NCBI GenBank assembly: GCA_902500715.1
Contig: CABVRO010000001.1
Span: 1-64,000, forward strand
Direction of reading: 5' to 3'
Source: an uncultured Nitrospira sp.
GTDB lineage: Bacteria; Nitrospirota; Nitrospiria; Nitrospirales; Nitrospiraceae
Length of the DNA stretch: 64,000 nucleotides
Below are positions 1 through 64,000 of the stretch, in pieces; within the stretch, counting starts at the first letter, position 1; every line of letters starts with the position of its first letter. Below the pieces are notes generated by a model. That model searched no databases. It saw only the letters and a program-made list of their open reading frames with translations, and was not told where the DNA came from. The position numbers were made by a program, and so were the translations under genes.

Positions 1-721
1 CCAACGACGCATCGACGCCTTCTCCCCTCGTGATGTCGAGAATCGCTGCGGCAATAGCCTCCGGGCCGTCGGCCTTGGCATTCAGTACGTGATCGACGCC
101 CACTTGTTTGGCCAGGCTTAGGCGGTAATCGCTGACGTCGGTGGCGATAATGGTGGCGGCTCCTGCGGTGCGGGCGACGGCCGCGGCGAACAGGCCGGTT
201 GGGCCGCAGCCGGTGATCAGCACGGTGTGGCCGGTCAAGTCTTCCACGAGGGCCGCATCGACGGCATTGCCCAACGGTTCTTGTAGGCAAGCCAGCTCCG
301 GCGGAATGTCCGGAGACGTTTTCCACAGCACGGTTTCTGGGAGCACGACGAAATCGGCAAACGAGCCGTCCAGATCGACGCCGAGAATCCGGTAGTTCTT
401 GCACACGTGGGCCTGGCCGGTGCGGCATTGGAAGCAGGCGCCGCAGGTCAAGTGCGATTCGGCCGCGACGTAGTCGCCGACGCGCACGAGCGTGACATCC
501 GCTCCGACGGCCACCACCTCGCCGCACATTTCATGTCCGATCGTCCTGGGAGGATGGATGCGGCTGTGGGCCCAGGCATCCCAGTTATAGATGTGGGCAT
601 CGGTTCCACACAGCGACGTGGCTTTGACCCGGATGACGGCCTCAGATGGTCCGGGTGTGGGATCCGGCCGATCGGTATAGGTCAGCCCCGGTTGAGCGGC
701 GGTCTTCACGAGTGCGCGCAT
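1..721 (-). CDS. tdh: L-threonine 3-dehydrogenase, 3' end cut by window edge
   Basis: A medium-chain zinc alcohol dehydrogenase that would oxidise L-threonine to 2-amino-3-ketobutyrate with NAD in the cytosol. The N-terminus reads MRALVKTAAQPGLTY. A CGTDAHIYNW segment near residue 38 is typical of Tdh and carries the catalytic zinc Cys. A GHE segment (zinc ligands) and a four-cysteine structural-zinc lobe (CGACFQC followed by HVC) follow, then a Rossmann glycine motif TGCGPTG. About 240 residues are present of a usual 340. The start is the only sensible ATG and the reading frame stays open to the window edge. A sorbitol or other MDR dehydrogenase is the main alternative. Confidence 0.88.
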   Translation of the reverse strand, partial: MRALVKTAAQPGLTYTDRPDPTPGPSEAVIRVKATSLCGTDAHIYNWDAWAHSRIHPPRTIGHEMCGEVVAVGADVTLVRVGDYVAAESHLTCGACFQCRTGQAHVCKNYRILGVDLDGSFADFVVLPETVLWKTSPDIPPELACLQEPLGNAVDAALVEDLTGHTVLITGCGPTGLFAAAVARTAGAATIIATDVSDYRLSLAKQVGVDHVLNAKADGPEAIAAAILDITRGEGVDASL

Positions 722-883
722 GGGCTCATTATAACAAGACCGCCGGAAATGCCTAGCCGAAGCGAGAATTGGCCCGGCCAGGTTAGTTTACGCGGTCTCC
801 TACCTGAACGTCGGCATGCTGTTCGGTCAAATGGCGGGGGCAAAATACGGGTTGAACTGGGTGGGGCTCATGGGTAGGATGCG

Positions 884-1912
884 ATGATGCGATACACGTT
901 CGGCAGGGTTCCGGGCCCGGCGGCTCTCTGCGTATGTTGGCTGGTACTAGGCCTTCTGGTCATGGCTGCCCAGGCCGCAGCTGCTGCCTCTCCCGCCTCG
1001 CCACCGGCGCCTGCGAAACGGTGGGCGCAATTCGAATTGGTCAGCACGGAGCCTGATGGATCGGTCCAGGTGGGCAAGGATGTCGTGCTCGGCATCACGC
1101 TTGGTGGGATGCCGGCGGGGACAGAATCCGTCATGGCGATCATCGAGTCCTCTGGATTTCAGAGCCAGACGGTGTCGTTGAGTGAAGATACCGCTCCGGC
1201 GGTCTATCAGGGTACGGCGATTCTTGAGCCCAATTCGACCTTGAAGAGCCGGACCACCGTGCATCCGAAGGCCGTGCGGATTCGGGTGTCGTTCGCTCGT
1301 GCGAAAATCACGGGGCTCGAAGAGTTTCTTAAGCGCGATGTCTATGTCACGCTCGGCGACCGGCCGGTTGAAGAAGCCGAAGCCGAGGTGCTTCCCGGGC
1401 CGCCTGCCGAGAGCCCTGAAGCCGATGCCGAGGCGGTACAAAAGGCGACGGAGCTGGTGATGGCCGTGAACGCGACCATTGCCGAGGAAGATCTCTTACC
1501 CTTGCCGCCCCCCGGAGAATCCAAAGCCTATTGGAAGCAAGTGAGCGATTTGATCAGTAGAAACTGGAGCCGGCAGATACGCTCGATACGCCGGGCTCCC
1601 AGCAGCGAGACGGTGCGTGTGCATTTCAAGATGTATGCAAGCGGTGTGGCGCAGTTGATTCAGTTGGAGAAAGGCTCGGGAGCGCGGGATGTCAACGACG
1701 CCGGACTGCAAACGATCATCCACGCCCAGCCGTTCCCTCCGATACCGCCGGATATCAGCAGCGATGTCGTCGATGTGCATGTGCGCATGCGAACGGGGGC
1801 GAAAGTCGCGACCCGCGATGTGCAAATGACGGTCGAGAAAAAACCGTCCAAGCCTGTCGTGCCCCCATCACCGAAAGAAGGCACCGCCGCAAGCGGTCCC
1901 GCAAAGGAGTAG
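884..1912 (+). CDS. Exported protein with TonB/TolA C-terminal-like domain
   Basis: A 342-residue protein with an N-terminal signal peptide (hydrophobic stretch about residues 11-35, Ala-rich cleavage region). A beta-rich middle follows, then an acidic Glu/Ala/Pro linker (about 165-205). The C-terminal domain, about 212-305, begins AYWKQVSDLISRNW and continues with VRVHFKMYASGVAQLIQLEKGSG. This is the arrangement of TonB/TolA C-terminal domains, which contact outer-membrane partners in the periplasm. The last 30 residues are Lys/Pro rich. The stop is 2 bases before the next ATG, so it is probably co-transcribed with the YceI gene. The cellular partner is unknown. Confidence 0.75.
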   Translation: MMRYTFGRVPGPAALCVCWLVLGLLVMAAQAAAAASPASPPAPAKRWAQFELVSTEPDGSVQVGKDVVLGITLGGMPAGTESVMAIIESSGFQSQTVSLSEDTAPAVYQGTAILEPNSTLKSRTTVHPKAVRIRVSFARAKITGLEEFLKRDVYVTLGDRPVEEAEAEVLPGPPAESPEADAEAVQKATELVMAVNATIAEEDLLPLPPPGESKAYWKQVSDLISRNWSRQIRSIRRAPSSETVRVHFKMYASGVAQLIQLEKGSGARDVNDAGLQTIIHAQPFPPIPPDISSDVVDVHVRMRTGAKVATRDVQMTVEKKPSKPVVPPSPKEGTAASGPAKE

Positions 1913-1914
1913 CT

Positions 1915-2526
1915 ATGACGAATCGGATCGGTCGTGCGATGGCCATGTGGTGTATGGGCGCAACGGTGCTGTTCGGCGCGACGCTCGGGCATGCCGAAAC
2001 GGCGCGATACGATGTGGACCTGGATCACTCGATTGTGGAGTTCAAGGTTGCCCATATGGTGATTTCAAAAACCACCGGGCATTTCAAGGACTACACCGGA
2101 TTTATCGAAATGGACCCCGACGCCGGAACGGTCAAGGCGCTCGAAGCGACGATCAAGACGGCCTCGGTGACGACCAACCAGGAAAAGCGCGACGCACATC
2201 TGCGCAATCCCGATTTCTTCGATGTCGAGAAGTACCCGACGATGACGTACAAGATGAAAAGCTACAAAAAGACCGGTGACGGCTATACCGCTGTCGGTGA
2301 TCTGACCCTGCATGGTGTGACGAAAGAAGTCACGTTGACGGGCAATTTCAATGGCGTCACCAAGGATCCGTGGGGAAACACCCGGGCCGGATTTACGGCC
2401 GAAGGCAAAGTGAACCGGAAAGACTTCGGCATGGTGTGGAACAAAGCCCTCGATAGCGGAGGGCTGGTAGTTGGAGACGAGGTCTTCATCAAGCTGGACA
2501 TCGAGTGTATTAAAGCCAAGTCGTAA
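1915..2526 (+). CDS. YceI family periplasmic protein
   Basis: A 203-residue YceI-like lipocalin-fold protein, exported by a signal peptide ending near residue 26 (LGHA). YceI domains form a hydrophobic barrel that can bind polyisoprenoid-type lipids. Characteristic segments are YDVDLDHSIVEFKVAHM at the start of the barrel, the RDAHLRNPDFFDVEKYP loop and the GDLTLHGVTKEVTL strand pair. The length is normal for the family. The SD AAGGAG overlaps the end of the preceding gene, so the two are probably translated from one message. The ligand cannot be read from the sequence. Confidence 0.9.
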   Translation: MTNRIGRAMAMWCMGATVLFGATLGHAETARYDVDLDHSIVEFKVAHMVISKTTGHFKDYTGFIEMDPDAGTVKALEATIKTASVTTNQEKRDAHLRNPDFFDVEKYPTMTYKMKSYKKTGDGYTAVGDLTLHGVTKEVTLTGNFNGVTKDPWGNTRAGFTAEGKVNRKDFGMVWNKALDSGGLVVGDEVFIKLDIECIKAKS

Positions 2527-2885
2527 GTCGAATCCCCCCTCTCTCAGAGGCCGCAGGCCTGCCCGGTCACCATGCCGGGCAGGCGGATCCAGCCGCGGCG
2601 CATGCAGCGAGGTCTCTCTGAATCAGCGCCGCGGGCCGCCCTCTCCGTGATGCCGGTTGTCACCGACACAGCAGCTGGTTGAGGCGCAGGGAGGATGTCT
2701 CCGGGCATTCGGTTCTTGCTCGGGCTGGTCCCTCGGCCACGTCACTGGCGACTCGGGGCTGTCGGCCGAGGGGTGGTGTGGGGTGATGGATCAATAGGGG
2801 TCATTCGGAGGCCGAGAGTAGGAGCATCGTCATGTGCCGCAAGCGGGCTGGAAAAATCGGATCGGGCATCGCTAGGATATGCGGG
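2527..2885. other. Intergenic region with a perfect hairpin
   Basis: About 360 bases without a convincing gene. It contains a perfect 10-bp stem with an 8-base loop (2557-2584), probably the 3' end structure of the YceI transcript. Short open frames in the rest have no codon bias or SD and are not reported. No clear promoter was recognised for the following gene. Confidence 0.6.
2557..2584 (+). terminator. Hairpin after YceI gene, terminator-like without U-tract
   Basis: GCCTGCCCGG pairs perfectly with CCGGGCAGGC across an 8-base loop, 31 bases after the YceI stop. No T-run follows, so it may be a Rho-dependent or RNA-stabilising 3' hairpin rather than a true intrinsic terminator. Confidence 0.5.
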
Positions 2886-3482
2886 ATGTGGATGGGCCGG
2901 CTGGTGACGGTGCTGGCGATACTCTGGAGCCTAGCTGCCGTGGAGGCGAGGGCGCTGGAGTTTACGGCCGATCAGATCACCAAGATCAATGGTCGAACCC
3001 AAAAAGCCAACATCTTCTATCGGGACAACATGTGGCGGATCGAACATCACACGATGGGGCCCGTCAACATCAGCATTGTGCGCAAAGACAAGAAGGTGGT
3101 CTGGCTCCTGCTGTCGCGTATGAAGCATTTCAAGACTGTGCCGTACCAGGCGGAGCAGGATCTGAAGGTCACGGAGCGGCTGGAGGGGGAGGTGTCGCGC
3201 GAAGAGATCGGGACGGAAACGCGCGAGGGGCATCCGACGACGCTCTACGAAGTGACGGTGAAGGAAGGCGAGCGGACGGAGGTCTATTATCAATGGCTCG
3301 CAACCGACATCCGTTTCCCGATGAAGCTGGCCAAAAAAGACGGGAGCTGGATTGTTGAGTACCAGCACGTCAAATTCAGGCCGCTGATCGATTATTTGTT
3401 CCAGCTGCCGCTGAATTTCGAGCCATTAGAAGAATTCGATCACCAGCCGGCTGCCCCAGACTCCAGTCAGCAGCCGATGTAA
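2886..3482 (+). CDS. LolA-like exported protein (outer-membrane lipoprotein-sorting fold)
   Basis: A 198-residue protein starting MWMGRLVTVLAILW with a signal peptide ending near ARA. The mature part reads FTADQITKINGRTQKANIFY, then repeated beta strands and RMKHFKTVPY. This is the half-barrel pattern of LolA/LolB-type or DUF4412 proteins that carry lipids or lipoproteins through the periplasm. The frame is open from 2832, but the internal ATG at 2886 gives a clean signal peptide and is preferred. It lies 30 bases before the SUMF1-like gene. Assignment to the LolA fold is by pattern only; DUF4412 is an alternative. Confidence 0.65.
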   Translation: MWMGRLVTVLAILWSLAAVEARALEFTADQITKINGRTQKANIFYRDNMWRIEHHTMGPVNISIVRKDKKVVWLLLSRMKHFKTVPYQAEQDLKVTERLEGEVSREEIGTETREGHPTTLYEVTVKEGERTEVYYQWLATDIRFPMKLAKKDGSWIVEYQHVKFRPLIDYLFQLPLNFEPLEEFDHQPAAPDSSQQPM

Positions 3483-3512
3483 GCGATGATCGATAAGTAA
3501 AGGAGCAGCATT

Positions 3513-4439
3513 TTGCGTAAAGCCGGCATGACTGTATGGGCTCTGAGTGTGGTTGTATTGGGAATGAGTGGTTCCCTCTCTGCGCTGGATGTTGCCGATG
3601 TCGTTCGTGAATGGACGCCGGAAGGCAAGAAGCTCGCGATGGAGCGCGCCAAGTTGCCGGCGCACGACGAGACGATCCGTATCCCGGCGGGTGAGTTCCT
3701 CATGGGCAGCGAGAAAAAGATCGACAGGAATTCCTACCTGGTGGAATTTCCGCAGCGGAAGGTCTATCTCGATGCCTATGACATCGACAAACACGAGGTG
3801 ACGACCGTACAGTTCCTGAAGTTTGTCCTGGCGACGAACCGCGATCCCTTGATCGATTGGCAATACGACGGCGGGAATTTTCAGGAGACCATGGTCAGCC
3901 ATCCGGTGATGCATGTGTCCTGGTTCGATGCCGACGCCTACTGCAAGTGGGCGGGGAAACGATTGCCTTCGGAAGCGGAATGGGAAAAGGCCGCCCGCGG
4001 TGAGGATGGGCGCATCTATCCGTGGGGCAATCAAATGGCCGGGCTCTCGCGGGCGAATTACGGCCGGACCGGGTTGTCGGGGCCGGTGCGAGACCGCCCC
4101 GAACGGCTGCTGCTCTATCCGCCTATCATTTCCGTAGACAAGTACGACAACGCCGCCAGCCCCTATGGCGTGCTTCAGATGGCGGGCAATGTGGCGGAAT
4201 GGGTCAACGATTGGTACGACCCGAAGTACTACAGCACCGGACCGGACAAGAATCCGAAAGGTCCGGAGACCGGGACTCAACGGGGCTTTCGCGGCGGCGG
4301 CTGGATCGACAGCACACCCAGCGTGCGAGTAGCGCAACGGAACGGGACGGATCCCAATACCAAAATGAATTGGATGGGGTTCCGCTGTGCGCGGGATGTG
4401 AACGAAGCGACCTCAGGACAGCCGACCGAAGCGAAGTAG
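3513..4439 (+). CDS. Exported SUMF1/FGE-domain protein without the copper-binding Cys pair
   Basis: A 308-residue protein with a signal peptide and a formylglycine-generating-enzyme-type sulfatase-modifying domain (about 45-300). Recognisable blocks are [41 protein letters not shown] and GFRCARD. In true FGE two cysteines lie between the GGSW-like block and GFRCA and bind copper. Here that stretch has none, so it is probably a binding or structural member, not an oxidase. The TTG start at 3513 is supported by AAGGAG 8 bases upstream. A paralogue lies at 5829-6668 on the other strand. Confidence 0.85.
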
Positions 4440-4445
4440 TCGGAG

Positions 4446-4970
4446 GTGCCTCACCTGGCAATTGCCACACAGCGAAGGACCAATCAGCTCGTCTCGGGCC
4501 TGATGAGCCTTGTTCTGCTGCTGGCGGCCTGTCAGATTGAGGATCTCAACATCGAGATTGTGAATGAGGACGGATCAGTTCTATTCATCGTTCACGAAAA
4601 CGATGCACGGGATCCCGCACCTCTAAGCCGGTTCGGAGTCGTCTCTCGCTACTCCGGCGCGAGATGGGAGGTTTCGACCTACGAAGAGTCATCGCTGTAC
4701 AGGATGCAAGACGGCAAGAAGCTGCTCAAACCGCTGGATGAGTTGCCCGAGATCAAGGCTCTCGCAGCGGGAGCGATTCGGTTCGGCGAGGTGCCGCGCG
4801 GGTTTTTCATCCAGGGCTCCTCAGGCAATCACCTCGTCGGGTTGGAGGAAGGCAGAGTCTACGAAGCCTATGCCAGCCGAGGCGCACACAGAGGGCGCAT
4901 ATCATTCACGATTGAGCATGGAGTAGCCGTCAAGCTTCCTCCCGTCACGCGCCCGCTTTCCTCGCTATAA
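4446..4970 (+). CDS. Putative lipoprotein of unknown function
   Basis: A 174-residue protein whose N-terminus carries a hydrophobic run ending LLLAACQ, a good lipobox, predicting an outer- or inner-membrane lipoprotein with Cys about residue 29. The mature region is a small beta-rich domain with no recognised family. GTG at 4446 is used; an ATG at 4503 would leave too short a signal sequence. The 3' end overlaps the convergent hemD by 26 bases. It may be co-transcribed with the SUMF1-like gene 6 bases upstream. Confidence 0.6.
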   Translation: MPHLAIATQRRTNQLVSGLMSLVLLLAACQIEDLNIEIVNEDGSVLFIVHENDARDPAPLSRFGVVSRYSGARWEVSTYEESSLYRMQDGKKLLKPLDELPEIKALAAGAIRFGEVPRGFFIQGSSGNHLVGLEEGRVYEAYASRGAHRGRISFTIEHGVAVKLPPVTRPLSSL

Positions 4971-5808
4971 GCGAGTGAGCCGTCTCGCTGGTTTCTTTCA
5001 CCAGAATGCCCATTTTGCCGTGTGAGGGCTCGAAGTCCACGGTCAGGCCGTGATTGCGGATGCGTTCGCTGGCAGTGGGACCGATGGAGGCGATGACCAG
5101 CTTCCGGGAGATCGTTTTGAACTCCGCCGTCTTTCCATCCTGCTCGACGACCAGCATCACGTGATCGATCTGTGCGGCATTGGTCACCAGCATTACCTGC
5201 ACCTGCCCGGTCAGAATCTGCTTGATGACCTGTTTGAGCGGAGCCGTGTCCTCCGGGAGCGCCCAGCGGTAGACGGGGACTGAAACCACATTGGCTCCGC
5301 GCTGCTTCAACGCCTCCACCAAGTCGCGGTTCGGTAGCCCGTATTCTTGCACCGCCACGCGTAGCCCTTTGACCGGCCGGTGGGCGTCCAGTGTGGAGAC
5401 GACATCCACCCAGGTGTTAGGCTCCGGGACCGTCAACGTGGGTTTGAATCCCAGGGCTTTGAGTGCGGCCATCGGTTTGGGGCCGCGCGCAATGAGCACC
5501 GTCTCTTTTAACGCTCTCTTGATCGTGTCTGTGGAATGACGACTATACAGGATTTCGAACAGGGTGGTCGTGCCGGCGCCGGTCATCAACACCAGCACGT
5601 CGAGGCCTTGGGTCAGTAGCTGCTCCCCGAACTGCAACGCGGCGGAATTGTCTTCCAGCGGAATCTCGCGCAAGGCCGGGGCCACCAGCGGGGTGCCTCC
5701 GTGGCGCTCGATAAGCCGCCCCATTTCCGTCGCCATGCGCGATTCGAATGCCGCGACGGTCAATCCGTGAAACCCTGCACTGGCCATGCTGCTCCGTGAT
5801 TCAACCAT
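4945..5808 (-). CDS. hemD: Uroporphyrinogen-III synthase family protein
   Basis: A 287-residue cytosolic protein of the HemD fold, which cyclises hydroxymethylbilane to uroporphyrinogen III in heme, siroheme and cobalamin synthesis. Typical segments are GLTVAAFESRMATEM at the N-terminus, LVLMTGAGTTTLFE, VAVQEYGLPNRDLVEALKQRGA, VYRWALPED and the late VIASIGPTASERIRNHGL. The two alternating domains and the length agree with the family. It is not in an obvious hem operon. Some HemD-fold proteins serve as regulators, so the enzymatic role is likely but not certain. Confidence 0.85.
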   Translation of the reverse strand: MVESRSSMASAGFHGLTVAAFESRMATEMGRLIERHGGTPLVAPALREIPLEDNSAALQFGEQLLTQGLDVLVLMTGAGTTTLFEILYSRHSTDTIKRALKETVLIARGPKPMAALKALGFKPTLTVPEPNTWVDVVSTLDAHRPVKGLRVAVQEYGLPNRDLVEALKQRGANVVSVPVYRWALPEDTAPLKQVIKQILTGQVQVMLVTNAAQIDHVMLVVEQDGKTAEFKTISRKLVIASIGPTASERIRNHGLTVDFEPSHGKMGILVKETSETAHSLIARKAGA

Positions 5809-5828
5809 CGGTTACCCAGCCGGCTGAG

Positions 5829-6668
5829 TTACTTGGCGTCCATCGCGCATCGAAACCCCGTCGATTCGTTTCGAATGGTCGGATCGCTGTCCACGCGGGT
5901 GAAGATACGGACCGTGGGAGTCTCATTCTGCCAGCCGGCTCCTCGAATAACCTTCTTCTCGCCGCTGTCTGGTCCCGGAGGATTCTTGTCCGGGCTCTTT
6001 TCGTAGTACCTCGCATCGTACCAGTCGTTGACCCATTCCCAGACGTTTCCCGCCATGTCATACACGCCATAGGGACTCTTGCCCTTCTCATAACTGCCCA
6101 CCGGCATCAATGTCTTTTCGCCGATCCACTTCTGATTGAAATTGAGATGTCCGTCGGTCGGCTCCACGTTGCCCCAGGGGAAGCGCCAATCGTTGTTGCC
6201 CTTGGCGGCTTTCTCCCATTCGGCTTCCCGCGGCAACCGCCTGCCGGCCCACTTGCAGTAGGCATCGGCATCGGCCCAATCGACGTTGATCACCGGACGG
6301 TCGGCCAACGAGGCAGGGATGCCGATGCCATCCCAGAGGTTGCGGGTGGGATTTTTGGGATTTTGCGGCACGCGATGGTTCGTGGCCTTCACGAATTCCA
6401 GGTAGCGCGCGTTCGTGACCTCATACTTGTCGATATAGAACGGATCGATCTCGATGACATGGCGGGGATATTCATCGCGTCCACCGTCACGGTCGCCGGT
6501 CGGAACTCCCATGGGATAGGAGCCCGCGGGAATCAGCACCAGCGGTGCCCCGTCTTTTCCCGTCATTTCCTTGGAGAGAGCCGCCTGCTCCGTAGCGAGT
6601 GTGGGAGAGCCCGTTCCGTTGAGTCCGATGAGTGCCACCACGATTGCGAAGATGGATCGTGCCACCAT
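5829..6668 (-). CDS. Second exported SUMF1/FGE-domain protein
   Basis: A 279-residue protein with a signal peptide (residues 1-25) and a complete SUMF1 domain: [70 protein letters not shown] and STGFRCAMDAK. As in the gene at 3513, the interval between RGAGW and GFRCA has no cysteine, so oxidase activity toward sulfatases is unlikely. It lies 20 bases downstream of hemD on the same strand order and is preceded by AAGGAG. The role is unknown; relatives act in binding or in modification of other substrates. Confidence 0.85.
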   Translation of the reverse strand: MVARSIFAIVVALIGLNGTGSPTLATEQAALSKEMTGKDGAPLVLIPAGSYPMGVPTGDRDGGRDEYPRHVIEIDPFYIDKYEVTNARYLEFVKATNHRVPQNPKNPTRNLWDGIGIPASLADRPVINVDWADADAYCKWAGRRLPREAEWEKAAKGNNDWRFPWGNVEPTDGHLNFNQKWIGEKTLMPVGSYEKGKSPYGVYDMAGNVWEWVNDWYDARYYEKSPDKNPPGPDSGEKKVIRGAGWQNETPTVRIFTRVDSDPTIRNESTGFRCAMDAK

Positions 6669-6840
6669 AACTTAACACTCCTTTGGTTCGAAAAAGTCGA
6701 TGGCAGATCGTACCACAGCGGCGGAGAATTCAGACACGGTTTGGGCGGAGAATGTGTGCGCCGGGGGTGACCGAAGCCGGAGAATGAGGATTGACGGGGT
6801 GATAGGCCCCCACCTACTATACGGCCAAGGAGACTCCGAC

Positions 6841-7272
6841 GTGCCGACCCATCGAGGCTTACGACATCTGGCGTTGCGTGTGACCGACCTTGCCAAGTCC
6901 CGTGCGTTCTATGAGCGATTTCTGGGCATGAAAGTGGTGTGGGAACCCGACCCTGACAATGTGTACTTCAGTTCGGGATCCGACAACCTGGCCCTGCATC
7001 AAATCGCGCCTGCCGAATTGACTCACTATCAACCGTTGCGTGGACAGCTACTCGATCACGTCGGTGTGATTCTGGAAAGCCCGGCGCACGTAGATGAGAT
7101 GTTCCGCGATGTCCAACAGAATGGGGTTCAGTATGGGGCCACCATCGCCAAGCCACCCAAACACCATCGCGACGGCAGCTACTCCTTCTACTTTGCCGAC
7201 CCGGATGGAAACGTCATCCAGGCCTTATATGAACCGACCATCAGCCGCATGGAGTTCCGGCCTCCCGCCTGA
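6841..7272 (+). CDS. VOC superfamily (glyoxalase/dioxygenase-fold) protein
   Basis: A 144-residue two-module vicinal-oxygen-chelate protein. It begins RGLRHLALRVTDLAKSRAFY with the first metal-ligand His in HLAL. The second module begins DHVGVILES and ends FADPDGNVIQALYE, which supplies the late His/Glu ligands. These proteins bind a divalent metal and act as glyoxalases, dioxygenases or resistance proteins; the substrate is not predictable. The GTG start at 6841 follows AAGGAG by 7 bases and matches the family start, so the open frame upstream is excluded. It is followed after 5 bases by the MBL-fold gene. Confidence 0.85.
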   Translation: MPTHRGLRHLALRVTDLAKSRAFYERFLGMKVVWEPDPDNVYFSSGSDNLALHQIAPAELTHYQPLRGQLLDHVGVILESPAHVDEMFRDVQQNGVQYGATIAKPPKHHRDGSYSFYFADPDGNVIQALYEPTISRMEFRPPA

Positions 7273-7277
7273 CGAAC

Positions 7278-8900
7278 ATGGGTATGTGGGACACATTGCC
7301 GCGGGATCAGTATGTGGGGTTGGCGCCCTGGGTGTGGGTGCAGCTCGAAAGTAATCAGCCGCCGGGGCCGTTTCCGTTCATCGGCGGGGTTGCCCCTGAA
7401 GTCGTAGCGAGTTTGCACGAAGCCCACAGCCTCTTTCTTGCCTGTGTGGAAACCGCCATCAGCGATGTGTTCTCCCGCCGCGCGACACTCGGCGACCCGC
7501 AGACCAGGGTGCGGCTGGAAGACGCCTATGCCGAGCTGGTCAATTCCCGGCAACAGCTGAGCCAGCACATCACGGCCCGGCGTCAGCCGGATGGGCAGTT
7601 TCACTGGTCGCATCCCTTCGATGCGACGAAATCCGCGACCGTGGTCAACACCGGCCTGCGAATCTTCAATGCTGTGAAACGTCAAGCGATTCCTGTGCCG
7701 TTTGAGCGTCCCATGGGACCGGTGGTCGGAAAACTGCTGGGGATGTTGGATGGCACGCAGCAGGCCGGGGCGATTCAGACGATCGTGGCGACGGCCGGTC
7801 GGGACGGCGAGCGGCTGTTGACCAAGTTGATGGAGCTGTTGGTCCAATACGAATGCCTCACGCCGACGAAGCACGCCTCGATTCGAGACCAGTGGTTGGC
7901 CAATACCAAGGATCGGGACACGATTCATCTGGGCCATGCCGCGTTGATGTACCGGCAGCAGGACCGGTTCCTGTTGTTCGATCCCTGGCTGTTGCCCTGG
8001 TTCGCGGAGTCGAATGTGCCGAGCCTCTGGCTCTCGATGCTGCCGAAACCGGCCGCGATCTTTCTGACCCATGACCACGATGACCATGTGGACCCCCGAA
8101 CGTTGTTGCATGTGCCGAAAGATGTGCCGATCGTGATTCCCAGCCGGCGGAACCGTAAGAAATTCTTTTACGATTATCTGCCGTTGCTCAGGGAATTGGG
8201 GTTCAGCCATATCGTCGAACTGGCACACGGGGAAACCTGGAACTTCGACGGTGGCGCCGTGGTCTCCGTCCCGTTTTACGGCGAAGATCCGTGCGATTTG
8301 GAGATGCCGAGAAACTGCTACCTCGTGACCGATCGCGGGCAGAATGTCCTGGTGCATGCGGACAGCGGCCCGACCAACAACGGCCGGTCGGCCATCAAGG
8401 AAGGTGTGATCCAGCAGCTCGTCCGGAAATATGGTCCCATTTCATTGGTGTTGGCTTCGCAGCAGCAGCTACAGGAAATCCGGAGTTATGCCGCTCATGC
8501 GCCCCTGTCTCATCCCGGACTGTGGCTCGACGTGGGAGAAAACGGATACCTCACAAACGGGTATCTGGACGAATTGTGCGCCGTTGCGCAGGCGAGCCTG
8601 TTTGTGTCCTATGCCACCGGCGGCGCCGACTGGTATCCCGACCACCTGTCGTTTATGTTCAGCCATCGCAATCCGGCGCGTACGGCGCTGCTGACGGCCA
8701 ACTGGGAGCAGCCTGAAAAACTGAAAGACCTTCTCGGCGCGCGAGGGTGCGGGTATCATCGCGCTCAGGCGTTGGATCTGTTCCGGAGCAGCGGCGATGG
8801 GGCTGTGCAGGTGTCATCTGCGGCCGAGGCCCTGGCACCCCTGTCGCTCTATCGCCTCGATCACGGGGATCCGGCGTTCATGAAGCGCAGCGGACGGTAA
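7278..8900 (+). CDS. Two-domain metallo-beta-lactamase-fold hydrolase
   Basis: A 540-residue protein. Residues 1 to about 215 form an unrecognised helical domain. The C-terminal part is an MBL-fold hydrolase with FLTHDHDDHVD (metal ligands H265, H267, D269, H270) and LVHADSG as the later Asp ligand block. An ATGGADWYPDH segment near residue 445 probably supplies another ligand. Such proteins are zinc or iron hydrolases, lactonases or oxygenases. It is about twice the usual MBL length. It probably shares a transcript with the VOC gene upstream. Its stop is 10 bases before the first long palindromic repeat. Confidence 0.8.
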   Translation: MGMWDTLPRDQYVGLAPWVWVQLESNQPPGPFPFIGGVAPEVVASLHEAHSLFLACVETAISDVFSRRATLGDPQTRVRLEDAYAELVNSRQQLSQHITARRQPDGQFHWSHPFDATKSATVVNTGLRIFNAVKRQAIPVPFERPMGPVVGKLLGMLDGTQQAGAIQTIVATAGRDGERLLTKLMELLVQYECLTPTKHASIRDQWLANTKDRDTIHLGHAALMYRQQDRFLLFDPWLLPWFAESNVPSLWLSMLPKPAAIFLTHDHDDHVDPRTLLHVPKDVPIVIPSRRNRKKFFYDYLPLLRELGFSHIVELAHGETWNFDGGAVVSVPFYGEDPCDLEMPRNCYLVTDRGQNVLVHADSGPTNNGRSAIKEGVIQQLVRKYGPISLVLASQQQLQEIRSYAAHAPLSHPGLWLDVGENGYLTNGYLDELCAVAQASLFVSYATGGADWYPDHLSFMFSHRNPARTALLTANWEQPEKLKDLLGARGCGYHRAQALDLFRSSGDGAVQVSSAAEALAPLSLYRLDHGDPAFMKRSGR

Positions 8901-8909
8901 TCGGTTAAC

Positions 8910-9030
8910 AGGCTGTTCAAAAAGGTCGTCCAGCAAGGCCACAGCAAGCGAAGAGGCGAATCGTACTTGTGCAGTACGGTGAGCTTCTGAGCGATGCGAG
9001 AACGATGCTGGCGAGCTTTTTCAACAGCCT
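8910..9030 (+). repeat. Long GTAC-centred palindromic repeat, copy A
   Basis: An imperfect palindrome of about 120 bases. Its outer arms are AGGCTGTT-c-AAAAAG and CTTTTT-c-AACAGCCT, and the centre is CGTAC-7 bases-GTACG. The inner left arm (TCGTCCAGCAAGGCC) recurs almost unchanged in the reverse complements of the copies at 22778 and 23343. It starts 10 bases after the MBL gene stop and ends 23 bases before the epimerase start. It may act as a terminator or RNA-stability element, or be a REP/MITE-like element. Confidence 0.85.
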
Positions 9031-9052
9031 GCTGGGAAAGGAAGGGAGCGAT

Positions 9053-10075
9053 ATGGGGTCCGGGAAAGGATTAGTGCTCGTCACCGGTGCGGCCGGGTTC
9101 ATCGGGTCTCATGTGGCCAGGCGATTGCTCGATCGCGGTGACACCGTGCTCGGTCTGGATAATCTGAATGACTATTACGATGTTCGGCTCAAGGAAGCGC
9201 GCCTCGCACGACTCCAATCGCACGCCCAATTTCAATTCGTCAAACTGGATTTGTCCGATCGTGCCGGGATGGCGGCGCTCTTCGAACAGCATGCCATTCG
9301 GCGCGTGGTGCATCTGGCGGCGCAGGCCGGCGTCCGGTACTCCCTGGTCAATCCGCACGCCTACACCGCCAGTAACATCGATGGGTTCCTGAACATTCTC
9401 GAAGGCTGTCGGCATCACAAGGCCGAACATTTGGTCTATGCCTCCACGAGTTCGGTCTATGGCGGCCATACGAAAATGCCGTTTTCGGTGCATGACAACG
9501 TCGATCATCCGGTCTCGCTGTATGCGGCGACGAAGAAGGCCAACGAGCTGATGGCGCATTGCTACGCACACCTGTACCGGTTCCCGATTACGGGGTTGCG
9601 GTTTTTCACCGTCTACGGGCCCTGGGGCCGCCCGGATATGGCGTTGTTTCTCTTTACGAAGGCGATTCTGGAAGGCAAGCCCATCGACGTGTTCAATCAC
9701 GGGAAGATGCAGCGGGACTTTACCTATGTCGACGATATCGCCGAAGGCGTGTTGCGCACGCTCGATCGTCCTGCGCAGGCTGATCCGGCCTGGGCGAGTG
9801 ACAACCCCGATCCGGGCAGCAGCTCCGCTCCCTATCGACTGTACAACATCGGCAATCACCAGCCGGTCGAGTTGTTGCGATTTATCGAGGTGCTGGAACA
9901 GACGCTGGGTATGAAAGCGCAAAAGAACTTTCTCCCTCTCCAGGCCGGCGACGTGCCTGCGACCTATGCCGATGTCGCGGACTTGATGCGTGATACCGGC
10001 TTCAAGCCCGCCACGTCGATCGAAACCGGCATCGCCCGCTTCGTCGAGTGGTACAGGGATTACTACAAGGTTTGA
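9053..10075 (+). CDS. NAD-dependent nucleotide-sugar epimerase, probably UDP-glucuronate 4-epimerase
   Basis: A 340-residue extended short-chain dehydrogenase. It has the NAD motif [16 protein letters not shown] (residues 10-25), [16 protein letters not shown] typical of UDP-glucuronate/galacturonate epimerases, YASTSSVYG, and the catalytic Tyr157-Lys161 pair in [26 protein letters not shown] and the C-terminal sugar-binding domain follow. It would interconvert UDP-glucuronate and UDP-galacturonate for envelope polysaccharide. ATG at 9053 has a GGAAGGGAG leader; the longer open frame runs into the palindrome and is rejected. A UDP-glucose dehydrogenase that could make its substrate is at 35361. 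Confidence 0.88.
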
Positions 10076-10508
10076 TGGCATTTGGATCGCGTGCTCCGGA
10101 AGCGTTTCCCTCGGGAGGTGGCTGAGAAGCCAGTCAAGTCACTCGGTCACCTCCGATACCTACCTGGTCGCGAATTGCGATAACAATCAGCAGAGTTGCT
10201 TGAACCCGTGCACACGTTCGGCGCTATCCATGCGGAGGGATGCGTGACGACGGGTGTAATGGCCTCGAGTTACTCGGTCGTGGGAACGTGATGTACCAGG
10301 GGGCTCGACAGTGCCGGAGCATCCTTCGTCCTTGCAGTCCTCCGACGCGGCTCCATTCTGCCTCGGTAAGCGCAGTCAGGCCGTCCCGGAAAATGAAGAT
10401 GAGTCGCGTGGTGCCTCAAGTCGTTGCGAGCCGACTTGTCCAGGATGTTGAGTCGATACTTGTTGCAGCTTGGAGTAAGGAGTAAATTAGAAACAAAGCT
10501 CCCCTTCT
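10076..10508. other. Intergenic region with hairpin and candidate promoter
   Basis: About 430 bases with no supported gene. It holds a long-range inverted pair (GGAGGTG at 10114-10120 with CACCTCC at 10148-10154, enclosing a GGCTGAGAAGCC sub-stem) just after the epimerase gene, and a promoter-like pair near its right end. The middle (about 10160-10450) shows nothing I can interpret. Confidence 0.5.
10460..10488 (+). promoter_or_regulatory. Candidate sigma-70 promoter for the small exported protein
   Basis: TTGTTG (10460-10465) and TAAATT (10483-10488) are separated by 17 bases. The match is moderate. It would start transcription near 10495, upstream of the gene at 10509. Confidence 0.4.
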
Positions 10509-10931
10509 ATGCAAAGGGTTTCAGTGGACGTGAACAGAAATCGAATGATTCGGTCCTTGCTCGCCGCAGGATGGGTGATGCTGGCGGGGCAGGGTATTGC
10601 GCTGGCAGAAGCGACTTCGACCGAGACAGCGACTTGGAGTGAGTTGCGTAGCCAATCATCGAACGTCTTGTCCCAGGCCCCTACAACGAGCGAGAGGCCA
10701 GTCGACCTCTTTCGGCAGACGCCCACCTTGAGCGGTCGTGTACAGGTTAGTGAACAGACCCTGATCCCCTATGTGGGGGCCGGATTCGGCGGGGGGTACG
10801 TGACGGAGCGGGATCGAGCCCTCGTTCCCATGCCGGGAGTTCCGCAGCAAAACCTCTTGGGCGACTCGTTAGGCTTGAGCAAGGGCATGATGCCGAACGA
10901 GTTTCAGATGGGTATTCGCATTCCGTTTTAA
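10509..10931 (+). CDS. Small exported protein with outer-membrane-like C-terminus
   Basis: A 140-residue protein with a signal peptide (hydrophobic run LLAAGWVMLAGQGIALAEA). The mature part is glycine-rich around PYVGAGFGGGYVTERD and ends FQMGIRIPF, with a terminal Phe and alternating hydrophobic residues as in outer-membrane beta signals. It is too short for a full barrel. No family is recognised. The start could instead be the ATG at 10545, which would give a shorter n-region; neither start has a strong SD. It stands alone between intergenic regions. Confidence 0.55.
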   Translation: MQRVSVDVNRNRMIRSLLAAGWVMLAGQGIALAEATSTETATWSELRSQSSNVLSQAPTTSERPVDLFRQTPTLSGRVQVSEQTLIPYVGAGFGGGYVTERDRALVPMPGVPQQNLLGDSLGLSKGMMPNEFQMGIRIPF

Positions 10932-10988
10932 GTCCTGCCGGTTGCGCCGCTGCACCACAGCCTGAATCATCCCTTCCGGTTTACGTGA

Positions 10989-11660
10989 CTAAAAGAGCCG
11001 ATGGGCGAGGTCTGCCGGGTCGACTCCATCCAGCGTTGAAAGGACCAGGTGCGCCTCCGCCAGTTGGGATGCCGGGTATGTCGTCGCAATGGCGAGGACG
11101 CGCATGCCCGCCTTCAGGCCTGCCAGAACTCCCGCCCGAGAATCTTCGATCACCAGACATTCGCTCGCCTTGAGTAAGGGTGGTCGGGGCATGCGTGCGT
11201 TCAGCTGTCTGAGGGTGAACTCATAGATCGCCGGGTCCGGTTTTCCGACGGCGTAGTCATCTGCGGACACAATCATTTCAAACGCCTGTTCGATGGGTGT
11301 GCCGGTGAGCGCGGCAAGGATCTGCTCTCGTCGGCCGCCGGATGCAACCGCCAATCGGGACGTTCCCGCAGCGCGCTGGACGAACCTCGCAATCCACGGG
11401 AACAATACCGGTTTGTGCAAAGCGGTATGTGCGCGAAACAAACCGGCCTTTCGTTCGATGATCCCGGCGTGAATCGTCGGGTCGCAGCTGCCGTCACGTC
11501 GTTCCAATAATGTGGTCGCGCAGGTTCGTTCATCCATACCCAGGTAAGTGCCGTAGTATTCCTCCTTGCTCAGGCTGAGTCCTGCTTCAGCCAACGCTTG
11601 CTGAAAGCAACGCAGGTGGGGCGTTTCATCGTCGGCGATCACGCCGTTGAAGTCGAACAT
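10989..11660 (-). CDS. HAD superfamily phosphatase (beta-phosphoglucomutase-like)
   Basis: A 223-residue HAD hydrolase of subfamily IA with a helical cap. Motif I is FDFNGVIADDE: the nucleophile Asp is present, but the usual second Asp (general acid) is Asn, as in some uncharacterised HAD branches. Motif II is in LAVASGG, motif III is the Lys in GKPDP, and motif IV is VIEDSRAGVLAGLKAGM. It would act on a small phosphorylated metabolite in the cytosol. The ATG at 11660 begins directly at motif I with only one residue before it, so a non-ATG start a few codons upstream (in-frame LRAI) is possible. Confidence 0.8.
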   Translation of the reverse strand: MFDFNGVIADDETPHLRCFQQALAEAGLSLSKEEYYGTYLGMDERTCATTLLERRDGSCDPTIHAGIIERKAGLFRAHTALHKPVLFPWIARFVQRAAGTSRLAVASGGRREQILAALTGTPIEQAFEMIVSADDYAVGKPDPAIYEFTLRQLNARMPRPPLLKASECLVIEDSRAGVLAGLKAGMRVLAIATTYPASQLAEAHLVLSTLDGVDPADLAHRLF

Positions 11661-11838
11661 GATGGCGCGCAGAGCGGCCTCCCCGGTTCATGTTGTCCTA
11701 CGCGGTGCGCGCTGCTCTGACCGAGCGCGGGTGGCCTGACAAGCGGAACTCCTTGTCCCGCTGAGGTCCCTACGGTATGCTGCGTCACGACAACATATCG
11801 AGGCCCGTTCGCAACCACCATCCAATTCTCATAACACG

Positions 11839-13863
11839 ATGAGTGACTACGCAGTTCTCGGCGACCTATTGGTGATCTATGCGGTGTCCACTGCGGTGGT
11901 CTTCGTGTTCCATCAATTTCGCCTGCCGTCGATCGCCGGATTCCTGGTGGCCGGAGCCCTGATCGGTCCGCACGGGCTTCATCTGATTCCTGACGTGTCG
12001 CAGGTGCAGGTCCTCGCTGAGATCGGGATCGTGCTGCTGCTCTTCACGATCGGAATGGAATTTTCCTCCGCACACTTTGCCGCTGCCCGGCGTATTCTCA
12101 TGGTTGCCGCGCCGGTTCAAACCGGGGGCGCCCTGGTCCTGGCATTGCTCGGGGCTCTGGCGGTGGGCCTCTCGTATCAACAAGGGATTTTCTGGGGTTT
12201 TCTCCTCTCATTAAGCAGCACGGCCATCGTGCTGAAAGCCCTTTCGGAACAGGGGGAGAGTGATTCGTTTCACGGTCGCGCCACCGTTGCGATTCTGATC
12301 TTCCAGGACCTTGCCGTCGTTCCGATGATGCTCGTCACGCCGATCCTGGGCACTCCGAGCGGGAGCGCGATGGGGACGGTACTGATGACCTTGGTCAAGG
12401 CGGCGATGGTGGTCGGGTTGATCGTCGCGGCGGCCTGGTATCTCGTACCGCGGCTCCTGCGCCATATCGTGCGGAGTCGAAGCCGTGAGCTGTTTCTGCT
12501 CTCGATCATCGTGCTCTGCCTCGGGATTGCCTGGCTGACGTCGCTGGGCGGACTTTCCCTCGCCCTGGGCGCGTTTATTGCCGGTCTGGTCATTTCTGAG
12601 TCGGAGTATAGCCATCAAGCATTGGCCGAAGTCCTACCCTTCCGTGACAGTTTCAATAGCCTGTTTTTCGTGTCGATCGGCGTTTTGATGGACATGCGGG
12701 TGGTGCTGGAGCATCCCTTCACTGTGCTGGGCCTCCTGCTGGCGGTCCTGATCGGAAAACTGATCACTGGGAGCGGGGCGATGGTGGCGGCCGGGGCTCC
12801 GCCCAGATCGTCGGTGTTGGTCGGGGTGGCGCTCGCGCAGGTCGGCGAGTTCAGTTTTATCCTGGCGCAACAGGGGCAGGATGCCGGTTTGTTTGCCGGG
12901 GATCAGTATCAGTTGTTCCTGGCGGTGTCGGTGCTCACTATGGTGGTGACGCCGTTTTTGATGCAATGGTCGCCCGATCTGGGGCGGCGGGTCGAAGCGA
13001 TGCAGCGCGTCCGGGGCTGGATGCCGACCCGCACCGCCGCGCATGTCGAGCAGTTGGAAGGTTCTCAGATCCGGATCAAAGACCATGTCATTATTGTGGG
13101 CTACGGGCTCAATGGTCGAAACCTCGCCCGCGTATTGAGCGAAACCGAAATCCCCCATGTGGCCCTGGACCTGGACGGCGAAACGGTGCGCCGCGAGGCG
13201 CGTCATGGCGTGCCGATCTACTACGGCGACGGCTCGAATGCCAACGTGCTTCGGCATATGAAGATCGACGACGCCAAAGTGCTGGTCGTGGCCTTGTCCG
13301 ATCCGTTCACGGCACGGAGAACGGTGAAGGTGGCCAAAGGATTGAACCCGAAGCTCCATATCGTGGTACGAACGCGCTATTTGAGAGAGTTGGAAGAGTT
13401 GCAGCAGCTGGGTGCGGACGATGTGGTGCCGGAAGAGTTCGAGACGTCGATCGAAATCTTTGCCCTGGTGCTGCGCACCTACAGTTTGCCGCAGGAATTT
13501 GTGGCACGAAAAGCGGAGCAAATCAGGCGGGAAGGGTATGCGCTGCTGCGGCGGAGCGAGATGCCGGAGTTGGCTCATCATCTCCGCGGGGGGACGTTGA
13601 CCGATGTCGAAGTGGAAACTTGCCGGATCGATGACGAGGCTCCGGCGGTAGGCAAGTCGCTGACGGAACTCTCCATTCGTCCACGGACCGGTGCGTCGGT
13701 GCTCGCATGGACTCGCAGCCAGGTTACTCAGTCGAATCCGTCTGAAACCGTGCGGCTGCAGCCAGGCGATGTCGTCACCTTGCTCGGTTCCCGCGACCAG
13801 ATTCGTCGCGCCATGGCGCTCTTGAACGAGCCTAACCACGGCACGAGTCACCAACTCAAATAA
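11839..13863 (+). CDS. CPA2 family cation:proton antiporter with TrkA-N and TrkA-C domains
   Basis: A 674-residue inner-membrane protein of the KefB/YbaL type. Residues 1 to about 385 form the Na+/H+ exchanger transmembrane domain (12-13 helices, with LSLSSTAIVLKAL and GAFIAGLVISESEY blocks). Residues 415-530 are a TrkA-N/RCK Rossmann domain (VIIVGYGLNGRNLARVL, then YYGDGSNANVL). Residues 575-660 are a TrkA-C regulatory domain. It would exchange K+ or Na+ for protons under nucleotide or ligand control. It is divergent from the HAD gene and convergent with the Rieske oxygenase, with 9 bases between stops. Confidence 0.9.
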   Translation: MSDYAVLGDLLVIYAVSTAVVFVFHQFRLPSIAGFLVAGALIGPHGLHLIPDVSQVQVLAEIGIVLLLFTIGMEFSSAHFAAARRILMVAAPVQTGGALVLALLGALAVGLSYQQGIFWGFLLSLSSTAIVLKALSEQGESDSFHGRATVAILIFQDLAVVPMMLVTPILGTPSGSAMGTVLMTLVKAAMVVGLIVAAAWYLVPRLLRHIVRSRSRELFLLSIIVLCLGIAWLTSLGGLSLALGAFIAGLVISESEYSHQALAEVLPFRDSFNSLFFVSIGVLMDMRVVLEHPFTVLGLLLAVLIGKLITGSGAMVAAGAPPRSSVLVGVALAQVGEFSFILAQQGQDAGLFAGDQYQLFLAVSVLTMVVTPFLMQWSPDLGRRVEAMQRVRGWMPTRTAAHVEQLEGSQIRIKDHVIIVGYGLNGRNLARVLSETEIPHVALDLDGETVRREARHGVPIYYGDGSNANVLRHMKIDDAKVLVVALSDPFTARRTVKVAKGLNPKLHIVVRTRYLRELEELQQLGADDVVPEEFETSIEIFALVLRTYSLPQEFVARKAEQIRREGYALLRRSEMPELAHHLRGGTLTDVEVETCRIDDEAPAVGKSLTELSIRPRTGASVLAWTRSQVTQSNPSETVRLQPGDVVTLLGSRDQIRRAMALLNEPNHGTSHQLK

Positions 13864-13872
13864 CCCGGTCGG

Positions 13873-14961
13873 CTAACTTCTCCAGCGAAGCGTCACGCGG
13901 TCTTTCAGCGGATGGTCTAAGGGACGTCCGGTTTGGACGGCGGCGAGATGGGCGGCCTTCAGTTTGTAGTACCACTTGGCGGGCGTATCGGCGTCATCGA
14001 TCAGCATGAGCGCCGGTTTGTATTTCAGTCCCACGGCTTGCCGCTCCATGGCCTGCTTGTCCTGCTTCATGAAGATGTTGGCGAAATAACGGAACAGCGG
14101 CTTGGCAAAGGGCAGCCAGGGCAGGATGTTCCAGGCGGCGGCAAAATCGATCCGGCATTGTTGCTCGCCCACGGGCGTGACCGTGGCGCGCGACGAGACG
14201 TACATCGAACCGCACTGCACGAACTCGAAGCGTTGGTTGGGGAGCACAAAGTCGATAGTCGTCGTCAAGGGCCCGCCGTAGAGCCGGTTGAGGAGCTTGT
14301 AGGGTCCGCTGTTCTTCGACGGCGCATGGGGAACCATGCGAAACCCGTTCGGGATTGGCTCGAAGGTCTTGGCCTTGTCGTGCATGCTGGCTTTGGTTCG
14401 CCACCAGGAGCTCTGGTGCACAAAGGGACCGTGGGCCGGGTCCATGAGTCCGACGATGCCGTCGTCGATCGTGCAGTCCAAAATCGTCGAGATCTGGATC
14501 ATGCGATAGGGTTCGGACGGGAGCGGGAGACGCGGGAGTTCCGGAACCGGCAGCTTCGGCTGCTGCGGATCCGGGAGAAACACCCAGATATATCCGTCCT
14601 GATCCTGGCAGGGATAGGATGTGATGCCGATCTTTTCCGGTTGGAGCGGGGACCCTTCCACGAGCGCCGGAATATGGCGGCAGCGGCCGCAGGTATCGAA
14701 CTGCCATCCGTGATAGGCGCATTCGACGCGCTCTCCATCGAACTGTCCGAACGAGAGCGGCATGCCGCGATGCGGGCAGATGTCGCGCATCGCCGCCACC
14801 TTGCCTTGGCGGTCACGGCAGACGAGAATCGGTTGCCCCAACATCACGTGGGCCTGCATCTGACCCACCGCGAGAGACGTGCTCGTAGTGGCCGGATACC
14901 AGAAGCCGAAGAGCGGGGCGCTCTTTGTCGGTTGGAGTTCGGTGATGAGGTCTGTGCTCAT
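13873..14961 (-). CDS. Rieske non-heme iron oxygenase (PaO-like)
   Basis: A 362-residue protein. The N-terminal Rieske domain holds the 2Fe-2S ligands C62-P-H64 (CPHRGMP) and C81-x2-H84 (CAYHGW). The C-terminal catalytic domain has DPAHGPFVH near residues 172-180, the two-His part of the mononuclear iron site. The best resemblance is to pheophorbide a oxygenase/choline-monooxygenase-like and bacterial vanillate-demethylase-type oxygenases. The substrate is unknown. No reductase gene is adjacent, so electrons must come from elsewhere, for example a ferredoxin. Divergent from the DsrE gene. Confidence 0.88.
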   Translation of the reverse strand: MSTDLITELQPTKSAPLFGFWYPATTSTSLAVGQMQAHVMLGQPILVCRDRQGKVAAMRDICPHRGMPLSFGQFDGERVECAYHGWQFDTCGRCRHIPALVEGSPLQPEKIGITSYPCQDQDGYIWVFLPDPQQPKLPVPELPRLPLPSEPYRMIQISTILDCTIDDGIVGLMDPAHGPFVHQSSWWRTKASMHDKAKTFEPIPNGFRMVPHAPSKNSGPYKLLNRLYGGPLTTTIDFVLPNQRFEFVQCGSMYVSSRATVTPVGEQQCRIDFAAAWNILPWLPFAKPLFRYFANIFMKQDKQAMERQAVGLKYKPALMLIDDADTPAKWYYKLKAAHLAAVQTGRPLDHPLKDRVTLRWRS

Positions 14962-15123
14962 GAGTAATGCGGTCGCCGGGTTTGGCGCGATGCGCGAGAC
15001 GGTTCGATACCGAATGGACTATAACGGCGGGCCTGCAACAGGTCAAGCAAGCGGCTGTCTAGGGCGAATGCCGCAAGCGGTACGATCTGGATAGCCAGAC
15101 CCCGGCTTCTGACCCCGCATTTC

Positions 15124-15153
15124 TTGACAAGAAAAAGAACCGGAGACTATAGT
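15124..15153 (+). promoter_or_regulatory. Strong sigma-70-type promoter for dsrE-tusA
   Basis: A consensus TTGACA (15124-15129), an 18-base spacer and TATAGT (15148-15153, 5 of 6 to consensus). Predicted transcription start is about 15160, giving a leader of roughly 45 bases before the DsrE-family ATG at 15207. Confidence 0.75.
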
Positions 15154-15206
15154 CAATTTCCATCACAAGCGACTCCATCTTCCGATTCCGAGAGGCGAGG
15201 TACCTC

Positions 15207-15737
15207 ATGACAACCGCACAAATCGAGCCCACGGCCGCGCTGGCGGAACTCCGCGAGTCGAAGGCGGACCGTGTCACGATCGTGCTCCTTAGCGGAGACC
15301 TCGATAAAGCCATGGCCGCCTTCATCATCGCCACCGGCGCGGCAGCGATGGGCATGCAGGTCACGGTGTTCTTTACGTTCTGGGGCCTCAATACGATCCG
15401 TAAGAAGGGCGCGAGCAGTTCAGCGTCTGACTGGCTGCGTCAGATGTTCGGGTTCCTCAACAAGGGCGGTGCCGACACGTTGCCCCTCTCGCGTTTTCAT
15501 TTCTGGGGGTTGGGCACGAAAATGATGCAAGTGGTGATGAAGCAGAATCGTATGCCGGGCGTGCCGGAGCTCATGCAGATGGCGCTGGACCTCGGTGTCC
15601 GGTTCATCGCCTGCACGACGACGATGGGTCTGATGGGTATCACGAAAGATACGTTGATCGATGGGATCGACCAATTTGCCGGTGTGACGACCTACTTGGC
15701 GGAAGCCAAGCAGGGCAGCGTCAATCTGTTCATTTAA
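15207..15737 (+). CDS. DsrE/DsrF-like family protein
   Basis: A 176-residue protein with the DsrE fold: VTIVLLSGDLDKAMAAFIIATGAAAMGMQVTVFFTFWG at the start and RFIACTTTMGLMG with the conserved cysteine near residue 134. DsrE-like proteins bind or relay persulfide sulfur, or act as peroxiredoxin-like accessory proteins. Here the gene is directly followed, 19 bases on, by a TusA homologue, a common pairing in sulfur-relay loci. It has its own promoter and the pair ends in an intrinsic terminator. Probably cytosolic. The physiological sulfur donor is not visible. Confidence 0.85.
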   Translation: MTTAQIEPTAALAELRESKADRVTIVLLSGDLDKAMAAFIIATGAAAMGMQVTVFFTFWGLNTIRKKGASSSASDWLRQMFGFLNKGGADTLPLSRFHFWGLGTKMMQVVMKQNRMPGVPELMQMALDLGVRFIACTTTMGLMGITKDTLIDGIDQFAGVTTYLAEAKQGSVNLFI

Positions 15738-15756
15738 GCAGGGCTGAGGAGATGGC

Positions 15757-16002
15757 ATGATACAGGCTGATGTGAAGCTGGATACGCTCGGGTATTTCTG
15801 TCCGATGCCGATCATATTGACGTCGAAGAAGATCAAGGAACTGACGATGGGTCAGGTGCTGGAAGTGGTTTCGGACGATGAAGGCATCAAGAAAGATATG
15901 CCGGCCTGGTGTGAAACGACCGGCCATCAAATGGTGGGGTTGGAGGAAGAGCAGAGTTCTTCGAAGCGGATCTACAAGGCATTCGTCAAAAAGGCCAAGT
16001 AA
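15757..16002 (+). CDS. TusA family sulfurtransferase
   Basis: An 81-residue protein. The hallmark LGYFCPMPI motif has the sulfur-carrying Cys at residue 15, followed by KKIKELTMGQVLEVVSDD and WCETTGHQMV. TusA proteins pass persulfide sulfur to tRNA thiolation, molybdenum cofactor or dissimilatory sulfur enzymes. The position immediately after a DsrE gene favours a relay role outside tRNA modification, but this is inference. Length and motifs are normal. Confidence 0.9.
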   Translation: MIQADVKLDTLGYFCPMPIILTSKKIKELTMGQVLEVVSDDEGIKKDMPAWCETTGHQMVGLEEEQSSSKRIYKAFVKKAK

Positions 16003-16046
16003 CAGTCAGCGACAGGCCCATATGCGAGGCTGTCCAGTTCAGTAAC

Positions 16047-16082
16047 GCCGGAGGGCATGATCACCAGCCTCCGGCTTTTTTA
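16047..16082 (+). terminator. Intrinsic terminator after tusA
   Basis: GCCGGAGG (16047-16054) pairs with CCTCCGGC (16068-16075), followed by a six-T tract. A textbook Rho-independent terminator that closes the dsrE-tusA unit. Confidence 0.9.
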
Positions 16083-16141
16083 TTGCCGCAGACTCCCAGG
16101 ACGGGATGGGACAGACCGGGTTGAGTGAGAGAGGGAACGTT

Positions 16142-17704
16142 GTGAGCCAGGTTGTTGAATGTGTCCCGAATTTCAGCGAAGGACGGAACTCCGAGATCGT
16201 GGACGCGTTAGCCGGAGTGGCCCGCTCGGTGCCCGGCGTCGTCCTGCTGGACGAAACGAAGGATCCGGACCACCATCGGGCCGTTGTGACCTTCGCCGGC
16301 CGGCCCTACGCGGTGGCCGAGGTGGCCTATCAGATGGCGCGGATGGCCTCCCAGTTGATCGATCTCCGAACCCATCACGGCGAACATCCGCGCGTCGGGG
16401 CGACGGATGTGATGCCGTTCGTGCCGATTCGTGGCGTCAGTATGCAGGATTGTGTGCAACTGGCTCGCATGGTCGGCCAGCGTATCGGAAATGAGTTGAA
16501 AATCCCGGTGTTTCTATACGAACAGGCGGCGACCAGGCCTGAACGGAGGCAACTGGAGTGGATTCGAAAGGGTGGCTTGAAGGGACTGGCGGATCGGATG
16601 GCAAGCGACTCTGCGTGGGTGCCGGATTTCGGCCCGAAGCACTTGCACCAGACGGCCGGGGCCACGGTGGTGGGAGCGCGATGGCCGCTGATCGCCTTCA
16701 ACGTGAATCTGAAGAGCCGCGATCTGTCGGTTGCCAAGGCCATCGCCAAGGTGGTGCGCCAGTCGAGCGGTGGGCTCCCGTACGTCAAAGCGATCGGTGT
16801 GGAGCTGAAAAGCCAACAACTCGTACAGGTGTCGATGAACCTGACGAACCATGAAGAGACGCCGCTCCATGTCGTGTTTGCGGCGGTGCAGCGGGAAGCG
16901 GCGGCTCGTGGTGTGGAGGTGGCCGGCACAGAGATCGTCGGGTTGGTTCCCGAACAGGCGCTCATGGAGACGGCGCAGCAGGCGCTCTGTCTCAACCAAT
17001 TCGACGGACGACAGGTGCTTGAGTCGCGATTGGACCGTCCCGAATCGCGGGAGGCGATCGGGCGGATGGCGGCGTCGCAGCCGGTGAAGGAGCAGTCGCC
17101 GTCGCCCGAGAAGGTCGGGGCGCCGGACGGGAAGATGCCGGAGCTTCAGGGGCAGACCGGCGGCAGCGTGGGGGCCCAGTCGGCGGCGTTTGCGGCCGGG
17201 TTGGGAATGATGGTGGCGAAGCTGACTCGCGCGCGTGCGATTGAAACGCGCTTATCCGAAATTCGCACACGCCTCCACGAATTGGGCCAAGCGGATCGAG
17301 ATGCCTATGGGCGGGTGCTCCAGGCGAGAAAGCTTCCGATCACCCATCCTGACCGTCCGCTCCAACTCTCATCGAACTTGCTGGGGGCGATAGAAACGCC
17401 GTTGGAAATTGTGAAGCTGTCTTGCGAACTCATTCCCTTGCTGCGGGGCCTCCTGACGCAAACGAAACCGGAGCTTCAGCCGGATCTGAAGATGGGCCTT
17501 CGTCTTGCCGATGCCGTCATCGATGGGTGCCTCGGAATGGTCGAGGAGAACATGAAAGTTCAACCAAATCAGCTGCTTATTGCCTCGATTCGAGAGCGAT
17601 TCTCCGTTGCGGAACAAATGCTTGTGGATGCGAAATCGCTATGCTACACTCCGCCCTTCGATTCGTGGGCCCAAAACATGTTGAATATCCTGAAACTTCG
17701 GTGA
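16142..17704 (+). CDS. ftcD: Fused glutamate formimidoyltransferase-cyclodeaminase
   Basis: A 520-residue protein. Residues 1 to about 300 are the formiminotransferase domain (VECVPNFSEGRN, DHHRAVVTFAG, HGEHPRVGATDV). After a Pro/Lys/Glu-rich linker (about 315-345), residues 350-520 are a cyclodeaminase-type helical domain (GGSVGAQSAAFAAGLGMMVAKL). The pair moves a formimino group from formiminoglutamate to tetrahydrofolate and converts it to methenyl-THF. The GTG at 16142 follows GAGAGGG and begins right at the conserved N-terminus; the ATG at 16106 is not used. No hut genes are nearby. Confidence 0.85.
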   Translation: MSQVVECVPNFSEGRNSEIVDALAGVARSVPGVVLLDETKDPDHHRAVVTFAGRPYAVAEVAYQMARMASQLIDLRTHHGEHPRVGATDVMPFVPIRGVSMQDCVQLARMVGQRIGNELKIPVFLYEQAATRPERRQLEWIRKGGLKGLADRMASDSAWVPDFGPKHLHQTAGATVVGARWPLIAFNVNLKSRDLSVAKAIAKVVRQSSGGLPYVKAIGVELKSQQLVQVSMNLTNHEETPLHVVFAAVQREAAARGVEVAGTEIVGLVPEQALMETAQQALCLNQFDGRQVLESRLDRPESREAIGRMAASQPVKEQSPSPEKVGAPDGKMPELQGQTGGSVGAQSAAFAAGLGMMVAKLTRARAIETRLSEIRTRLHELGQADRDAYGRVLQARKLPITHPDRPLQLSSNLLGAIETPLEIVKLSCELIPLLRGLLTQTKPELQPDLKMGLRLADAVIDGCLGMVEENMKVQPNQLLIASIRERFSVAEQMLVDAKSLCYTPPFDSWAQNMLNILKLR

Positions 17705-17727
17705 AAGAGAGTCGAAGGTAGCTGACG

Positions 17728-17922
17728 ATGGAAATTAAGGTTTTCAATAACAACGTTGAAAAAGCTCTGAAGGTCGCCAAGAAGAAATTGGCGGGCGAGG
17801 GATTATTCCGCGAACTGAAGCGCCGCCGGTATTACGAAAAGCCGAGTGTCCGCAAGAAAGCGAAAGAGCGCGAGGCGCAACGTCGGCGGCAGAAATGGCT
17901 TGCGAAGCGACGGCCTGAATAG
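17728..17922 (+). CDS. rpsU: 30S ribosomal protein S21
   Basis: A 64-residue basic protein: MEIKVFNNNVEKALKVAKKK, then GLFRELKRRRYYEKPSVRKK and a Lys/Arg-rich tail. It belongs to the small ribosomal subunit near the anti-Shine-Dalgarno end of 16S rRNA. Length and sequence are typical. It follows ftcD by 23 bases and probably shares its transcript. Confidence 0.95.
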   Translation: MEIKVFNNNVEKALKVAKKKLAGEGLFRELKRRRYYEKPSVRKKAKEREAQRRRQKWLAKRRPE

Positions 17923-17992
17923 TCGTCGGGTACTCCTTCCTTCGGACGATCGGTTCGATCACTCCAGCTGAGTTCTCCATTCCGGCAGATCC

Positions 17993-18652
17993 ATGCAGGC
18001 GCATCAGATCCACGCCGCCATCCGTACGGTCAAGCGGGAGATTTCCCGCTGGCCTGATCCGGTGGTGGGGGTGGTGGCCAAGGAGAGCGGCCGCGATCCG
18101 TTCCTCGTCCTGATTTCCTGCCTCCTCAGTTTACGGACCAAAGACAAGACCACTGCCGAAGCCAGTGCGCGTCTCTTCGCTCTGGCCTCCACTCCGGCCA
18201 CAATGCGCCGGCTCACGCTGCCGGCTGTTGAAAAGGCCATCTATCCCGTCGGGTTCTATCGGACAAAGTCCAAACAGATTCAGCAGATCTGCGCCCAACT
18301 CCTTGAGCGGTACCAGGGTCGGGTGCCGGACAGGATCGATGAATTGCTGACGTTGCCGGGAGTCGGGAGGAAGACGGCCAACCTGGTGGTGACGGTCGGG
18401 TATGAAAAGCCGGGGATTTGCGTCGATATTCACGTCCACCGGATCAGCAATCGATGGGGGTACGTCAGGACCAAGAGTCCCGATGAAACGGAAACGGCCC
18501 TCCGCGAGAAGCTTCCGCGCAAGTATTGGATCACATTCAACGACCTGCTTGTGCCCTACGGACAGCACCTCTGCCAGCCGGTCTCGCCGTTGTGCAGCCA
18601 GTGCAAGATTGCGGCGTATTGCGACCGCGTCGGCGTGACGAAAAGCCGTTAA
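17993..18652 (+). CDS. nth: Endonuclease III
   Basis: A 219-residue base-excision-repair DNA glycosylase/AP lyase for oxidised pyrimidines. It has the helix-hairpin-helix LPGVGRKTAN with the catalytic Lys, the catalytic Asp in VDIHVHRISNRWG, and a C-terminal 4Fe-4S loop with C-x6-C-x2-C-x5-C spacing. All catalytic and cluster residues are present. It stands between rpsU and the convergent DsrE gene. Confidence 0.93.
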   Translation: MQAHQIHAAIRTVKREISRWPDPVVGVVAKESGRDPFLVLISCLLSLRTKDKTTAEASARLFALASTPATMRRLTLPAVEKAIYPVGFYRTKSKQIQQICAQLLERYQGRVPDRIDELLTLPGVGRKTANLVVTVGYEKPGICVDIHVHRISNRWGYVRTKSPDETETALREKLPRKYWITFNDLLVPYGQHLCQPVSPLCSQCKIAAYCDRVGVTKSR

Positions 18653-18725
18653 GCGTGAAGCGCTGATCCGTCCCAAGCCACCAGCGGTTCAGCGGGGTCC
18701 GAACGACGAGATACGAAAGACGCGG

Positions 18726-19145
18726 TCAAATGAACAGTTTGGTTTCCGCCTGCGCGGTGAGCAGGAGGATGGAGGGGAGACCGAGCACTTCGTCCACGTT
18801 GCGTTCCACCGCGCCGGCTTCCACCCCCATATATTCGAGCCCCGCGCTACACGCAATGAGACGAAACTGCCCGACGAGACGGGCTTCGTGAAACATCTCG
18901 GAGATCTTCGGAACCTGTTTCTCTTTCAAAAGCCGGGCGACTTCTTCGGCTGACGAGGCATATTCAGGCGGGAAGTCGATCTGGTCGATCTTACCCTCGG
19001 CCAGTTTCTTGATCGTCCAAAACAGCAATACCACGATGACATCCTTGCCCATGGCGGCGGCGGTGAGGCCGAGGGTCGCGACCTGGTGCAATTTGTCGTA
19101 GGTGGCGTTGTGGGCGAAGATGACGAATTTGGGTTTCCCCGACAT
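18726..19145 (-). CDS. Second DsrE/DsrF-like family protein
   Basis: A 139-residue DsrE-fold protein: KFVIFAHNATYDKLHQVATLGLTAAAMGKDVIVVLLFW, then RLIACSAGLEYMGVE with the conserved Cys. It is shorter than the paralogue at 15207 and has no TusA next to it. The exported protein gene at 19151 ends 5 bases before its start, so the two are probably translated from one message. It is likely a sulfur-handling or peroxiredoxin-like protein; the partner is unknown. Confidence 0.8.
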   Translation of the reverse strand: MSGKPKFVIFAHNATYDKLHQVATLGLTAAAMGKDVIVVLLFWTIKKLAEGKIDQIDFPPEYASSAEEVARLLKEKQVPKISEMFHEARLVGQFRLIACSAGLEYMGVEAGAVERNVDEVLGLPSILLLTAQAETKLFI

Positions 19146-19150
19146 GGCGG

Positions 19151-19546
19151 CTACTGAACCTTCTGTCTGGTCTTGACGCTATTTACAAAATCGGTGATGG
19201 CCGCATCCACTTCGGCGGGTGTCATGGCGCGATCGTGCATTTCGCTCTCATCGAGGAGGTAGCGCTCCCCTTCTTTTTCCTGCCGCACCACCACGGAATT
19301 TTCCGGTGTCACTTCCACCCGCATGAACCATTCTTTCCTGCCCTTGGTAATCACCACTTCTTTGCCGAGTCCGATCTTGGTGATAGCGATCTGCAATTCC
19401 GACTCAGGGGTGCCATCAACTGCCCAAGCCGCTTGGCGACTAAGCGTGATGGGGTACAGCGACAGGACGAATCCGAGCACGGCCAGGCCGAAGGCCTGGA
19501 GCCAGACTCTCATCAGTTGCGCGCTGCTGGGTCGCATCGGCAGCAT
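19151..19546 (-). CDS. Exported or membrane-anchored protein of unknown function
   Basis: A 131-residue protein with an N-terminal hydrophobic stretch (about 14-32) and a likely cleavage site near AWA. The mature region is short, charged and alternating (ITKGRKEWFMRVEVTPENSVVVRQEKEG). No known domain is recognised. It lies directly upstream of the DsrE-like gene on the same strand, suggesting that the two work together. Confidence 0.6.
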   Translation of the reverse strand: MLPMRPSSAQLMRVWLQAFGLAVLGFVLSLYPITLSRQAAWAVDGTPESELQIAITKIGLGKEVVITKGRKEWFMRVEVTPENSVVVRQEKEGERYLLDESEMHDRAMTPAEVDAAITDFVNSVKTRQKVQ

Positions 19547-19639
19547 AGTGCGGAATTATAGCTGGCGGAGCAGGCAACGTAAACCGGCTGGGCTCCGGCA
19601 CCCTTTCCGCCATGCAAAGCCCCATGCTAGGATGCGCCG

Positions 19640-20071
19640 GTGATAAGCGAACTCCTGACGCAGATCGAGTCCTATGTACCGGCGAATCTGCTGATCTGGT
19701 TTGCCGTCTCTTCCGTGTTCATGTTCGTGGGAACCTTGATTGCCATTCCCATCATTCTGATGCGGCTGCCGGCGGACTATTTCGATGTCCGGATCCCGCG
19801 CCCCTGGATGGAGAACCATCATCCGATCCTTCGCCTGATTGGCCATGTGGTGAAGAACGTCGTGGGCGCGATTTTTCTGTTCGCAGGCTTTCTCATGCTG
19901 TTCCTGCCGGGGCAGGGAGTGCTGACGATGTTGATTGGCCTGTCTTTGATCGAATTTCCCGGCAAGCGGCGGATCGAAGCTAAAATCGTGGGGCAGTCCA
20001 CCGTGCTCAGTACCATCAACGCCATGCGGGCCAAATTCGACAAACCGCCGCTCATCATCGCCCCGGATTGA
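19640..20071 (+). CDS. Small membrane protein (PGPGW-like)
   Basis: A 143-residue protein with at least two membrane helices (about 15-40 and 72-105). A conserved-looking FLPGQGVLTMLIGLSLIEFPGKRRIE segment resembles the short PGPGW transmembrane family. The start is GTG at 19640. It sits 58 bases upstream of polA on the same strand. No function is assigned to such proteins; they may take part in envelope maintenance. Confidence 0.65.
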   Translation: MISELLTQIESYVPANLLIWFAVSSVFMFVGTLIAIPIILMRLPADYFDVRIPRPWMENHHPILRLIGHVVKNVVGAIFLFAGFLMLFLPGQGVLTMLIGLSLIEFPGKRRIEAKIVGQSTVLSTINAMRAKFDKPPLIIAPD

Positions 20072-20129
20072 GAGCGCTGCCGTAAGTTCGACCTCTGCGT
20101 GTTGCTCCACCGGTTACAGTATCTCAGCT

Positions 20130-22775
20130 ATGCCCACACTCTATCTCATCGACGGTAGCGCTTACATTTATCGAGCGTTCTTTGCTCTGCCGCCCCTGTC
20201 CAATTCCAAGGGTCTGCAGACTAATGCGGTGTATGGCTTCACGACAATGTTGCTGAAGGTCCTGCGGGACCATCGGCCGGACTATGTGGCCGTGGTGTTC
20301 GATGAAAAGGGCCCGACCCACCGCCATGAAGCGTTCAAAGACTATAAGGCGCAACGGCCACCTATGCCGCAAGGCATGAGCGCGCAGATTCCCTACATCC
20401 ATCGTGTGGTGGAAGCGTTATCTCTGCCGGTTATTCGGCAGGCCGGATACGAGGCCGACGATCTGATCGGCACCCTGGCGAGAAAAGGCGAAGTTGAAGG
20501 CCTCGACGTGGTGATCGTCACCAGCGACAAAGACATGTTCCAACTGCTCACCCCCAAGACGCGCATTTACGATCCCGTGAAAGATAAATGGTTCGGTGAA
20601 GCAGATTCGCAGGTGCGCTTTGGGGTGGAGCCGGCGCGGGTGGTTGAGATCATGGGTCTCATGGGTGACACCAGCGACAATATTCCCGGCGTCAAAGGAA
20701 TCGGAGAAAAGACTGCGGTGAAACTGATCACGCAGTTCGGCACGATCGAGGAGCTGCTGAATCGAGTCGAAGAAGTCACGCCGGCAAAAACCAAGAACTT
20801 GTTGTTGGAGCAAGGCGAGCAGGCCCGGATGAGCAAGCAACTCGCGACGATTCAGTTGGACTGCCCGCTGGAATTTGTTCCGGTCCAGTTCCGGGCGAAG
20901 GCGCCGCAGACGGAGACGCTGGTGAGCCTGTTGCGTGAACTGGAGTTCATGACGCTGGCCAAGGCCTTCCAGGGAGAGACACCTGAGCAGAATCGGTTGG
21001 GGGCTGATGTCGAACAGCTTCACGATGCTGCAGCGGCGGATGCGTTTCTGAAGCAGCAACCGGCAGTTGCGATGTTGGGTCTAGCCTGCGTCCTGACTGG
21101 TGAGCCGGGGGTGCGCGCCGATATTCAAGGCTGCGCGTTGGGTCGGTCCGATGGAAACGCGGCTTTCGTGCAGGGCGAGGCGCGTGACTGGCCATGCCCA
21201 CTCGTTGAGTGTCTGCGCGACGGGAACAAACCGAAAGCCGTTCAGGATCTCAAACCGCTGTTGCTGGCGCTCCACCGTCAGGGCGTCGACATGCCCGGGC
21301 CCTATTTCGATACGATGGTGGCAGACTATCTGTTGAACCCGAATCGCCGAGCCCATACCTTGGAGGCGATCGCCATGGACCTGCTGAGTTATCAGCTGGG
21401 TGCGGGGGAGAGCAAAGATACTGCCAAGGGGCCGCAATCCCTGTTCGATGTCGATGAGGCGCTGGTTCGTCGAACGGGTGAAGCGGCCGCCGTCACGGCG
21501 AAAGTGGCGCCGATGCTTCGCGAGCGGTTGAAAGAGCAGGGAAGCCTATCACTCTTTCACGATGTGGAGATGCCGCTGGTGCCGGTGCTGGCCGAAATCG
21601 AGCGCAATGGCTTTCTGCTCGACGTCGCGGGACTGCAGGCGCTGAGCAAGGAGCTGGAGCGTGAGCTGGAGCAGATGGTGGGTAGCATTTACCGTCTGGC
21701 CGGCGGCGAATTCAATATCGGCTCGCCGAAGCAATTGGCGACCGTGCTCTTCGAAACGCTCGGCCTGAAGCCGCTGCGCAAAACGAAGACCGGCTACTCC
21801 ACGGATGAAGACACCCTCACGCAACTCGCCAGCCAGCATGACCTGCCGGCGCAAATTTTGAACTATCGAACGCTGACGAAACTCAAATCGACCTATGTGG
21901 ATGCCTTACCGCAGTTGGTGAATCCTGAGACCAAGCGACTCCATACCTCCTTGAATCAGACCGTCGCGGCGACCGGACGACTGTCTTCGACCGATCCGAA
22001 TCTACAGAACATTCCGGTGAAGGGTGACTACGGCTTGCGTATCCGGGAAGCGTTCATTGCGCCGCCGGGTCATCAACTACTCTGCGCCGACTACAGTCAG
22101 GTCGAGCCCCGTATTCTGGCGCACCTCTCGCAAGACCCTCGCCTGCGGCAGGTCTTCGAGAAGGGCGAAGACATCCACATGGCCACGGCCATGGAGATTT
22201 TTAATCTGCCCGCCGGAGAAGTCACCCGGGAGATGCGGCGCGCGGCGAAGAGTGTGGTGTTCGGAATTGTGTACGGCATCAGCCCGTTCGGGCTCGCATC
22301 CAACATCGGCGTGCCGCAAGCGGATGCCAAAAAATATATCGAGACGTTCTTTGAGAAGTTTGCGGCCGTGCGGGCGTTGATGGATCGCAACATCGACGAC
22401 GGCAAGACCAAGGGCTATACGACGACCATCCTTGGCCGCCGTCGCCCGATCCCGGAATTGCAGGGCGGCGATCCTTCGCAGCGCGGCGTCGGTGAGCGCA
22501 TGGCGGTGAATAGTCCGATTCAAGGATCGGCTGCCGATCTGATCAAGGTCGCGATGATCAAGGTCCATCAACGCCTCCAGAACGAACTGCCTCGCTGCAA
22601 GATGATCCTCCAGGTCCATGACGAGTTGATTTTCGAAGTGCCGGACCAGGAATTGGAACGGGCGAAACAGCTTGTAAAAGCGGAAATGGAAGCCACCGGG
22701 GCGGCGTTGGGCCTGTCGGTTCCGCTCAAGGTCGATCTGGGGGTGGGGTTAAACTGGCGAGTCGCCCATCCCTAG
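20130..22775 (+). CDS. polA: DNA polymerase I, probably without proofreading activity
   Basis: An 881-residue family A polymerase. Residues 1-290 are the 5'-3' exonuclease (YLIDGSAYIYRAFFALP, GYEADDLIGTLA, DNIPGVKGIGEKTA). Residues 305-490 are the 3'-5' exonuclease-like domain: the ExoI DxE pair is missing, while the FDTMVADYLLNP block is kept. Residues 500-881 are the polymerase, with DYSQVEPRILAHLS (motif A), RRAAKSVVFGIVYG (O helix) and QVHDELIFEVP (motif C). It fills gaps and removes RNA primers. The loss of ExoI residues resembles Taq polymerase. A long palindrome starts 2 bases after its stop. Confidence 0.95.
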   Translation: MPTLYLIDGSAYIYRAFFALPPLSNSKGLQTNAVYGFTTMLLKVLRDHRPDYVAVVFDEKGPTHRHEAFKDYKAQRPPMPQGMSAQIPYIHRVVEALSLPVIRQAGYEADDLIGTLARKGEVEGLDVVIVTSDKDMFQLLTPKTRIYDPVKDKWFGEADSQVRFGVEPARVVEIMGLMGDTSDNIPGVKGIGEKTAVKLITQFGTIEELLNRVEEVTPAKTKNLLLEQGEQARMSKQLATIQLDCPLEFVPVQFRAKAPQTETLVSLLRELEFMTLAKAFQGETPEQNRLGADVEQLHDAAAADAFLKQQPAVAMLGLACVLTGEPGVRADIQGCALGRSDGNAAFVQGEARDWPCPLVECLRDGNKPKAVQDLKPLLLALHRQGVDMPGPYFDTMVADYLLNPNRRAHTLEAIAMDLLSYQLGAGESKDTAKGPQSLFDVDEALVRRTGEAAAVTAKVAPMLRERLKEQGSLSLFHDVEMPLVPVLAEIERNGFLLDVAGLQALSKELERELEQMVGSIYRLAGGEFNIGSPKQLATVLFETLGLKPLRKTKTGYSTDEDTLTQLASQHDLPAQILNYRTLTKLKSTYVDALPQLVNPETKRLHTSLNQTVAATGRLSSTDPNLQNIPVKGDYGLRIREAFIAPPGHQLLCADYSQVEPRILAHLSQDPRLRQVFEKGEDIHMATAMEIFNLPAGEVTREMRRAAKSVVFGIVYGISPFGLASNIGVPQADAKKYIETFFEKFAAVRALMDRNIDDGKTKGYTTTILGRRRPIPELQGGDPSQRGVGERMAVNSPIQGSAADLIKVAMIKVHQRLQNELPRCKMILQVHDELIFEVPDQELERAKQLVKAEMEATGAALGLSVPLKVDLGVGLNWRVAHP

Positions 22776-22777
22776 CC

Positions 22778-22899
22778 GGCGGCTGAAAAAGGCCCCCAAC
22801 TTCGTTCTCGGGCGTCTCGGCCTCCTCAACGTACTAAACGACGTACGTCTCGGACGCCTCGCACCCTGCGGCCTCGTCGGACGACCTTTTTGAGCCGCC
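22778..22899 (-). repeat. Long GTAC-centred palindromic repeat, copy B
   Basis: An imperfect palindrome of about 122 bases. Its outer arms are GGCGGCT-g-AAAAAGG and CCTTTTT-g-AGCCGCC, and the centre is CGTAC-8 bases-GTACG. The reverse complement contains AAAAAGGTCGTCC and AGGCCGCAG, which align with copy A, so it is inserted in the opposite orientation. It starts 2 bases after the polA stop. The outermost bases differ from copy A but still pair with each other. Confidence 0.85.
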
Positions 22900-22954
22900 G
22901 ATGATTGGCGAACGGTGCAACCTTTGCAGAGGCATGGGCGGGAGCTAATTGGTT

Positions 22955-23341
22955 ATGTCGCCGCGAAAGCGTACATTGACCATACCCGAGTCTGAGTTTC
23001 AGGCCTTGGTCCAGCAGGCGCTCGACGGCCTTCCCGACGAATACGCCAAACTCATCACCAACGTCGCTGTGGTGGTGGAGGAAGAGCCCTCTCCCGAAGT
23101 GCGCGCTGACCTGGAGATGGAGGAAGACGAAGATCTCCTCGGTCTCTATCAAGGTCTTTCTCTCGACAAAGAATCATTCTTCCAGGCAGGCGGACAACTG
23201 CCGGCCAGAATCTCTATCTATCGCGGGCCGATTCTCCGGCTCTGCCGCACCAGGAAAGAAGTGGTGCAGGAAGTGCGCGATACGGTCGTGCACGAGATCG
23301 GGCATCATTTCGGGTTCGACGACGACGAGATGCCGTACTAG
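22955..23341 (+). CDS. Zincin-like metallopeptidase family protein
   Basis: A 129-residue protein of the short bacterial 'metallopeptidase family' (DUF1025 type). It carries VVHEIGHHFGFDDDEM near the C-terminus, an HExxH zinc motif with a downstream acidic cluster, plus RISIYRGPILRLCR. The ATG at 22955 has GGGAG about 10 bases upstream and is preferred over the TTG at 22949. Substrates are unknown for this family. It lies between two copies of the palindromic repeat. Confidence 0.82.
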   Translation: MSPRKRTLTIPESEFQALVQQALDGLPDEYAKLITNVAVVVEEEPSPEVRADLEMEEDEDLLGLYQGLSLDKESFFQAGGQLPARISIYRGPILRLCRTRKEVVQEVRDTVVHEIGHHFGFDDDEMPY

Positions 23342-23342
23342 C

Positions 23343-23464
23343 AGGATGGTGAAAAAGGCCGCCAGCGGCCTTCTCGGTCGCACGCCTCCCTGCGACGTAC
23401 CCACGTGTACGCCTCAGTCGTCGCGCTTCCTGCGGCCTTGCTGGACAGCCTTTTTGACCATCCT
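23343..23464 (-). repeat. Long GTAC-centred palindromic repeat, copy C
   Basis: A palindrome of about 122 bases. Its outer arms are AGGATGGT-g-AAAAAGGC and GCCTTTTT-g-ACCATCCT, and the centre is CGTAC-6 bases-GTACG. In reverse complement it shares a GTCCAGCAAGGCC block with copy A. It starts 1 base after the metallopeptidase stop. Copies B and C share orientation and flank the same gene. Confidence 0.85.
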
Positions 23465-23515
23465 GCGACTAAAAGAGAGACGGTAGCTACCTAACGATCT
23501 AAGGGAGAGCCATGT

Positions 23516-24127
23516 ATGAGCATTCGATACGTTGCATTGGCATTCAGCATCGTACTTGTTTCTGGATGTGCTGCTTCGATCAATGAATACAATGCACGTC
23601 AGCATGCACAAGCTGGAGTAAAGGCCGGAAAGAGTGGAGAATTCGCCAAAGCCCGGAAAGAATTTGCGAGAGCTCTAACCAATGCTCGTCTGGCAAACGC
23701 AGATCTTAAGTTGGTAGCGGTTCTGAGCTATGAGTATGGAAGGTATTCCGGGATGATTTGCGATTGGGTTGAAGGAGAGAAAGGCCTCACCGAGGCCTAT
23801 GACCTGGATCGTCAGAATGGAGGGCCGGCCTATCTGTCCCTGGTCGAATTGGCTCGGCTTAACCTTGATAGGCAACAATATAGCAACGCCGTCGAGTATT
23901 TTGATCGTGTCGTTCCTGAACTTGAGACATCACATGCAGATACACGCGACCCAATTGGGTACGCGCAAGTTCTAGACGAATACGCTGCCAGTCTTGAGAA
24001 GACCGGTAAGAACGGGCTAGCAGGGAAGTTCCGTGATCGTGCCGGAGACTTGCGCAAGGCATATCCTGGCAAGAGCGCCCACACGGAGCGCACCCCTTAC
24101 GGCACGCAGTGCCATGGTGCGAGTTAG
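23516..24127 (+). CDS. TPR-like lipoprotein of unknown function
   Basis: A 203-residue protein with signal peptide and lipobox LVSGC (lipidated Cys18). The mature part is all-helical with TPR-like segments (ARKEFARALTNARLANADLK, LVELARLNLDRQQYSNAVEYFD, YAASLEKTGKNGLAGKFRDRA). Its base composition is visibly less GC-rich than its neighbours, which suggests acquisition. GGGAGAG precedes the tandem ATG codons at 23512 and 23516; the latter is in frame. It is a scaffold-like periplasmic lipoprotein by analogy only. Confidence 0.65.
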   Translation: MSIRYVALAFSIVLVSGCAASINEYNARQHAQAGVKAGKSGEFAKARKEFARALTNARLANADLKLVAVLSYEYGRYSGMICDWVEGEKGLTEAYDLDRQNGGPAYLSLVELARLNLDRQQYSNAVEYFDRVVPELETSHADTRDPIGYAQVLDEYAASLEKTGKNGLAGKFRDRAGDLRKAYPGKSAHTERTPYGTQCHGAS

Positions 24128-24160
24128 TGCGGGGCTATGTCTCGGGGCTCATGGACCGGT

Positions 24161-24339
24161 TACGAATACAGCCAGCCGATGGTCTCTGATTGAAGTTGAA
24201 GAGCATCGCGTTCGTTCGCGTGTAGGCAGCATGGCTGTACTAGTGGTCGCGGACGTTGGTCGAGCTTGTGCAGTCTTTGTAATCCACCAGCAGGCACTGG
24301 CCTTCGCTCGGGAACCGTCCGGGATCGAATCATTCCACC
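24161..24339 (-). pseudogene. Fragment copy of the 3' end of the hydrolase-like gene at 25245
   Basis: This stretch matches 25246-25425 at roughly 85 percent by eye, in the same orientation. It corresponds to the last about 60 codons of the 417-residue hydrolase-like gene. In the copied frame the codons after RDH read TAG instead of a Tyr codon, so it is not coding. Together with the intact copy it forms direct repeats that flank the nucleotidyltransferase module. Confidence 0.85.
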
Positions 24340-24363
24340 ATACTTCTTAAAATCCTGCCCTAC

Positions 24364-24900
24364 CTAACGGTCAGCAAGTCCGAGCATCGTTTTCCAGCGG
24401 TCAACGTACGTCCAATCGATGCGTAAGTCTGCCTGGCGAGCACAGATTTTCTCCAAATCGGCACGATCTTGCAGCCGTCCCGCCAACATCTTGAGGATGA
24501 CGAGATCCTCAATCGACAGCATAGGGACTTGGAGTGTGCCAAATGGGACCGTCTGCCTCCTCTCCAATGCGGTTCGAAGATAGGCCGAGTCCGCCAGGAG
24601 GAAATCGATCACGACTTCCTGCCCGGAGCGGATTCCCACAATTCGCCAAATCGAGATCCCCTGAAAGACCATAGGGCTCGGATGGATGATGGTGGAGTCG
24701 AAAAGGGAGGAAACGAGTGCCTGTATCTGTTCGCGTGAAGGCGGATCCAGCAGAATAAGGAGATCGATGTCCGTGGTGGCTCGAGGCTCCACCAAGGCGC
24801 TGTAGGCCCAGCCTCCGGCCAGCGCATAGTTCACACCGCGTCGGTTGAAGTCGGAAATAAGGTCGGAGAACGCTCGGACTAGGATTGGCTCTGCTGCCAT
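24364..24900 (-). CDS. Nucleotidyltransferase-fold protein, candidate toxin (AbiEii/DUF6036-like)
   Basis: A 178-residue protein with the minimal nucleotidyltransferase signature: ALAGGWAYSAL (G-G-x motif), ATTDIDLLI (DxD pair) and EVVIDFLLA (third Asp), so the catalytic triad is complete. SIEDLVILKMLAGRLQDRADLE in the C-terminal half is typical of AbiEii/DUF6036-type proteins. Such proteins transfer nucleotides to tRNA or protein and often form toxin-antitoxin pairs. The start overlaps the preceding small gene by 22 bases. The module lies between direct repeats. Confidence 0.75.
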   Translation of the reverse strand: MAAEPILVRAFSDLISDFNRRGVNYALAGGWAYSALVEPRATTDIDLLILLDPPSREQIQALVSSLFDSTIIHPSPMVFQGISIWRIVGIRSGQEVVIDFLLADSAYLRTALERRQTVPFGTLQVPMLSIEDLVILKMLAGRLQDRADLEKICARQADLRIDWTYVDRWKTMLGLADR

Positions 24901-25082
24901 GCCTGCTCTTTGGCCAGTCGAATTTCGTGCATGACCTGTGCCATTCCCTCACCCGCGCCAGGCACATTCCGCTGCTCAATTACCGCTTGGCGCAAGGCCA
25001 GCCCCAACTCCGTCAGTTCGACCGTGCGGCGCAAATTATCGGCAATACGTATGTGGTCTGAGGATGGGGACGATGGTGACAT
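24879..25082 (-). CDS. Small partner protein, candidate antitoxin
   Basis: A 67-residue helical, charged protein (IADNLRRTVELTELGLALRQAVIEQ, then VMHEIRLAKEQAWQQ). No family is recognised. It directly precedes and overlaps the nucleotidyltransferase gene by 22 bases, the usual antitoxin-then-toxin order, with its own start at the end of the cassette. It may equally be only an accessory subunit. The coding potential rests mainly on position and overlap. Confidence 0.5.
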   Translation of the reverse strand: MSPSSPSSDHIRIADNLRRTVELTELGLALRQAVIEQRNVPGAGEGMAQVMHEIRLAKEQAWQQSQS

Positions 25083-25244
25083 AACCCGGGCTCCGAGGAA
25101 GCGCGGACGCTGAAGAAGAGTCTACTCGACGATCCAGTCGGGAGCAAGCAGGAAGGCGCGCTCTGCCCGTGTCCTCTCTCGAAGAAGGAGAGTAGTGGAC
25201 ATTGATGGGAGATCAGCAAACCTGGACGGGGTCAGCGTTCAGGC

Positions 25245-26498
25245 TTATGAATACAGCCGGCCCACGATCTGATTGAAGTTGAAGAGCATCGCGTTGGCGC
25301 GGGTGTAAGCGGCGTGGCCGTAGTAGTGGTCTCGGACGTTGGTTGAGCTCGTGCAGTCTTTGTAATCGACCAGCAGGCACTGGCCTTCGCTCGGGAAGCG
25401 TCCGGCCCGGCGCGCGCATTCCACCCAGCGTTCGAATCCATCGTAGGGTTCCAGCAATTCCCACACAGCCTTATTGGCGGCTTTGGCATTTTCTGCGGGC
25501 AGGGCATCGCTGCCGGCCACGGCCAGTTCCTGCACATAGTCGCCTCCCCACGCAATCGGCATCTCGACGGTGATCTGGGGCAGGTCCATTTTGGAGAGCC
25601 AGGTTTTTCCGTCGGTGCGCAGATTGCGGTGGTTCACCACGTGGAGCAGTTTGCCGATGCCCGACGGATCCCAACCGTACCGCACCGGCGTGCCGAAGGT
25701 GACGATATCGAGCGCTACGCCATTGAGCAAGGTGCCATTGGTCAATAGCGGGTCGATGCGTTGAATGGCCTGCGCATCCGGACCTTGTGGATTCGCGGCG
25801 AGCAGAAGATCGAAGAGCGTCTTCCGTCCCGTGATCGGCGAAGGGCAGAGGAGATTGGAGGCCAGCGCAAGGACGAGACCGGCTTGGCCATGGGCTTGAA
25901 TCAGGATGCGGTGGCCGGGACCCAGATGCTGTTCGCCGACGAGGACGTTCAGGCGGTCCAACAACCGGCAAGCGGCCAGGGCGCGGCCGAGGTGATGGTG
26001 TTCGCTGGACCAGAGTTCCCGGATGCAGGTGATGGGTGTGGTCGGTTTCTGATTCAAGGCTTTCCGGCATTGCTCGACCGTGGCAGTCGTAAAGTTTCCC
26101 GCGTCGCCGATCTGGCTGTCGAGCAGGGTCTTCGTGGCCTCATCGTTGGCCAGGGGCGGCTTCATGCCGCCCGGCAGCGGAGTGATGCCGTTTGTGCCTT
26201 CCCGCATGAACGAGAGGAGTGAATCCAGGCCTGAGATGCCGCGTGAATAGCCTCGCTTGAGCCCGCCCACTTCATCGAGCCGTCCTAAGCCGAAGACATC
26301 GGTGCCGGGGATGGCGCCATGCAGAAACATGATCAGCCGCACACCGGCTTGTGACAGTTTCTGGCCGAGCCGGCTCATCGAGTCCTGCCAGGCCGGAGAG
26401 CCGGCGTCGGGCGGTGTGGTCCAGTCCGCGTAGGTCAGCCGGTCGCCGGGGTTTTTACGGGAAAGTTCGTCGTGCTGGAAGTTGTTTTCGATAGGCAT
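25245..26498 (-). CDS. Alpha/beta-hydrolase-like protein, nucleophile Ser apparently missing
   Basis: A 417-residue cytosolic protein without signal peptide. It has features of alpha/beta hydrolases: LIMFLHGAIPGTD (oxyanion-hole strand), RILIQAHGQAGLVLALA where a G-x-S-x-G nucleophile elbow is expected, and DIVTFGTPVRYGWDPSG. The elbow reads AHGQAG, with Gly in the nucleophile position, so it may be inactive or use another residue. It ends NQIVGRLYS, a stretch duplicated at 24161-24339. The function is unknown. Confidence 0.6.
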   Translation of the reverse strand: MPIENNFQHDELSRKNPGDRLTYADWTTPPDAGSPAWQDSMSRLGQKLSQAGVRLIMFLHGAIPGTDVFGLGRLDEVGGLKRGYSRGISGLDSLLSFMREGTNGITPLPGGMKPPLANDEATKTLLDSQIGDAGNFTTATVEQCRKALNQKPTTPITCIRELWSSEHHHLGRALAACRLLDRLNVLVGEQHLGPGHRILIQAHGQAGLVLALASNLLCPSPITGRKTLFDLLLAANPQGPDAQAIQRIDPLLTNGTLLNGVALDIVTFGTPVRYGWDPSGIGKLLHVVNHRNLRTDGKTWLSKMDLPQITVEMPIAWGGDYVQELAVAGSDALPAENAKAANKAVWELLEPYDGFERWVECARRAGRFPSEGQCLLVDYKDCTSSTNVRDHYYGHAAYTRANAMLFNFNQIVGRLYS

Positions 26499-26567
26499 GG
26501 GAAGATTGTCTTACCCGAAACGGAGCGCGAAGTTCAATGGAGGAACTGCGGATTCGATCCGGGTGGT

Positions 26568-27125
26568 TCAGCGTTGTGCTGCCGATTCGCGGCCGTTCGA
26601 TTCCGTGGATGCGGGTGCGGACAGGCGGGGCTTCGGCATGACGGCTGTTGCGGAGCAGGTCTTGGCTTCTTCGTCGGTGTGGCGTTCGACGATGCGGACG
26701 CCCTGCAAATATTCCTGAACGATTTCCTCCCGCACGACTTCGATATCCTGCTCGGCCTCCCGACCGGTGCGTTCGCGCAGGCGGTCGATGGCATGTTCCT
26801 TCACCAGCACGCGGATTTGTTTGGCAATATCGGCCCGGGCTGCCAGTTCGGAGACCCGCTGACAGGCGAGTTTGCCTTTGTTCAGGTCGCCCTGTCCCTG
26901 GCCGGTCAGCAACTCCTCTGCGCTCGATGTCGCCTGTATAGGTCTAGCCTGAGCGGCGCTCGTCCGTGATTCCCTCTGCCCTTGCATGTGGAGATGTTGG
27001 AAGGTCTGGTCTGCGTGATCTCGCACAGCCGGCGGCGTCAGGTCTGCAGCCAGTGCCGGCGATGCGATCAGCAGCGCGCAGAGAAGCCACCATCCTGTTC
27101 GAATGGGTCCAGCCGTCAGCGACAT
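26568..27125 (-). CDS. Exported protein of unknown function, coupled to the gene upstream
   Basis: A 185-residue protein with a signal peptide (WWLLCALLIASPALA) and a charged helical mature part (DIAKQIRVLVKEHAIDRLRERTGREAEQDIEVVREEIVQEYLQGV), followed by a low-complexity tail. The pattern is reminiscent of LPP20/FlgT-like proteins, but I cannot assign a family. Its ATG overlaps the stop of the 27125-28306 gene as TAATG, so translation is coupled and the two products probably act together in the periplasm. Confidence 0.6.
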   Translation of the reverse strand: MSLTAGPIRTGWWLLCALLIASPALAADLTPPAVRDHADQTFQHLHMQGQRESRTSAAQARPIQATSSAEELLTGQGQGDLNKGKLACQRVSELAARADIAKQIRVLVKEHAIDRLRERTGREAEQDIEVVREEIVQEYLQGVRIVERHTDEEAKTCSATAVMPKPRLSAPASTESNGRESAAQR

Positions 27126-28306
27126 TACTGCGTTCCTCCCTGATGAGTTTCGTTTCCGGGGATCCGTTGCGAAGGGGGCGCCGGGATGGGCCCCTGTTTC
27201 TTCGGTACCTGGTAGATGAGGGCCGGCGGGATTGCGCGAGGGGCGCCAATCGATGGTTGTTCCGCAGCAGGAGCAACCTGGTCGACTCCCGATCGATAGG
27301 TATGGAGCGTGCGCGCTGTCGGTCGGCCGGTTGGCGGCGGGACTTGTCGATAGGTCGGCATCGTTCCGCGGCTCCCGTGTTGTAGGGGTGTTCCAGGCTG
27401 TGTCGGTACTTGAATTGCGCCTGGTTGAGCCGGTTGTTGCGGGACGACTGCGTGGCCCGGCAAAAATGGAACGGTATGGGGCACGGGCGGCCGCCGGGGT
27501 TGCGGCGGCGCCGGGGGTGCGTTCGTTCCCACGGTCTGCTGCGCGATGGCCAGGTGGGGATTGTCGGGGTTCAGCCGACTTGCTAGCCCGAGGAGGGCCT
27601 GAATTTGCGCGAGGCCGGTTGATGGAGAGGGTTGTGCGAACGGAGCGAGTAACACCCAGTCGGTCCAGGCTTGCGCGACCATCGCATCGGACTCCGCGCG
27701 ATTGAGCAACTCGTTCCGTTCATGGCTCAGTTGTTGGACCTGTTCGGGCGAGGTGGCGCCGGCGAGGGCGTCGTTGGCGGCTTCGAGTTCCTGCTGCAAC
27801 GATTCCACATCCCGTCTGAGCGCAAGCAACTGCTCCCGCGCGTCCTCGTTCTGCCGTAGGGTGGTAATGGCCTGGGCGACCTCGTCGGTGTCTACTTGTG
27901 CCGTCAGCTCGACGCGGACCACGACGCGCTCTCCGTCTAAAGCGGTCGTCGCTTGGTGATCGAGGACGAGCACCATCCCGGCGGTGTAACTACGGAGTTC
28001 ATCCCGGGTGACATCTAGATTTCTCACAACCGTAACGCTTTCAAGATACGAGGCGACCTGTTCCAACGCCTGCTTCTTCGCTTGTTCGGTGGCGAGTCTG
28101 ATCCCATCCGTTTTGGTTTCGTGATCGTTCATTCGATGTTCGCCGGTTCCGGTGACGACTCGAACTTCAGCTTGACTTGGACTCGGGCAGGTGAAGAGTA
28201 GGGTCAGGGCGATAGAGAGCAAGCCGATAAAAATGTGGATCGATTGACCCTGCGGGTATGTGTGGGGGACGAAGCGAAGGCCGCTGTCGAACCGGTTTTG
28301 GGGCAT
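27125..28306 (-). CDS. Exported coiled-coil, proline-rich protein with LPP20/FlgT-like start
   Basis: A 393-residue protein. A hydrophobic export segment spans about residues 23-42. A domain of about 95 residues follows (VTGTGEHRMNDHETKTDGIRLATEQAKKQALEQVASYLES), resembling FlgT-N/LPP20 domains. Next come a coiled coil (about 145-195) and a Pro/Gln-rich C-terminal half from about 250. The overlap with the next gene (TAATG) indicates coupling. It is divergent from the phosphatase-like gene at 28492. It is probably an envelope structural protein; the role is unknown. Confidence 0.65.
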   Translation of the reverse strand: MPQNRFDSGLRFVPHTYPQGQSIHIFIGLLSIALTLLFTCPSPSQAEVRVVTGTGEHRMNDHETKTDGIRLATEQAKKQALEQVASYLESVTVVRNLDVTRDELRSYTAGMVLVLDHQATTALDGERVVVRVELTAQVDTDEVAQAITTLRQNEDAREQLLALRRDVESLQQELEAANDALAGATSPEQVQQLSHERNELLNRAESDAMVAQAWTDWVLLAPFAQPSPSTGLAQIQALLGLASRLNPDNPHLAIAQQTVGTNAPPAPPQPRRPPVPHTVPFLPGHAVVPQQPAQPGAIQVPTQPGTPLQHGSRGTMPTYRQVPPPTGRPTARTLHTYRSGVDQVAPAAEQPSIGAPRAIPPALIYQVPKKQGPIPAPPSQRIPGNETHQGGTQ

Positions 28307-28491
28307 CGCCTCACCACCGTGGAGCGTCTAACTGAGCGTGGTCGTCGAGCGAGTGGTCCCGACCGGATCAGGATACCATCGATCCCGCTCCGACGCTATG
28401 AGAGGCGGGGTTCGCGCCTTGCCTTCGCGGAAAACAGCATGCTAAGGTACTTTCTCTTCGCGTCTCAAAAGATCGTATGGTGGGGCAGGTT

Positions 28492-29541
28492 ATGAGTCGT
28501 ATTCGCAGCATGCTGACAGTCTCGGCGGCCCTCTGCATGGTCGTCGGTCTGGGGCTGGCACTCGTGGCGCCCTCGTCCCAATCCGTTGCCTTAGCGGCGC
28601 GCGGCGGGGGCGAAGCGGCCACTCCCGCCCAGACAGGCGTCACAGAACATGTGATTCTCTTCGTATTGGAAGGATTTGGTCAGGAATCGCTCAAGAGTGG
28701 TGCGATGCCGGTGTTGTCGTCCCTTGTGAAAGGCGGGGCCGTGACCTGGTCCGCCACCGCAGTCGCCCCGGCGCGCCGGTTGCCGACGATGGCCTCGCTC
28801 GTGACGGGCATGCCGGTCGCCAAACATGGGATCACGTGGAACGTCTTTGAATTCAGTCGGGGGTATCCTCGAGCGCCGACGGTGTTTGATTATCTGGACC
28901 TGAGCGGCGGCCGGGACAGTGCCATTTTCTATATGGATGAGTCGTTGTATCAACTCGCGAAGCCGGAGCCCTATACGGATTATCAAATGTGCGGTCCGCT
29001 ACGGGCCGAATGTAATCCTGATCGTCTGGTCGGCTACGTTCGTGATTATTTCAAAAAGGCGACGAGTGGTTCCGGGTACGGTCATGCCATTCCGGCCCTG
29101 CCGCATCTCCTGGTGGTCCATCTGCCGGCTCCCGGGCGTGTCGGAGAGGCGCAGGGCTGGAAATCGGTTGCCTACAAAGACGCGCTGAAGGCGGTCGATA
29201 AGGCGATGGGGACCGTGCTCGATCTGTATCGGGAACATGGTTTGATCAAGCGGACCACGGTGTTTGCCACCTCGCTGAGCGCCTTCGGAGAGACGCAATT
29301 CTCGGCCGGTGAGGTCTCCGGTGAGCAGGCCGGCAATGTTCCGGTGGTGCCATGGATTGCCTCAGGTGTCGGCATCAAGGCTGGGCATTCGATTCGCCAG
29401 CCGGTGTCGATTATCGATACGGGCGCGACGGTGATGCGCGCGCTCGGACTCACGACGTATACCGAATGGGAGAGCCACCCGGTCGAAGAAATCTTCAAGA
29501 CCGCATTCGCTGCTGCTCCCGTCAGCCCACTCCTGCAATAG
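28492..29541 (+). CDS. Exported alkaline-phosphatase-fold protein lacking catalytic residues
   Basis: A 349-residue protein starting MSRIRSMLTVSAALCMVV with a signal peptide. It follows the type I phosphodiesterase/alkaline phosphatase layout: VILFVLEGFGQESLKSG, PTMASLVTGMPVAKHGI and a late ASGVGIKAGHSIRQPVSIIDTGATV block. The expected first Asp ligand is Glu (LEGF), the nucleophile Thr position reads Arg, and the SDHG and GHxxG metal motifs are absent. It is therefore probably a non-enzymatic relative. An earlier GTG/ATG in frame exists at 28477. It precedes the HEAT cluster on the same strand. Confidence 0.7.
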   Translation: MSRIRSMLTVSAALCMVVGLGLALVAPSSQSVALAARGGGEAATPAQTGVTEHVILFVLEGFGQESLKSGAMPVLSSLVKGGAVTWSATAVAPARRLPTMASLVTGMPVAKHGITWNVFEFSRGYPRAPTVFDYLDLSGGRDSAIFYMDESLYQLAKPEPYTDYQMCGPLRAECNPDRLVGYVRDYFKKATSGSGYGHAIPALPHLLVVHLPAPGRVGEAQGWKSVAYKDALKAVDKAMGTVLDLYREHGLIKRTTVFATSLSAFGETQFSAGEVSGEQAGNVPVVPWIASGVGIKAGHSIRQPVSIIDTGATVMRALGLTTYTEWESHPVEEIFKTAFAAAPVSPLLQ

Positions 29542-29548
29542 AGGACCG

Positions 29549-30040
29549 ATGCGTTCATCATCGCACAAAGCATTCGCCGGGCGGCAGGTGTTTTTCTGGA
29601 TCGTAGCCGTGACGTGTGGGTTGGTTCTGGGGCCATCCGAGCGGCTCCTGGCGGCCGGGCCTCCCCCTGCCTACGGCAAAGAACATACGATTACGATCGA
29701 TCCGACTCCATTGGTGCCGCAATCCTGGTGGCAGGTGCCCGGTGTGACGCCCCCGCTCTGGGTCTTGGACCCGGAGACCTCGGATGCCTACCGGACAACC
29801 GAAACGCGCGAGTTGAAGCTCAAGCCGGGACAATACAAGTTCATCAGTTTTACCTTCGACTTCCCCTTCACGGTGAGTTTGGACGGGAAACTGGAATACT
29901 CCAAGTCACTCGATCAATGTGTGGAGGGCCGCGGGACTCAGACCCTGGTGGTACGGTGCAAGCGCACCTATCCTCATGGCGGTCAACGTGATGCCTATTA
30001 CGGGAATAGTGAGGTGGGTGATGGCACAGGCACTCGATGA
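29549..30040 (+). CDS. Exported protein of unknown function before the HEAT cluster
   Basis: A 163-residue protein with a signal peptide (FFWIVAVTCGLVLGPSERLLAA) and a small beta-rich mature domain (YGKEHTITIDPTPLVPQSWW, LKPGQYKFISFTFDFPFTVSLDG). Two Cys late in the chain could form a disulfide. It starts 7 bases after the phosphatase-like gene and overlaps the first HEAT gene by 20 bases, so these three are probably one transcript. No family recognised. Confidence 0.65.
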   Translation: MRSSSHKAFAGRQVFFWIVAVTCGLVLGPSERLLAAGPPPAYGKEHTITIDPTPLVPQSWWQVPGVTPPLWVLDPETSDAYRTTETRELKLKPGQYKFISFTFDFPFTVSLDGKLEYSKSLDQCVEGRGTQTLVVRCKRTYPHGGQRDAYYGNSEVGDGTGTR

Positions 30041-31391
30041 TCTGCTGGATTCCCTCGAAGATGCGGACGACGCCACGCGTGAAGAGGCGGCGAAAGCCCT
30101 CGCCGAGTTAGCGAACCCGGCCACGCTGGATGCGCTCATCGGCGCCTGCGGCGATGAGTTTTGGTCTGTGCGGACTCGTGCCGGATGGGGCGTGGCCAAG
30201 ATCGGCGGCCCGAAGGCGATTGAAGCGCTGATCGTGCTCTTCAACGACCCGATCATGGAAGTTCGCAATGAAGCAGTCGCGGCCGTGGTCTCGCTTGGCG
30301 CAGGCCAGCTGGATCGGCTGCTTGCCGCGATGAAGGATGAGCGGTGGCGGGTTCGGGAGCATGCGGCCAAAGCCTGCGGGGATCTCCATGATTCGGGTGC
30401 CGTCGATGCGTTGATATTTGCCTGTCGGGATCGCGACGGGGCTGTGAAGAGTGCCGCCGCGGAAGCGCTGGGAAAAATCGGCGATCCGAAAGCCATTCCC
30501 GCGCTGGTGAAATTATTCCGTGATTCATCCAAGATCGTCCGTGAAACCGCCGGTATTGCCCTGGTGGCGATCGGAAAGCCATCGGTCGATCTGTTGCTCG
30601 AAACCATGAAGGACAAAGATTTCGTCGTGCGTTGTCATGCGGCGCGTGCATTGGGCGGCATGACGACGGACTATCAAATCGGTAAAAGCTGGGTGAGTGA
30701 ACCCCGCGTGGTGGATGCCTTGATCGAGGCCTTAAAAGATCCGGACCGGGCAGTGCGCGAAGATGCTACGATTGCCTTGGGCATGATAGGTGATCCCCGG
30801 GCGATCGACGGGCTGCTGGAAGCCATGAAAGACGGTGCCGTGAAGCGTCATGCCATTGCCTCGCTGGGGATGATCGGGGATCCTCGAGCTCTTCCTGCCG
30901 TCTTGGCTGCGCTCAAGGGAAAAGGTGTGCGTCAGGATGGCACTCCGACACCCGGGTGCATCGTCAGTGAAGACGCCTTTATCAAGGAGGCAGCGGCCAC
31001 GGCGCTCGGTCACTTCCGCGATCCGCGCGTGATTCCCGACCTCATCATGCTGCTGAAGGACGGGGTCTTGCGTGAGAAAGCGGCGGCGGCGTTGGTGCTG
31101 ATCGGTGACTCGGCCATCGAACCGCTGATCTCCTTTCTCTACGATCCCAAAGCATCGGAAGTTGAAGCCGAAGGCGAACGTGTCTTGTCCTACGCCTCCG
31201 TGCGGTTGACGGCCAAAGATTCCCTGCGGCTACTCGTGGTTGAAACACTGGAGCATCTTGGATGGACGCCTCCGGATGAGGAGACGTCGGTGGACTCCAG
31301 CCAGGCCGACAATCTTCGTGTCGACCGCCCGCTGGGCGACATCGGACGGTTCGGTCCGAGCGGAGATTTTGCAAAAGGATCGGTGCGGTAA
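30021..31391 (+). CDS. HEAT-repeat protein 1 of 5
   Basis: A 456-residue protein made of about a dozen HEAT/PBS-lyase-type repeats of 30-32 residues with the pattern DxxAVxxLIxALKDxDxxVRxxAAxALGxIG. Two longer insertions occur near residues 215 and 305 (the latter around GVRQDGTPTPGC). The last helix pair ends LEHLGWTPP, followed by a disordered tail. No signal peptide, so cytosolic. ATG at 30021 (after GAGGTG) is chosen; the longer frame lies inside the preceding gene. HEAT solenoids bind proteins or bring complexes together. Its partner is unknown. Confidence 0.85.
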   Translation: MAQALDDLLDSLEDADDATREEAAKALAELANPATLDALIGACGDEFWSVRTRAGWGVAKIGGPKAIEALIVLFNDPIMEVRNEAVAAVVSLGAGQLDRLLAAMKDERWRVREHAAKACGDLHDSGAVDALIFACRDRDGAVKSAAAEALGKIGDPKAIPALVKLFRDSSKIVRETAGIALVAIGKPSVDLLLETMKDKDFVVRCHAARALGGMTTDYQIGKSWVSEPRVVDALIEALKDPDRAVREDATIALGMIGDPRAIDGLLEAMKDGAVKRHAIASLGMIGDPRALPAVLAALKGKGVRQDGTPTPGCIVSEDAFIKEAAATALGHFRDPRVIPDLIMLLKDGVLREKAAAALVLIGDSAIEPLISFLYDPKASEVEAEGERVLSYASVRLTAKDSLRLLVVETLEHLGWTPPDEETSVDSSQADNLRVDRPLGDIGRFGPSGDFAKGSVR

Positions 31392-31579
31392 TCACCGGCT
31401 TCCTCCCCTTGGGGTCCGTCCCCGGGGATGAATATCTCCGGCGCTCCTACCGTCTCTTCTCCTCTGTTTGGACCAACTGCGCGGGGATGGTTCGATGCCA
31501 GGTCGCATGGCCGACTCTGCGTTGACCCCTCAAAAAATCCTGTGTTAAGGTCGATGGCCTCACCAGAGGCCGAGGTATC

Positions 31580-32662
31580 ATGGCCGACACTGTCGGTGAA
31601 CAGATTGCAGCGCTGTCGGACGAAGATTGGGCGATTCGGGAAGAGGCGGCGACCCTGCTGGGCGCGCTCAACGACGCCCGGGCGGTTCTGCCGCTGACGA
31701 AGTTGCTTCGCGATACCGACCGGGCTGTCCGTGAGGCGGCGATCGGGTCGCTCTCCGCGCTCGGGTCCGCGTCGGTTCCCGCTCTGGCCGGCTGCTTGGC
31801 GGATCCGGCGTTGCAGGTGCAGGAAGCGGCTTCGGCCATTTTGGCCTCGATTGCCGATGCGCGGGTTTTCCGCCCGCTGGTCGAGGCCCTGGGCAGTCGC
31901 GATTGGATCGTGCGCATGCATGCGGCGAAGGGGCTGGGACGGATCGGCGATCCCGAAGCCGTCAGCGTCTTGATGCCGCTCTTGCAGGACAAGGTCAAGG
32001 CGGTTCGTGAGGAGGCTTCCAGCGCACTGGCCGCCATCGGCGCCGCCGCCGTGTTGGGGTTGATCCAAGCCCTGGAACACGATGACTGGTTGGTTCGCCT
32101 CCATGCTGTGGAGGCGTTGGGGAAGCTGAAGTCTCCGGATTCCGTCGATCCGTTGCTGCGCGCCCTGTTCAACGAGCGGGACTCGGCGATTCGCGAAGAT
32201 GTGGTGCGTGCCTTGGGTGCGATCCGGGATGCGCGCGCGGTCGATTATCTGGTGACGGTCATGAAGGAGCCGGGGTTGCGGCTGCTGGCGGTCGAGGCCC
32301 TCGGTCGGATCGGCGACCGTCGAGCGGTGCCTCTTCTTCGGCGGGTTGTGGAGGGGGTGCCGTTGGGTGAACTGCGCGACACGGCCACTCCTTGCGCCGA
32401 CGGGTGGACGGATGAGATGGCCACTATGGGCATGGCGGCCCGTGCATTGGGCATGATCGCCGATGGCGTGGCTATTCCGTCTCTGATCGTGGCCTTGCGA
32501 AATACCGTTACCCGCTCTGAGGCGGCTGCCGCTCTGGCTAAGTTCGGCCCGACGGTGATTCCCTCCCTGCTTCCGATGCTGGCAAAGGAACAAGACGAGA
32601 ATATTCGGTATCACGTTCGAGAGACGTTGACGGCGGTCGGCTGGCGGCCCGGGCGAGTGTGA
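31580..32662 (+). CDS. HEAT-repeat protein 2 of 5
   Basis: A 360-residue solenoid of about ten repeats (for example DPALQVQEAASAILASIADARVF, DDWLVRLHAVEALGKLKSPD). It starts MADTVGEQIAALSDEDW and ends RETLTAVGWRPGRV, sharing the GW cap with paralogues 1 and 4. It has no signal peptide or other domain. A gap of about 190 bases to the first HEAT gene may hold a separate promoter, although none was clear. The role is presumed protein binding. Confidence 0.85.
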   Translation: MADTVGEQIAALSDEDWAIREEAATLLGALNDARAVLPLTKLLRDTDRAVREAAIGSLSALGSASVPALAGCLADPALQVQEAASAILASIADARVFRPLVEALGSRDWIVRMHAAKGLGRIGDPEAVSVLMPLLQDKVKAVREEASSALAAIGAAAVLGLIQALEHDDWLVRLHAVEALGKLKSPDSVDPLLRALFNERDSAIREDVVRALGAIRDARAVDYLVTVMKEPGLRLLAVEALGRIGDRRAVPLLRRVVEGVPLGELRDTATPCADGWTDEMATMGMAARALGMIADGVAIPSLIVALRNTVTRSEAAAALAKFGPTVIPSLLPMLAKEQDENIRYHVRETLTAVGWRPGRV

Positions 32663-32753
32663 GAGCATGGCAGCAGTGATGGGATGATGGGCCGGGGTGG
32701 CGATCGCCTCGCGCATTCACGAATCAACGGATCACGCGCTCGCCGGTTGTAGC

Positions 32754-33854
32754 ATGTCCAAAGAAACTATCGAGACACTCGTTTCTGAACTGACCCACGA
32801 GGAAGAGTGGCGGCGTATGCGGGCCACAGCGGCTTGCTTAGCCGGTGGGCCTCGGGCGGTGCAGGCGTTGACGCAGGCCTTGGAATCGGGCGATGTGGCG
32901 CTCCGGGTTGAAGCGGCGGCGATGTTGTCGCGGATCAAGGATCCGGCAGCCGGACTTTCGTTGGTCGGGTTGCTTCGGGATTCCGAGGAGACCGTCCGGC
33001 AAGCCGCTTTTTCAGCTCTCGAACAGATGGCCGGCAATCTGGACGACGAGACGGCCGCGGGTCTGGTGCGCAATCTTCACGAGTCTCCGGATGAGGATGT
33101 GCGGAACCGGGTCCGTCAGCTCCTGGGCGTGATTCCCAACGCGATCACTCCCTTGTGTGAAATGTTGACCCATCCGGAGGTTGAAGCGCAGACGACCGCG
33201 GCGACGATCCTCGAACACTTGCTGGATCCGCGCTCGGCGGACGGTTTGATCGATGCCATGTCCTCTCCCGCGGTTCGTGACACCGCTGTGCGCACGCTGA
33301 AGAAGCTGGGGGCGATCAGGGACCGGATCGATGCGACGTTTAATACCTTGCGCGATGTGGAGGGGGCGAGCGAGCGTGAGGAGGCCCGCATGTCCACGGT
33401 CATGGATCTGCTGGGGATCGGGCGACCCTCGGTCGAGATTTTGATCGAGTACTTGGAGGATGACGATTGGGTGGTGCGTGAAGCGGCTGCGGACTTGCTG
33501 GGGAAGATCGGGGACGTGCGTGCGGTCGAGCCGTTGATGAAGCGGCTGCAGTTGGATAAGGATACCGGAGTGAAAGAGTATGCCGTGAAGTCGCTGGGGC
33601 TCATCGGAGACCCGCGTCCGGCGCAATTGTATATCGAGGCGATCCCGATCAGGCCCTTGCGGGTGATGGCGATCGAGGCCTTGGCGAAAATCAAGGACGT
33701 CGAGGTGTTGCGTCCGTATAACGAGCTGTTCAACCGGTTGCGGACCGACCGGGACGGCATCGTGTCGTACAGCGCGGGCCTTATCGCGGACAAACTTGCA
33801 GCGCTTGAAGGCGAACAGCCGGTCGGACAGGAGGAATCGGACGATCATGAGTGA
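32754..33854 (+). CDS. HEAT-repeat protein 3 of 5
   Basis: A 366-residue HEAT solenoid. The N-terminus MSKETIETLVSELTHEEEW is followed by about eleven repeats. One longer segment near residues 190-225 (ATFNTLRDVEGASEREEARM) is a charged, possibly coiled-coil interruption. The C-terminus is acidic (EGEQPVGQEESDDHE) and lacks the GW cap of the paralogues. A GTG at 32697 would add 19 residues; neither start has a good SD. It overlaps the next gene by 8 bases, so the two are co-translated. Confidence 0.82.
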   Translation: MSKETIETLVSELTHEEEWRRMRATAACLAGGPRAVQALTQALESGDVALRVEAAAMLSRIKDPAAGLSLVGLLRDSEETVRQAAFSALEQMAGNLDDETAAGLVRNLHESPDEDVRNRVRQLLGVIPNAITPLCEMLTHPEVEAQTTAATILEHLLDPRSADGLIDAMSSPAVRDTAVRTLKKLGAIRDRIDATFNTLRDVEGASEREEARMSTVMDLLGIGRPSVEILIEYLEDDDWVVREAAADLLGKIGDVRAVEPLMKRLQLDKDTGVKEYAVKSLGLIGDPRPAQLYIEAIPIRPLRVMAIEALAKIKDVEVLRPYNELFNRLRTDRDGIVSYSAGLIADKLAALEGEQPVGQEESDDHE

Positions 33855-34608
33855 TGCCGAGCGAATTGCACAATTAATCTCCGCGCTACGCGATGACAAC
33901 GAGGCGTTGCGGGACCATGCGATGGCGAGTCTCGGGCAGATGGGGGTCGAGGCTATTCCCCAATTGATCGGCTTGATGGCCGATGAGGACGTGGTGATTC
34001 GCGAGGCCGCGGCTACTGCCGTGGCGCGTATCGGCCCGGTCGCGTTCGATCAATTGTTGGATGCCTTGCGCGACGATGAATGGGCGATTCGTGAACAGGC
34101 GGCGAACGTTCTAGGGCGTTTCCGAGACGTCCGGGCGGTGGAGCCCCTCACGGTAGCCTTGAAAGACAAGGATGGGGCCGTCAGGACAGCGGCGGTGTGG
34201 GCGCTGGAACGGATCGGAGACTCCAGCGCGACGCCGGGATTAATCGAGGCGCTGACCGATGGTACGGTGCGTGAGGATGTCGCGCGGGTGTTGAAAAAGA
34301 TCGGCGATACCAGGGCGGTCGATGCGCTGATCGGCGGTCTGCTGGGTCCCAATTGGATGGTGCGACGCCACGCCGCGGAAGCACTCGGAAAGATCGGCGA
34401 TCTGCGCAGCGCCGATGCGTTGATCCAGGCTCTTCAAGATGAGGACTGGCTCGTACGGCGGAATGCCGCCGAATCGTTGGCGCGCTTGGGGGCGAAGCAG
34501 GCCATCGAGCCGCTGCTGCCCCTCCTGGAAGACGAAAACACGATGGTGCAGGAGACCGTCGAAGGTGTCCTTGCGAGTTTGGGATGGAAACAGGCGACCT
34601 CGTCATAA
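33847..34608 (+). CDS. HEAT-repeat protein 4 of 5
   Basis: A 253-residue solenoid of about eight very regular repeats (DDEWAIREQAANVLGRFRDVRAVEPL, DGAVRTAAVWALERIGDSSATPGL), ending EGVLASLGWKQATSS. It starts with MSDAERIAQLISALRDDNEAL after AGGAGG. The overlap with gene 3 and the 20-base gap to gene 5 place genes 3-5 in one operon. Cytosolic; no catalytic domain. Confidence 0.87.
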   Translation: MSDAERIAQLISALRDDNEALRDHAMASLGQMGVEAIPQLIGLMADEDVVIREAAATAVARIGPVAFDQLLDALRDDEWAIREQAANVLGRFRDVRAVEPLTVALKDKDGAVRTAAVWALERIGDSSATPGLIEALTDGTVREDVARVLKKIGDTRAVDALIGGLLGPNWMVRRHAAEALGKIGDLRSADALIQALQDEDWLVRRNAAESLARLGAKQAIEPLLPLLEDENTMVQETVEGVLASLGWKQATSS

Positions 34609-34628
34609 CCCGATAAAGGAACTCTACT

Positions 34629-35339
34629 ATGGCAGAAGAAGCACCGGTAAAACTGATTCAGATCGGACCAAAGGGCGGGACCAAGAAGGACGGGTTCAAC
34701 CTGGTGACGGAACGCGTGGTGGCCGTCAATCCCGAAGCCAAGCAGTTGGAGGTGGAGTTGCTTGCGTATGACGGAAAGACCGTCGTGTTGGATGTCGGAG
34801 ATGAGGCTCTGGAAGATTTCCTCAAGATCAAGCCCGGGGATGGGGCGACGATCCGTGTGGTTGAGGAAGGCGGCAAGCGCATTGCGAAGAGCTTCCGCAT
34901 TCGGGCCAAAGATCCGAATGCGGCCAAAGCCGACGCCATGTTGATCGACCTCAAGGATTCCCATTGGCTCAATCGCAAATATGCGGCGGAAGTGCTGGGC
35001 GAATTGAAAGATCCACGCGCCGTTGGGCCGCTGGTGGACGCTCTGAGCGATGAGGTCGGCGATGTGCGGCAGCGGGCCTATGATTCCTTGATCAAGATCG
35101 GCGGATCGGCGGTTTCGTCGCTGGTGCCGTTGCTGGTTTCCGAGGAGGACGATGTGCGCCAGTCGGCCACGGAAATTATCCGCAAGATCGGCAAGCCGGC
35201 CGTCGAGCCCCTCGCCACAGCCCTGGCGGATGCTGATGATCGCCTGAAAACCAGAATTATGAAGGTGCTCGATCGGATGGGCTATAAGCCGAAGGCCAAA
35301 GAGGGTGCCCAGGCCGAGCCTGCAAAGCTGCTGAGTTAG
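34629..35339 (+). CDS. HEAT-repeat protein 5 of 5 with a beta-rich N-terminal domain
   Basis: A 236-residue protein. Residues 1 to about 95 are not HEAT but a beta-rich domain (LIQIGPKGGTKKDGFNLVTERVVAVNPEAKQLEVELLAYDGKTVVLDV, then GDGATIRVVEEGGKRIAKSFRI), resembling a small OB/SH3-like barrel. Residues 100-220 are four HEAT repeats ending VLDRMGYKPKAKE, a variant of the GW cap. The SD AAGGA lies before the ATG. It is the last gene of the cluster and faces ugd convergently across a hairpin. The N-terminal barrel may be the ligand-binding part; this is inference. Confidence 0.82.
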   Translation: MAEEAPVKLIQIGPKGGTKKDGFNLVTERVVAVNPEAKQLEVELLAYDGKTVVLDVGDEALEDFLKIKPGDGATIRVVEEGGKRIAKSFRIRAKDPNAAKADAMLIDLKDSHWLNRKYAAEVLGELKDPRAVGPLVDALSDEVGDVRQRAYDSLIKIGGSAVSSLVPLLVSEEDDVRQSATEIIRKIGKPAVEPLATALADADDRLKTRIMKVLDRMGYKPKAKEGAQAEPAKLLS

Positions 35340-35349
35340 TGTGAGCCGT

Positions 35350-35372
35350 CCGGCCGCCGGTTAGGCGGCCGG
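35350..35372. terminator. Bidirectional hairpin between the HEAT cluster and ugd
   Basis: CCGGCCGCC (35350-35358) pairs perfectly with GGCGGCCGG (35364-35372) over a 5-base loop. It lies between convergent genes and includes the ugd stop codon. Only a short ATTCTT follows on the plus strand, so termination strength is uncertain. Confidence 0.6.
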
Positions 35373-36680
35373 ATTCTTGGTGGGGCGACCGACCGAGACG
35401 TGGCGGAATCCGAAGCCGACCACACGGTCTGATTCATAGGTATTGCGGAGATCCAGCAGAAGCGGTTGACGCATGGATTTCTTCAGCCGGTCGAAATCAA
35501 GATTCCTGAACTGGTTCCACTCGGTCATGATGATCAGGCCGTCGGCGCCTTCTGCAACGTCGTAGGTATCCTGGCAGGGCACCATTCCCGGCAGCAGTTT
35601 CGTCGACTCCTCCATCGAGGCCGGGTCGTAGGCGCGAATCGTCGCCCCTTCCTTCATCAGTTCGCTCAAGATGGTCAGTGACGGGGCTTCCCGCATATCG
35701 TTGGTGTTGGGTTTGAACGACAGGCCCAACACGCCGAGCGTTTTCCCTTTCACGCCGCCGCAGGCCTCTTTCACCTTCTCGACCATCCGCAGATGTTGTT
35801 CGTAGTTCACCTTGGCCGCGGCCCCTGCAATCTGGAACGGGTACCCCACGCGTTCGCCGGTCTGCACGAGTGCAGCCAAGTCCTTCGGGAAACATGAACC
35901 TCCGAATCCCGGTCCTGCGTGCAAAAATTTGTTCCCGATGCGATTGTCGAGGCCCATTCCTTTGGAGACCATCTGCACGTCGGCGCCCACCTTTTCGCAG
36001 ACGGTGGCGATTTCGTTGATGAAGGAAATCTTGACGGCGAGAAACGCATTGGAGGCGTACTTGATCATCTCAGCAGTTGGGATGTCGGTTACGACAATCG
36101 GGGTTTCCAGCAGGTACAGCGGACGATAGAGGTCTTTCATGATCGCGACCGCTTGCTCACTGTCCGCGCCGATCACGACGCGGTTGGGACGCATAAAGTC
36201 TTCAATGGCGGATCCTTCGCGGAGGAACTCCGGATTGGAGACGATGTCAAAACGGAAACGGCCCGTTTGGTTGGCCTTGATGACTTCACGCAATTTTTCG
36301 CCGGTGCCGACAGGGACGGTGGACTTCGTGACGATGACCTTGTAGCCGGTCATGTTTTTGGCGATGCCGCGGCCCACTTCTTCGACATAGGACAGGTCGG
36401 CTGAACCATCCGATTTCGGAGGCGTGCCGACGGCAATGAAGATGACCAGCGCTTTGTCGACGGCCTTGGCGACATCGGTGGTGAAATGAAGGCGGTCTTC
36501 TTTGATGCCTTTGGCCACGAGTTCGGTGATACCGGGTTCGAAAAACGGGACCTCCCCCTTTTCGAGTCTGGCGATGCGGCGCGCATCCGTATCCATGCAG
36601 GTGACGTTCACGCCGAATTCCGCGAAGCAGGCACCGGTGACTAAGCCGACATAGCCCGTTCCAATCACGCTGATATGCAT
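35361..36680 (-). CDS. ugd: UDP-glucose 6-dehydrogenase
   Basis: A 439-residue NAD-dependent enzyme that oxidises UDP-glucose to UDP-glucuronate for polysaccharide synthesis. It has the N-terminal Rossmann motif MHISVIGTGYVGLVTGACFAE, TKSTVPVGTGEKL, NPEFLREGSAI, the catalytic Cys in GPGFGGSCFPKDL, and the C-terminal GLSFKPNTNDMREAP. All catalytic residues are present. The ATG at 36680 has AGGAGGAG 9-15 bases upstream; the frame extends further but the enzyme starts here. The product could feed the epimerase at 9053, although the genes are far apart. Confidence 0.95.
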   Translation of the reverse strand: MHISVIGTGYVGLVTGACFAEFGVNVTCMDTDARRIARLEKGEVPFFEPGITELVAKGIKEDRLHFTTDVAKAVDKALVIFIAVGTPPKSDGSADLSYVEEVGRGIAKNMTGYKVIVTKSTVPVGTGEKLREVIKANQTGRFRFDIVSNPEFLREGSAIEDFMRPNRVVIGADSEQAVAIMKDLYRPLYLLETPIVVTDIPTAEMIKYASNAFLAVKISFINEIATVCEKVGADVQMVSKGMGLDNRIGNKFLHAGPGFGGSCFPKDLAALVQTGERVGYPFQIAGAAAKVNYEQHLRMVEKVKEACGGVKGKTLGVLGLSFKPNTNDMREAPSLTILSELMKEGATIRAYDPASMEESTKLLPGMVPCQDTYDVAEGADGLIIMTEWNQFRNLDFDRLKKSMRQPLLLDLRNTYESDRVVGFGFRHVSVGRPTKNPAA

Positions 36681-36870
36681 GGAAGCGTCTCCTCCTGAAG
36701 ATAATCCGTCGAAACTGTGGGTACGTACGTGTGTAGAGTCGGTAGTATAGCAACGCGTACGAAAGTGAGCAAACATAACGCAGGTTTTGGCAGGGATGCG
36801 GAAGGGGCGAATTGCAGATTGCCGCGCACATCCAGTAGAATTCGGCCCTCTTCGAAGGAGAGGCTGGCGA

Positions 36871-37281
36871 ATGGCAGGTTCAGGCGGGCCCATCCAACGA
36901 CCGTTGGCGATGATGATGCGTCCTATCACGAGGACCGTCCATCCCGATGACACCTTGTTGGCCGTGGCCAGGCAACTGCGCGACGCCCGCGTCGGGGCGA
37001 TGCTGGTCGCTGATCACGGTGACTATGTGGGGATTGTCAGCGAGGCCGATCTTGTCCGAAAAGCCATGGCCAGCGGCGCAGACGCGGAACAGGTCATGGC
37101 CCGGTCAGTGATGAGCACCCCGGTCATGACGATCGATATCGCCCAATCCGCGCATGAGGCGAGCGATGTGATGGCCGAGCGGGGAATCCGGCATCTCGTG
37201 ATTACAGAAGAGGGGCGGGTAGTGGGGATGATTTCGGTGCGCGACCTGCTTCGCTACTTCAAGAATTGGGGAACGATATAA
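36871..37281 (+). CDS. CBS-domain protein
   Basis: A 136-residue protein with a tandem CBS pair: MRPITRTVHPDDTLLAVARQLRDARVGAMLVAD and then MSTPVMTIDIAQSAHEASDVMAERGIRHLVITEEGRVVGMIS. CBS pairs bind adenine nucleotides or SAM and often regulate a partner. ATG at 36871 follows AAGGAG; longer in-frame starts are not family-like. It stands alone, divergent from ugd; the regulated partner is unknown. Confidence 0.85.
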   Translation: MAGSGGPIQRPLAMMMRPITRTVHPDDTLLAVARQLRDARVGAMLVADHGDYVGIVSEADLVRKAMASGADAEQVMARSVMSTPVMTIDIAQSAHEASDVMAERGIRHLVITEEGRVVGMISVRDLLRYFKNWGTI

Positions 37282-37344
37282 CATGATCCCCGACTATGCC
37301 GAATACTGCCGCCGTACCACCACGTCTCCAACGGTTCTTCCTCA

Positions 37345-38919
37345 ATGACTGGTCAGAGTCCCGCGATACATCCCACTCCGCGTCTCTTTTTGCTTGTGAC
37401 CGCGCTGGTGACTGGCGCAATCGTTATGGCCCTGGAAATTTTGGGGAGTCGGTTACTGGCCCCCATATTCGGCAATTCGCTATTTGTTTGGGGAGCGCTG
37501 ATTGGAATCATTCTGGCTGCCATGAGTTCAGGATATGCGTTCGGCGGTTGGGCCTCGGATCGGTATCGTGTCGCGGCGGTGTTGGCCTGGCTCCTGCTCG
37601 GTTCCGGCGCCTGGACGTTGCTGATGTCCTGGATGGGACAGGTGACGATTCTGAAGGTGGCGAGAGTTGTTGAGGACCCGCGATGGGGACCAAGCCTCGC
37701 TGCTTGTGTGCTGCTGGCCCCTCCTGCATTCGGATTGAGCGGCGTCATGCCGGCATTGCTTCGGTTAGCGGTGGTCGATATGGGGTATCTGGGCCGTCAT
37801 GCGGGCAGCATGATTGCGTTGTCCACCGTCGGGAGTCTGGCCGGGACCTGGGGCACCGCTTTTTTCCTTCTTTCGTGGTTAGGAACCCAGACGCTCGTCG
37901 CATCCTTGGGAGTGATTCAAGTCCTGCTCGGCCTCTTGTGGCTGCAGCGAGGCAGCGGACGGATCACGAAACTGGCGGGCCTCTTCCTGACTGGTCTGCT
38001 CATCGTGGTCTGGTATGTGTTTGGCCAGACTCCGGTTGTCGCCGGAGTCGTGCACCAGGAGGATAGTCCGTACCAGCAAGTGCGCGTCCGCGACGACGAT
38101 CTGTTCCGATACCTGGTGCTGGATCGAACTTGGCATGCCGTCATGTGGCGGTCTGACCCGACTACGCTCTTTCTGCCCTATAGTCAGCTCATGGTTGCTG
38201 CGGTCGCGCTGGCTCCGGCGCCCAAACGGGGACTCATTCTGGGGCATGGAGGCGGATCGATCGCTAAATGGTTGGCCCATGTGTGGCCGGAGTTGGAACT
38301 GGATGTCGTCGAGTTTGACCCGGTCGTCGTTCGGATGGCCGAGGAGTACTTCGAGTATCACCCTCCCGCCAATCATCATGTGTTCGTCAAAGATGCACGA
38401 GTATTTTTGCGTGATACGACAGCGACTTATGATGTGATCTGGGTCGATGCGTTTGCCCGCCATCTCGTTCCCTTTCATCTGACTACGGTCGAATTTTTCG
38501 CCGAGCTCAGACGCAAACTGAGTCCCAATGGCGTGGTGTCAGTCAATCTTGCATCCTCGGGAGGTGGCGGAGATCTTCAGCGAGCGAGGGCCGTGGTGCA
38601 GACATTGAAGACGGCGTTTCCCACACTCGAGTCCTTTGGAGTGAAAGGGCCTTGGCGGGCGCATCAAACCACGGCGGAGAATTTGATTTTTTTCGGCGGC
38701 GGTCCCATCGATACTATGCCGTACGACGAGGTTGTGAAGCGTATTCAATCGCATGTCGAAGCTCGGCGACTGCCATCCGAAGCGACTGCCTTGTTGGCGG
38801 CGCGACGCACCCAGCCCTGGTCGCCTGGCCTGACCTTGACCGACGACTATACGCCCTACGATTTGCTGATCGGATCGCATGCGGTAGAAATGTCGCCGGA
38901 AGGAAAGGCTATTCCGTAA
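37345..38919 (+). CDS. Membrane-anchored spermidine synthase-like protein
   Basis: A 524-residue fused protein. Residues 1-225 hold six to eight membrane helices (LFLLVTALVTGAIVMALEILGSRLLAPIFG). Residues 235-500 are a spermidine-synthase-type methyltransferase fold with ILGHGGGSIAKWLAHVWP, LDVVEFDPVVVRMAEEYF and VIWVDAFA. These fused proteins are common in bacteria; true aminopropyl transfer is unproven for them. Located at the inner membrane. It follows the CBS gene by about 60 bases. Confidence 0.82.
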   Translation: MTGQSPAIHPTPRLFLLVTALVTGAIVMALEILGSRLLAPIFGNSLFVWGALIGIILAAMSSGYAFGGWASDRYRVAAVLAWLLLGSGAWTLLMSWMGQVTILKVARVVEDPRWGPSLAACVLLAPPAFGLSGVMPALLRLAVVDMGYLGRHAGSMIALSTVGSLAGTWGTAFFLLSWLGTQTLVASLGVIQVLLGLLWLQRGSGRITKLAGLFLTGLLIVVWYVFGQTPVVAGVVHQEDSPYQQVRVRDDDLFRYLVLDRTWHAVMWRSDPTTLFLPYSQLMVAAVALAPAPKRGLILGHGGGSIAKWLAHVWPELELDVVEFDPVVVRMAEEYFEYHPPANHHVFVKDARVFLRDTTATYDVIWVDAFARHLVPFHLTTVEFFAELRRKLSPNGVVSVNLASSGGGGDLQRARAVVQTLKTAFPTLESFGVKGPWRAHQTTAENLIFFGGGPIDTMPYDEVVKRIQSHVEARRLPSEATALLAARRTQPWSPGLTLTDDYTPYDLLIGSHAVEMSPEGKAIP

Positions 38920-39015
38920 ATAGATGAAATTATGATTGAAATAAAGCCTGTCGAGTCTTTGGTCCGTAAGACGTTTCGTGGGGTAACTAGGTCCGCTTCA
39001 CGCCCAAGAACTTTC

Positions 39016-39045
39016 TTGCTTCCTTTTTAATCCCTATGCTATAAG
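39016..39045 (+). promoter_or_regulatory. Candidate promoter for the cupredoxin-like gene
   Basis: TTGCTT (39016-39021), an 18-base spacer and TATAAG (39040-39045). It lies in a 275-base AT-richer gap with no gene. It would give a leader of about 140 bases before the strong SD TAAGGAGG. Confidence 0.5.
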
Positions 39046-39194
39046 GTGTCCCTCATCAGCCTATTATTTAGGACATTTTCGAGTAGTAGAGGCTAGGCTC
39101 CTGGGCGGAGTGTCTAGCAGAGGGTTCAGAGCGCGGTGGTCATTATTCACCAACCTAATCGCATCTCTTCTTAATCTCTTTAAGGAGGTAGGTC

Positions 39195-39674
39195 ATGGGT
39201 AAGACGATGGTAGCAGTGTTTTTCGGCCTGGTCATGCTGGTGGCTGGGGCATCGGGCGCATATGCGCATCAAGCCGGCGGAGTCGAGATCGGTGATTTAG
39301 AGACCGGCTCAGTCGTCGGTCAGCCGTTCAAGGAATTGGTCGTGGATGCGGAATTGTACGCCGTCGAAATCGGTAATATGAAGGCGTGGTATCCGCCGGT
39401 CACCGTGATCGATTTTAAGGTTCGGCCGGGTCGTCCGGTCGTGTTGAAGGTGACGAACAGCTCTACCAGTGAGCATGGGTTTCAGATGACCGATGCCACG
39501 AATGTCGGGTCACCGTTTGTCATGAAGGCAGAAGTGGTCTTGAAGCCGGGGGAAACCAAGTATATCGGTGTTCCGACCAGCGACATGTTTTATGCCACCC
39601 AGGGTAATACGTTGACCTATCGCTGCCATTTGCACCCGGCCCACGTCGGTGGCAAGATCTTGATGATCAAGTAG
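39195..39674 (+). CDS. Secreted cupredoxin-like protein
   Basis: A 159-residue protein with a signal peptide (cleavage near AYA, residue 24). The mature beta-sandwich has VIDFKVRPGRPVVLKVTNSSTSEHGFQM and a C-terminal TYRCHLHPAHVGGKILMIK. SEHGF and C-H-L-H-P-A-H supply the His and Cys expected of a type-1 or related copper centre. It would carry electrons or bind copper in the periplasm. The SD TAAGGAGG is nearly perfect, suggesting high expression. It is a single-gene unit, closed by a 15-bp hairpin. Confidence 0.8.
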   Translation: MGKTMVAVFFGLVMLVAGASGAYAHQAGGVEIGDLETGSVVGQPFKELVVDAELYAVEIGNMKAWYPPVTVIDFKVRPGRPVVLKVTNSSTSEHGFQMTDATNVGSPFVMKAEVVLKPGETKYIGVPTSDMFYATQGNTLTYRCHLHPAHVGGKILMIK

Positions 39675-39695
39675 TCGTTTAAAATACGTATAGTG

Positions 39696-39731
39696 CAACG
39701 CCCCATTTGCAGTGATGCAGATGGGGCGTTG
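39696..39731 (+). terminator. Hairpin after the cupredoxin-like gene
   Basis: A 15-bp stem with one G-T pair (CAACGCCCCATTTGC with GCAGATGGGGCGTTG) and a 6-base loop, 22 bases after the stop. The following T-run is poor, but the symmetry allows it to serve the convergent gene too. Confidence 0.75.
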
Positions 39732-39776
39732 TTGTATCCAGCCTATGCCGACTGATATCGCGGAAACATTTCTTTC

Positions 39777-40112
39777 CTACGCTTCCTGCTCCTGTTGACA
39801 TTGGGATTCGGCATCCAAAGGAATATTTTGAATGCCTCTGAGTCTCCCGTCTACGATGAGTAACAAAAAGCGGTTTGCTGTTGGGACATCCTGCCGCCGT
39901 TCGGTAACAATTGCGTTCATGTCCACGATCATTTCGTCGCCATCCCATTGCGTGTCATTGACGATCCAGAAGTGACTGGCCGCATCCGGAAACTGTTTCG
40001 TGACGAAGCTTTCGATGATAGTTCCGATGTCTCCTGTATCGGCCATGGTTTGGAGAGGGAGCATGGCAAGTCCGAGGCTGGCGAATAAGATGAGGCGATT
40101 TACGCGTGTCAT
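39777..40112 (-). CDS. Exported protein of unknown function
   Basis: A 111-residue protein beginning MTRVNRLILFASLGLAMLPLQTMA, a clean signal peptide, after the SD GGGAGGTG. The mature domain reads TIIESFVTKQFPDAASHFWIVND and MIVDMNAIVTERRQDVPTANRFLLLIVDG, a small alpha+beta unit. It ends with a Gln/Glu-rich tail that holds the only Cys. It converges on the cupredoxin-like gene. No family is recognised. Confidence 0.62.
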   Translation of the reverse strand: MTRVNRLILFASLGLAMLPLQTMADTGDIGTIIESFVTKQFPDAASHFWIVNDTQWDGDEMIVDMNAIVTERRQDVPTANRFLLLIVDGRLRGIQNIPLDAESQCQQEQEA

Positions 40113-40260
40113 GAGCACCTCCCGCTGAGAGGGTGACGAATAGGCGGGATGCAGCAAGGCCTTGAAGATGGGAGGCCTGCGCAGGCCGCATCTCTCTAAA
40201 GTCTACAGCCGTCGGCCAGTGAAAGCCAGGGAGTTATCTGTTTTTGCGCTGCATAAACGC

Positions 40261-40284
40261 CGAAGGCTCCCGGAGGAGCCTTCG
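40261..40284 (-). terminator. Hairpin after the ferredoxin gene
   Basis: A perfect 10-bp stem (CGAAGGCTCC with GGAGCCTTCG) over a CGGA loop, downstream of the ferredoxin stop. Only a short T-run follows on the minus strand. Confidence 0.6.
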
Positions 40285-40317
40285 TGGTGTCACCGATAGG
40301 AGAATGACATGCTCTGA

Positions 40318-40665
40318 CTAGTTTCGCACCCCGCTCCACACCTTGGCCGGATCGATTTCTTTGTCCGGATTCAGCGTCTTGGCTTTTTCCAGCAACACAT
40401 CGGTTGCCTCTGGGTAGGCCGGATCGGCAATGCAGCAATTGTCTACCGGGCAGACCGCCGCGCACTGAGGTTCGTCAAAGTGCCCGACACATTCCGTGCA
40501 ACGATCGTGCGTGATGACATAAATGTTGTCACCGACTCCCTGACCGTCGCCGACGTGGTTGCCCTTGCCTTCAGCGTCGCTGCGTGTTTCAAAGATCGCT
40601 TCGTTGGGACATTCTGGCAGGCATGCCCCGCAGGAAATACACTCGTCGGTGATCAGAAGCGCCAT
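40318..40665 (-). CDS. 2[4Fe-4S] ferredoxin (YfhL-like)
   Basis: A 115-residue ferredoxin. The first cluster motif is C9-x2-C12-x2-C15-x3-C19-P (CISCGACLPECP), and the second is C-x2-C-x8-C-x3-C-P (CTECVGHFDEPQCAAVCP), as in YfhL/FdxA-type proteins. An insertion between the motifs (SDAEGKGNHVGDGQGVGDN) is longer than usual. It is a cytosolic low-potential electron carrier. The SD AAGGAGG lies before the ATG. The partner is unknown. Confidence 0.9.
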   Translation of the reverse strand: MALLITDECISCGACLPECPNEAIFETRSDAEGKGNHVGDGQGVGDNIYVITHDRCTECVGHFDEPQCAAVCPVDNCCIADPAYPEATDVLLEKAKTLNPDKEIDPAKVWSGVRN

Positions 40666-40912
40666 GGCCTGTGCCTCCTTCTCAGTTCCTTTAATGACGG
40701 ATAAGATGTTGACAATTTCTTGCCGCCGCGACCATAGTTCGCGGCGAAACAGGTTCGCATTCTATGCTGCGGTTCTTCGGCAAGTCAACAGAGTGAGACT
40801 CGGGAAGAAGGCCTAGCACTCGGAAAGTCATGGGGCTTTGGGCCCAATGTACATGCGGCTCTGCGCGTGTGCGATCACATGAGGATGCATCCATGTTCGA
40901 CCGCATTTGGTT

Positions 40913-41410
40913 ATGGTGAAGCGAGCGAGTGCAGCTGAGTCGGAGCAGCGTCGCAAGAAAATTGTGACGTTCGTGCTCTTGGTTATTTTGTTGGTCAGCG
41001 TGAGCCTGTTTCTCGGGGGGCCGAAGGAGTCCGAACTCATCATCGTGGAATTTCCCAACGGAAAGACGATGGAAACGGAAGTGGCCAGTACCCCTGAGAA
41101 ATTGCTGTTCGGGTTGGCGTTTCGAGAAGGATTGCCAGCCGATACGGGAATGCTTTATATCTTTGAGTCGACGGGTTTGCATCGTGTTCAGACTCGGCAG
41201 TTTCGCATCGCCGTCGATATGGTGTGGATTGATGAGAGTCACCACGTGGTCCACATCCTGGAGCAGGTGCCGCCCTGCGAGAAGGATCCGTGCCCGCTCT
41301 ATGGGCCTCCGCCAGAACCGGTTCGCTACCTCATCGAGGCCGAGGCGGGCTCCGTCCAGCGCGCAGGTATCACGACGGGGATGGATCTCAAGTTTACGCT
41401 TCGTATGTAA
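40913..41410 (+). CDS. DUF192 family protein, membrane-anchored
   Basis: A 165-residue protein. A basic N-terminus and one hydrophobic helix (about 17-36) anchor it, followed by a DUF192 beta-rich domain: VEFPNGKTMETEVASTPEKLLFGLAFREGLPADTGMLYIFE, then RIAVDMVWIDESHHVVHI. Function unknown for the family; it is often found in the envelope. The first in-frame ATG (40913) is used instead of the TTG at 40907; no clear SD. The Rieske gene starts 16 bases after its stop. Confidence 0.8.
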   Translation: MVKRASAAESEQRRKKIVTFVLLVILLVSVSLFLGGPKESELIIVEFPNGKTMETEVASTPEKLLFGLAFREGLPADTGMLYIFESTGLHRVQTRQFRIAVDMVWIDESHHVVHILEQVPPCEKDPCPLYGPPPEPVRYLIEAEAGSVQRAGITTGMDLKFTLRM

Positions 41411-41426
41411 GGAATCGGAGTTGTGT

Positions 41427-41744
41427 ATGGAAGGGTTTCAGTGTGTGGCCAAGGTCGAAGAAATTCCTCCTGGGCAGGTCAAGGTTGTGAAGGTCAACGA
41501 GCGGGCCATTGCCGTATTCAATATCGACGGCCAATTTCACGCGATCTATAATTCCTGCCCTCACGAGGGCGGGCCTCTAAATAAAGGCCGGGTGAAGGGG
41601 CATGTTGTCTCGTGTCCCTGGCATGACCTGGCGTTCGATGTCCGAAACGGGCAAGGCACGGATGGCGGCGGCTACTGCGTCGGGAGCTATGATGTGCGGG
41701 TGGAAGACGGGCAGGTGTTTGTCGGGGGGCGGCGCAAGGTATAG
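41427..41744 (+). CDS. Rieske 2Fe-2S ferredoxin
   Basis: A 105-residue protein with a complete Rieske site: C44-P-H46 (SCPHEGGPLNKG) and C63-P-W-H66 (SCPWHDLAFDVRNG). It is of the NirD/assimilatory-ferredoxin type, which carries electrons to oxygenases or forms small subunits. No oxygenase is adjacent; the Rieske oxygenase at 13873 is distant. Followed after 38 bases by the chagasin-like gene. Confidence 0.9.
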   Translation: MEGFQCVAKVEEIPPGQVKVVKVNERAIAVFNIDGQFHAIYNSCPHEGGPLNKGRVKGHVVSCPWHDLAFDVRNGQGTDGGGYCVGSYDVRVEDGQVFVGGRRKV

Positions 41745-41782
41745 CCGGGCGAGCGATTGCCTCGGAGCAGCATGAGAATATT

Positions 41783-42115
41783 ATGAGTCCATTGAGCAAG
41801 GCAGTTCCCACCGGAGCAGAGCAGGAGCCGGGCGCCAAGACGCTCAAGGCGAGAGTGGGGGCATCGGTTCACATTCGGCTGTGGGAGGATCGAACCCGCG
41901 GGGAATTGTGGGTTCCGTCCTACGACGCGACCGGCATCCCTCTGGTTGAGGACGATTTTCTTCGTACGGCCAGTAACAATGCAGTCGACGCAGGGCAGCG
42001 CACATTTGAATTCAGGCCTATCGCCGCTGGAACCCACCGGTTGGTGTTTGAGAAGCGGATGGGGTGGAAGTTCACGGCTGAGGACCGGCAGATTTTTTAT
42101 GTGACCGTATCCTGA
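41783..42115 (+). CDS. Chagasin-like (I42) protease inhibitor family protein
   Basis: A 110-residue beta-rich protein. GASVHIRLWEDRTRGELWVP and AGQRTFEFRPIAAGTHRLVFEKRMGW occupy the positions of the three inhibitory loops of chagasin-type cysteine-protease inhibitors. The first loop, NPTTGF in true chagasins, is only loosely kept. It has no signal peptide, so it would stay in the cytosol, unusual for this family. The assignment is by pattern. Confidence 0.55.
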   Translation: MSPLSKAVPTGAEQEPGAKTLKARVGASVHIRLWEDRTRGELWVPSYDATGIPLVEDDFLRTASNNAVDAGQRTFEFRPIAAGTHRLVFEKRMGWKFTAEDRQIFYVTVS

Positions 42116-42142
42116 GATTTGAAAGGTGCTGAGAAATGAGTC

Positions 42143-42982
42143 ATGCCTGACATTGCATATGTGAATGGTCGCTTCGGTCCGCTGGCTGACGCGGTCGTCA
42201 GTATTGAGGATCGAGGCTTTCAGTTCGGTGACGGGGTCTACGAAGTCATTCGGACCTATCGCGGACAGCCCTTCGCCATTGAAGAGCACCTGGCTCGATT
42301 GGAGCGGAGTGCTCAGGCGCTGCAACTCTCAATCGGGCAGGCGAGGGAACAGTGGAGTTCCTTGATTCGAGAAGGCCTGCGGCTGAGCCAATTCCCTGAG
42401 ACCAAGATTTATCTGCAGATCACTCGCGGGCAGGCTCCTCGCGATCATCCGTTCCCAGTATCGTCCGTCCCCACCACGGTTCTGACCTTTCGCGAACTCC
42501 ACCCGCTGGATGTCTCCGTTCGCAATGCCGGGGTTCAAGCTATGTCGTTCGAGGACATTCGATGGGGACGCTGTGACATCAAGAGCGTCAACCTGCTGGC
42601 TAACGTCCTGGCGCGGCAGCGAGCCAAAGAGGCAGGCGTGTTTGAAGCGATCCTGGTCCGAGAGGGAACGGTCACGGAGGGGTCGGTCAGCAATGTCATG
42701 GTGGTGCGCAACGGCGTCGTTCAGACGGCGCCGGAAGGGCACAGGATTCTATCCGGCGTGACGCGCGCGATCGTCCTGGAACTGGCGCGTAAAGAAGGTA
42801 TCCCGGTGACGGAATCGTTCGTCACCCGGGAAGAATTACTCGCGGCCTCGGAGGTATTTCTGACAGGAACGACTGTGGAGGTATTGCCCGTAGTGCGTGT
42901 CGACGGACATGCGATTGGGAGCGGATCGCCGGGTTCTGTTTCTCAGTTGTTGTCTCGCCGTTTTGAAGCGCTGGTCGGCTAG
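42143..42982 (+). CDS. Class IV aminotransferase, probably D-amino-acid transaminase
   Basis: A 279-residue PLP enzyme of fold type IV. It begins AYVNGRFGPLADAVVSIEDRGFQFGDGVYEVIR, with RWGRCDIKSVNLLANVLARQRAKEAG holding the catalytic Lys in DIKS. TEGSVSNVMVV and LSGVTRAIVLELARKEGI complete the family. It probably makes D-alanine/D-glutamate for peptidoglycan; branched-chain aminotransferase or aminodeoxychorismate lyase are alternatives. The gene ends just before the compact terminator preceding rimP. Confidence 0.85.
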   Translation: MPDIAYVNGRFGPLADAVVSIEDRGFQFGDGVYEVIRTYRGQPFAIEEHLARLERSAQALQLSIGQAREQWSSLIREGLRLSQFPETKIYLQITRGQAPRDHPFPVSSVPTTVLTFRELHPLDVSVRNAGVQAMSFEDIRWGRCDIKSVNLLANVLARQRAKEAGVFEAILVREGTVTEGSVSNVMVVRNGVVQTAPEGHRILSGVTRAIVLELARKEGIPVTESFVTREELLAASEVFLTGTTVEVLPVVRVDGHAIGSGSPGSVSQLLSRRFEALVG

Positions 42983-43029
42983 CCGCCCCTTGCTTTCACT
43001 ACTATGGCATGGTAAGGTTCTCGCGCTGT

Positions 43030-43056
43030 AAGTGGGCCAAGGCCCACTTTTTTGTT
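43030..43056 (+). terminator. Compact intrinsic terminator between the transaminase and rimP
   Basis: AAGTGGGCC and GGCCCACTT are complementary almost without a loop and are followed by a run of six T. The hairpin ends about 20 bases before the rimP ATG at 43073, so it either ends the upstream transcript or acts as an attenuator in front of the rimP operon. Confidence 0.75.
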
Positions 43057-43072
43057 TGAGCAACTTTTCTCT

Positions 43073-43591
43073 ATGAGTGACGCGGGAGCAGTGTCGGCAG
43101 GGAAGCCGTCGGTGAAACGCGCTGAGGCGCTGAACCTTCGCATCCAAGAAATTGCCGCTCCTATTTTGCAGTCTCATGGTCTGGAGTTGGTCGAGGCCGT
43201 CTGCGTCGGCCAAGGGCCCAGGACCGTGATTCGTGTGTTTATCGACAAGCCTGGGGGGATCACCCTGACAGACTGTGAGCAGGCGCATCGCTCGTTGAGC
43301 CCGGCGCTCGATGTGATTGATCCATTCCCGCATGCCTATACGCTGGAAATTTCGTCTCCCGGGCTGGATCGTCCCTTGCGGAGCGTGCAAGACTATCGGC
43401 GTCTGATCGGGAAGCCGGTCACACTCAAATTGTGCGAACCTATTCAGGCGCAGTGGCGGCTGGTTGGCGCAGTGGTCGAGGTGGACGACCGGGGGGTGAC
43501 CCTTGCCATTCAGCAGAAGAAAACCACGGAGACAATCCGAGTTGAGTTTGATCAAATCGCTCTGGCGCGGCGGAAGGTGGAGTTCTCGTAG
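43073..43591 (+). CDS. rimP: Ribosome maturation factor RimP
   Basis: A 172-residue cytosolic protein needed for 30S assembly. Typical blocks: LELVEAVCVGQGPRTVIRVFIDKPGGITLTDCEQAHRSLSPALDV and YTLEISSPGLDRPLRSVQDYRRLIGKPVTL. It has a slightly longer N-terminus than usual. ATG at 43073 is used; the TTG at 43052 would lie in the terminator. It precedes nusA by 42 bases, as in most bacteria. Confidence 0.93.
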   Translation: MSDAGAVSAGKPSVKRAEALNLRIQEIAAPILQSHGLELVEAVCVGQGPRTVIRVFIDKPGGITLTDCEQAHRSLSPALDVIDPFPHAYTLEISSPGLDRPLRSVQDYRRLIGKPVTLKLCEPIQAQWRLVGAVVEVDDRGVTLAIQQKKTTETIRVEFDQIALARRKVEFS

Positions 43592-43633
43592 CAGCAGGTG
43601 CCAGGGTGGTGTGTTAACCATGAGGTGTGAGCT

Positions 43634-44773
43634 ATGAACCGAGAGTTGATCGCCGTCATCGATGAAATCGGCCGTCAAAAGGGGATCGATAAGGCCAGGG
43701 TCATTGGCGCGATCGAGTCAGCACTTCAAACTGCTGCCAAGAAACGATTCGGCCAGGCCGAAAACATCCAGGTGGAAATCGATCCGAAGACCGGCGAAAT
43801 CTCGGTCGTTTCAAAGAAAATCATTGTCGATACGGTGGCCAATCCGAAAGCGGAAATCTCCCTGAAGGAAGCGCGCGAATATGACGAAGGCGCGGAGGTT
43901 GGCGATGAGATCGGCTCTCTGATCGAGATGGACGAGTTAGGCCGGATCGCGGCCCAAACGGCCAAGCAGGTGATCTTTCAGAAGGTGCGTGAGGCCGAGT
44001 GGGAAGCTGTTCAGAAGGAATACTCAACCCGTCAGGGCGATCTGGTGAACGGCATCATTCTCGGCATGGAGCGCCGAAACTTTCTGGTGGATCTCGGCAA
44101 GACCGAAGCGATCCTCCCCATTCAGGAACAGATCCCGCGCGAAACCTATCGGCGTGGAGACCGGGTGAAAGCCCTGCTCCTGGAGGTGCGTCGTACCCCC
44201 AAGGACGTGCAGGTCATTCTGTCCCGCAGCCACCCGCAGTTTGTGGCGAAGATGTTTGAGCTCGAAGTGCCGGAAGTCGGCGAAAAGATCGTTGAAATCA
44301 AGTCGATCGTGCGTGAGCCCGGCGATCGTACCAAAATTGCGGTCTCTTCTCGGGATAAAGCTGTCGACCCGGTAGGGGCCTGCGTCGGCATCAAGGGGTC
44401 GCGTGTGCAGGCTGTGGTTCGTGAATTGCGCGGGGAAAAGATCGATATCATTACGTGGACGCAGGATCCGCGTGTCTTTATCGCCGAGGCGCTGAATCCC
44501 GCCACGATCGAGAAGGTCGGGATCGACGAGGAAAAGAAGTCGGCTCTGGTGGTGGTGGCCGATTCGCAGTTGTCTCTGGCGATCGGGAAGAACGGGCAAA
44601 ATGTGCGACTCGCCGCGCGCTTGACCGGTTGGAAGATCGATATCATCAGCGCGACCGAATACGAGAAAGAAAAGGCGGAGCGGGATCGGGATATCAAGGC
44701 GGCCCTGGCAGAGGAAACCGAGGCGCAGCGCCAGCAGGATGAAGCGCGGGCTGCTGCGCAACAGGCGGAGTGA
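43634..44773 (+). CDS. nusA: Transcription termination/antitermination factor NusA
   Basis: A 379-residue protein. The N-terminal RNA-polymerase-binding domain is residues 1-125 (MNRELIAVIDEIGRQKGIDK), then the S1 domain 135-200, KH1 about 230-280 (GACVGIKGSRVQAVVRELRGEKID) and KH2 about 300-345 (LAIGKNGQNVRLAARLTGWKIDI). It lacks the C-terminal acidic repeats found in E. coli (495 residues), as in many bacteria. It controls pausing, termination and antitermination. Confidence 0.95.
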   Translation: MNRELIAVIDEIGRQKGIDKARVIGAIESALQTAAKKRFGQAENIQVEIDPKTGEISVVSKKIIVDTVANPKAEISLKEAREYDEGAEVGDEIGSLIEMDELGRIAAQTAKQVIFQKVREAEWEAVQKEYSTRQGDLVNGIILGMERRNFLVDLGKTEAILPIQEQIPRETYRRGDRVKALLLEVRRTPKDVQVILSRSHPQFVAKMFELEVPEVGEKIVEIKSIVREPGDRTKIAVSSRDKAVDPVGACVGIKGSRVQAVVRELRGEKIDIITWTQDPRVFIAEALNPATIEKVGIDEEKKSALVVVADSQLSLAIGKNGQNVRLAARLTGWKIDIISATEYEKEKAERDRDIKAALAEETEAQRQQDEARAAAQQAE

Positions 44774-44836
44774 AGCGGTTCGATATTCACGGGCTGAATG
44801 GCAATTATTTAAGCGGGTGGAGCTGAGCGGTACTGT

Positions 44837-47422
44837 ATGCGCGTGTACGAATTAGCAAAGCAGCTGGGGATGGAAAATCGGGAGCTGATTCCTGAACTGA
44901 AACGGCTCGGGATTCCGGTGGCGTCCCACAGCAGTGCCTTGGATGACGATTCGGTTCGCGTTGTCTTGGAGAAGCTGAGCTCGAAGGCGCGGGGTGGTGA
45001 GGTTGTTTCCGGCGGGCATGAAGCGAAGAAAATGGTTCGCTCGTCCAAAGAGTCGGGTGCGTCTCTCGAGAGGGGGCACGCGGCGGCGCATGAAGAGCCT
45101 CCGAAGCCGGACAAGAAACGAATTCTCATCAAGAAGAAGAGGGAGGAAGGTGCGGAGGATGTTGCAGCCTCTCTGGCGGCGGCAGAAGCGGCGTTTGCGC
45201 CCGTCGTTCCTGCAGGATCCGAAGCGTCGGCGGCTGGTCACGAGGCGGAAACGATTGAAGCCGCCCCGGTTGAACCTGCACCATCCGAAGAAATAGTGCC
45301 CTCCACTCCTGTCGTGACCGTTTCAGAGGAGCCGCTCGTCAAGTCGGTCCAAGTTCCACAGGTCACGGCTCCCCCGCTTGATGCGCTGGCGACGGCGAAG
45401 AAGAAGAGTGCGGCTACGGAGGCCATGGAGAGCGAAGCAGCGGCGCGAGAAAAATTGAAAAAGGCCAAGAAGGCTCCGCGAACTCGTGAGGAAGATGAAG
45501 CCAAGTTTAAGAACGACGCCACTCGATGGGGAGATCTGCGGGCAATCCCGGTGCAGCGGCGCGAAGACCGATCCAAGCATATTCACCATGCCTCGCCAAC
45601 GGAAGTCACCAAGCCGAGAAAGAAAAGCGTGAAATTGAGCGCAGGAGTGAGCGTCAAGGAATTCGCAGAACTCATCGGTCAGCGGCCTGCGGACGTGGTC
45701 CGGAAGCTGATGGAGATGGGGCAGATGGTGACCTTCAATCAGTCGATCAATCTGGAAGCGGCCTCTTTGATCGCCGAGGAGTATGGCACTAAAGTGGAAG
45801 TGTCGACGGAAAAGGTCGGCGAAGCATTGCTGGAAGAGGCCGCGCAATCGTCGGGTGAGGAGCATGCGGTCGTGCGGCCCCCGGTCGTCACGATCATGGG
45901 TCATGTCGATCACGGGAAAACGTCGTTGCTCGATGCGATTCGTCTGACAAAGGTGGCGGAAGGCGAGGCCGGAGGGATTACGCAGCATATCGGGGCCTAT
46001 ATCGTCGGGGTGCGGGGCAAGCAGGTCACCTTCCTCGATACTCCGGGTCACGAAGCCTTTACGGCCATGCGCGCCAGGGGCGCGAAGGCCACGGATATCG
46101 TGATTCTTGTCGTGGCTGCCGATGATGGCGTCATGCCGCAGACGGTGGAAGCCATTCACCATGCCAAGGCTGCCGGAGTGCCATTGATCGTCGCCATCAA
46201 TAAGGTCGACAAGCCGGGAGCCAATATCGATCGTGTCAAGAATGCCCTGACCGAGCATGGGCTGGTTCCTGAGCCCTGGGGCGGCGACACGATTATGGTT
46301 GAGGTGTCCGCGAAGCAACGGACCGGCCTGGACCAGTTGTTGGAAATGATTCTTCTGCAGGCGGAAGTCTTGGAGTTGAAGGCGGATCCATCGCGCATGG
46401 CCAAGGGCCTGGTGATCGAGGCGAAGTTGGACCGTGGGCGAGGGCCGATCGCGACGGTGTTGGTGCAGAGCGGAACGCTCCATGTCGGGGATGCGTTTGT
46501 AGTCGGCAATTTCAGCGGCCGCGTGCGCGCGCTCGTTACTGACACGGGGAGCAAGACGACTGAGGCTGGCCCGTCGGTTCCTGTCGAGGTGATCGGTTTG
46601 CCGGGCGTGCCGTCGGCCGGCGATTGGTTCACCATCGTGAAAGATGAACGGGTTGCCCGTGAGATTGCGCAGGAACGGGCGATGAAGCAGCGCGCGGCGG
46701 ATCTGGCCGGGCCGGCCAAGGTGAGCTTGGATGACCTGTTCGCTAAGATTCAGGAGGGCAATGTCAAAGAGTTGCCCATCGTCATCAAGGCCGATGTGCA
46801 GGGATCGGCGGAAGCTTTGGCCGCGGCAGTGGAAAAAATGCCGGCCGGGGCCGTCAAGTTGCGGGTGATGCATACCGGTGTGGGCGGTATTACCGAAACC
46901 GACATTCTCTTGGCGGCCGCGTCCAAGGCCATCGTGATCGGATTTAATATCCGTCCGGAGCCGAAAGCGGCGGCGCTGGCCGAGCGAGAGGGTGTCGATG
47001 TGCGCCTGTACAGCATTATTTACGATGCACTCAACGATATCCGCGCCGCGATGGAGGGCTTGCTCGAACCCACGCTCAAGGAGCGTGTCCTTGGGCGGGC
47101 CGAGGTGCGGCAGATGTTTACGATCCCCAAGGCCGGTCTGGTGGCCGGTTGTTACGTGGTGGATGGCGTTATCTCCCGGGCCAGCGTCGGCGTGCGTGTG
47201 CTTCGCGACAGTGTGGTGGTGTATGAAGGCAAGCTGGGCTCGCTGCGTCGCTTCAAGGACGATGTGCGTGAAGTGCAGCAGGGGTATGAGTGCGGTATCA
47301 CGGTCGAAAACTTCAATGATCTCAAGGCCGGGGACATTATCGAGGCCTACGTCGTCGATAAGATTGCCGCAAAGCTTGAGCCTGCGAACCGTGGCACGTC
47401 TCCGCAAAGTCATCGGGCATGA
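44837..47422 (+). CDS. infB: Translation initiation factor IF-2
   Basis: An 861-residue GTPase. N-terminal IF2-N domain 1-55 ([24 protein letters not shown]), a long charged Ala/Glu/Lys-rich linker to about 270, a second IF2-N region, then the GTPase with GHVDHGKTS (about 354-362), DTPGHEAF and NKVDKPG, and domains II-IV. It brings initiator tRNA to the 30S subunit. The stop overlaps the DUF503 start by 4 bases. The short IF2-N and linker compositions are normal for this protein. Confidence 0.97.
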
Positions 47423-47700
47423 TCGTCGGGCTCTGTACGGTGGAGTTGTTCATTCCCGAGGGGCATTCGTTGAAAGAGAAGCGCCAGGTCCTGCAGAGCC
47501 TGAATACCCGGTTGCGAGACAAGTTTAATCTATCGGTTGCGGAAGTCGGAGATCAGGATTTGTGGCAAAAGGCGATTTTGGGGTTGGCCTGCGTGGCGAA
47601 TGAATCTGCGCATGTGAACCAGGTGTTGGATCAAGCCGTGAATTTGATTCAGTCCGTGCCCGCGATCCAGCTATTGCGCTCGCGAATCGAGTTGCTGTAA
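47419..47700 (+). CDS. DUF503 (YlxP-like) protein
   Basis: A 93-residue protein: [52 protein letters not shown]. This is the standard DUF503 family that sits between infB and rbfA in many bacteria and is thought to help ribosome biogenesis. The ATG overlaps infB in ATGA. RbfA follows after 9 bases. Confidence 0.9.
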
Positions 47701-47709
47701 GGCGGCGTC

Positions 47710-48108
47710 ATGACCAAATCGACGTACAGCCGGGCCGATCGTGTGGCAGACCAGATCCGCATGGAAGTGGCCGACATTCTGATGCGGAAGATTAAGGATC
47801 CGCGTGTGCGCTCGGTCACCGTGACCGATGTGGAGTTGACCAAAGATCTTCGCATCGCGCGCGTCTTTGTCACGACCATGGAGCAGAATAAGGATGAGCG
47901 GCTGGTGTTCGAAGGGCTGGCGAAAGCCAGCGGTTTCGTTCGGGCCGAGTTGGGGCGGCGTCTGGCATTGCGATACCTGCCGGAGCTGATCTTTATGAAA
48001 GACATCAGTGGCCCTAGAGCTGACCGAGTCCTGGAGTTGTTGGATGGACTGCACCGCGATCAATCCCACGAAGAAATGTTGGCCGAGACCCCACGCACCG
48101 ATGTCTAG
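47710..48108 (+). CDS. rbfA: Ribosome-binding factor A
   Basis: A 132-residue KH-like protein (RADRVADQIRMEVADILMRKIKDPRVRSVTVTDVELTKDLRIARVFV). It helps mature the 5' end of 16S rRNA in the 30S subunit. Typical length and order before truB. Stop and truB start are 3 bases apart. Confidence 0.94.
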   Translation: MTKSTYSRADRVADQIRMEVADILMRKIKDPRVRSVTVTDVELTKDLRIARVFVTTMEQNKDERLVFEGLAKASGFVRAELGRRLALRYLPELIFMKDISGPRADRVLELLDGLHRDQSHEEMLAETPRTDV

Positions 48109-48111
48109 CAA

Positions 48112-49143
48112 ATGACCATGATAGCCTCGATGGAGCCACGCGCGACCACTGTGCTTCAGGACGGAGTGTTGAATGTCCGCAAGGAAGCCGGATGGACATC
48201 GCACGATGTGGTGGCTCGTATTCGTGGGAAGTTGCGCGGCATGAAGTTGGGTCATGCCGGAACGCTGGATCCGGCGGCGACCGGTGTCCTGCCGTTGCTC
48301 GTCGGGCGTGGAACGCGCATCGCTGAATATTTGCTGGAATGGGACAAGACCTATCTAGCCGGATTGCGCCTCGGTGAAACAACCGACACGCAAGATGCCA
48401 CAGGAACCGTGCTCCTGCGTTCACCGATTGAGTCGTTGTCCGAATCCCGCATCCGTGAAGTGGTAGCCGGGTTTGAGGGGCGCATTCAGCAACTCCCTCC
48501 CATGTATTCTGCGGTAAAAGTCGGCGGGGTTCCCTTATACAAAGCGGCGCGAGCCGGGCGGGAGGTCTCCAGGCAGGTTCGTGAAGTGACCGTCTTTCGT
48601 CTCGATATCGTGGATATTCAGATTCCTGAAGTGACGCTCCGGGTAGCCTGCTCCAAGGGGACGTATATCCGGACGCTCTGCGCGGATATCGGCGACAAGT
48701 TAGGGGTCGGCGCTCATATGGCGACCTTGGTCCGCGAGCGCGTGGGGCCACTGACGCTTGAGCAGGCGTTGACGGTGGACGAAGTCGAATTACGGTTGGA
48801 GCAGGGAACGCTTACGGCGTCGATGTTGACGCTGGATGAGGCGCTGGTCGGCCTTCCGGTTTGTATCGTGGGGGCGGAGACGGCCGGACGGGTCCTGCAC
48901 GGTATGCCGGTTCCCGGTTCGGCAGTGTTGGCCTGGCATGGTCTGTCTTCGGCTCTCGCTGACAGGGAGAATCGCGCTATTCGGATCAAGGACGGCGCAG
49001 GACGTTTGCTGGCAATCGGTACGATGCCGGTCGGTATGGATACCCAGACGCCGGGTGTCAGTGCGCAACCGATTGCTGTATCGAAGGTGTTGGTTACAGA
49101 AGAATCACAGGGTGGGAGCATTGCGAACTCAATAGAGGAGTAG
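48112..49143 (+). CDS. truB: tRNA pseudouridine(55) synthase
   Basis: A 343-residue TruB. GMKLGHAGTLDPAATGVLPLLVGRGTRIAEYL has the catalytic Asp, followed by RRIQQLPPMYSAVKVGGVPLYKAARAG-type blocks and a C-terminal PUA-like region. It makes the T-loop pseudouridine in tRNA. Three in-frame ATG codons (48112, 48118, 48130) lie close together; the first is given. It forms the end of the rimP-truB group before rpsO. Confidence 0.93.
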   Translation: MTMIASMEPRATTVLQDGVLNVRKEAGWTSHDVVARIRGKLRGMKLGHAGTLDPAATGVLPLLVGRGTRIAEYLLEWDKTYLAGLRLGETTDTQDATGTVLLRSPIESLSESRIREVVAGFEGRIQQLPPMYSAVKVGGVPLYKAARAGREVSRQVREVTVFRLDIVDIQIPEVTLRVACSKGTYIRTLCADIGDKLGVGAHMATLVRERVGPLTLEQALTVDEVELRLEQGTLTASMLTLDEALVGLPVCIVGAETAGRVLHGMPVPGSAVLAWHGLSSALADRENRAIRIKDGAGRLLAIGTMPVGMDTQTPGVSAQPIAVSKVLVTEESQGGSIANSIEE

Positions 49144-49149
49144 AGACGT

Positions 49150-49419
49150 ATGGCACTGGTCAAAGAGGTGAAAACGGAGTTGGTCAAGAGTTTTCAGCAG
49201 CATGACAAGGATACCGGATCTCCGGAAGTGCAGATCGCGATCCTGACGAACCGGATTACGTATTTGACGGAGCATTTCAAGCTGCACAAGAAAGACCACC
49301 ATTCCCGGCGCGGATTGTTGACACTGGTCGGACGTCGTCGTCGGTTGTTGGACTATCTCCGGAAAATCGAAGAGGCCCGGTATCGCGCGATTCTGGAGCG
49401 TCTGGGTATTCGTAAGTAG
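49150..49419 (+). CDS. rpsO: 30S ribosomal protein S15
   Basis: An 89-residue S15: [63 protein letters not shown]. It binds the central domain of 16S rRNA. Normal length. Six bases after truB, with a GC-rich hairpin directly downstream. Confidence 0.97.
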
Positions 49420-49431
49420 TCGTGTGAGTGC

Positions 49432-49463
49432 TTCGGCTGCCGCCTTTGTGGGTGGCGGCCGAA
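49432..49463 (+). promoter_or_regulatory. Hairpin in the rpsO-pnp interval
   Basis: TTCGGC-T-GCCGCC pairs with GGCGGCCGAA (one bulged T). It lies 13 bases after rpsO. In other bacteria this interval holds a terminator plus an RNase III processing site that controls pnp; the T-tract here is weak, so partial readthrough into pnp is likely. Confidence 0.6.
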
Positions 49464-49615
49464 CCATTTGTTGTCCCCGCAGGTGAACACTGAAACAAGT
49501 TCAACGGCACGGGTCGACATTCAATCGAGGGCGGGCGCTTGTCGTTGGATGTGTAGAGAGCCGGTTGAACTTATCTCTGTGGGCATCTGTGGGATTTAAA
49601 CGAAGGAGTCCATAG

Positions 49616-51733
49616 ATGAAACATGTTGTAGACATTGAGCTGGCCGGGCGCCGCTTGACGCTGGAGACCGGACGCATTGCGAAGCAGGCGGACGGAGCCA
49701 TCTGGGCCACCTACGGTGACACCGTGGTGCTTGCGACGGCGGTTGCGTCGCAAACCGCGAAGCCGGGAGTGGATTTTCTTCCGCTGACCGTAGATTATCA
49801 GGAAAAGACCTACGCAGCCGGTAAGATTCCCGGTGGTTATTTTAAGCGGGAAGGTCGGCCTTCCGAGCGGGAAGTGCTCACCAGCCGGCTGATTGATCGA
49901 CCACTTCGCCCGCTCTTCCCTGAAGGGTATTACTTCGAGACGCAAGTCATCGCCTCGGTCTTGTCCGCGGACAAGACAGGCGTCTCGGATGTCATCGGCA
50001 TTATCGCAGCCTCCGCGGCGTTGGCGGTCTCGTCGATTCCCTTCAACGGGCCGATTGCCGGTGTGAAAATCGGTCGGGTGAACGGGCAGTTCGTGGTGAA
50101 CCCCGATCTGGAAGCTCTGGAAACCAGCGATCTCCATCTCGTTGTGGCGGGAACTGCCGATGCGGTGATGATGGTGGAAGCCGGCGCCAATGAATTGCCG
50201 GAAGCGACCATGCTCGAAGCCATCGAGTTGGCGCACGGCGAAATCAAGAAAATCGTCGCCAAGATCGAAGAATTGCGCAAGCTGGTTGGCAAGGCGAAGC
50301 GGGTTGTGGTGCAGGAGGCGATCGACGCCGCATTGACCGAACAGGTGCGGGCGCTGGTGGCCGGGCCGATTCGCGAAGCCATCCTCATTCCCAATAAAAG
50401 TGCACGGCAGGAACGCCTGGATCAGGTATTGACCGAGACGGTCGCGAAGCTCAAGTCGGACGAACCCAACCGTGACCGGCATGTCAAGATCATTTTCCAT
50501 GGGCTGGAGTACACCGAAGTTCGCAACATGATTCTCGAAAAGCGGGTGCGTGCCGACGGGCGTGGTCCGGCGGACATTCGCCCGATCACGTGTGAAGTGG
50601 GCGTCTTGCCTCGTGCGCACGGCTCCGCAGTGTTCACCCGCGGAGAAACCCAGAGTTTGGCGGTCGTGACGCTGGGCACGACCGATGATGAGCAGCGCAT
50701 CGATGCCTTGGAGGGCGAGTATATGCGCACCTTCATGCTGCATTACAATTTCCCGCCTTTCAGTGTCGGTGAGGCGCGGCCATTGCGGTCGCCAGGTCGC
50801 CGCGAGGTCGGGCATGGAGCCCTTGCCGAACGCGCGCTCAAATCGATTATCCCCGGCAAGGATAAGTTCCCTTATACCGTGCGGATTGTCTCGGAAATCC
50901 TGGAGTCGAACGGATCCTCTTCGATGGCGACGGTGTGCGGCGGTACGTTGGCGCTCTTGGATGCGGGCGTTCCGATTAAGGAACCGGTGGCGGGCATCGC
51001 GATGGGATTGATCAAGGAAGGCAATCAGGTGCTGGTCCTATCCGATATTCTCGGATTGGAGGATCACCTGGGCGATATGGACTTTAAGGTCACGGGGACG
51101 AAAAACGGCGTGACGGCGCTTCAGATGGATATCAAGATCGGCGGCATCACCTCCGAATTGATGCGCGAAGCGCTGGCTCAGGCGAAGGCGGGAAGGCTCC
51201 ACATTCTCGGGTGTATGGCCCAGGCGTTGACCGAACCGCGCACCAAGCTGTCAGCCTTCGCTCCGCGCATATTCCCGATGAAGATCAAGCAAGACAAGAT
51301 CCGCGATGTCATCGGCCCGGGTGGAAAGATGATCCGCAGCATCATCGCGGAAACCGGTGTGAAGATTAGTGTCGAAGATACCGGCGATGTGACGATTGCG
51401 TCTTCGGATGAAGCGTCGGCGCAGAAGGCGATCGAGATGATCAAGCGCCTGACCGAGGAAGTCGAAGTCGGCAAGATCTATCTCGGAACTGTCAGGAAGA
51501 TCATGGATTTCGGCGCCTTCGTCGAGGTCCTGCCCGGCACGGACGGTCTGGTGCACATCTCCCAGCTGGCTCATCATCGCGTCAAGGCGGTTACCGATGA
51601 GGTGTCCGAAGGCGATCAGGTGATGGTGAAGGTGCTGGAAATCGATAAGCAGGGGAAGATTCGCTTAAGCCGGAAGGAAGCCATGCCGGCACCGGCTGGT
51701 TCTCCTGCCACCGAACCAACGCCCGCGGGATAA
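49616..51733 (+). CDS. pnp: Polyribonucleotide nucleotidyltransferase
   Basis: A 705-residue PNPase with two RNase PH domains (1-215 and about 315-550; TRGETQSLAVVTLGT, FPPFSVGEARPLRSPGRREVGHGALAERAL), a KH domain (about 555-615; IRDVIGPGGKMIRSIIAETG) and a C-terminal S1 domain (about 620-690; GTVRKIMDFGAFVEVLPGTDGLVHIS). It degrades RNA from the 3' end by phosphorolysis. A normal full-length protein. The AAGGAG SD lies before the ATG. Confidence 0.97.
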   Translation: MKHVVDIELAGRRLTLETGRIAKQADGAIWATYGDTVVLATAVASQTAKPGVDFLPLTVDYQEKTYAAGKIPGGYFKREGRPSEREVLTSRLIDRPLRPLFPEGYYFETQVIASVLSADKTGVSDVIGIIAASAALAVSSIPFNGPIAGVKIGRVNGQFVVNPDLEALETSDLHLVVAGTADAVMMVEAGANELPEATMLEAIELAHGEIKKIVAKIEELRKLVGKAKRVVVQEAIDAALTEQVRALVAGPIREAILIPNKSARQERLDQVLTETVAKLKSDEPNRDRHVKIIFHGLEYTEVRNMILEKRVRADGRGPADIRPITCEVGVLPRAHGSAVFTRGETQSLAVVTLGTTDDEQRIDALEGEYMRTFMLHYNFPPFSVGEARPLRSPGRREVGHGALAERALKSIIPGKDKFPYTVRIVSEILESNGSSSMATVCGGTLALLDAGVPIKEPVAGIAMGLIKEGNQVLVLSDILGLEDHLGDMDFKVTGTKNGVTALQMDIKIGGITSELMREALAQAKAGRLHILGCMAQALTEPRTKLSAFAPRIFPMKIKQDKIRDVIGPGGKMIRSIIAETGVKISVEDTGDVTIASSDEASAQKAIEMIKRLTEEVEVGKIYLGTVRKIMDFGAFVEVLPGTDGLVHISQLAHHRVKAVTDEVSEGDQVMVKVLEIDKQGKIRLSRKEAMPAPAGSPATEPTPAG

Positions 51734-51739
51734 TCGATC

Positions 51740-52993
51740 GTGTATCGCAAGATCGTTCTCGACAACCGGTTGCGCATTGTGGCCGAACTGCTCCCGACGT
51801 TGAAGTCCGTCACGATCGGCATATGGGTCAACGTCGGATCGCGCGATGAGCAGCCGGGGGAAGAGGGGCTGTCTCACTTCCTGGAGCATATGTTCTTCAA
51901 GGGAACGCGCAGCCGCACGGCGACGCAGATTTCCCGCGAGATCGATGCGCTGGGGGGTGAGATGAATGCGTTCACCACCCGAGAAACGACGACCTTTTAT
52001 GTGAAGGTGCTGGATCAACAGTTGGAGGCAGCGTTGGAGCTGCTCTCGGATCTGTTCTACCGGTCCCGGTTCGAATCGAATGAAGTCGAAAAAGAAAAGC
52101 AGGTGGTGCTCGAAGAGATTCGGATGGTCCAAGACGATCCGGAGGATCTGGTTCAAGAGCTTCACATGAAGCACACGCTCGGAAGCCATCCGCTGGGCAG
52201 ACCGATCCTGGGGAAGGCTCCGAGAATTCAAGCCCTGGGACGGAACGATCTGGTGTCCTATGTTGGTTCGCACTATGATCCAGAGCGCACTGTCGTCGCG
52301 GTGGCCGGCAACTTTACCTGGCGCCGCCTGGAACAGCTGCTGGCGCGGTATTTTTCTGACTCGCACAAGGGTGTGGCCGCCCAACCAAGCCGTCGCCCGC
52401 CTGAAGTGAATGGTGGGGTGCTGGTCAAACGTAAGGCTCTTGAGCAGGTTCATCTGTGTTTGGGCCTTCAGGGTCTGAGTGCCGGGCATAAGGATCGATA
52501 TGCGGCGCATGCGCTCAACGGGGTGTTGGGCGGGAGTGTGAGCTCGCGCCTTTTTCAGGAGGTGCGGGAAAAACGTGGCCTCGTGTACTCGATCTATTCG
52601 TTCTTGTCCACTTACTCCGATGGCGGAATGACCACGGTGTATGCGGGTACGCGCCCGAAAGAGGTTGAGCGTGTCGTGGAAGTTGTCTGCCGTGAGCTGA
52701 AGAAGCTCCGCACGCATGGAATCGATGCAAAAGATTTGGCCCGGGTCAAAAACCAAATGAAGGGCAGTCTGATGCTCAGCCTGGAGAGTTCGCACAGTCG
52801 CATGAGCAAGTTGGCGAAGGACGAACTGACGCAAGGCAATCACGTGTCGCTCGAGCAGATGATTGCGGAAATCGATCGCGTGACGACCGATCAAGTATAT
52901 CGGGTGGCGCAAACGTTACTTGACCAGCGCTGTCTTTCCATTACGGCACTTGGCCCGATCCCGACCAAGAGTCTGCAGTCGTTTGCGTCATAA
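51740..52993 (+). CDS. M16 family zinc peptidase
   Basis: A 417-residue pitrilysin/processing-peptidase-like protein. It has the inverted zinc motif HFLEHMFFKG (H-x2-E-H) with the distal Glu in LGGEMNAFTTRETTTFYVKVL, and a C-terminal half (about 210-410) of the same fold with RGLVYSIYSFLSTYSDGG. It is usually the last gene of the pnp cluster in bacteria and is thought to process small peptides. The start is GTG at 51740, 6 bases after pnp. Confidence 0.9.
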   Translation: MYRKIVLDNRLRIVAELLPTLKSVTIGIWVNVGSRDEQPGEEGLSHFLEHMFFKGTRSRTATQISREIDALGGEMNAFTTRETTTFYVKVLDQQLEAALELLSDLFYRSRFESNEVEKEKQVVLEEIRMVQDDPEDLVQELHMKHTLGSHPLGRPILGKAPRIQALGRNDLVSYVGSHYDPERTVVAVAGNFTWRRLEQLLARYFSDSHKGVAAQPSRRPPEVNGGVLVKRKALEQVHLCLGLQGLSAGHKDRYAAHALNGVLGGSVSSRLFQEVREKRGLVYSIYSFLSTYSDGGMTTVYAGTRPKEVERVVEVVCRELKKLRTHGIDAKDLARVKNQMKGSLMLSLESSHSRMSKLAKDELTQGNHVSLEQMIAEIDRVTTDQVYRVAQTLLDQRCLSITALGPIPTKSLQSFAS

Positions 52994-53364
52994 CCGGTCA
53001 ATGGCAGGACGCCTGTGAGGAGGGCGGAAGGGCCGGTCGGGCCAAGAGTTGCGGTGATGTGAATGCCATTGCAGGGCTAACTATTTGATACGTTGCTCAT
53101 TTTGACGTGCGAATGATGGCTGAGTTTTGGCAAAACATTTTCTTGACACGTTTCGTGGATTTAAGTACCATGGCGGCGTTTTCATCCTATAAGTCTGAAT
53201 TAATTTCGGTTGCATTACAGGGGAAGGTAAGCAGAGAGAAAGGGGGTGTGCATCGCACTTCCTCCTCCTAGCGCGTTCTCCGGATTTTTGTTTTTTGCGC
53301 TCTTTTTTTGGATACTGTGATTCAACGGTTCTCTGGTCATCATTTTTCCAAGGAGGGTAGGGTT
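52994..53364. other. Intergenic leader region before the secreted-protein pair
   Basis: About 370 bases without a gene, AT-richer than the surroundings. It contains a good promoter (53143-53171) and a long untranslated leader of about 185 bases ending in a strong SD (AAGGAGGG). The leader has T-rich runs near 53288-53310 but no riboswitch fold that I can recognise. Confidence 0.6.
53143..53171 (+). promoter_or_regulatory. Strong sigma-70-type promoter for the secreted-protein pair
   Basis: A consensus TTGACA (53143-53148), a 17-base spacer and TACCAT (53166-53171). A transcription start near 53178 would give a long leader before the ATG at 53365. Confidence 0.65.
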
Positions 53365-53877
53365 ATGAATAGGGTCGGAATTCTAGCCGCACTTGCAGTC
53401 TCCTCCGTTGTCGGCTTGTTGACCGCCGGTGTCTCGATGGCGGCCGACGCTCCAGCCGGGGGCGGACCGAGCGAAGTTACGACGGGCAGCGGAAAGTTTT
53501 TTAAGGGCGAGACCACCAATACCCTGAAGGGTCGGGTGTGGTCGCAATGGGCAGACAATCCTGATACCGAATTACTCTTCGGCATCCAGTACTGGAACAC
53601 CGGTGATCCGGCTTCCGGTGAGGGTGGTGGCCGCTCTTCTACGCAAATGGATGTGAAGCCGCCGGATCCTTTGTTTACCTGCTGCGGTTGGGGCTTCACC
53701 GGTGGTACGGACAAAAACAATCCTTACGCCGGTTGGTATCATGCCGCGACCACAGTCCGTTTGTCTGTGAAGGATAAGAGTTTGATGGATCAAATCATCA
53801 AGGCATCGCAGGAGCTTGTGGCGATGGAAGTAACTCTTGATGGTCGGACCATTACCGGATTCAAGGTCTTGAAATAG
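53365..53877 (+). CDS. Secreted protein of unknown function, first of a pair
   Basis: A 170-residue protein with a signal peptide (LAALAVSSVVGLLTAGVSMAADA). The mature part has a Gly-rich start, LFGIQYWNTGDPASGEGGGRSS, an unusual double Cys (FTCCGWGFTGGTDKNNPYAGWYHAATTVRLS) and a C-terminal VAMEVTLDGRTITGFKVLK. ATG at 53365 follows AAGGAGGG by 8 bases. It is behind a strong promoter and is followed by a second exported gene with an equally strong SD, suggesting abundant periplasmic or surface products. No family recognised. Confidence 0.7.
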   Translation: MNRVGILAALAVSSVVGLLTAGVSMAADAPAGGGPSEVTTGSGKFFKGETTNTLKGRVWSQWADNPDTELLFGIQYWNTGDPASGEGGGRSSTQMDVKPPDPLFTCCGWGFTGGTDKNNPYAGWYHAATTVRLSVKDKSLMDQIIKASQELVAMEVTLDGRTITGFKVLK

Positions 53878-53937
53878 AATTTATACGCGAGGCGACATTC
53901 TTGAGACTTTTTTGTCTTCTTTAAGGAGGATGTGATT

Positions 53938-54612
53938 ATGAAGCTTCAAAAGCAGGGGTGGACCTTTATGGCTGCCGTGGCTTTGGTGGTGGGTTTTGCC
54001 TCCACTGCGCTGGCCATCGAGGCGTTCCAGGAGCGATTCGAGTGGGGAGACCTGAGCAAGCCCACTACGCTGCAGGGGCGGGTCATCATTCTGGATCCAT
54101 ACGATGAAGCGGTCTGGCTCAACATTGCCGTGTTCGGCGGCAACGCAGAGAGCGGATTATTCTGGCAGAGAATTCACCCAGGGAAAAACCTCAAGTTCTA
54201 TCCTGCGGACAAGACTGTGTGGGAACAGCTGAAGTCCATGGCGCGTCCGCATTCTGGGCCGGCTGCAGCGAAGGAAGTTCCGCCGGGTTCCCCGACCACC
54301 TTGGTCGAGTTTGTGGCCCAGGAAGTCGAGCAGAATCGTCGCGTGATTTCGTCAGTCAAGAAGTTGGCCGACAATGCCGGCGAAATGGGCAAGCCAAAGA
54401 GCATCTCGTCCCTACGTTTGAAGGAATGTGAAGGGAAGACGGAAGTGGACGCTCCTTGTCATGCGGCTAAGACTATGCTGAACACGTCGCCGAAGTCTCC
54501 GGATGGAGATAAGGTATTGATGCAGTACGATGTGTTGTTACCCAATGGCAAGCCGCTTGCCAACCTGATTCCCTGGACTGCCAAGTACAATCAGGGCGGT
54601 GGACATCGCTGA
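53938..54612 (+). CDS. Secreted protein of unknown function, second of the pair
   Basis: A 224-residue protein with a signal peptide (MAAVALVVGFASTALA). The mature part begins IEAFQERFEWGDLSKPTTLQGRVIILD, reads AVWLNIAVFGGNAESGLFW, and has LKECEGKTEVDAPCHAAKTML, two Cys that could form a disulfide (C-x9-C-H, not a c-type heme motif). ATG at 53938 after TTAAGGAGGA. It ends in an intrinsic terminator. Function unknown; probably acts with the preceding protein. Confidence 0.7.
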   Translation: MKLQKQGWTFMAAVALVVGFASTALAIEAFQERFEWGDLSKPTTLQGRVIILDPYDEAVWLNIAVFGGNAESGLFWQRIHPGKNLKFYPADKTVWEQLKSMARPHSGPAAAKEVPPGSPTTLVEFVAQEVEQNRRVISSVKKLADNAGEMGKPKSISSLRLKECEGKTEVDAPCHAAKTMLNTSPKSPDGDKVLMQYDVLLPNGKPLANLIPWTAKYNQGGGHR

Positions 54613-54641
54613 GAAATAGAAGGTCATTGGCCTGAAGTGAG

Positions 54642-54675
54642 AAGGCGGCATTCCGAAAGGGATGCCGCCTTTTTA
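54642..54675 (+). terminator. Intrinsic terminator after the secreted-protein pair
   Basis: A long stem (AAGGCGGCATTCC with GGGATGCCGCCTT) over a GAAA loop, followed by TTTTT. The A-run on its left side means it could also serve the convergent mutS transcript. Confidence 0.9.
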
Positions 54676-54717
54676 CTTGCGCCAGCGAGGGAAGAACTGT
54701 CTAGGTCGGGATGTGAG

Positions 54718-57366
54718 CTATTCCTTTAGCAGCCGTTGTTGCAGCGCAGCAAGCCGATTGAGCGCATCGAGGGGAGTCATGGAGAAAAGATCCATTTGGC
54801 GAACTTCCTCAAGCATAGGATGAGGCGCAGGGAGCGTGGCATCAAAGTGAAGCGACTGCTGGTTCTCCTGCACTGGTCTTCCGGATGACGACGAGGACTC
54901 AAGTTGAGCCAGGACGGACTTGGCCCGGTGTATCACCTGATCGGGGAGACCTGCTAGCTGAGCCACATGAATTCCGTAGCTCCGATCGGCGCCCCCTCGA
55001 ATAATCTTGCGCAGAAACAGCACCTTCCCGTCACGTTCCTGTACCGCAACGCAATAGTTCGTAATCCCTTCCCGTAGACTCTCCAATTGCGTCATTTCAT
55101 GATAGTGAGTCGCGAAGAGCGTGCGCGCGCCGAGACGCTGAGGATCCTGGATGTATTCTGCAATGGCCCAGGCAATGCTCAGCCCGTCATAGGTGCTCGT
55201 GCCGCGTCCGATTTCATCCAGGAGGATCAAGCTGCGAGGTGTAGCGCAGTTGAGGATATGGGCTGATTCCGTCATCTCAACCATGAAGGTGCTCTGGCCA
55301 CCTGCGAGATTGTCGGATGCTCCGACTCTGGTGAAAATGCGATCAGTCAGCCCGATCCTGGCTTCCGTGGCGGGGACAAAGCTTCCCATCTGCGCCATCA
55401 ATGTAATCAGAGCGACCTGTCGGAGGTAGGTGCTCTTCCCGGCCATATTGGGGCCGGTCAGAATGTGTAGCCGGCTGGTAGTTAGATCCAGATGGGTATC
55501 GTTCGGGATAAATCCGCCGGAGAGATCCAGGCGTTCGACGACCGGGTGTCGTCCTTGAACAATATGGAGTCCCTCACCCTCGTCGACGGTTGGTCGCACG
55601 TAGCGATTGAGCGCGGCGGTTTCCGCAAGGGCGGCGACTACGTCAAGGGTGGCCAATCGTCGGCTGATCTCCTGAAGGCGGGCTGTTTCTGAAGCGAGTT
55701 GGGTCCGGAGCTGTTCGAACAGTGCTTGCTCCAGGGCCGTCAGTTTTGTGTCGGCTCCCGTGACCCGCTCTTCGAGTTCTTTTAACTCGGCGGTCATGAA
55801 GCGCTCGGCATTGACCAGGGTTTGCTTGCGAATATAGTCGGGTGGCACCTTCCCGAGATTGGCCTTGGTGAGTTCAATGTAGTACCCGAAGATTTGGTTA
55901 TATCTGATTTTGAGCGATTCGACGCCGGTGCGTTCGCGTTCTTTGGCTTCCAGGCCGGCAATCCAGCCTTTGCCCTCCCGGCTTGCCTTGCGAAGCTCAT
56001 CGACCTCGGGGTGGTAGCCGCTCTTCAGGATGCCGCCGTCGCGAATCGATACGGGCGCCTCCTGCTCTATGGCTCCTTCGATCAACTCGTAGAGATCCTG
56101 GGCGTTATCCCATGACGACATCAGGTCGGCGATGAGTGGAGAATCGAGCCCGGACAATTCTGCCTGAATGGCGGGGAGCGAAGAGACGGAAATCTTCAGT
56201 GCGAGGACATCGCGCGGATTGGCAACTCCGAGGGATATGCGGCTACAGAGACGGGAAATGTCCTGGACGGTGCGCAACGCCGTTCGGAGGCGAACTCGTG
56301 CGTCGATCTGTCGTTTGAGTTCGTCAACGGCTGTCAGTCGGACCTCGATTGCCGCACTGTTGACCAATGGCCGTAGGAGCCACTCACGGAGTAACCGGCT
56401 TCCTATGGCGGTGACAGTGCGATCCAGAACACTCAATAATGTATAGGTGGACTGGTACGACGATTCCTCCGCACGACCGACAGGCCTGACGAGTTCCAGG
56501 TTACGGATGGTGACGCTGTCCAGGTGCATAGCGTCATGATCCTGTCTCACGCGTGGTGGGCGGATATGGTCAAGCGGCGCCGACGGTTGGGTCTCTCTGA
56601 CGTAGCGTAACACTGCCGCCCCGGCCTGGATGCCCTGTGTGAGCCGGTGGCAGCCGAAGGCTTCCAGGGAATGCACATGAAACTGTTCTTGTAGCGCGAT
56701 GCGACCTTGGTCGAGATCGAACCAACTCGCAGGTTGTGTGCAGCATCGGGGGCCGGTCAGATCGGCGGTCCACTGCTGTTCGTCCGGGGAGAGATCTTCG
56801 GGAAACAGCAATTCTTTTGGTTCAAGGCGCGCCAGTTCGTCCCGCAGGGCGGCCTTTGCCTGGATCCCATGAAACTCACTCAGCCAATAGTCTCCGGTCG
56901 AGACTTCAAGCGTCGCGAGGCCATAGGAGGACTCTTTGCGTCCGGTCCCAGCGGATCGAAGGCGCACGGATACCGCGGCCAGCACGTTGGATTCCGTAGA
57001 GGGAAGGAATTCGCTATCGATCAGTGTGCCGGGGGTATAAAGCCGGACGACTTCCCTGCGTACCAGACCCTTGGCCAGTTTGGGGTCTTCGACTTGCTCG
57101 CACAGGGCGACGGTTCGTCCCGCACGGAGGAGTTTCGCGATGTAATTGGTGGCGGCGTGATAGGGGACACCGCAGAGAGGGATCGGGGTCCCGCTGGATT
57201 TATCGCGTGATGTCAGCGCAATGGAGAGAAGTTTGGACGCCTCCACCGCGTCTTCCTGGAACATTTCATAGAAATCGCCGACACGGAAAAAAAGGATGGC
57301 ATCGCGATAGGCCTGTTTGATGTCGCGATATTGCCGCATCAAGGGAGTGTCGTCGGCGTTACCCAT
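54718..57366 (-). CDS. mutS: DNA mismatch repair protein MutS
   Basis: An 882-residue MutS1. Mismatch-binding domain at the N-terminus (MRQYRDIKQAYRDAILFFRVGDFYEMFQEDA, with the Phe-x-Glu of GDFYEMF), connector, core/lever and clamp domains, and an ATPase with Walker A TGPNMAGKSTYLRQ and Walker B LILLDEIGRGTSTYDGLSIAWA. It recognises mismatches and recruits MutL. Complete, no missing motif. Its start overlaps the lapA-like gene by 8 bases. The mutS-lapA-tsaE-nnr order on this strand suggests one operon. Confidence 0.96.
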   Translation of the reverse strand: MGNADDTPLMRQYRDIKQAYRDAILFFRVGDFYEMFQEDAVEASKLLSIALTSRDKSSGTPIPLCGVPYHAATNYIAKLLRAGRTVALCEQVEDPKLAKGLVRREVVRLYTPGTLIDSEFLPSTESNVLAAVSVRLRSAGTGRKESSYGLATLEVSTGDYWLSEFHGIQAKAALRDELARLEPKELLFPEDLSPDEQQWTADLTGPRCCTQPASWFDLDQGRIALQEQFHVHSLEAFGCHRLTQGIQAGAAVLRYVRETQPSAPLDHIRPPRVRQDHDAMHLDSVTIRNLELVRPVGRAEESSYQSTYTLLSVLDRTVTAIGSRLLREWLLRPLVNSAAIEVRLTAVDELKRQIDARVRLRTALRTVQDISRLCSRISLGVANPRDVLALKISVSSLPAIQAELSGLDSPLIADLMSSWDNAQDLYELIEGAIEQEAPVSIRDGGILKSGYHPEVDELRKASREGKGWIAGLEAKERERTGVESLKIRYNQIFGYYIELTKANLGKVPPDYIRKQTLVNAERFMTAELKELEERVTGADTKLTALEQALFEQLRTQLASETARLQEISRRLATLDVVAALAETAALNRYVRPTVDEGEGLHIVQGRHPVVERLDLSGGFIPNDTHLDLTTSRLHILTGPNMAGKSTYLRQVALITLMAQMGSFVPATEARIGLTDRIFTRVGASDNLAGGQSTFMVEMTESAHILNCATPRSLILLDEIGRGTSTYDGLSIAWAIAEYIQDPQRLGARTLFATHYHEMTQLESLREGITNYCVAVQERDGKVLFLRKIIRGGADRSYGIHVAQLAGLPDQVIHRAKSVLAQLESSSSSGRPVQENQQSLHFDATLPAPHPMLEEVRQMDLFSMTPLDALNRLAALQQRLLKE

Positions 57367-57703
57367 CGGAGGGCTCTCCCTCAGCGGGAATGTCCGAAAC
57401 TGTCCCCACGCGGCGAGCGGCCTTGTCGAGGGCCTGCCGGAGGCGTTCCAGATCCACCTCCGCCTCTTGCAGCGCCTTGGTTTTGCGTCGGAGTTCGATG
57501 CGGCCGCGGACCCAGGCCGGAAACAGCAGAATCCCAGACACTAACAGTCCGACGCCAAAGGCCGCCAGAATCGGTTTATAGATCAGGATTGAGGCGGATC
57601 GAAGGCCGAAAAAATACCGCAGCGTGACTTCCTGCTCCTGGTTCTGCAAAAAAAACGACAGCGCGAGCAGCAGCAGTGTTCCCACCAATATCAATCGGAT
57701 CAA
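57359..57703 (-). CDS. LapA-domain (DUF1049) inner-membrane protein
   Basis: A 114-residue protein with two membrane helices (about 3-22 and 42-63) and a cytosolic coiled coil (RRKTKALQEAEVDLERLRQALDKAA), the layout of LapA/LapB-assembly-type proteins involved in lipopolysaccharide control. It overlaps both neighbours: tsaE by 4 bases and mutS by 8, so translation is coupled. Confidence 0.78.
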   Translation of the reverse strand: MIRLILVGTLLLLALSFFLQNQEQEVTLRYFFGLRSASILIYKPILAAFGVGLLVSGILLFPAWVRGRIELRRKTKALQEAEVDLERLRQALDKAARRVGTVSDIPAEGEPSDG

Positions 57704-58326
57704 TGCGGAGCCCTCCTTGGCCGGCTCGATTGTACACGGGTTTGCTGAGCCGCTCTAGTGGGGCGATCTGCAGCGAACCGTGAGCGAAGCGCACCCAACA
57801 GGCGCCGTGCGGCAGGGCCTCTGGCTGTGAGAATTGCGCAGCGGGTCGCCGGGGGGCGGTGCGACAAATGGACATCGAGCCGGTCCGACGGAAGACCGGC
57901 GCCCCATCGATCGGCCCATTCGATCGCAGTGACGGTGTGACCGTCGACGTAGTCGTTGAGGCCGGTGTTTTCGAGTTGGGCGGAGGTCAGGCGGTAGAGG
58001 TCGGTGTGGACCAATGGAAGGCGTCCTTGGTATTCGTGGATCAGTGTAAATGTGGGGCTGCTTACCTCCGTCGGTTCGGCGAGTAGTCCGTCGGCGATGC
58101 CTTTGACTAGCGAGGTCTTGCCTGCGCCCAGTTCCCCGAACAGGGCGAGGACTTCGCCGCCCTGGAGGAGTGCGCCCAGGCAGCGTCCCAGGCGGTGCGT
58201 GTGTTTCGGAGATCGAAGCACAATGCGCCACGGTTTGCCGACAGGGGGAGGCCCCGCGGTTGTTTGCCCGAGAGATGCCGCAGGTGATGGTCTCGGTTTA
58301 GGTGTATGTGGTCGGCGTGAGGGCAT
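57700..58326 (-). CDS. tsaE: tRNA threonylcarbamoyladenosine biosynthesis ATPase TsaE
   Basis: A 208-residue ATPase with Walker A ELGAGKTSLVKGI near residue 65, EVSSPTFTLIHEY and VHTDLYRLTSAQLENTG, and Walker-B-like TAIEWADRWG. It works with TsaB-TsaD to make t6A in tRNA. The N-terminus and C-terminus are longer than usual, with an Arg-rich tail; the ATG at 58326 is the best start, although an ATG at 58356 is possible. The start overlaps nnr by about 29 bases. Confidence 0.87.
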   Translation of the reverse strand: MPSRRPHTPKPRPSPAASLGQTTAGPPPVGKPWRIVLRSPKHTHRLGRCLGALLQGGEVLALFGELGAGKTSLVKGIADGLLAEPTEVSSPTFTLIHEYQGRLPLVHTDLYRLTSAQLENTGLNDYVDGHTVTAIEWADRWGAGLPSDRLDVHLSHRPPATRCAILTARGPAARRLLGALRSRFAADRPTRAAQQTRVQSSRPRRAPH

Positions 58327-59854
58327 GGGGGATGTGCTGAATGAGATCACTCGCAATCATGCCGGCTTGGCCGAGATGCTGCGCGGCCAAATCTCCGGCC
58401 AAACCATGAAAGTAGGTTGCGGCGCAGGCGGCGTCCCAAGGGGCCAAGCCTTGAGCGAGCAGCCCGCCGACCATGCCCGTCAAGACATCACCGGTTCCGG
58501 CGGTGGCCATTCCGGGATTGCCGGTCGGACAGATGGCTGCCAGGCCATCCGGGCGCGCAATCACCGTGCGGGCTCCTTTGAGGATGACAAAGACGCCGCG
58601 TTCCCGCGCAAATCTGGTGGCTGTGCCAAGACGATCTTCATTGACCGATTGTGCGGTTGCCTCGGTTTCCAACCTGGCCATCTCGCCCGGATGAGGAGTG
58701 ATGATCGGCGGCCGTTTGCACTCGGTCAGTAACGAGGACTTCCCCGCCAGTGCATTCAACGCATCGGCATCGAGTACGCAAGGCTTGTCGATTCGCTTCA
58801 CGAGTTCCTGGACCAGGTCGACAGTCTCGGGATGGGTGGTCAGGCCCGGTCCGATCGCGACGGCATCCCTGGCGCCGGCGAACGCGAGCAGGCGATCCAA
58901 GCCGGAACGTGCGAAGGTCCGAGCTTTGGTCTCCGGCATCGGCAGGGTCATCGCTTCGAGGAGTTTTGCTTCCAGAATATCATTAGCGCTCGTGGGGATC
59001 GCGGCCGTCACCAGGCCGGTTCCGATGCGCAAGGCCGAGAGCGCGGCCATCGCCGCCGCGCCGGTCTTGCCGACCGAGCCCGCGATAATACCGAGATGGC
59101 CGTAGGTGCCTTTGTGTGCCGAGGGGCGTCGTGGGGGGAGTGCCGCGCGAGCGGCCCTATCGGACAGCAGCATCAACCGACTTCCGACGGATTCCACAAA
59201 CGAGGCGGGAATCCCAATATCCACGAGTCGAACCGTTCCGGCACAATCGATGCCGGATCCGCTATAGAGCCCTACTTTCGGTAATCCGAAGGTCACCGTG
59301 AGATCTGCGCGTACGGCGGCTCCCAGCACCGCGCCTGTATCGGCATGCAGGCCTGATGGAAGATCGACGGCCACGGTCGGGAGGCCTGCGGCGATCATGG
59401 CGTCGATCGCATCACGATAGAGTCCGGTGACGAGGGTGGAGAGGCCGGTGCCGAGAATCGCATCGACAAGAATATCGCCGCTGGCCAACCGCCGTTGTAT
59501 CGCCTCGGCGTCAGTAGGGCTTGTGACAGCCGATTTTCCTGCCGACCGGATAAATCGCTGGTACATCGTCTTTGCATCGCGACTGAGATCGTTGGGGGAC
59601 GCGAGCAGCAGGACGTGGACCCGGGCCTGTTGTCGTCGTAACAGCCGCCCGACGACAAAACCGTCTCCCCCGTTATTCCCCTTGCCGCAGAGGATGATGA
59701 CCGATTTTCCGGCAAGCGGTGCATACCGGGCCACAAGGTGCATGACGACGCCCGCTCCGGCTCGTTCCATCAGCGTCAGGGACGGCACCAAGGCCTCCGT
59801 GATTGTCCGCTGATCCAGGGCTCGCATTTGCTCGGCGGTCACGATCGGTATCAT
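58298..59854 (-). CDS. nnr: Bifunctional NAD(P)H-hydrate epimerase/dehydratase
   Basis: A 518-residue fusion. The N-terminal YjeF-N epimerase spans 1-215 (VIILCGKGNNGGDGFVVGRLL, VDLPSGLHADTG). The C-terminal ADP-dependent dehydratase spans 230-510 (AHKGTYGHLGIIAGSVGKTGAA, TPHPGEMARL, AGTGDVLTGMVGGLLAQG). It repairs hydrated NADH/NADPH. Both active sites look complete. Downstream of pdxJ on the same strand by about 70 bases. Confidence 0.94.
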   Translation of the reverse strand: MIPIVTAEQMRALDQRTITEALVPSLTLMERAGAGVVMHLVARYAPLAGKSVIILCGKGNNGGDGFVVGRLLRRQQARVHVLLLASPNDLSRDAKTMYQRFIRSAGKSAVTSPTDAEAIQRRLASGDILVDAILGTGLSTLVTGLYRDAIDAMIAAGLPTVAVDLPSGLHADTGAVLGAAVRADLTVTFGLPKVGLYSGSGIDCAGTVRLVDIGIPASFVESVGSRLMLLSDRAARAALPPRRPSAHKGTYGHLGIIAGSVGKTGAAAMAALSALRIGTGLVTAAIPTSANDILEAKLLEAMTLPMPETKARTFARSGLDRLLAFAGARDAVAIGPGLTTHPETVDLVQELVKRIDKPCVLDADALNALAGKSSLLTECKRPPIITPHPGEMARLETEATAQSVNEDRLGTATRFARERGVFVILKGARTVIARPDGLAAICPTGNPGMATAGTGDVLTGMVGGLLAQGLAPWDAACAATYFHGLAGDLAAQHLGQAGMIASDLIQHIPHALTPTTYT

Positions 59855-59922
59855 GGTGTTCTGTGACTCCCGGTCGGTTTCTCGCGGCGAGGGCGACAGG
59901 CCGTGCCGTGGGGATGGCCGGA

Positions 59923-60636
59923 CTAGGCGATCAATTCCCTCATTTCTCGCACGGCCTGGACCAATCCGACCATGACGGATCGGGCGATGATGCTATGACC
60001 GATATTGAATTCCACAATTTCGGGCAACTTGGCGAGTCGTTTCACATTTTTGTAGGTTAAGCCGTGCCCGGCGTTCACGCCGAGACCGAGCTTGTACGCC
60101 AGTTTGGCTGCCTGGGTAATGGCCTCGAACTCCTCGTCTTCTTCCTTCGACCGCTTGGCGTTGGAGTAGCGGCCGGTATGTAACTCGACATAGGCCGCGC
60201 CGATTTTGTGCGCCGCCTTGATTTGATCGAGACTCGGCTCGACAAACAAGCTTGTGGGGATGCCTCCGTCGCGGAGCAGATCGACGATTTTCTGAATGCG
60301 ATCGCGGTGGTTGGCGACATCGAGACCGCCTTCGGTGGTCAGCTCTTGACGGCGTTCCGGGACGAGTGTCACGAGGTCCGGTTTCACGCTCAGGGCGATC
60401 TTGGCCATGGCGTCGTCGGCGGCCATTTCCAGGTCCAGTTTAGTCCGAACGATTTCCCGCAGCATGGTGAGATCTCGATCTTGAATATGCCGGCGGTCTT
60501 CGCGCAAGTGCACAACCAGACCATCGGCGCCGGCCAATTCGACAAGAATGGCCGCGGTCAAGGGGTCAGGATCGGTTCCTCCGCGCGCTTGCCGGAGTGT
60601 CGCCACATGATCGATATTTACACCCAGTCGAGCCAT
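59923..60636 (-). CDS. pdxJ: Pyridoxine 5'-phosphate synthase
   Basis: A 237-residue TIM-barrel enzyme: [42 protein letters not shown], then [16 protein letters not shown] and [18 protein letters not shown]. It condenses 1-deoxyxylulose-5-phosphate with 3-amino-2-oxopropyl phosphate, the last step of de novo vitamin B6 synthesis. Complete with normal length. First gene of the leftward pdxJ-nnr-tsaE-lapA-mutS run. Confidence 0.96.
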
Positions 60637-60937
60637 TACCCCTCCGCGACTTCCCTGCCTATCATGAGGGAAAGATTTCGGAACTGGTCGAAATTCATAG
60701 ACAATTCTCTCGGCACTGAGGCATTATTAACAGAAGACGGTATGGGGGAGCAAGGAGGCAGGTCCTGGGAGACCTCAGTGTTTTGAGTGTGGTCACTATA
60801 GGGTGCTCGCCTCCAAGTCCTGACAATCGTAGTGAAATTGACTCGTTTTGAGGCCTTCTTTAAAATACGCCCCTTTCAGAGGCATGGCGACTGAACCAGT
60901 TCGGCAGAGGACCCGCCTGTAGGAGTCTGACAAATTC
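60637..60937. other. Divergent intergenic region between pdxJ and the aminotransferase gene
   Basis: About 300 bases without a gene. It must hold the pdxJ promoter on the minus strand (not clearly recognised) and holds an excellent plus-strand promoter at 60838-60866. An inverted pair (GAGGCAGGTCCTGGG and CCCAGGACCTGCCTC-like sequence around 60752-60775) is short and imperfect. Confidence 0.55.
60838..60866 (+). promoter_or_regulatory. Sigma-70-type promoter for the aminotransferase-hom-thrC run
   Basis: TTGACT (60838-60843), a 17-base spacer and TAAAAT (60861-60866), each one base from consensus. Transcription would start near 60873, with a leader of about 65 bases. Confidence 0.75.
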
Positions 60938-62134
60938 ATGGCGATCGGCGACGGCTTTTACCGCATTAAACGACTTCCCCCCTACGTATTTGCGCAAGTA
61001 CAAACCCTGAAACTTGAGGCGCGTCAGCGGGGTGAGGATATCATCGACTTCGGCATGGGTAACCCCGATCAGCCGACGCCGCCTCATATCGTCGACAAGT
61101 TGATCGAGGCGTCGAAGAAGGCCAAGAATCACCGTTATTCAGCCTCTCGCGGGATCACGAAGCTGCGTCACGCGATTACCGGTTGGTATAAGCGCAATTA
61201 CGATGTGGATTTGGATCCCGAGACCGAAGCGATCGTGACGATCGGTTCCAAGGAAGGCATTGCCCACTTGGCGCTGGCCACGATCGGGCCAGGCGATGTG
61301 GTGCTGACGCCCACGCCCACCTATCCCATCCATATGTACAGTTTTATCATCGCCGGCGGGGAAGTGCGCGGGATCGAGCTCCGCCAGGACAGCGATTTTT
61401 TCGACGACCTGTTGCGTGTCTATCGCCAAACCCTCCCGCGTCCGCGTATTCTCGTGATCAATTTCCCGCACAACCCCACAACCGCCGTGGTCGATCTTGA
61501 GTTTTTTAAGAAGATCGTCGCGTTTGCCAAGGAACACGACGTGATCGTGATTCACGATCTGGCTTATGCGGATATCGCGTTCGACGGGTATAAGGCGCCG
61601 AGTTTTCTGCAAGTGCCGGAAGCGAAAGATGTGGGCGTTGAGTTTTATACCCTCTCCAAGGCCTACAACATGCCAGGCTGGAGAGTCGGATTCTGCGTCG
61701 GCAACCGTGAAGTGGTCGGCGCACTCGCCAAGCTGAAGAGTTATCTCGACTACGGAATTTTTCAACCGATTCAGATTGCCAGTACCGTGGCGTTGAATGG
61801 GCCACAGGACTGCGTCAAGGAAGTCGTGCAGCGATATCAAAACCGGCGCAATGTTCTTGTGAACGGGCTGAATCGTATCGGCTGGCCGGTGGCGTTGCCT
61901 CGCGCGACCATGTTCGTGTGGGCTCGAATTCCGGACCCGTTCCGGCATATGGGGTCGTTGGAGTTTTCGAAGCTGCTGCTCCGGGAAGCCAAGGTCGCCG
62001 TATCGCCGGGAATAGGTTTCGGAGAAGGCGGAGATGAATTCGTGCGGTTCGCGTTGGTGGAAAATGAGCATCGCACCCGGCAGGCTCTTCGCGGGATCCG
62101 CAAAGTATTGAATTTGGACGACCAGGTATCATGA
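60938..62134 (+). CDS. Class I/II PLP aminotransferase (AlaC-like)
   Basis: A 398-residue fold-type-I aminotransferase: [55 protein letters not shown] and the catalytic Lys in [16 protein letters not shown]. It resembles the AlaC/alanine-transaminase group that often precedes homoserine dehydrogenase. Its stop overlaps the hom start in ATGA, linking it to threonine/methionine synthesis, so a role in aspartate-family amino acids is possible. Confidence 0.9.
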
Positions 62135-63444
62135 AGAGTGAGATCGGGGTCGGATTAATCGGATTCGGAACGGTCGGCACCGGCGTGGCTCGGGTGCTGA
62201 TCGAGAATGCTGAACTGATTCGGCGGCGGGTGGGTGTGCCCGTCAAACTGGTTCGCATCGCGGACCTCGACATCAAACGCGATCGCGGCATTGCGATTCC
62301 TCCGGGCGTGCTCACGACGGATATTCAGCAAGTCCTCACGGATCCACGGGTGGATATCGTCATCGAATTGATCGGCGGCTATGACTTCGCCAAGCGCGTG
62401 ATTCTGGATGCCATTCAGCGTGGCAAACATGTAGTCACGGCCAACAAGGCCTTGCTGGCCGTGCATGGTGAAGAGATCTTTGCCGCGGCGTCGCGTCAAG
62501 GCACCGACCTCGGCTTCGAGGCCAGCGTGGGCGGCGGAATTCCGGTCATCCGCGCATTGATGGAAGGATTGGCCGCGAACAATATTCAGTCGATCTATGG
62601 CATCATCAACGGCACCTCGAACTATATTCTCAGCCGGATGACCAGTGAAGGCCAGCGTTTTGACCTGGTGTTGGAGGAGGCGAAACGTGCCGGCTACGCC
62701 GAGGCCGATCCCACGTTCGATGTGGCGGGCATTGATTCGGCGCACAAGCTGACCATCATGGTCAGTTTGGCCTACGGGACACCTGTCAATTTCAAAGAGA
62801 TCTACACTGAAGGTATTACCGGGCTCACCCCGCTCGATATTGCTTATGCGAAGGAGTTCGGGTTTACCATCAAGCTGCTGGCGATCGCAAAATATTCCGA
62901 TGGTGAAATCGAGGCGCGTGTGCATCCGACGATGGTGCCGTCGGCTTCTCAAATCGCGAAGGTCGACGGTGTCTACAATGCGATTCAGCTGGTGGGCGAT
63001 GCCGTCGAAGATGTCGTGCTGTATGGCCGAGGTGCCGGGTCGATGCCGACGGGCAGTGCGGTCGTGAGCGATGTCATGGCCATCGCGCGCAACCTGCTCA
63101 AAGATGCCGCCGGGCGTGTCCCGCCTGCATCCTATCAGCCCGACCAGCGGCGGCCGTTGCGCATGCGGCCGATGGAAGAAATTACCTCGCTCTACTACAT
63201 TCGCTTTATGGTGGTCGACCGGCCGGGCGTATTGTCGCAGATTGCCGGGGTGTTGGGTCGGTATGGGATCAGCATTTCGTCGGTGTTGCAGCAGGGACGT
63301 AAAGAGGGGCAGACCGTGCCGGTGGTGATCATGACGCATATGGCCAAGGAGCGAGACATTCAGAACGCGCTCCGTGAGATCAATTCCATGTCCTACATCT
63401 CCGAGCCCACGACGCTGATCAGGGTCGAAGGGCGGGATGAATGA
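62131..63444 (+). CDS. hom: Homoserine dehydrogenase
   Basis: A 437-residue enzyme. N-terminal NAD(P) domain ([18 protein letters not shown]), catalytic domain with [29 protein letters not shown] and [20 protein letters not shown], and a C-terminal ACT domain (about 350-435; [31 protein letters not shown]) for feedback by threonine. It reduces aspartate semialdehyde to homoserine. thrC follows after 45 bases. Confidence 0.96.
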
Positions 63445-63489
63445 ATGGGACTTTTCGGTGTTGCTGAGAGGATGGTCGAGTAGACTCGT

Positions 63490-64000
63490 ATGATTCGTTG
63501 GCGTGGGATCATCGAAGAATACCGGAAGTTCCTGCCGGTCACGGCGCAGACACCCGTGGTCACGCTGGGCGAAGGCAATACCCCGCTGATACGCGCCGCA
63601 CGCCTTGCGAAGAAGATTGCTCCGGGGATCGATCTGTATCTGAAGTATGAGGGCATGAATCCAACCGGATCTTTCAAGGATCGCGGCATGACCTTGGCGA
63701 TCTCCAAGGCGGTCGAGGGGGGCGCGCGGGCGGTCATGTGCGCCTCCACCGGAAACACGTCTGCCTCCGCTGCCGCGTACGGGGCCAGAGCGGGCATTGC
63801 CGTGTATGTGCTCATTCCGGCCGGCAAGATCGCGCTGGGGAAATTGTCGCAGGCCATGATGCACCAGGCCACCGTCATTCAAGTCGAAGGGAATTTCGAC
63901 CAGGCGTTGACCATCGTCAAAGAGCTGTCGGCCACGTACCCCGTTGAGTTGGTTAATTCACTGAACCCCTTCCGGATCGAGGGGCAGAAAACGGCGGCTA
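63490..64000 (+). CDS. thrC: Threonine synthase, 3' end cut by window edge
   Basis: The first 170 residues of a fold-type-II PLP enzyme: [46 protein letters not shown] with the Schiff-base Lys, and [20 protein letters not shown]. It converts phosphohomoserine to threonine. The short N-terminus marks the bacterial class similar to Bacillus/Thermus. It follows hom in the same operon. Confidence 0.94.

Follow-up and report, generated by a model that had tools for sequence, protein, structure and literature searches.

A conserved transcription unit for two predicted exported proteins beside mutS in NXR-carrying Nitrospirales

The DNA analysed here (the window) is a stretch of 64,000 nucleotides from an uncultured Nitrospira sp. 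It contains a unit of about 1.5 kb that is flanked by an M16 peptidase gene and by mutS and has two genes, designated P1 and P2 (Table 1). The unit had been described in a first-pass annotation, and its promoter, leader, two Shine-Dalgarno (SD) sites, two signal-peptide proteins and terminator were all recovered at the positions given there. P1-P2 is thus a dedicated transcription unit of two predicted exported proteins without a recognised domain. The reading frames are 60 nt apart. Export is predicted from the N-termini, which by eye resemble Sec signal peptides whose end is of the A-x-A type; the same inspection revealed no lipobox or membrane anchor in either protein. Both frames are under purifying selection, with 818 of 1019 differences at third codon positions for P1 (15 pairs) and 589 of 783 for P2 (9 pairs). 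The genome of the window belongs to the same genus as N. defluvii, in which the P1 counterpart is 97% identical and the gene order is unchanged (FP929003.1, locus L102).

Table 1. Features of the P1-P2 locus, with positions in the window.
Feature	Position	Strand	Basis or remark
M16 peptidase gene	51740-52993	+	name from recognised product
-35 hexamer TTGACA	53143..53148	+	identical in 15/15 genus-level rows, window included; 16/16 f2/f3 loci
-10 hexamer TACCAT, 17-nt spacer	53166..53171	+	identical in 15/15 genus-level rows, window included
5' leader, 193 nt, 46% G+C	53172..53364	+	sequence
Shine-Dalgarno AAGGAGGG of P1	53350..53357	+	precedes ATG 53365
P1, 170 aa, predicted exported, probable OB-fold	53365..53877	+	low-confidence model
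P1 signal peptide, 26 aa	53365..53442	+	sequence, by eye
P1 segment between predicted strands 2 and 3 (residues 78-123), with FTCCGWGF and NPYAGWY	53596..53733	+	
Shine-Dalgarno AAGGAGG of P2	53923..53929	+	precedes ATG 53938
P2, 224 aa, predicted exported, OB-fold-like core	53938..54612	+	
P2 signal peptide, 26 aa	53938..54015	+	sequence, by eye
P2 OB-fold-like core, residues about 40-145	54055..54372	+	Foldseek SilF match; VIA Z 8.6
P2 C-terminal extension with C164-x9-C174 and YDVL-PNG/PGG motif	54373..54609	+	
Intrinsic terminator: hairpin 54642-54671 plus T-run	54642..54676	+	folding energy; family counterparts
mutS	54718-57366	-	name from recognised product

Single pattern matches were not above chance: two promoter-like matches were found in 2.8 kb where 1.4 were expected from shuffled sequences, and the terminator at 54642 was missing from the output of a consensus scanner. 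The elements are regarded as real because they are conserved across loci. Among the family loci (related loci, all from the window's own family) the promoter motif was present upstream of P1 in 71 of 76, compared with 0 of 76 after shuffling. An SD site preceded P1 in 79/79 and P2 in 70/77, and a terminator-like hairpin followed P2 within 160 nt in 72/74, against 4 after mononucleotide shuffling. The terminator region of the window (54636-54679) has a folding energy of -32.9 kcal/mol (z -9.3), which none of 200 shuffles equalled. In the 15 genus-level rows the region upstream of the promoter is 48% conserved, while the two hexamers do not vary. Outside the family, TTGACA-17-TAGCAT was found 100-246 nt before P1 in all 16 loci (12 of f3 and 4 of f2; f1 to f4 denote families of the order), of which 14 meet a stricter motif; 15 of these 16 loci have an SD site. 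The same promoter type is thus found in all three families, and the promoter is therefore as old as the unit. Conservation in related genomes had been proposed as a check on the annotation, and the unit came through it, its elements recurring across the family loci and its promoter also in f2 and f3.

The leader has a lower G+C content than the window as a whole (46% vs 59%). Conservation is about 90% among members of the genus; between genera the leader diverges, and its middle segment is absent in some loci (e.g. L119, L123 and L125). No Rfam family matched the leader at its gathering score; four matches fell below that score, all of them on the terminator region and the best at E 0.033. The alifold energy of the 15 genus leaders was -32.1, against -32.05 for the best of 20 column-shuffles, and no consensus structure was obtained in 54 other leaders. 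A riboswitch or other structured RNA was rejected for now on the basis of the sub-threshold Rfam matches and of an alifold energy close to that of shuffled columns.

The promoter motif at fixed spacing was searched in 13 genomes. It occurred without mismatch only at the P1-P2 locus in eight, with one mismatch at that locus in three, and was absent there within two mismatches in two (G040 and G048). A recurring site with two mismatches (TTGACA, 17 nt, TACTAT, with CAGTAC) was followed in four genomes (L299, L287, L301 and L291), where it stands before a gapA-like (GAPDH-like) gene, and since the same promoter type precedes this gene, the P1-P2 promoter looks to be of a housekeeping-like type. 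A regulon shared with NXR was not supported, as the motif lies mostly at P1-P2 only and was not found in the two nxrA stretches of N. defluvii (L201 and L244).

High expression of the two proteins, which the first-pass annotation had put forward, was not borne out. Stretches of N. defluvii served for the codon statistics in place of the window genome, in which no match to ribosomal protein L2 was obtained, probably because the assembly is incomplete. By codon adaptation P1 and P2 fall at the 69th and 92nd percentiles of 220 ORFs of N. defluvii, with nxrA at the 99th, and at the 81st and 84th percentiles in the window. Random 170-codon stretches reached the N. defluvii value of P1 in 39% and that of P2 in 13% of the draws, and the measure discriminates weakly, with many ribosomal protein genes scoring no higher. 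These moderate values do not support codon adaptation as proof of high expression. Neither expression values for the pair nor a mention of the pair itself was found in the passages searched of PMC8115632, PMC6606698, PMC8387239, PMC8407350, PMC10579370 and PMC12342949. The text of the N. moscoviensis transcriptome study (PMC6606698) names NITMOv2_2496, an exported unknown, among the top-expressed genes. By its rough chromosome position it is probably neither P1 nor P2, and among the tags beginning 40 to 43 that text gives only nxr genes and a nuoF gene.

The first-pass annotation had seen no recognised domain in either protein. At the level of sequence families this stands: Pfam and NCBIfam gave no match at E 10 for P1 and P2 of the window, a CusF/SilF family model included, and no significant match was found among PDB sequences (best E 0.16). 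Pfam searches with 31 aligned sequences of each protein yielded scattered weak matches, none of them to a CusF model; the best, LpqV (E 9.8e-4, in one of the 31 P2 sequences), was taken as chance, like the other matches confined to a single member. At the level of the fold the statement may have to be qualified. AlphaFold models were built on 69 (P1) and 68 (P2) sequences and are of low confidence, with a mean pLDDT of 47.4 and 52.7, respectively; both show the strand order b-b-b-a-b-b, which is that of an OB-fold. The P2 model, which has extra short helices between the strands, follows the five-stranded OB order b1-b2-b3-a-b4-b5. SilF was its top match both in Foldseek (E 4.7e-3, probability 1.00) and in a second fold comparison (Z 8.6, rmsd 2.8, 76 aligned residues). 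In the P1 model the strands span about residues 52-62, 69-77, 124-135, 153-159 and 162-169 and the helix residues 138-149. Here too SilF came first in the second comparison (Z 7.2, rmsd 2.9, 76 aligned), a Z under 8 that may reflect a common arrangement only, but Foldseek returned no significant match (best E 0.08, with OB proteins mixed with antibody chains). The models thus suggest an OB-fold fairly well for the P2 core and weakly for P1. Homology between P1 and P2 was considered; hhalign gave 23% only.

Remote-homology and structure searches had been proposed in the annotation as a further check; they brought up no strong match to a known family, and the nearest to P2 are the periplasmic OB-fold metallochaperones SilF and CusF (PDB 8bhu, 8bbz and 2vb2). 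These are small OB barrels that the models of P2 and, less closely, P1 resemble. They differ from the pair in sequence (about 10% identity) and in their conserved neighbours, in the long stretch that P1 has between strands and in the C-terminal extension of P2. CusF and SilF have a conserved soft-metal site of His, Met and Trp, whereas P2 has no order-wide site of His, Cys or Met.

The latter follows from a residue comparison in 56 sequences (40 of f1, 4 of f2 and 12 of f3), in which mature P2 showed no His, Met or Cys conserved across the three families together. C164 of P2 is present in 40/40 f1, 0/4 f2 and 0/12 f3 sequences, C174 in 40/40, 4/4 and 0/12, and H175, the His following C174, in 8/40, 0/4 and 0/12; the pair C164 and C174 is therefore found in f1 only. 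The CC pair of P1 (FTCCGWGF) occurs in 40/40 f1 and 12/12 f3 sequences and in 0/4 of f2, where three aligned rows have GG in its place. No His or Cys of P1 is near-invariant across the 56 sequences; M141 (40/40 f1, 4/4 f2, 11/12 f3) and M154 (37/40, 4/4, 11/12) come close to it. The cysteines are not order-wide and therefore do not represent a shared core function. A disulfide within f1 is possible. One between the partners was rejected, since f3 keeps the CC of P1 and lacks both C164 and C174 of P2. The metal or disulfide chemistry that the first-pass annotation had read from these motifs is thereby weakened; apart from M141 and M154 of P1, it may be at most lineage-specific.

Of 100 relatives, 91 have P1 and 93 have P2. 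A sample of 295 genomes of the phylum included 95 with P1, all of which are among its 98 listed members of the order; the 15 genomes listed for other orders of the class gave no match, nor did any other genome of the sample. For P2, nine of these 15 genomes were covered by the profile of its small relatives described below, which also finds P2, and gave no match. A scan of genome contigs gave 170 relatives, of which the best 80 were labelled Nitrospira, Nitrospiraceae, Nitrospirae or Nitrospirota, bar one Nitrosospira. Four genomes of f4 (73-96% complete) gave no match to P1, P2 or NxrA. Across the 100 relatives, the phylum sample and the best 80 matches of the contig scan, and apart from the one Nitrosospira label, the pair was not seen outside the nitrite-oxidising Nitrospirales.

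Of 80 related loci, 77 contain both P1 and P2, which are always adjacent, with 39-86 nt between them in 76 loci and 214 nt in the remaining one; in the other three the stretch ends at P1. In the 31 loci with a wider surrounding, mutS is directly next in 29 (L074 ends, and L098 has about 4.6 kb between), and the M16 gene directly precedes the unit in 27, the other four being the f2 loci. Three families have P1-P2 between M16 and mutS. In the f2 loci L078, L079 and L091, genes of a two-component-type regulator and a ClpX-like protein were seen by eye before P1. A genome of another order (G316, L268) has the row infB, rbfA, truB, rpsO, pnp, M16 and mutS but no P1-P2; in this row rbfA and truB are separated by one extra gene, and M16 and mutS by one minus-strand gene. 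The contigs G063:C18, G069:C47 and G089:C154 break off just past mutS, at the place expected for P1-P2, and absence in these three genomes therefore cannot be read from synteny; G089 was for this reason discarded as a natural loss of the pair. In trees of P1, of P2 and of both, f3 forms a clade (12/12, support 1.0). Rooting on f2 as outgroup did not give f1 as a clade (52 tips for 40), and it also makes the row for f2 uninformative.

Co-occurrence with NXR was assessed with NxrA of N. defluvii as query (E 1e-60 in the 100 relatives and E 1e-20 in the 15 genomes of other orders), as TIGR03479, tried as NXR marker, found none of the 100 relatives above its cut-off. NxrA was present in 77 of the relatives, and 76 of these 77 have P1 or P2, the sole exception being G028, which is 66% complete; in the order the pair is thus found practically wherever NxrA is, yet the pattern has one origin. 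No NxrA was detected at E 1e-20 in the 15 class members from other orders. P1 or P2 is also held by 17 of the 23 NxrA-negative relatives, several of which are 95-100% complete and three of which belong to the window's own genus. Many nxrA matches stop at contig ends, and the missing nxrA in these 17 genomes is probably an assembly effect. Six relatives gave no match to NxrA, P1 or P2: the four f4 genomes, G089, which has a contig end at the site, and G054 (72% complete). P1-P2 is not encoded near the nxr genes, the two nxrA matches in N. defluvii (G023) being about 0.86-0.89 Mb away. An NxrA-like stretch full of stops in G020 (C17:24181-27226) is apparently a decayed copy.

These data agree with the text of Kop et al. 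2025 (PMC12342949), in which the families NS-4, UBA8639 and Nitrospiraceae have NXR and UBA2166 is the sole family of the Nitrospirales without it. Our f2, f3 and f4 would fit NS-4, UBA8639 and UBA2166, respectively. The same text describes 140 'diagnostic' genes, many of them unknown, that mark the NXR-carrying clade. In the genomes searched here P1-P2 show the same kind of distribution; the pair may be among the 140, and its distribution may thus already be in print.

The clade-matched distribution makes P1-P2 a candidate part of the conversion of nitrite to nitrate. We tentatively favour, as the leading though still doubtful explanation, a periplasmic OB-fold pair that was acquired on the branch of the nitrite oxidisers and probably serves NXR. 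The ancestor of the NXR carriers in the order would have received the unit in its M16-mutS interval, and the unit would have stayed beside mutS since then. Judging from their adjacency, P1 and P2 would work as a pair in the periplasm, which Nitrospira NXR is suggested to face in the text of PMC8387239. Their distribution would be consistent with an accessory factor (for assembly, stabilisation or as a scaffold) of periplasmic NXR-based nitrite oxidation. Binding of a protein or ligand could then occur via the OB barrel and the aromatic-rich stretch of P1, and not via an order-wide His/Cys metal site. The link of P1-P2 to NXR is inferred and comes from one origin on one branch, as would apply to any gene gained there.

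That a single branch carries the signal also leaves room for clade-specific envelope housekeeping, in which P1 and P2 would be factors for folding or stability in the periplasm or outer membrane whose only tie to NXR is an origin on the same branch. This is somewhat unlikely and ranks close behind the NXR-serving reading. The distribution follows descent, as envelope housekeeping would have it, and the promoter type shared with the gapA-like gene makes the unit look constitutive; against this, genomes as small as 1.7 Mb (G034, 98% complete) and as large as 4.8 Mb retain the unit, and the four f4 genomes, which belong to the order and gave no NxrA match, gave none to the unit either; both findings fit a metabolic role slightly better. 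A location beyond the outer membrane, as cell-surface or biofilm-matrix proteins for aggregation, is unlikely: Nitrospira grow in flocs, and the signal peptides, as recognised by eye, would suit such proteins, as would the conserved P1 stretch rich in aromatic residues, but neither protein has a lipobox or membrane anchor by eye. A soft-metal chaperone pair of the CusF/SilF kind, delivering for instance copper to NirK or oxidases, appears less likely still. In structural comparison SilF and CusF rank with the best matches of P2 and, weakly, of P1, and M141 and M154 of P1 are nearly invariant. Mature P2, however, has no His, Cys or Met common to the three families, f2 lacks the CC of P1, and the conserved neighbours are M16 and mutS.

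A more specific form of the NXR-serving reading takes P1 and P2 as partners in a heteromeric OB-fold complex, an unrecognised component of the periplasmic nitrite-oxidising apparatus specific to the NXR clade, which might, for example, assemble or array NXR as an NXR-T-like part with an unrelated fold; this reading is speculative and improbable. CxxCH is a haem-binding site, and it is found in neither P1 nor P2, both of which are predicted, with low confidence, to be mainly beta. In this they are unlike NXR-T, the tubule-inducing subunit of anammox NXR, which the text of PMC8387239 describes as a haem-binding four-helix bundle and which, as a small partner of a related NXR, may be a model for a possible role of P1-P2. 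The Nitrospirales are major nitrite oxidisers and include complete nitrifiers, according to the text of PMC12342949. With its presence in 76 of 77 NxrA-positive genomes and its lack of Pfam and NCBIfam matches, P1-P2 is a short, testable candidate. A pair that serves NXR would add a new part to one of the key enzyme systems of nitrogen cycling; otherwise P1-P2 would still be a compact genomic marker of the nitrite-oxidising clade.

The P2 core has homologues among small single-domain secreted proteins of the Nitrospirales (the A5 set, L081-L088), to which it was aligned by hhalign at 98.9% (E 4e-17); for P1 the corresponding value was 1.3%, and a relationship was rejected. The A5 profile matched 56 of 198 sampled genomes of the phylum, all of them in the Nitrospirales and mostly via P2 itself, and ten of the 56 hold a small relative of the P2 core at E below 1e-20. 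The small proteins (116-149 aa among those analysed, with an uncertain start in some) differ from P2 in lacking its type of C-terminal extension, in their sporadic occurrence and in their neighbourhoods. The latter are of at least two types, one by an ABC-F-like ATPase gene, as recognised by eye in L081, L083 and L084, and the other with a block common to L082, L085, L086 and L087.
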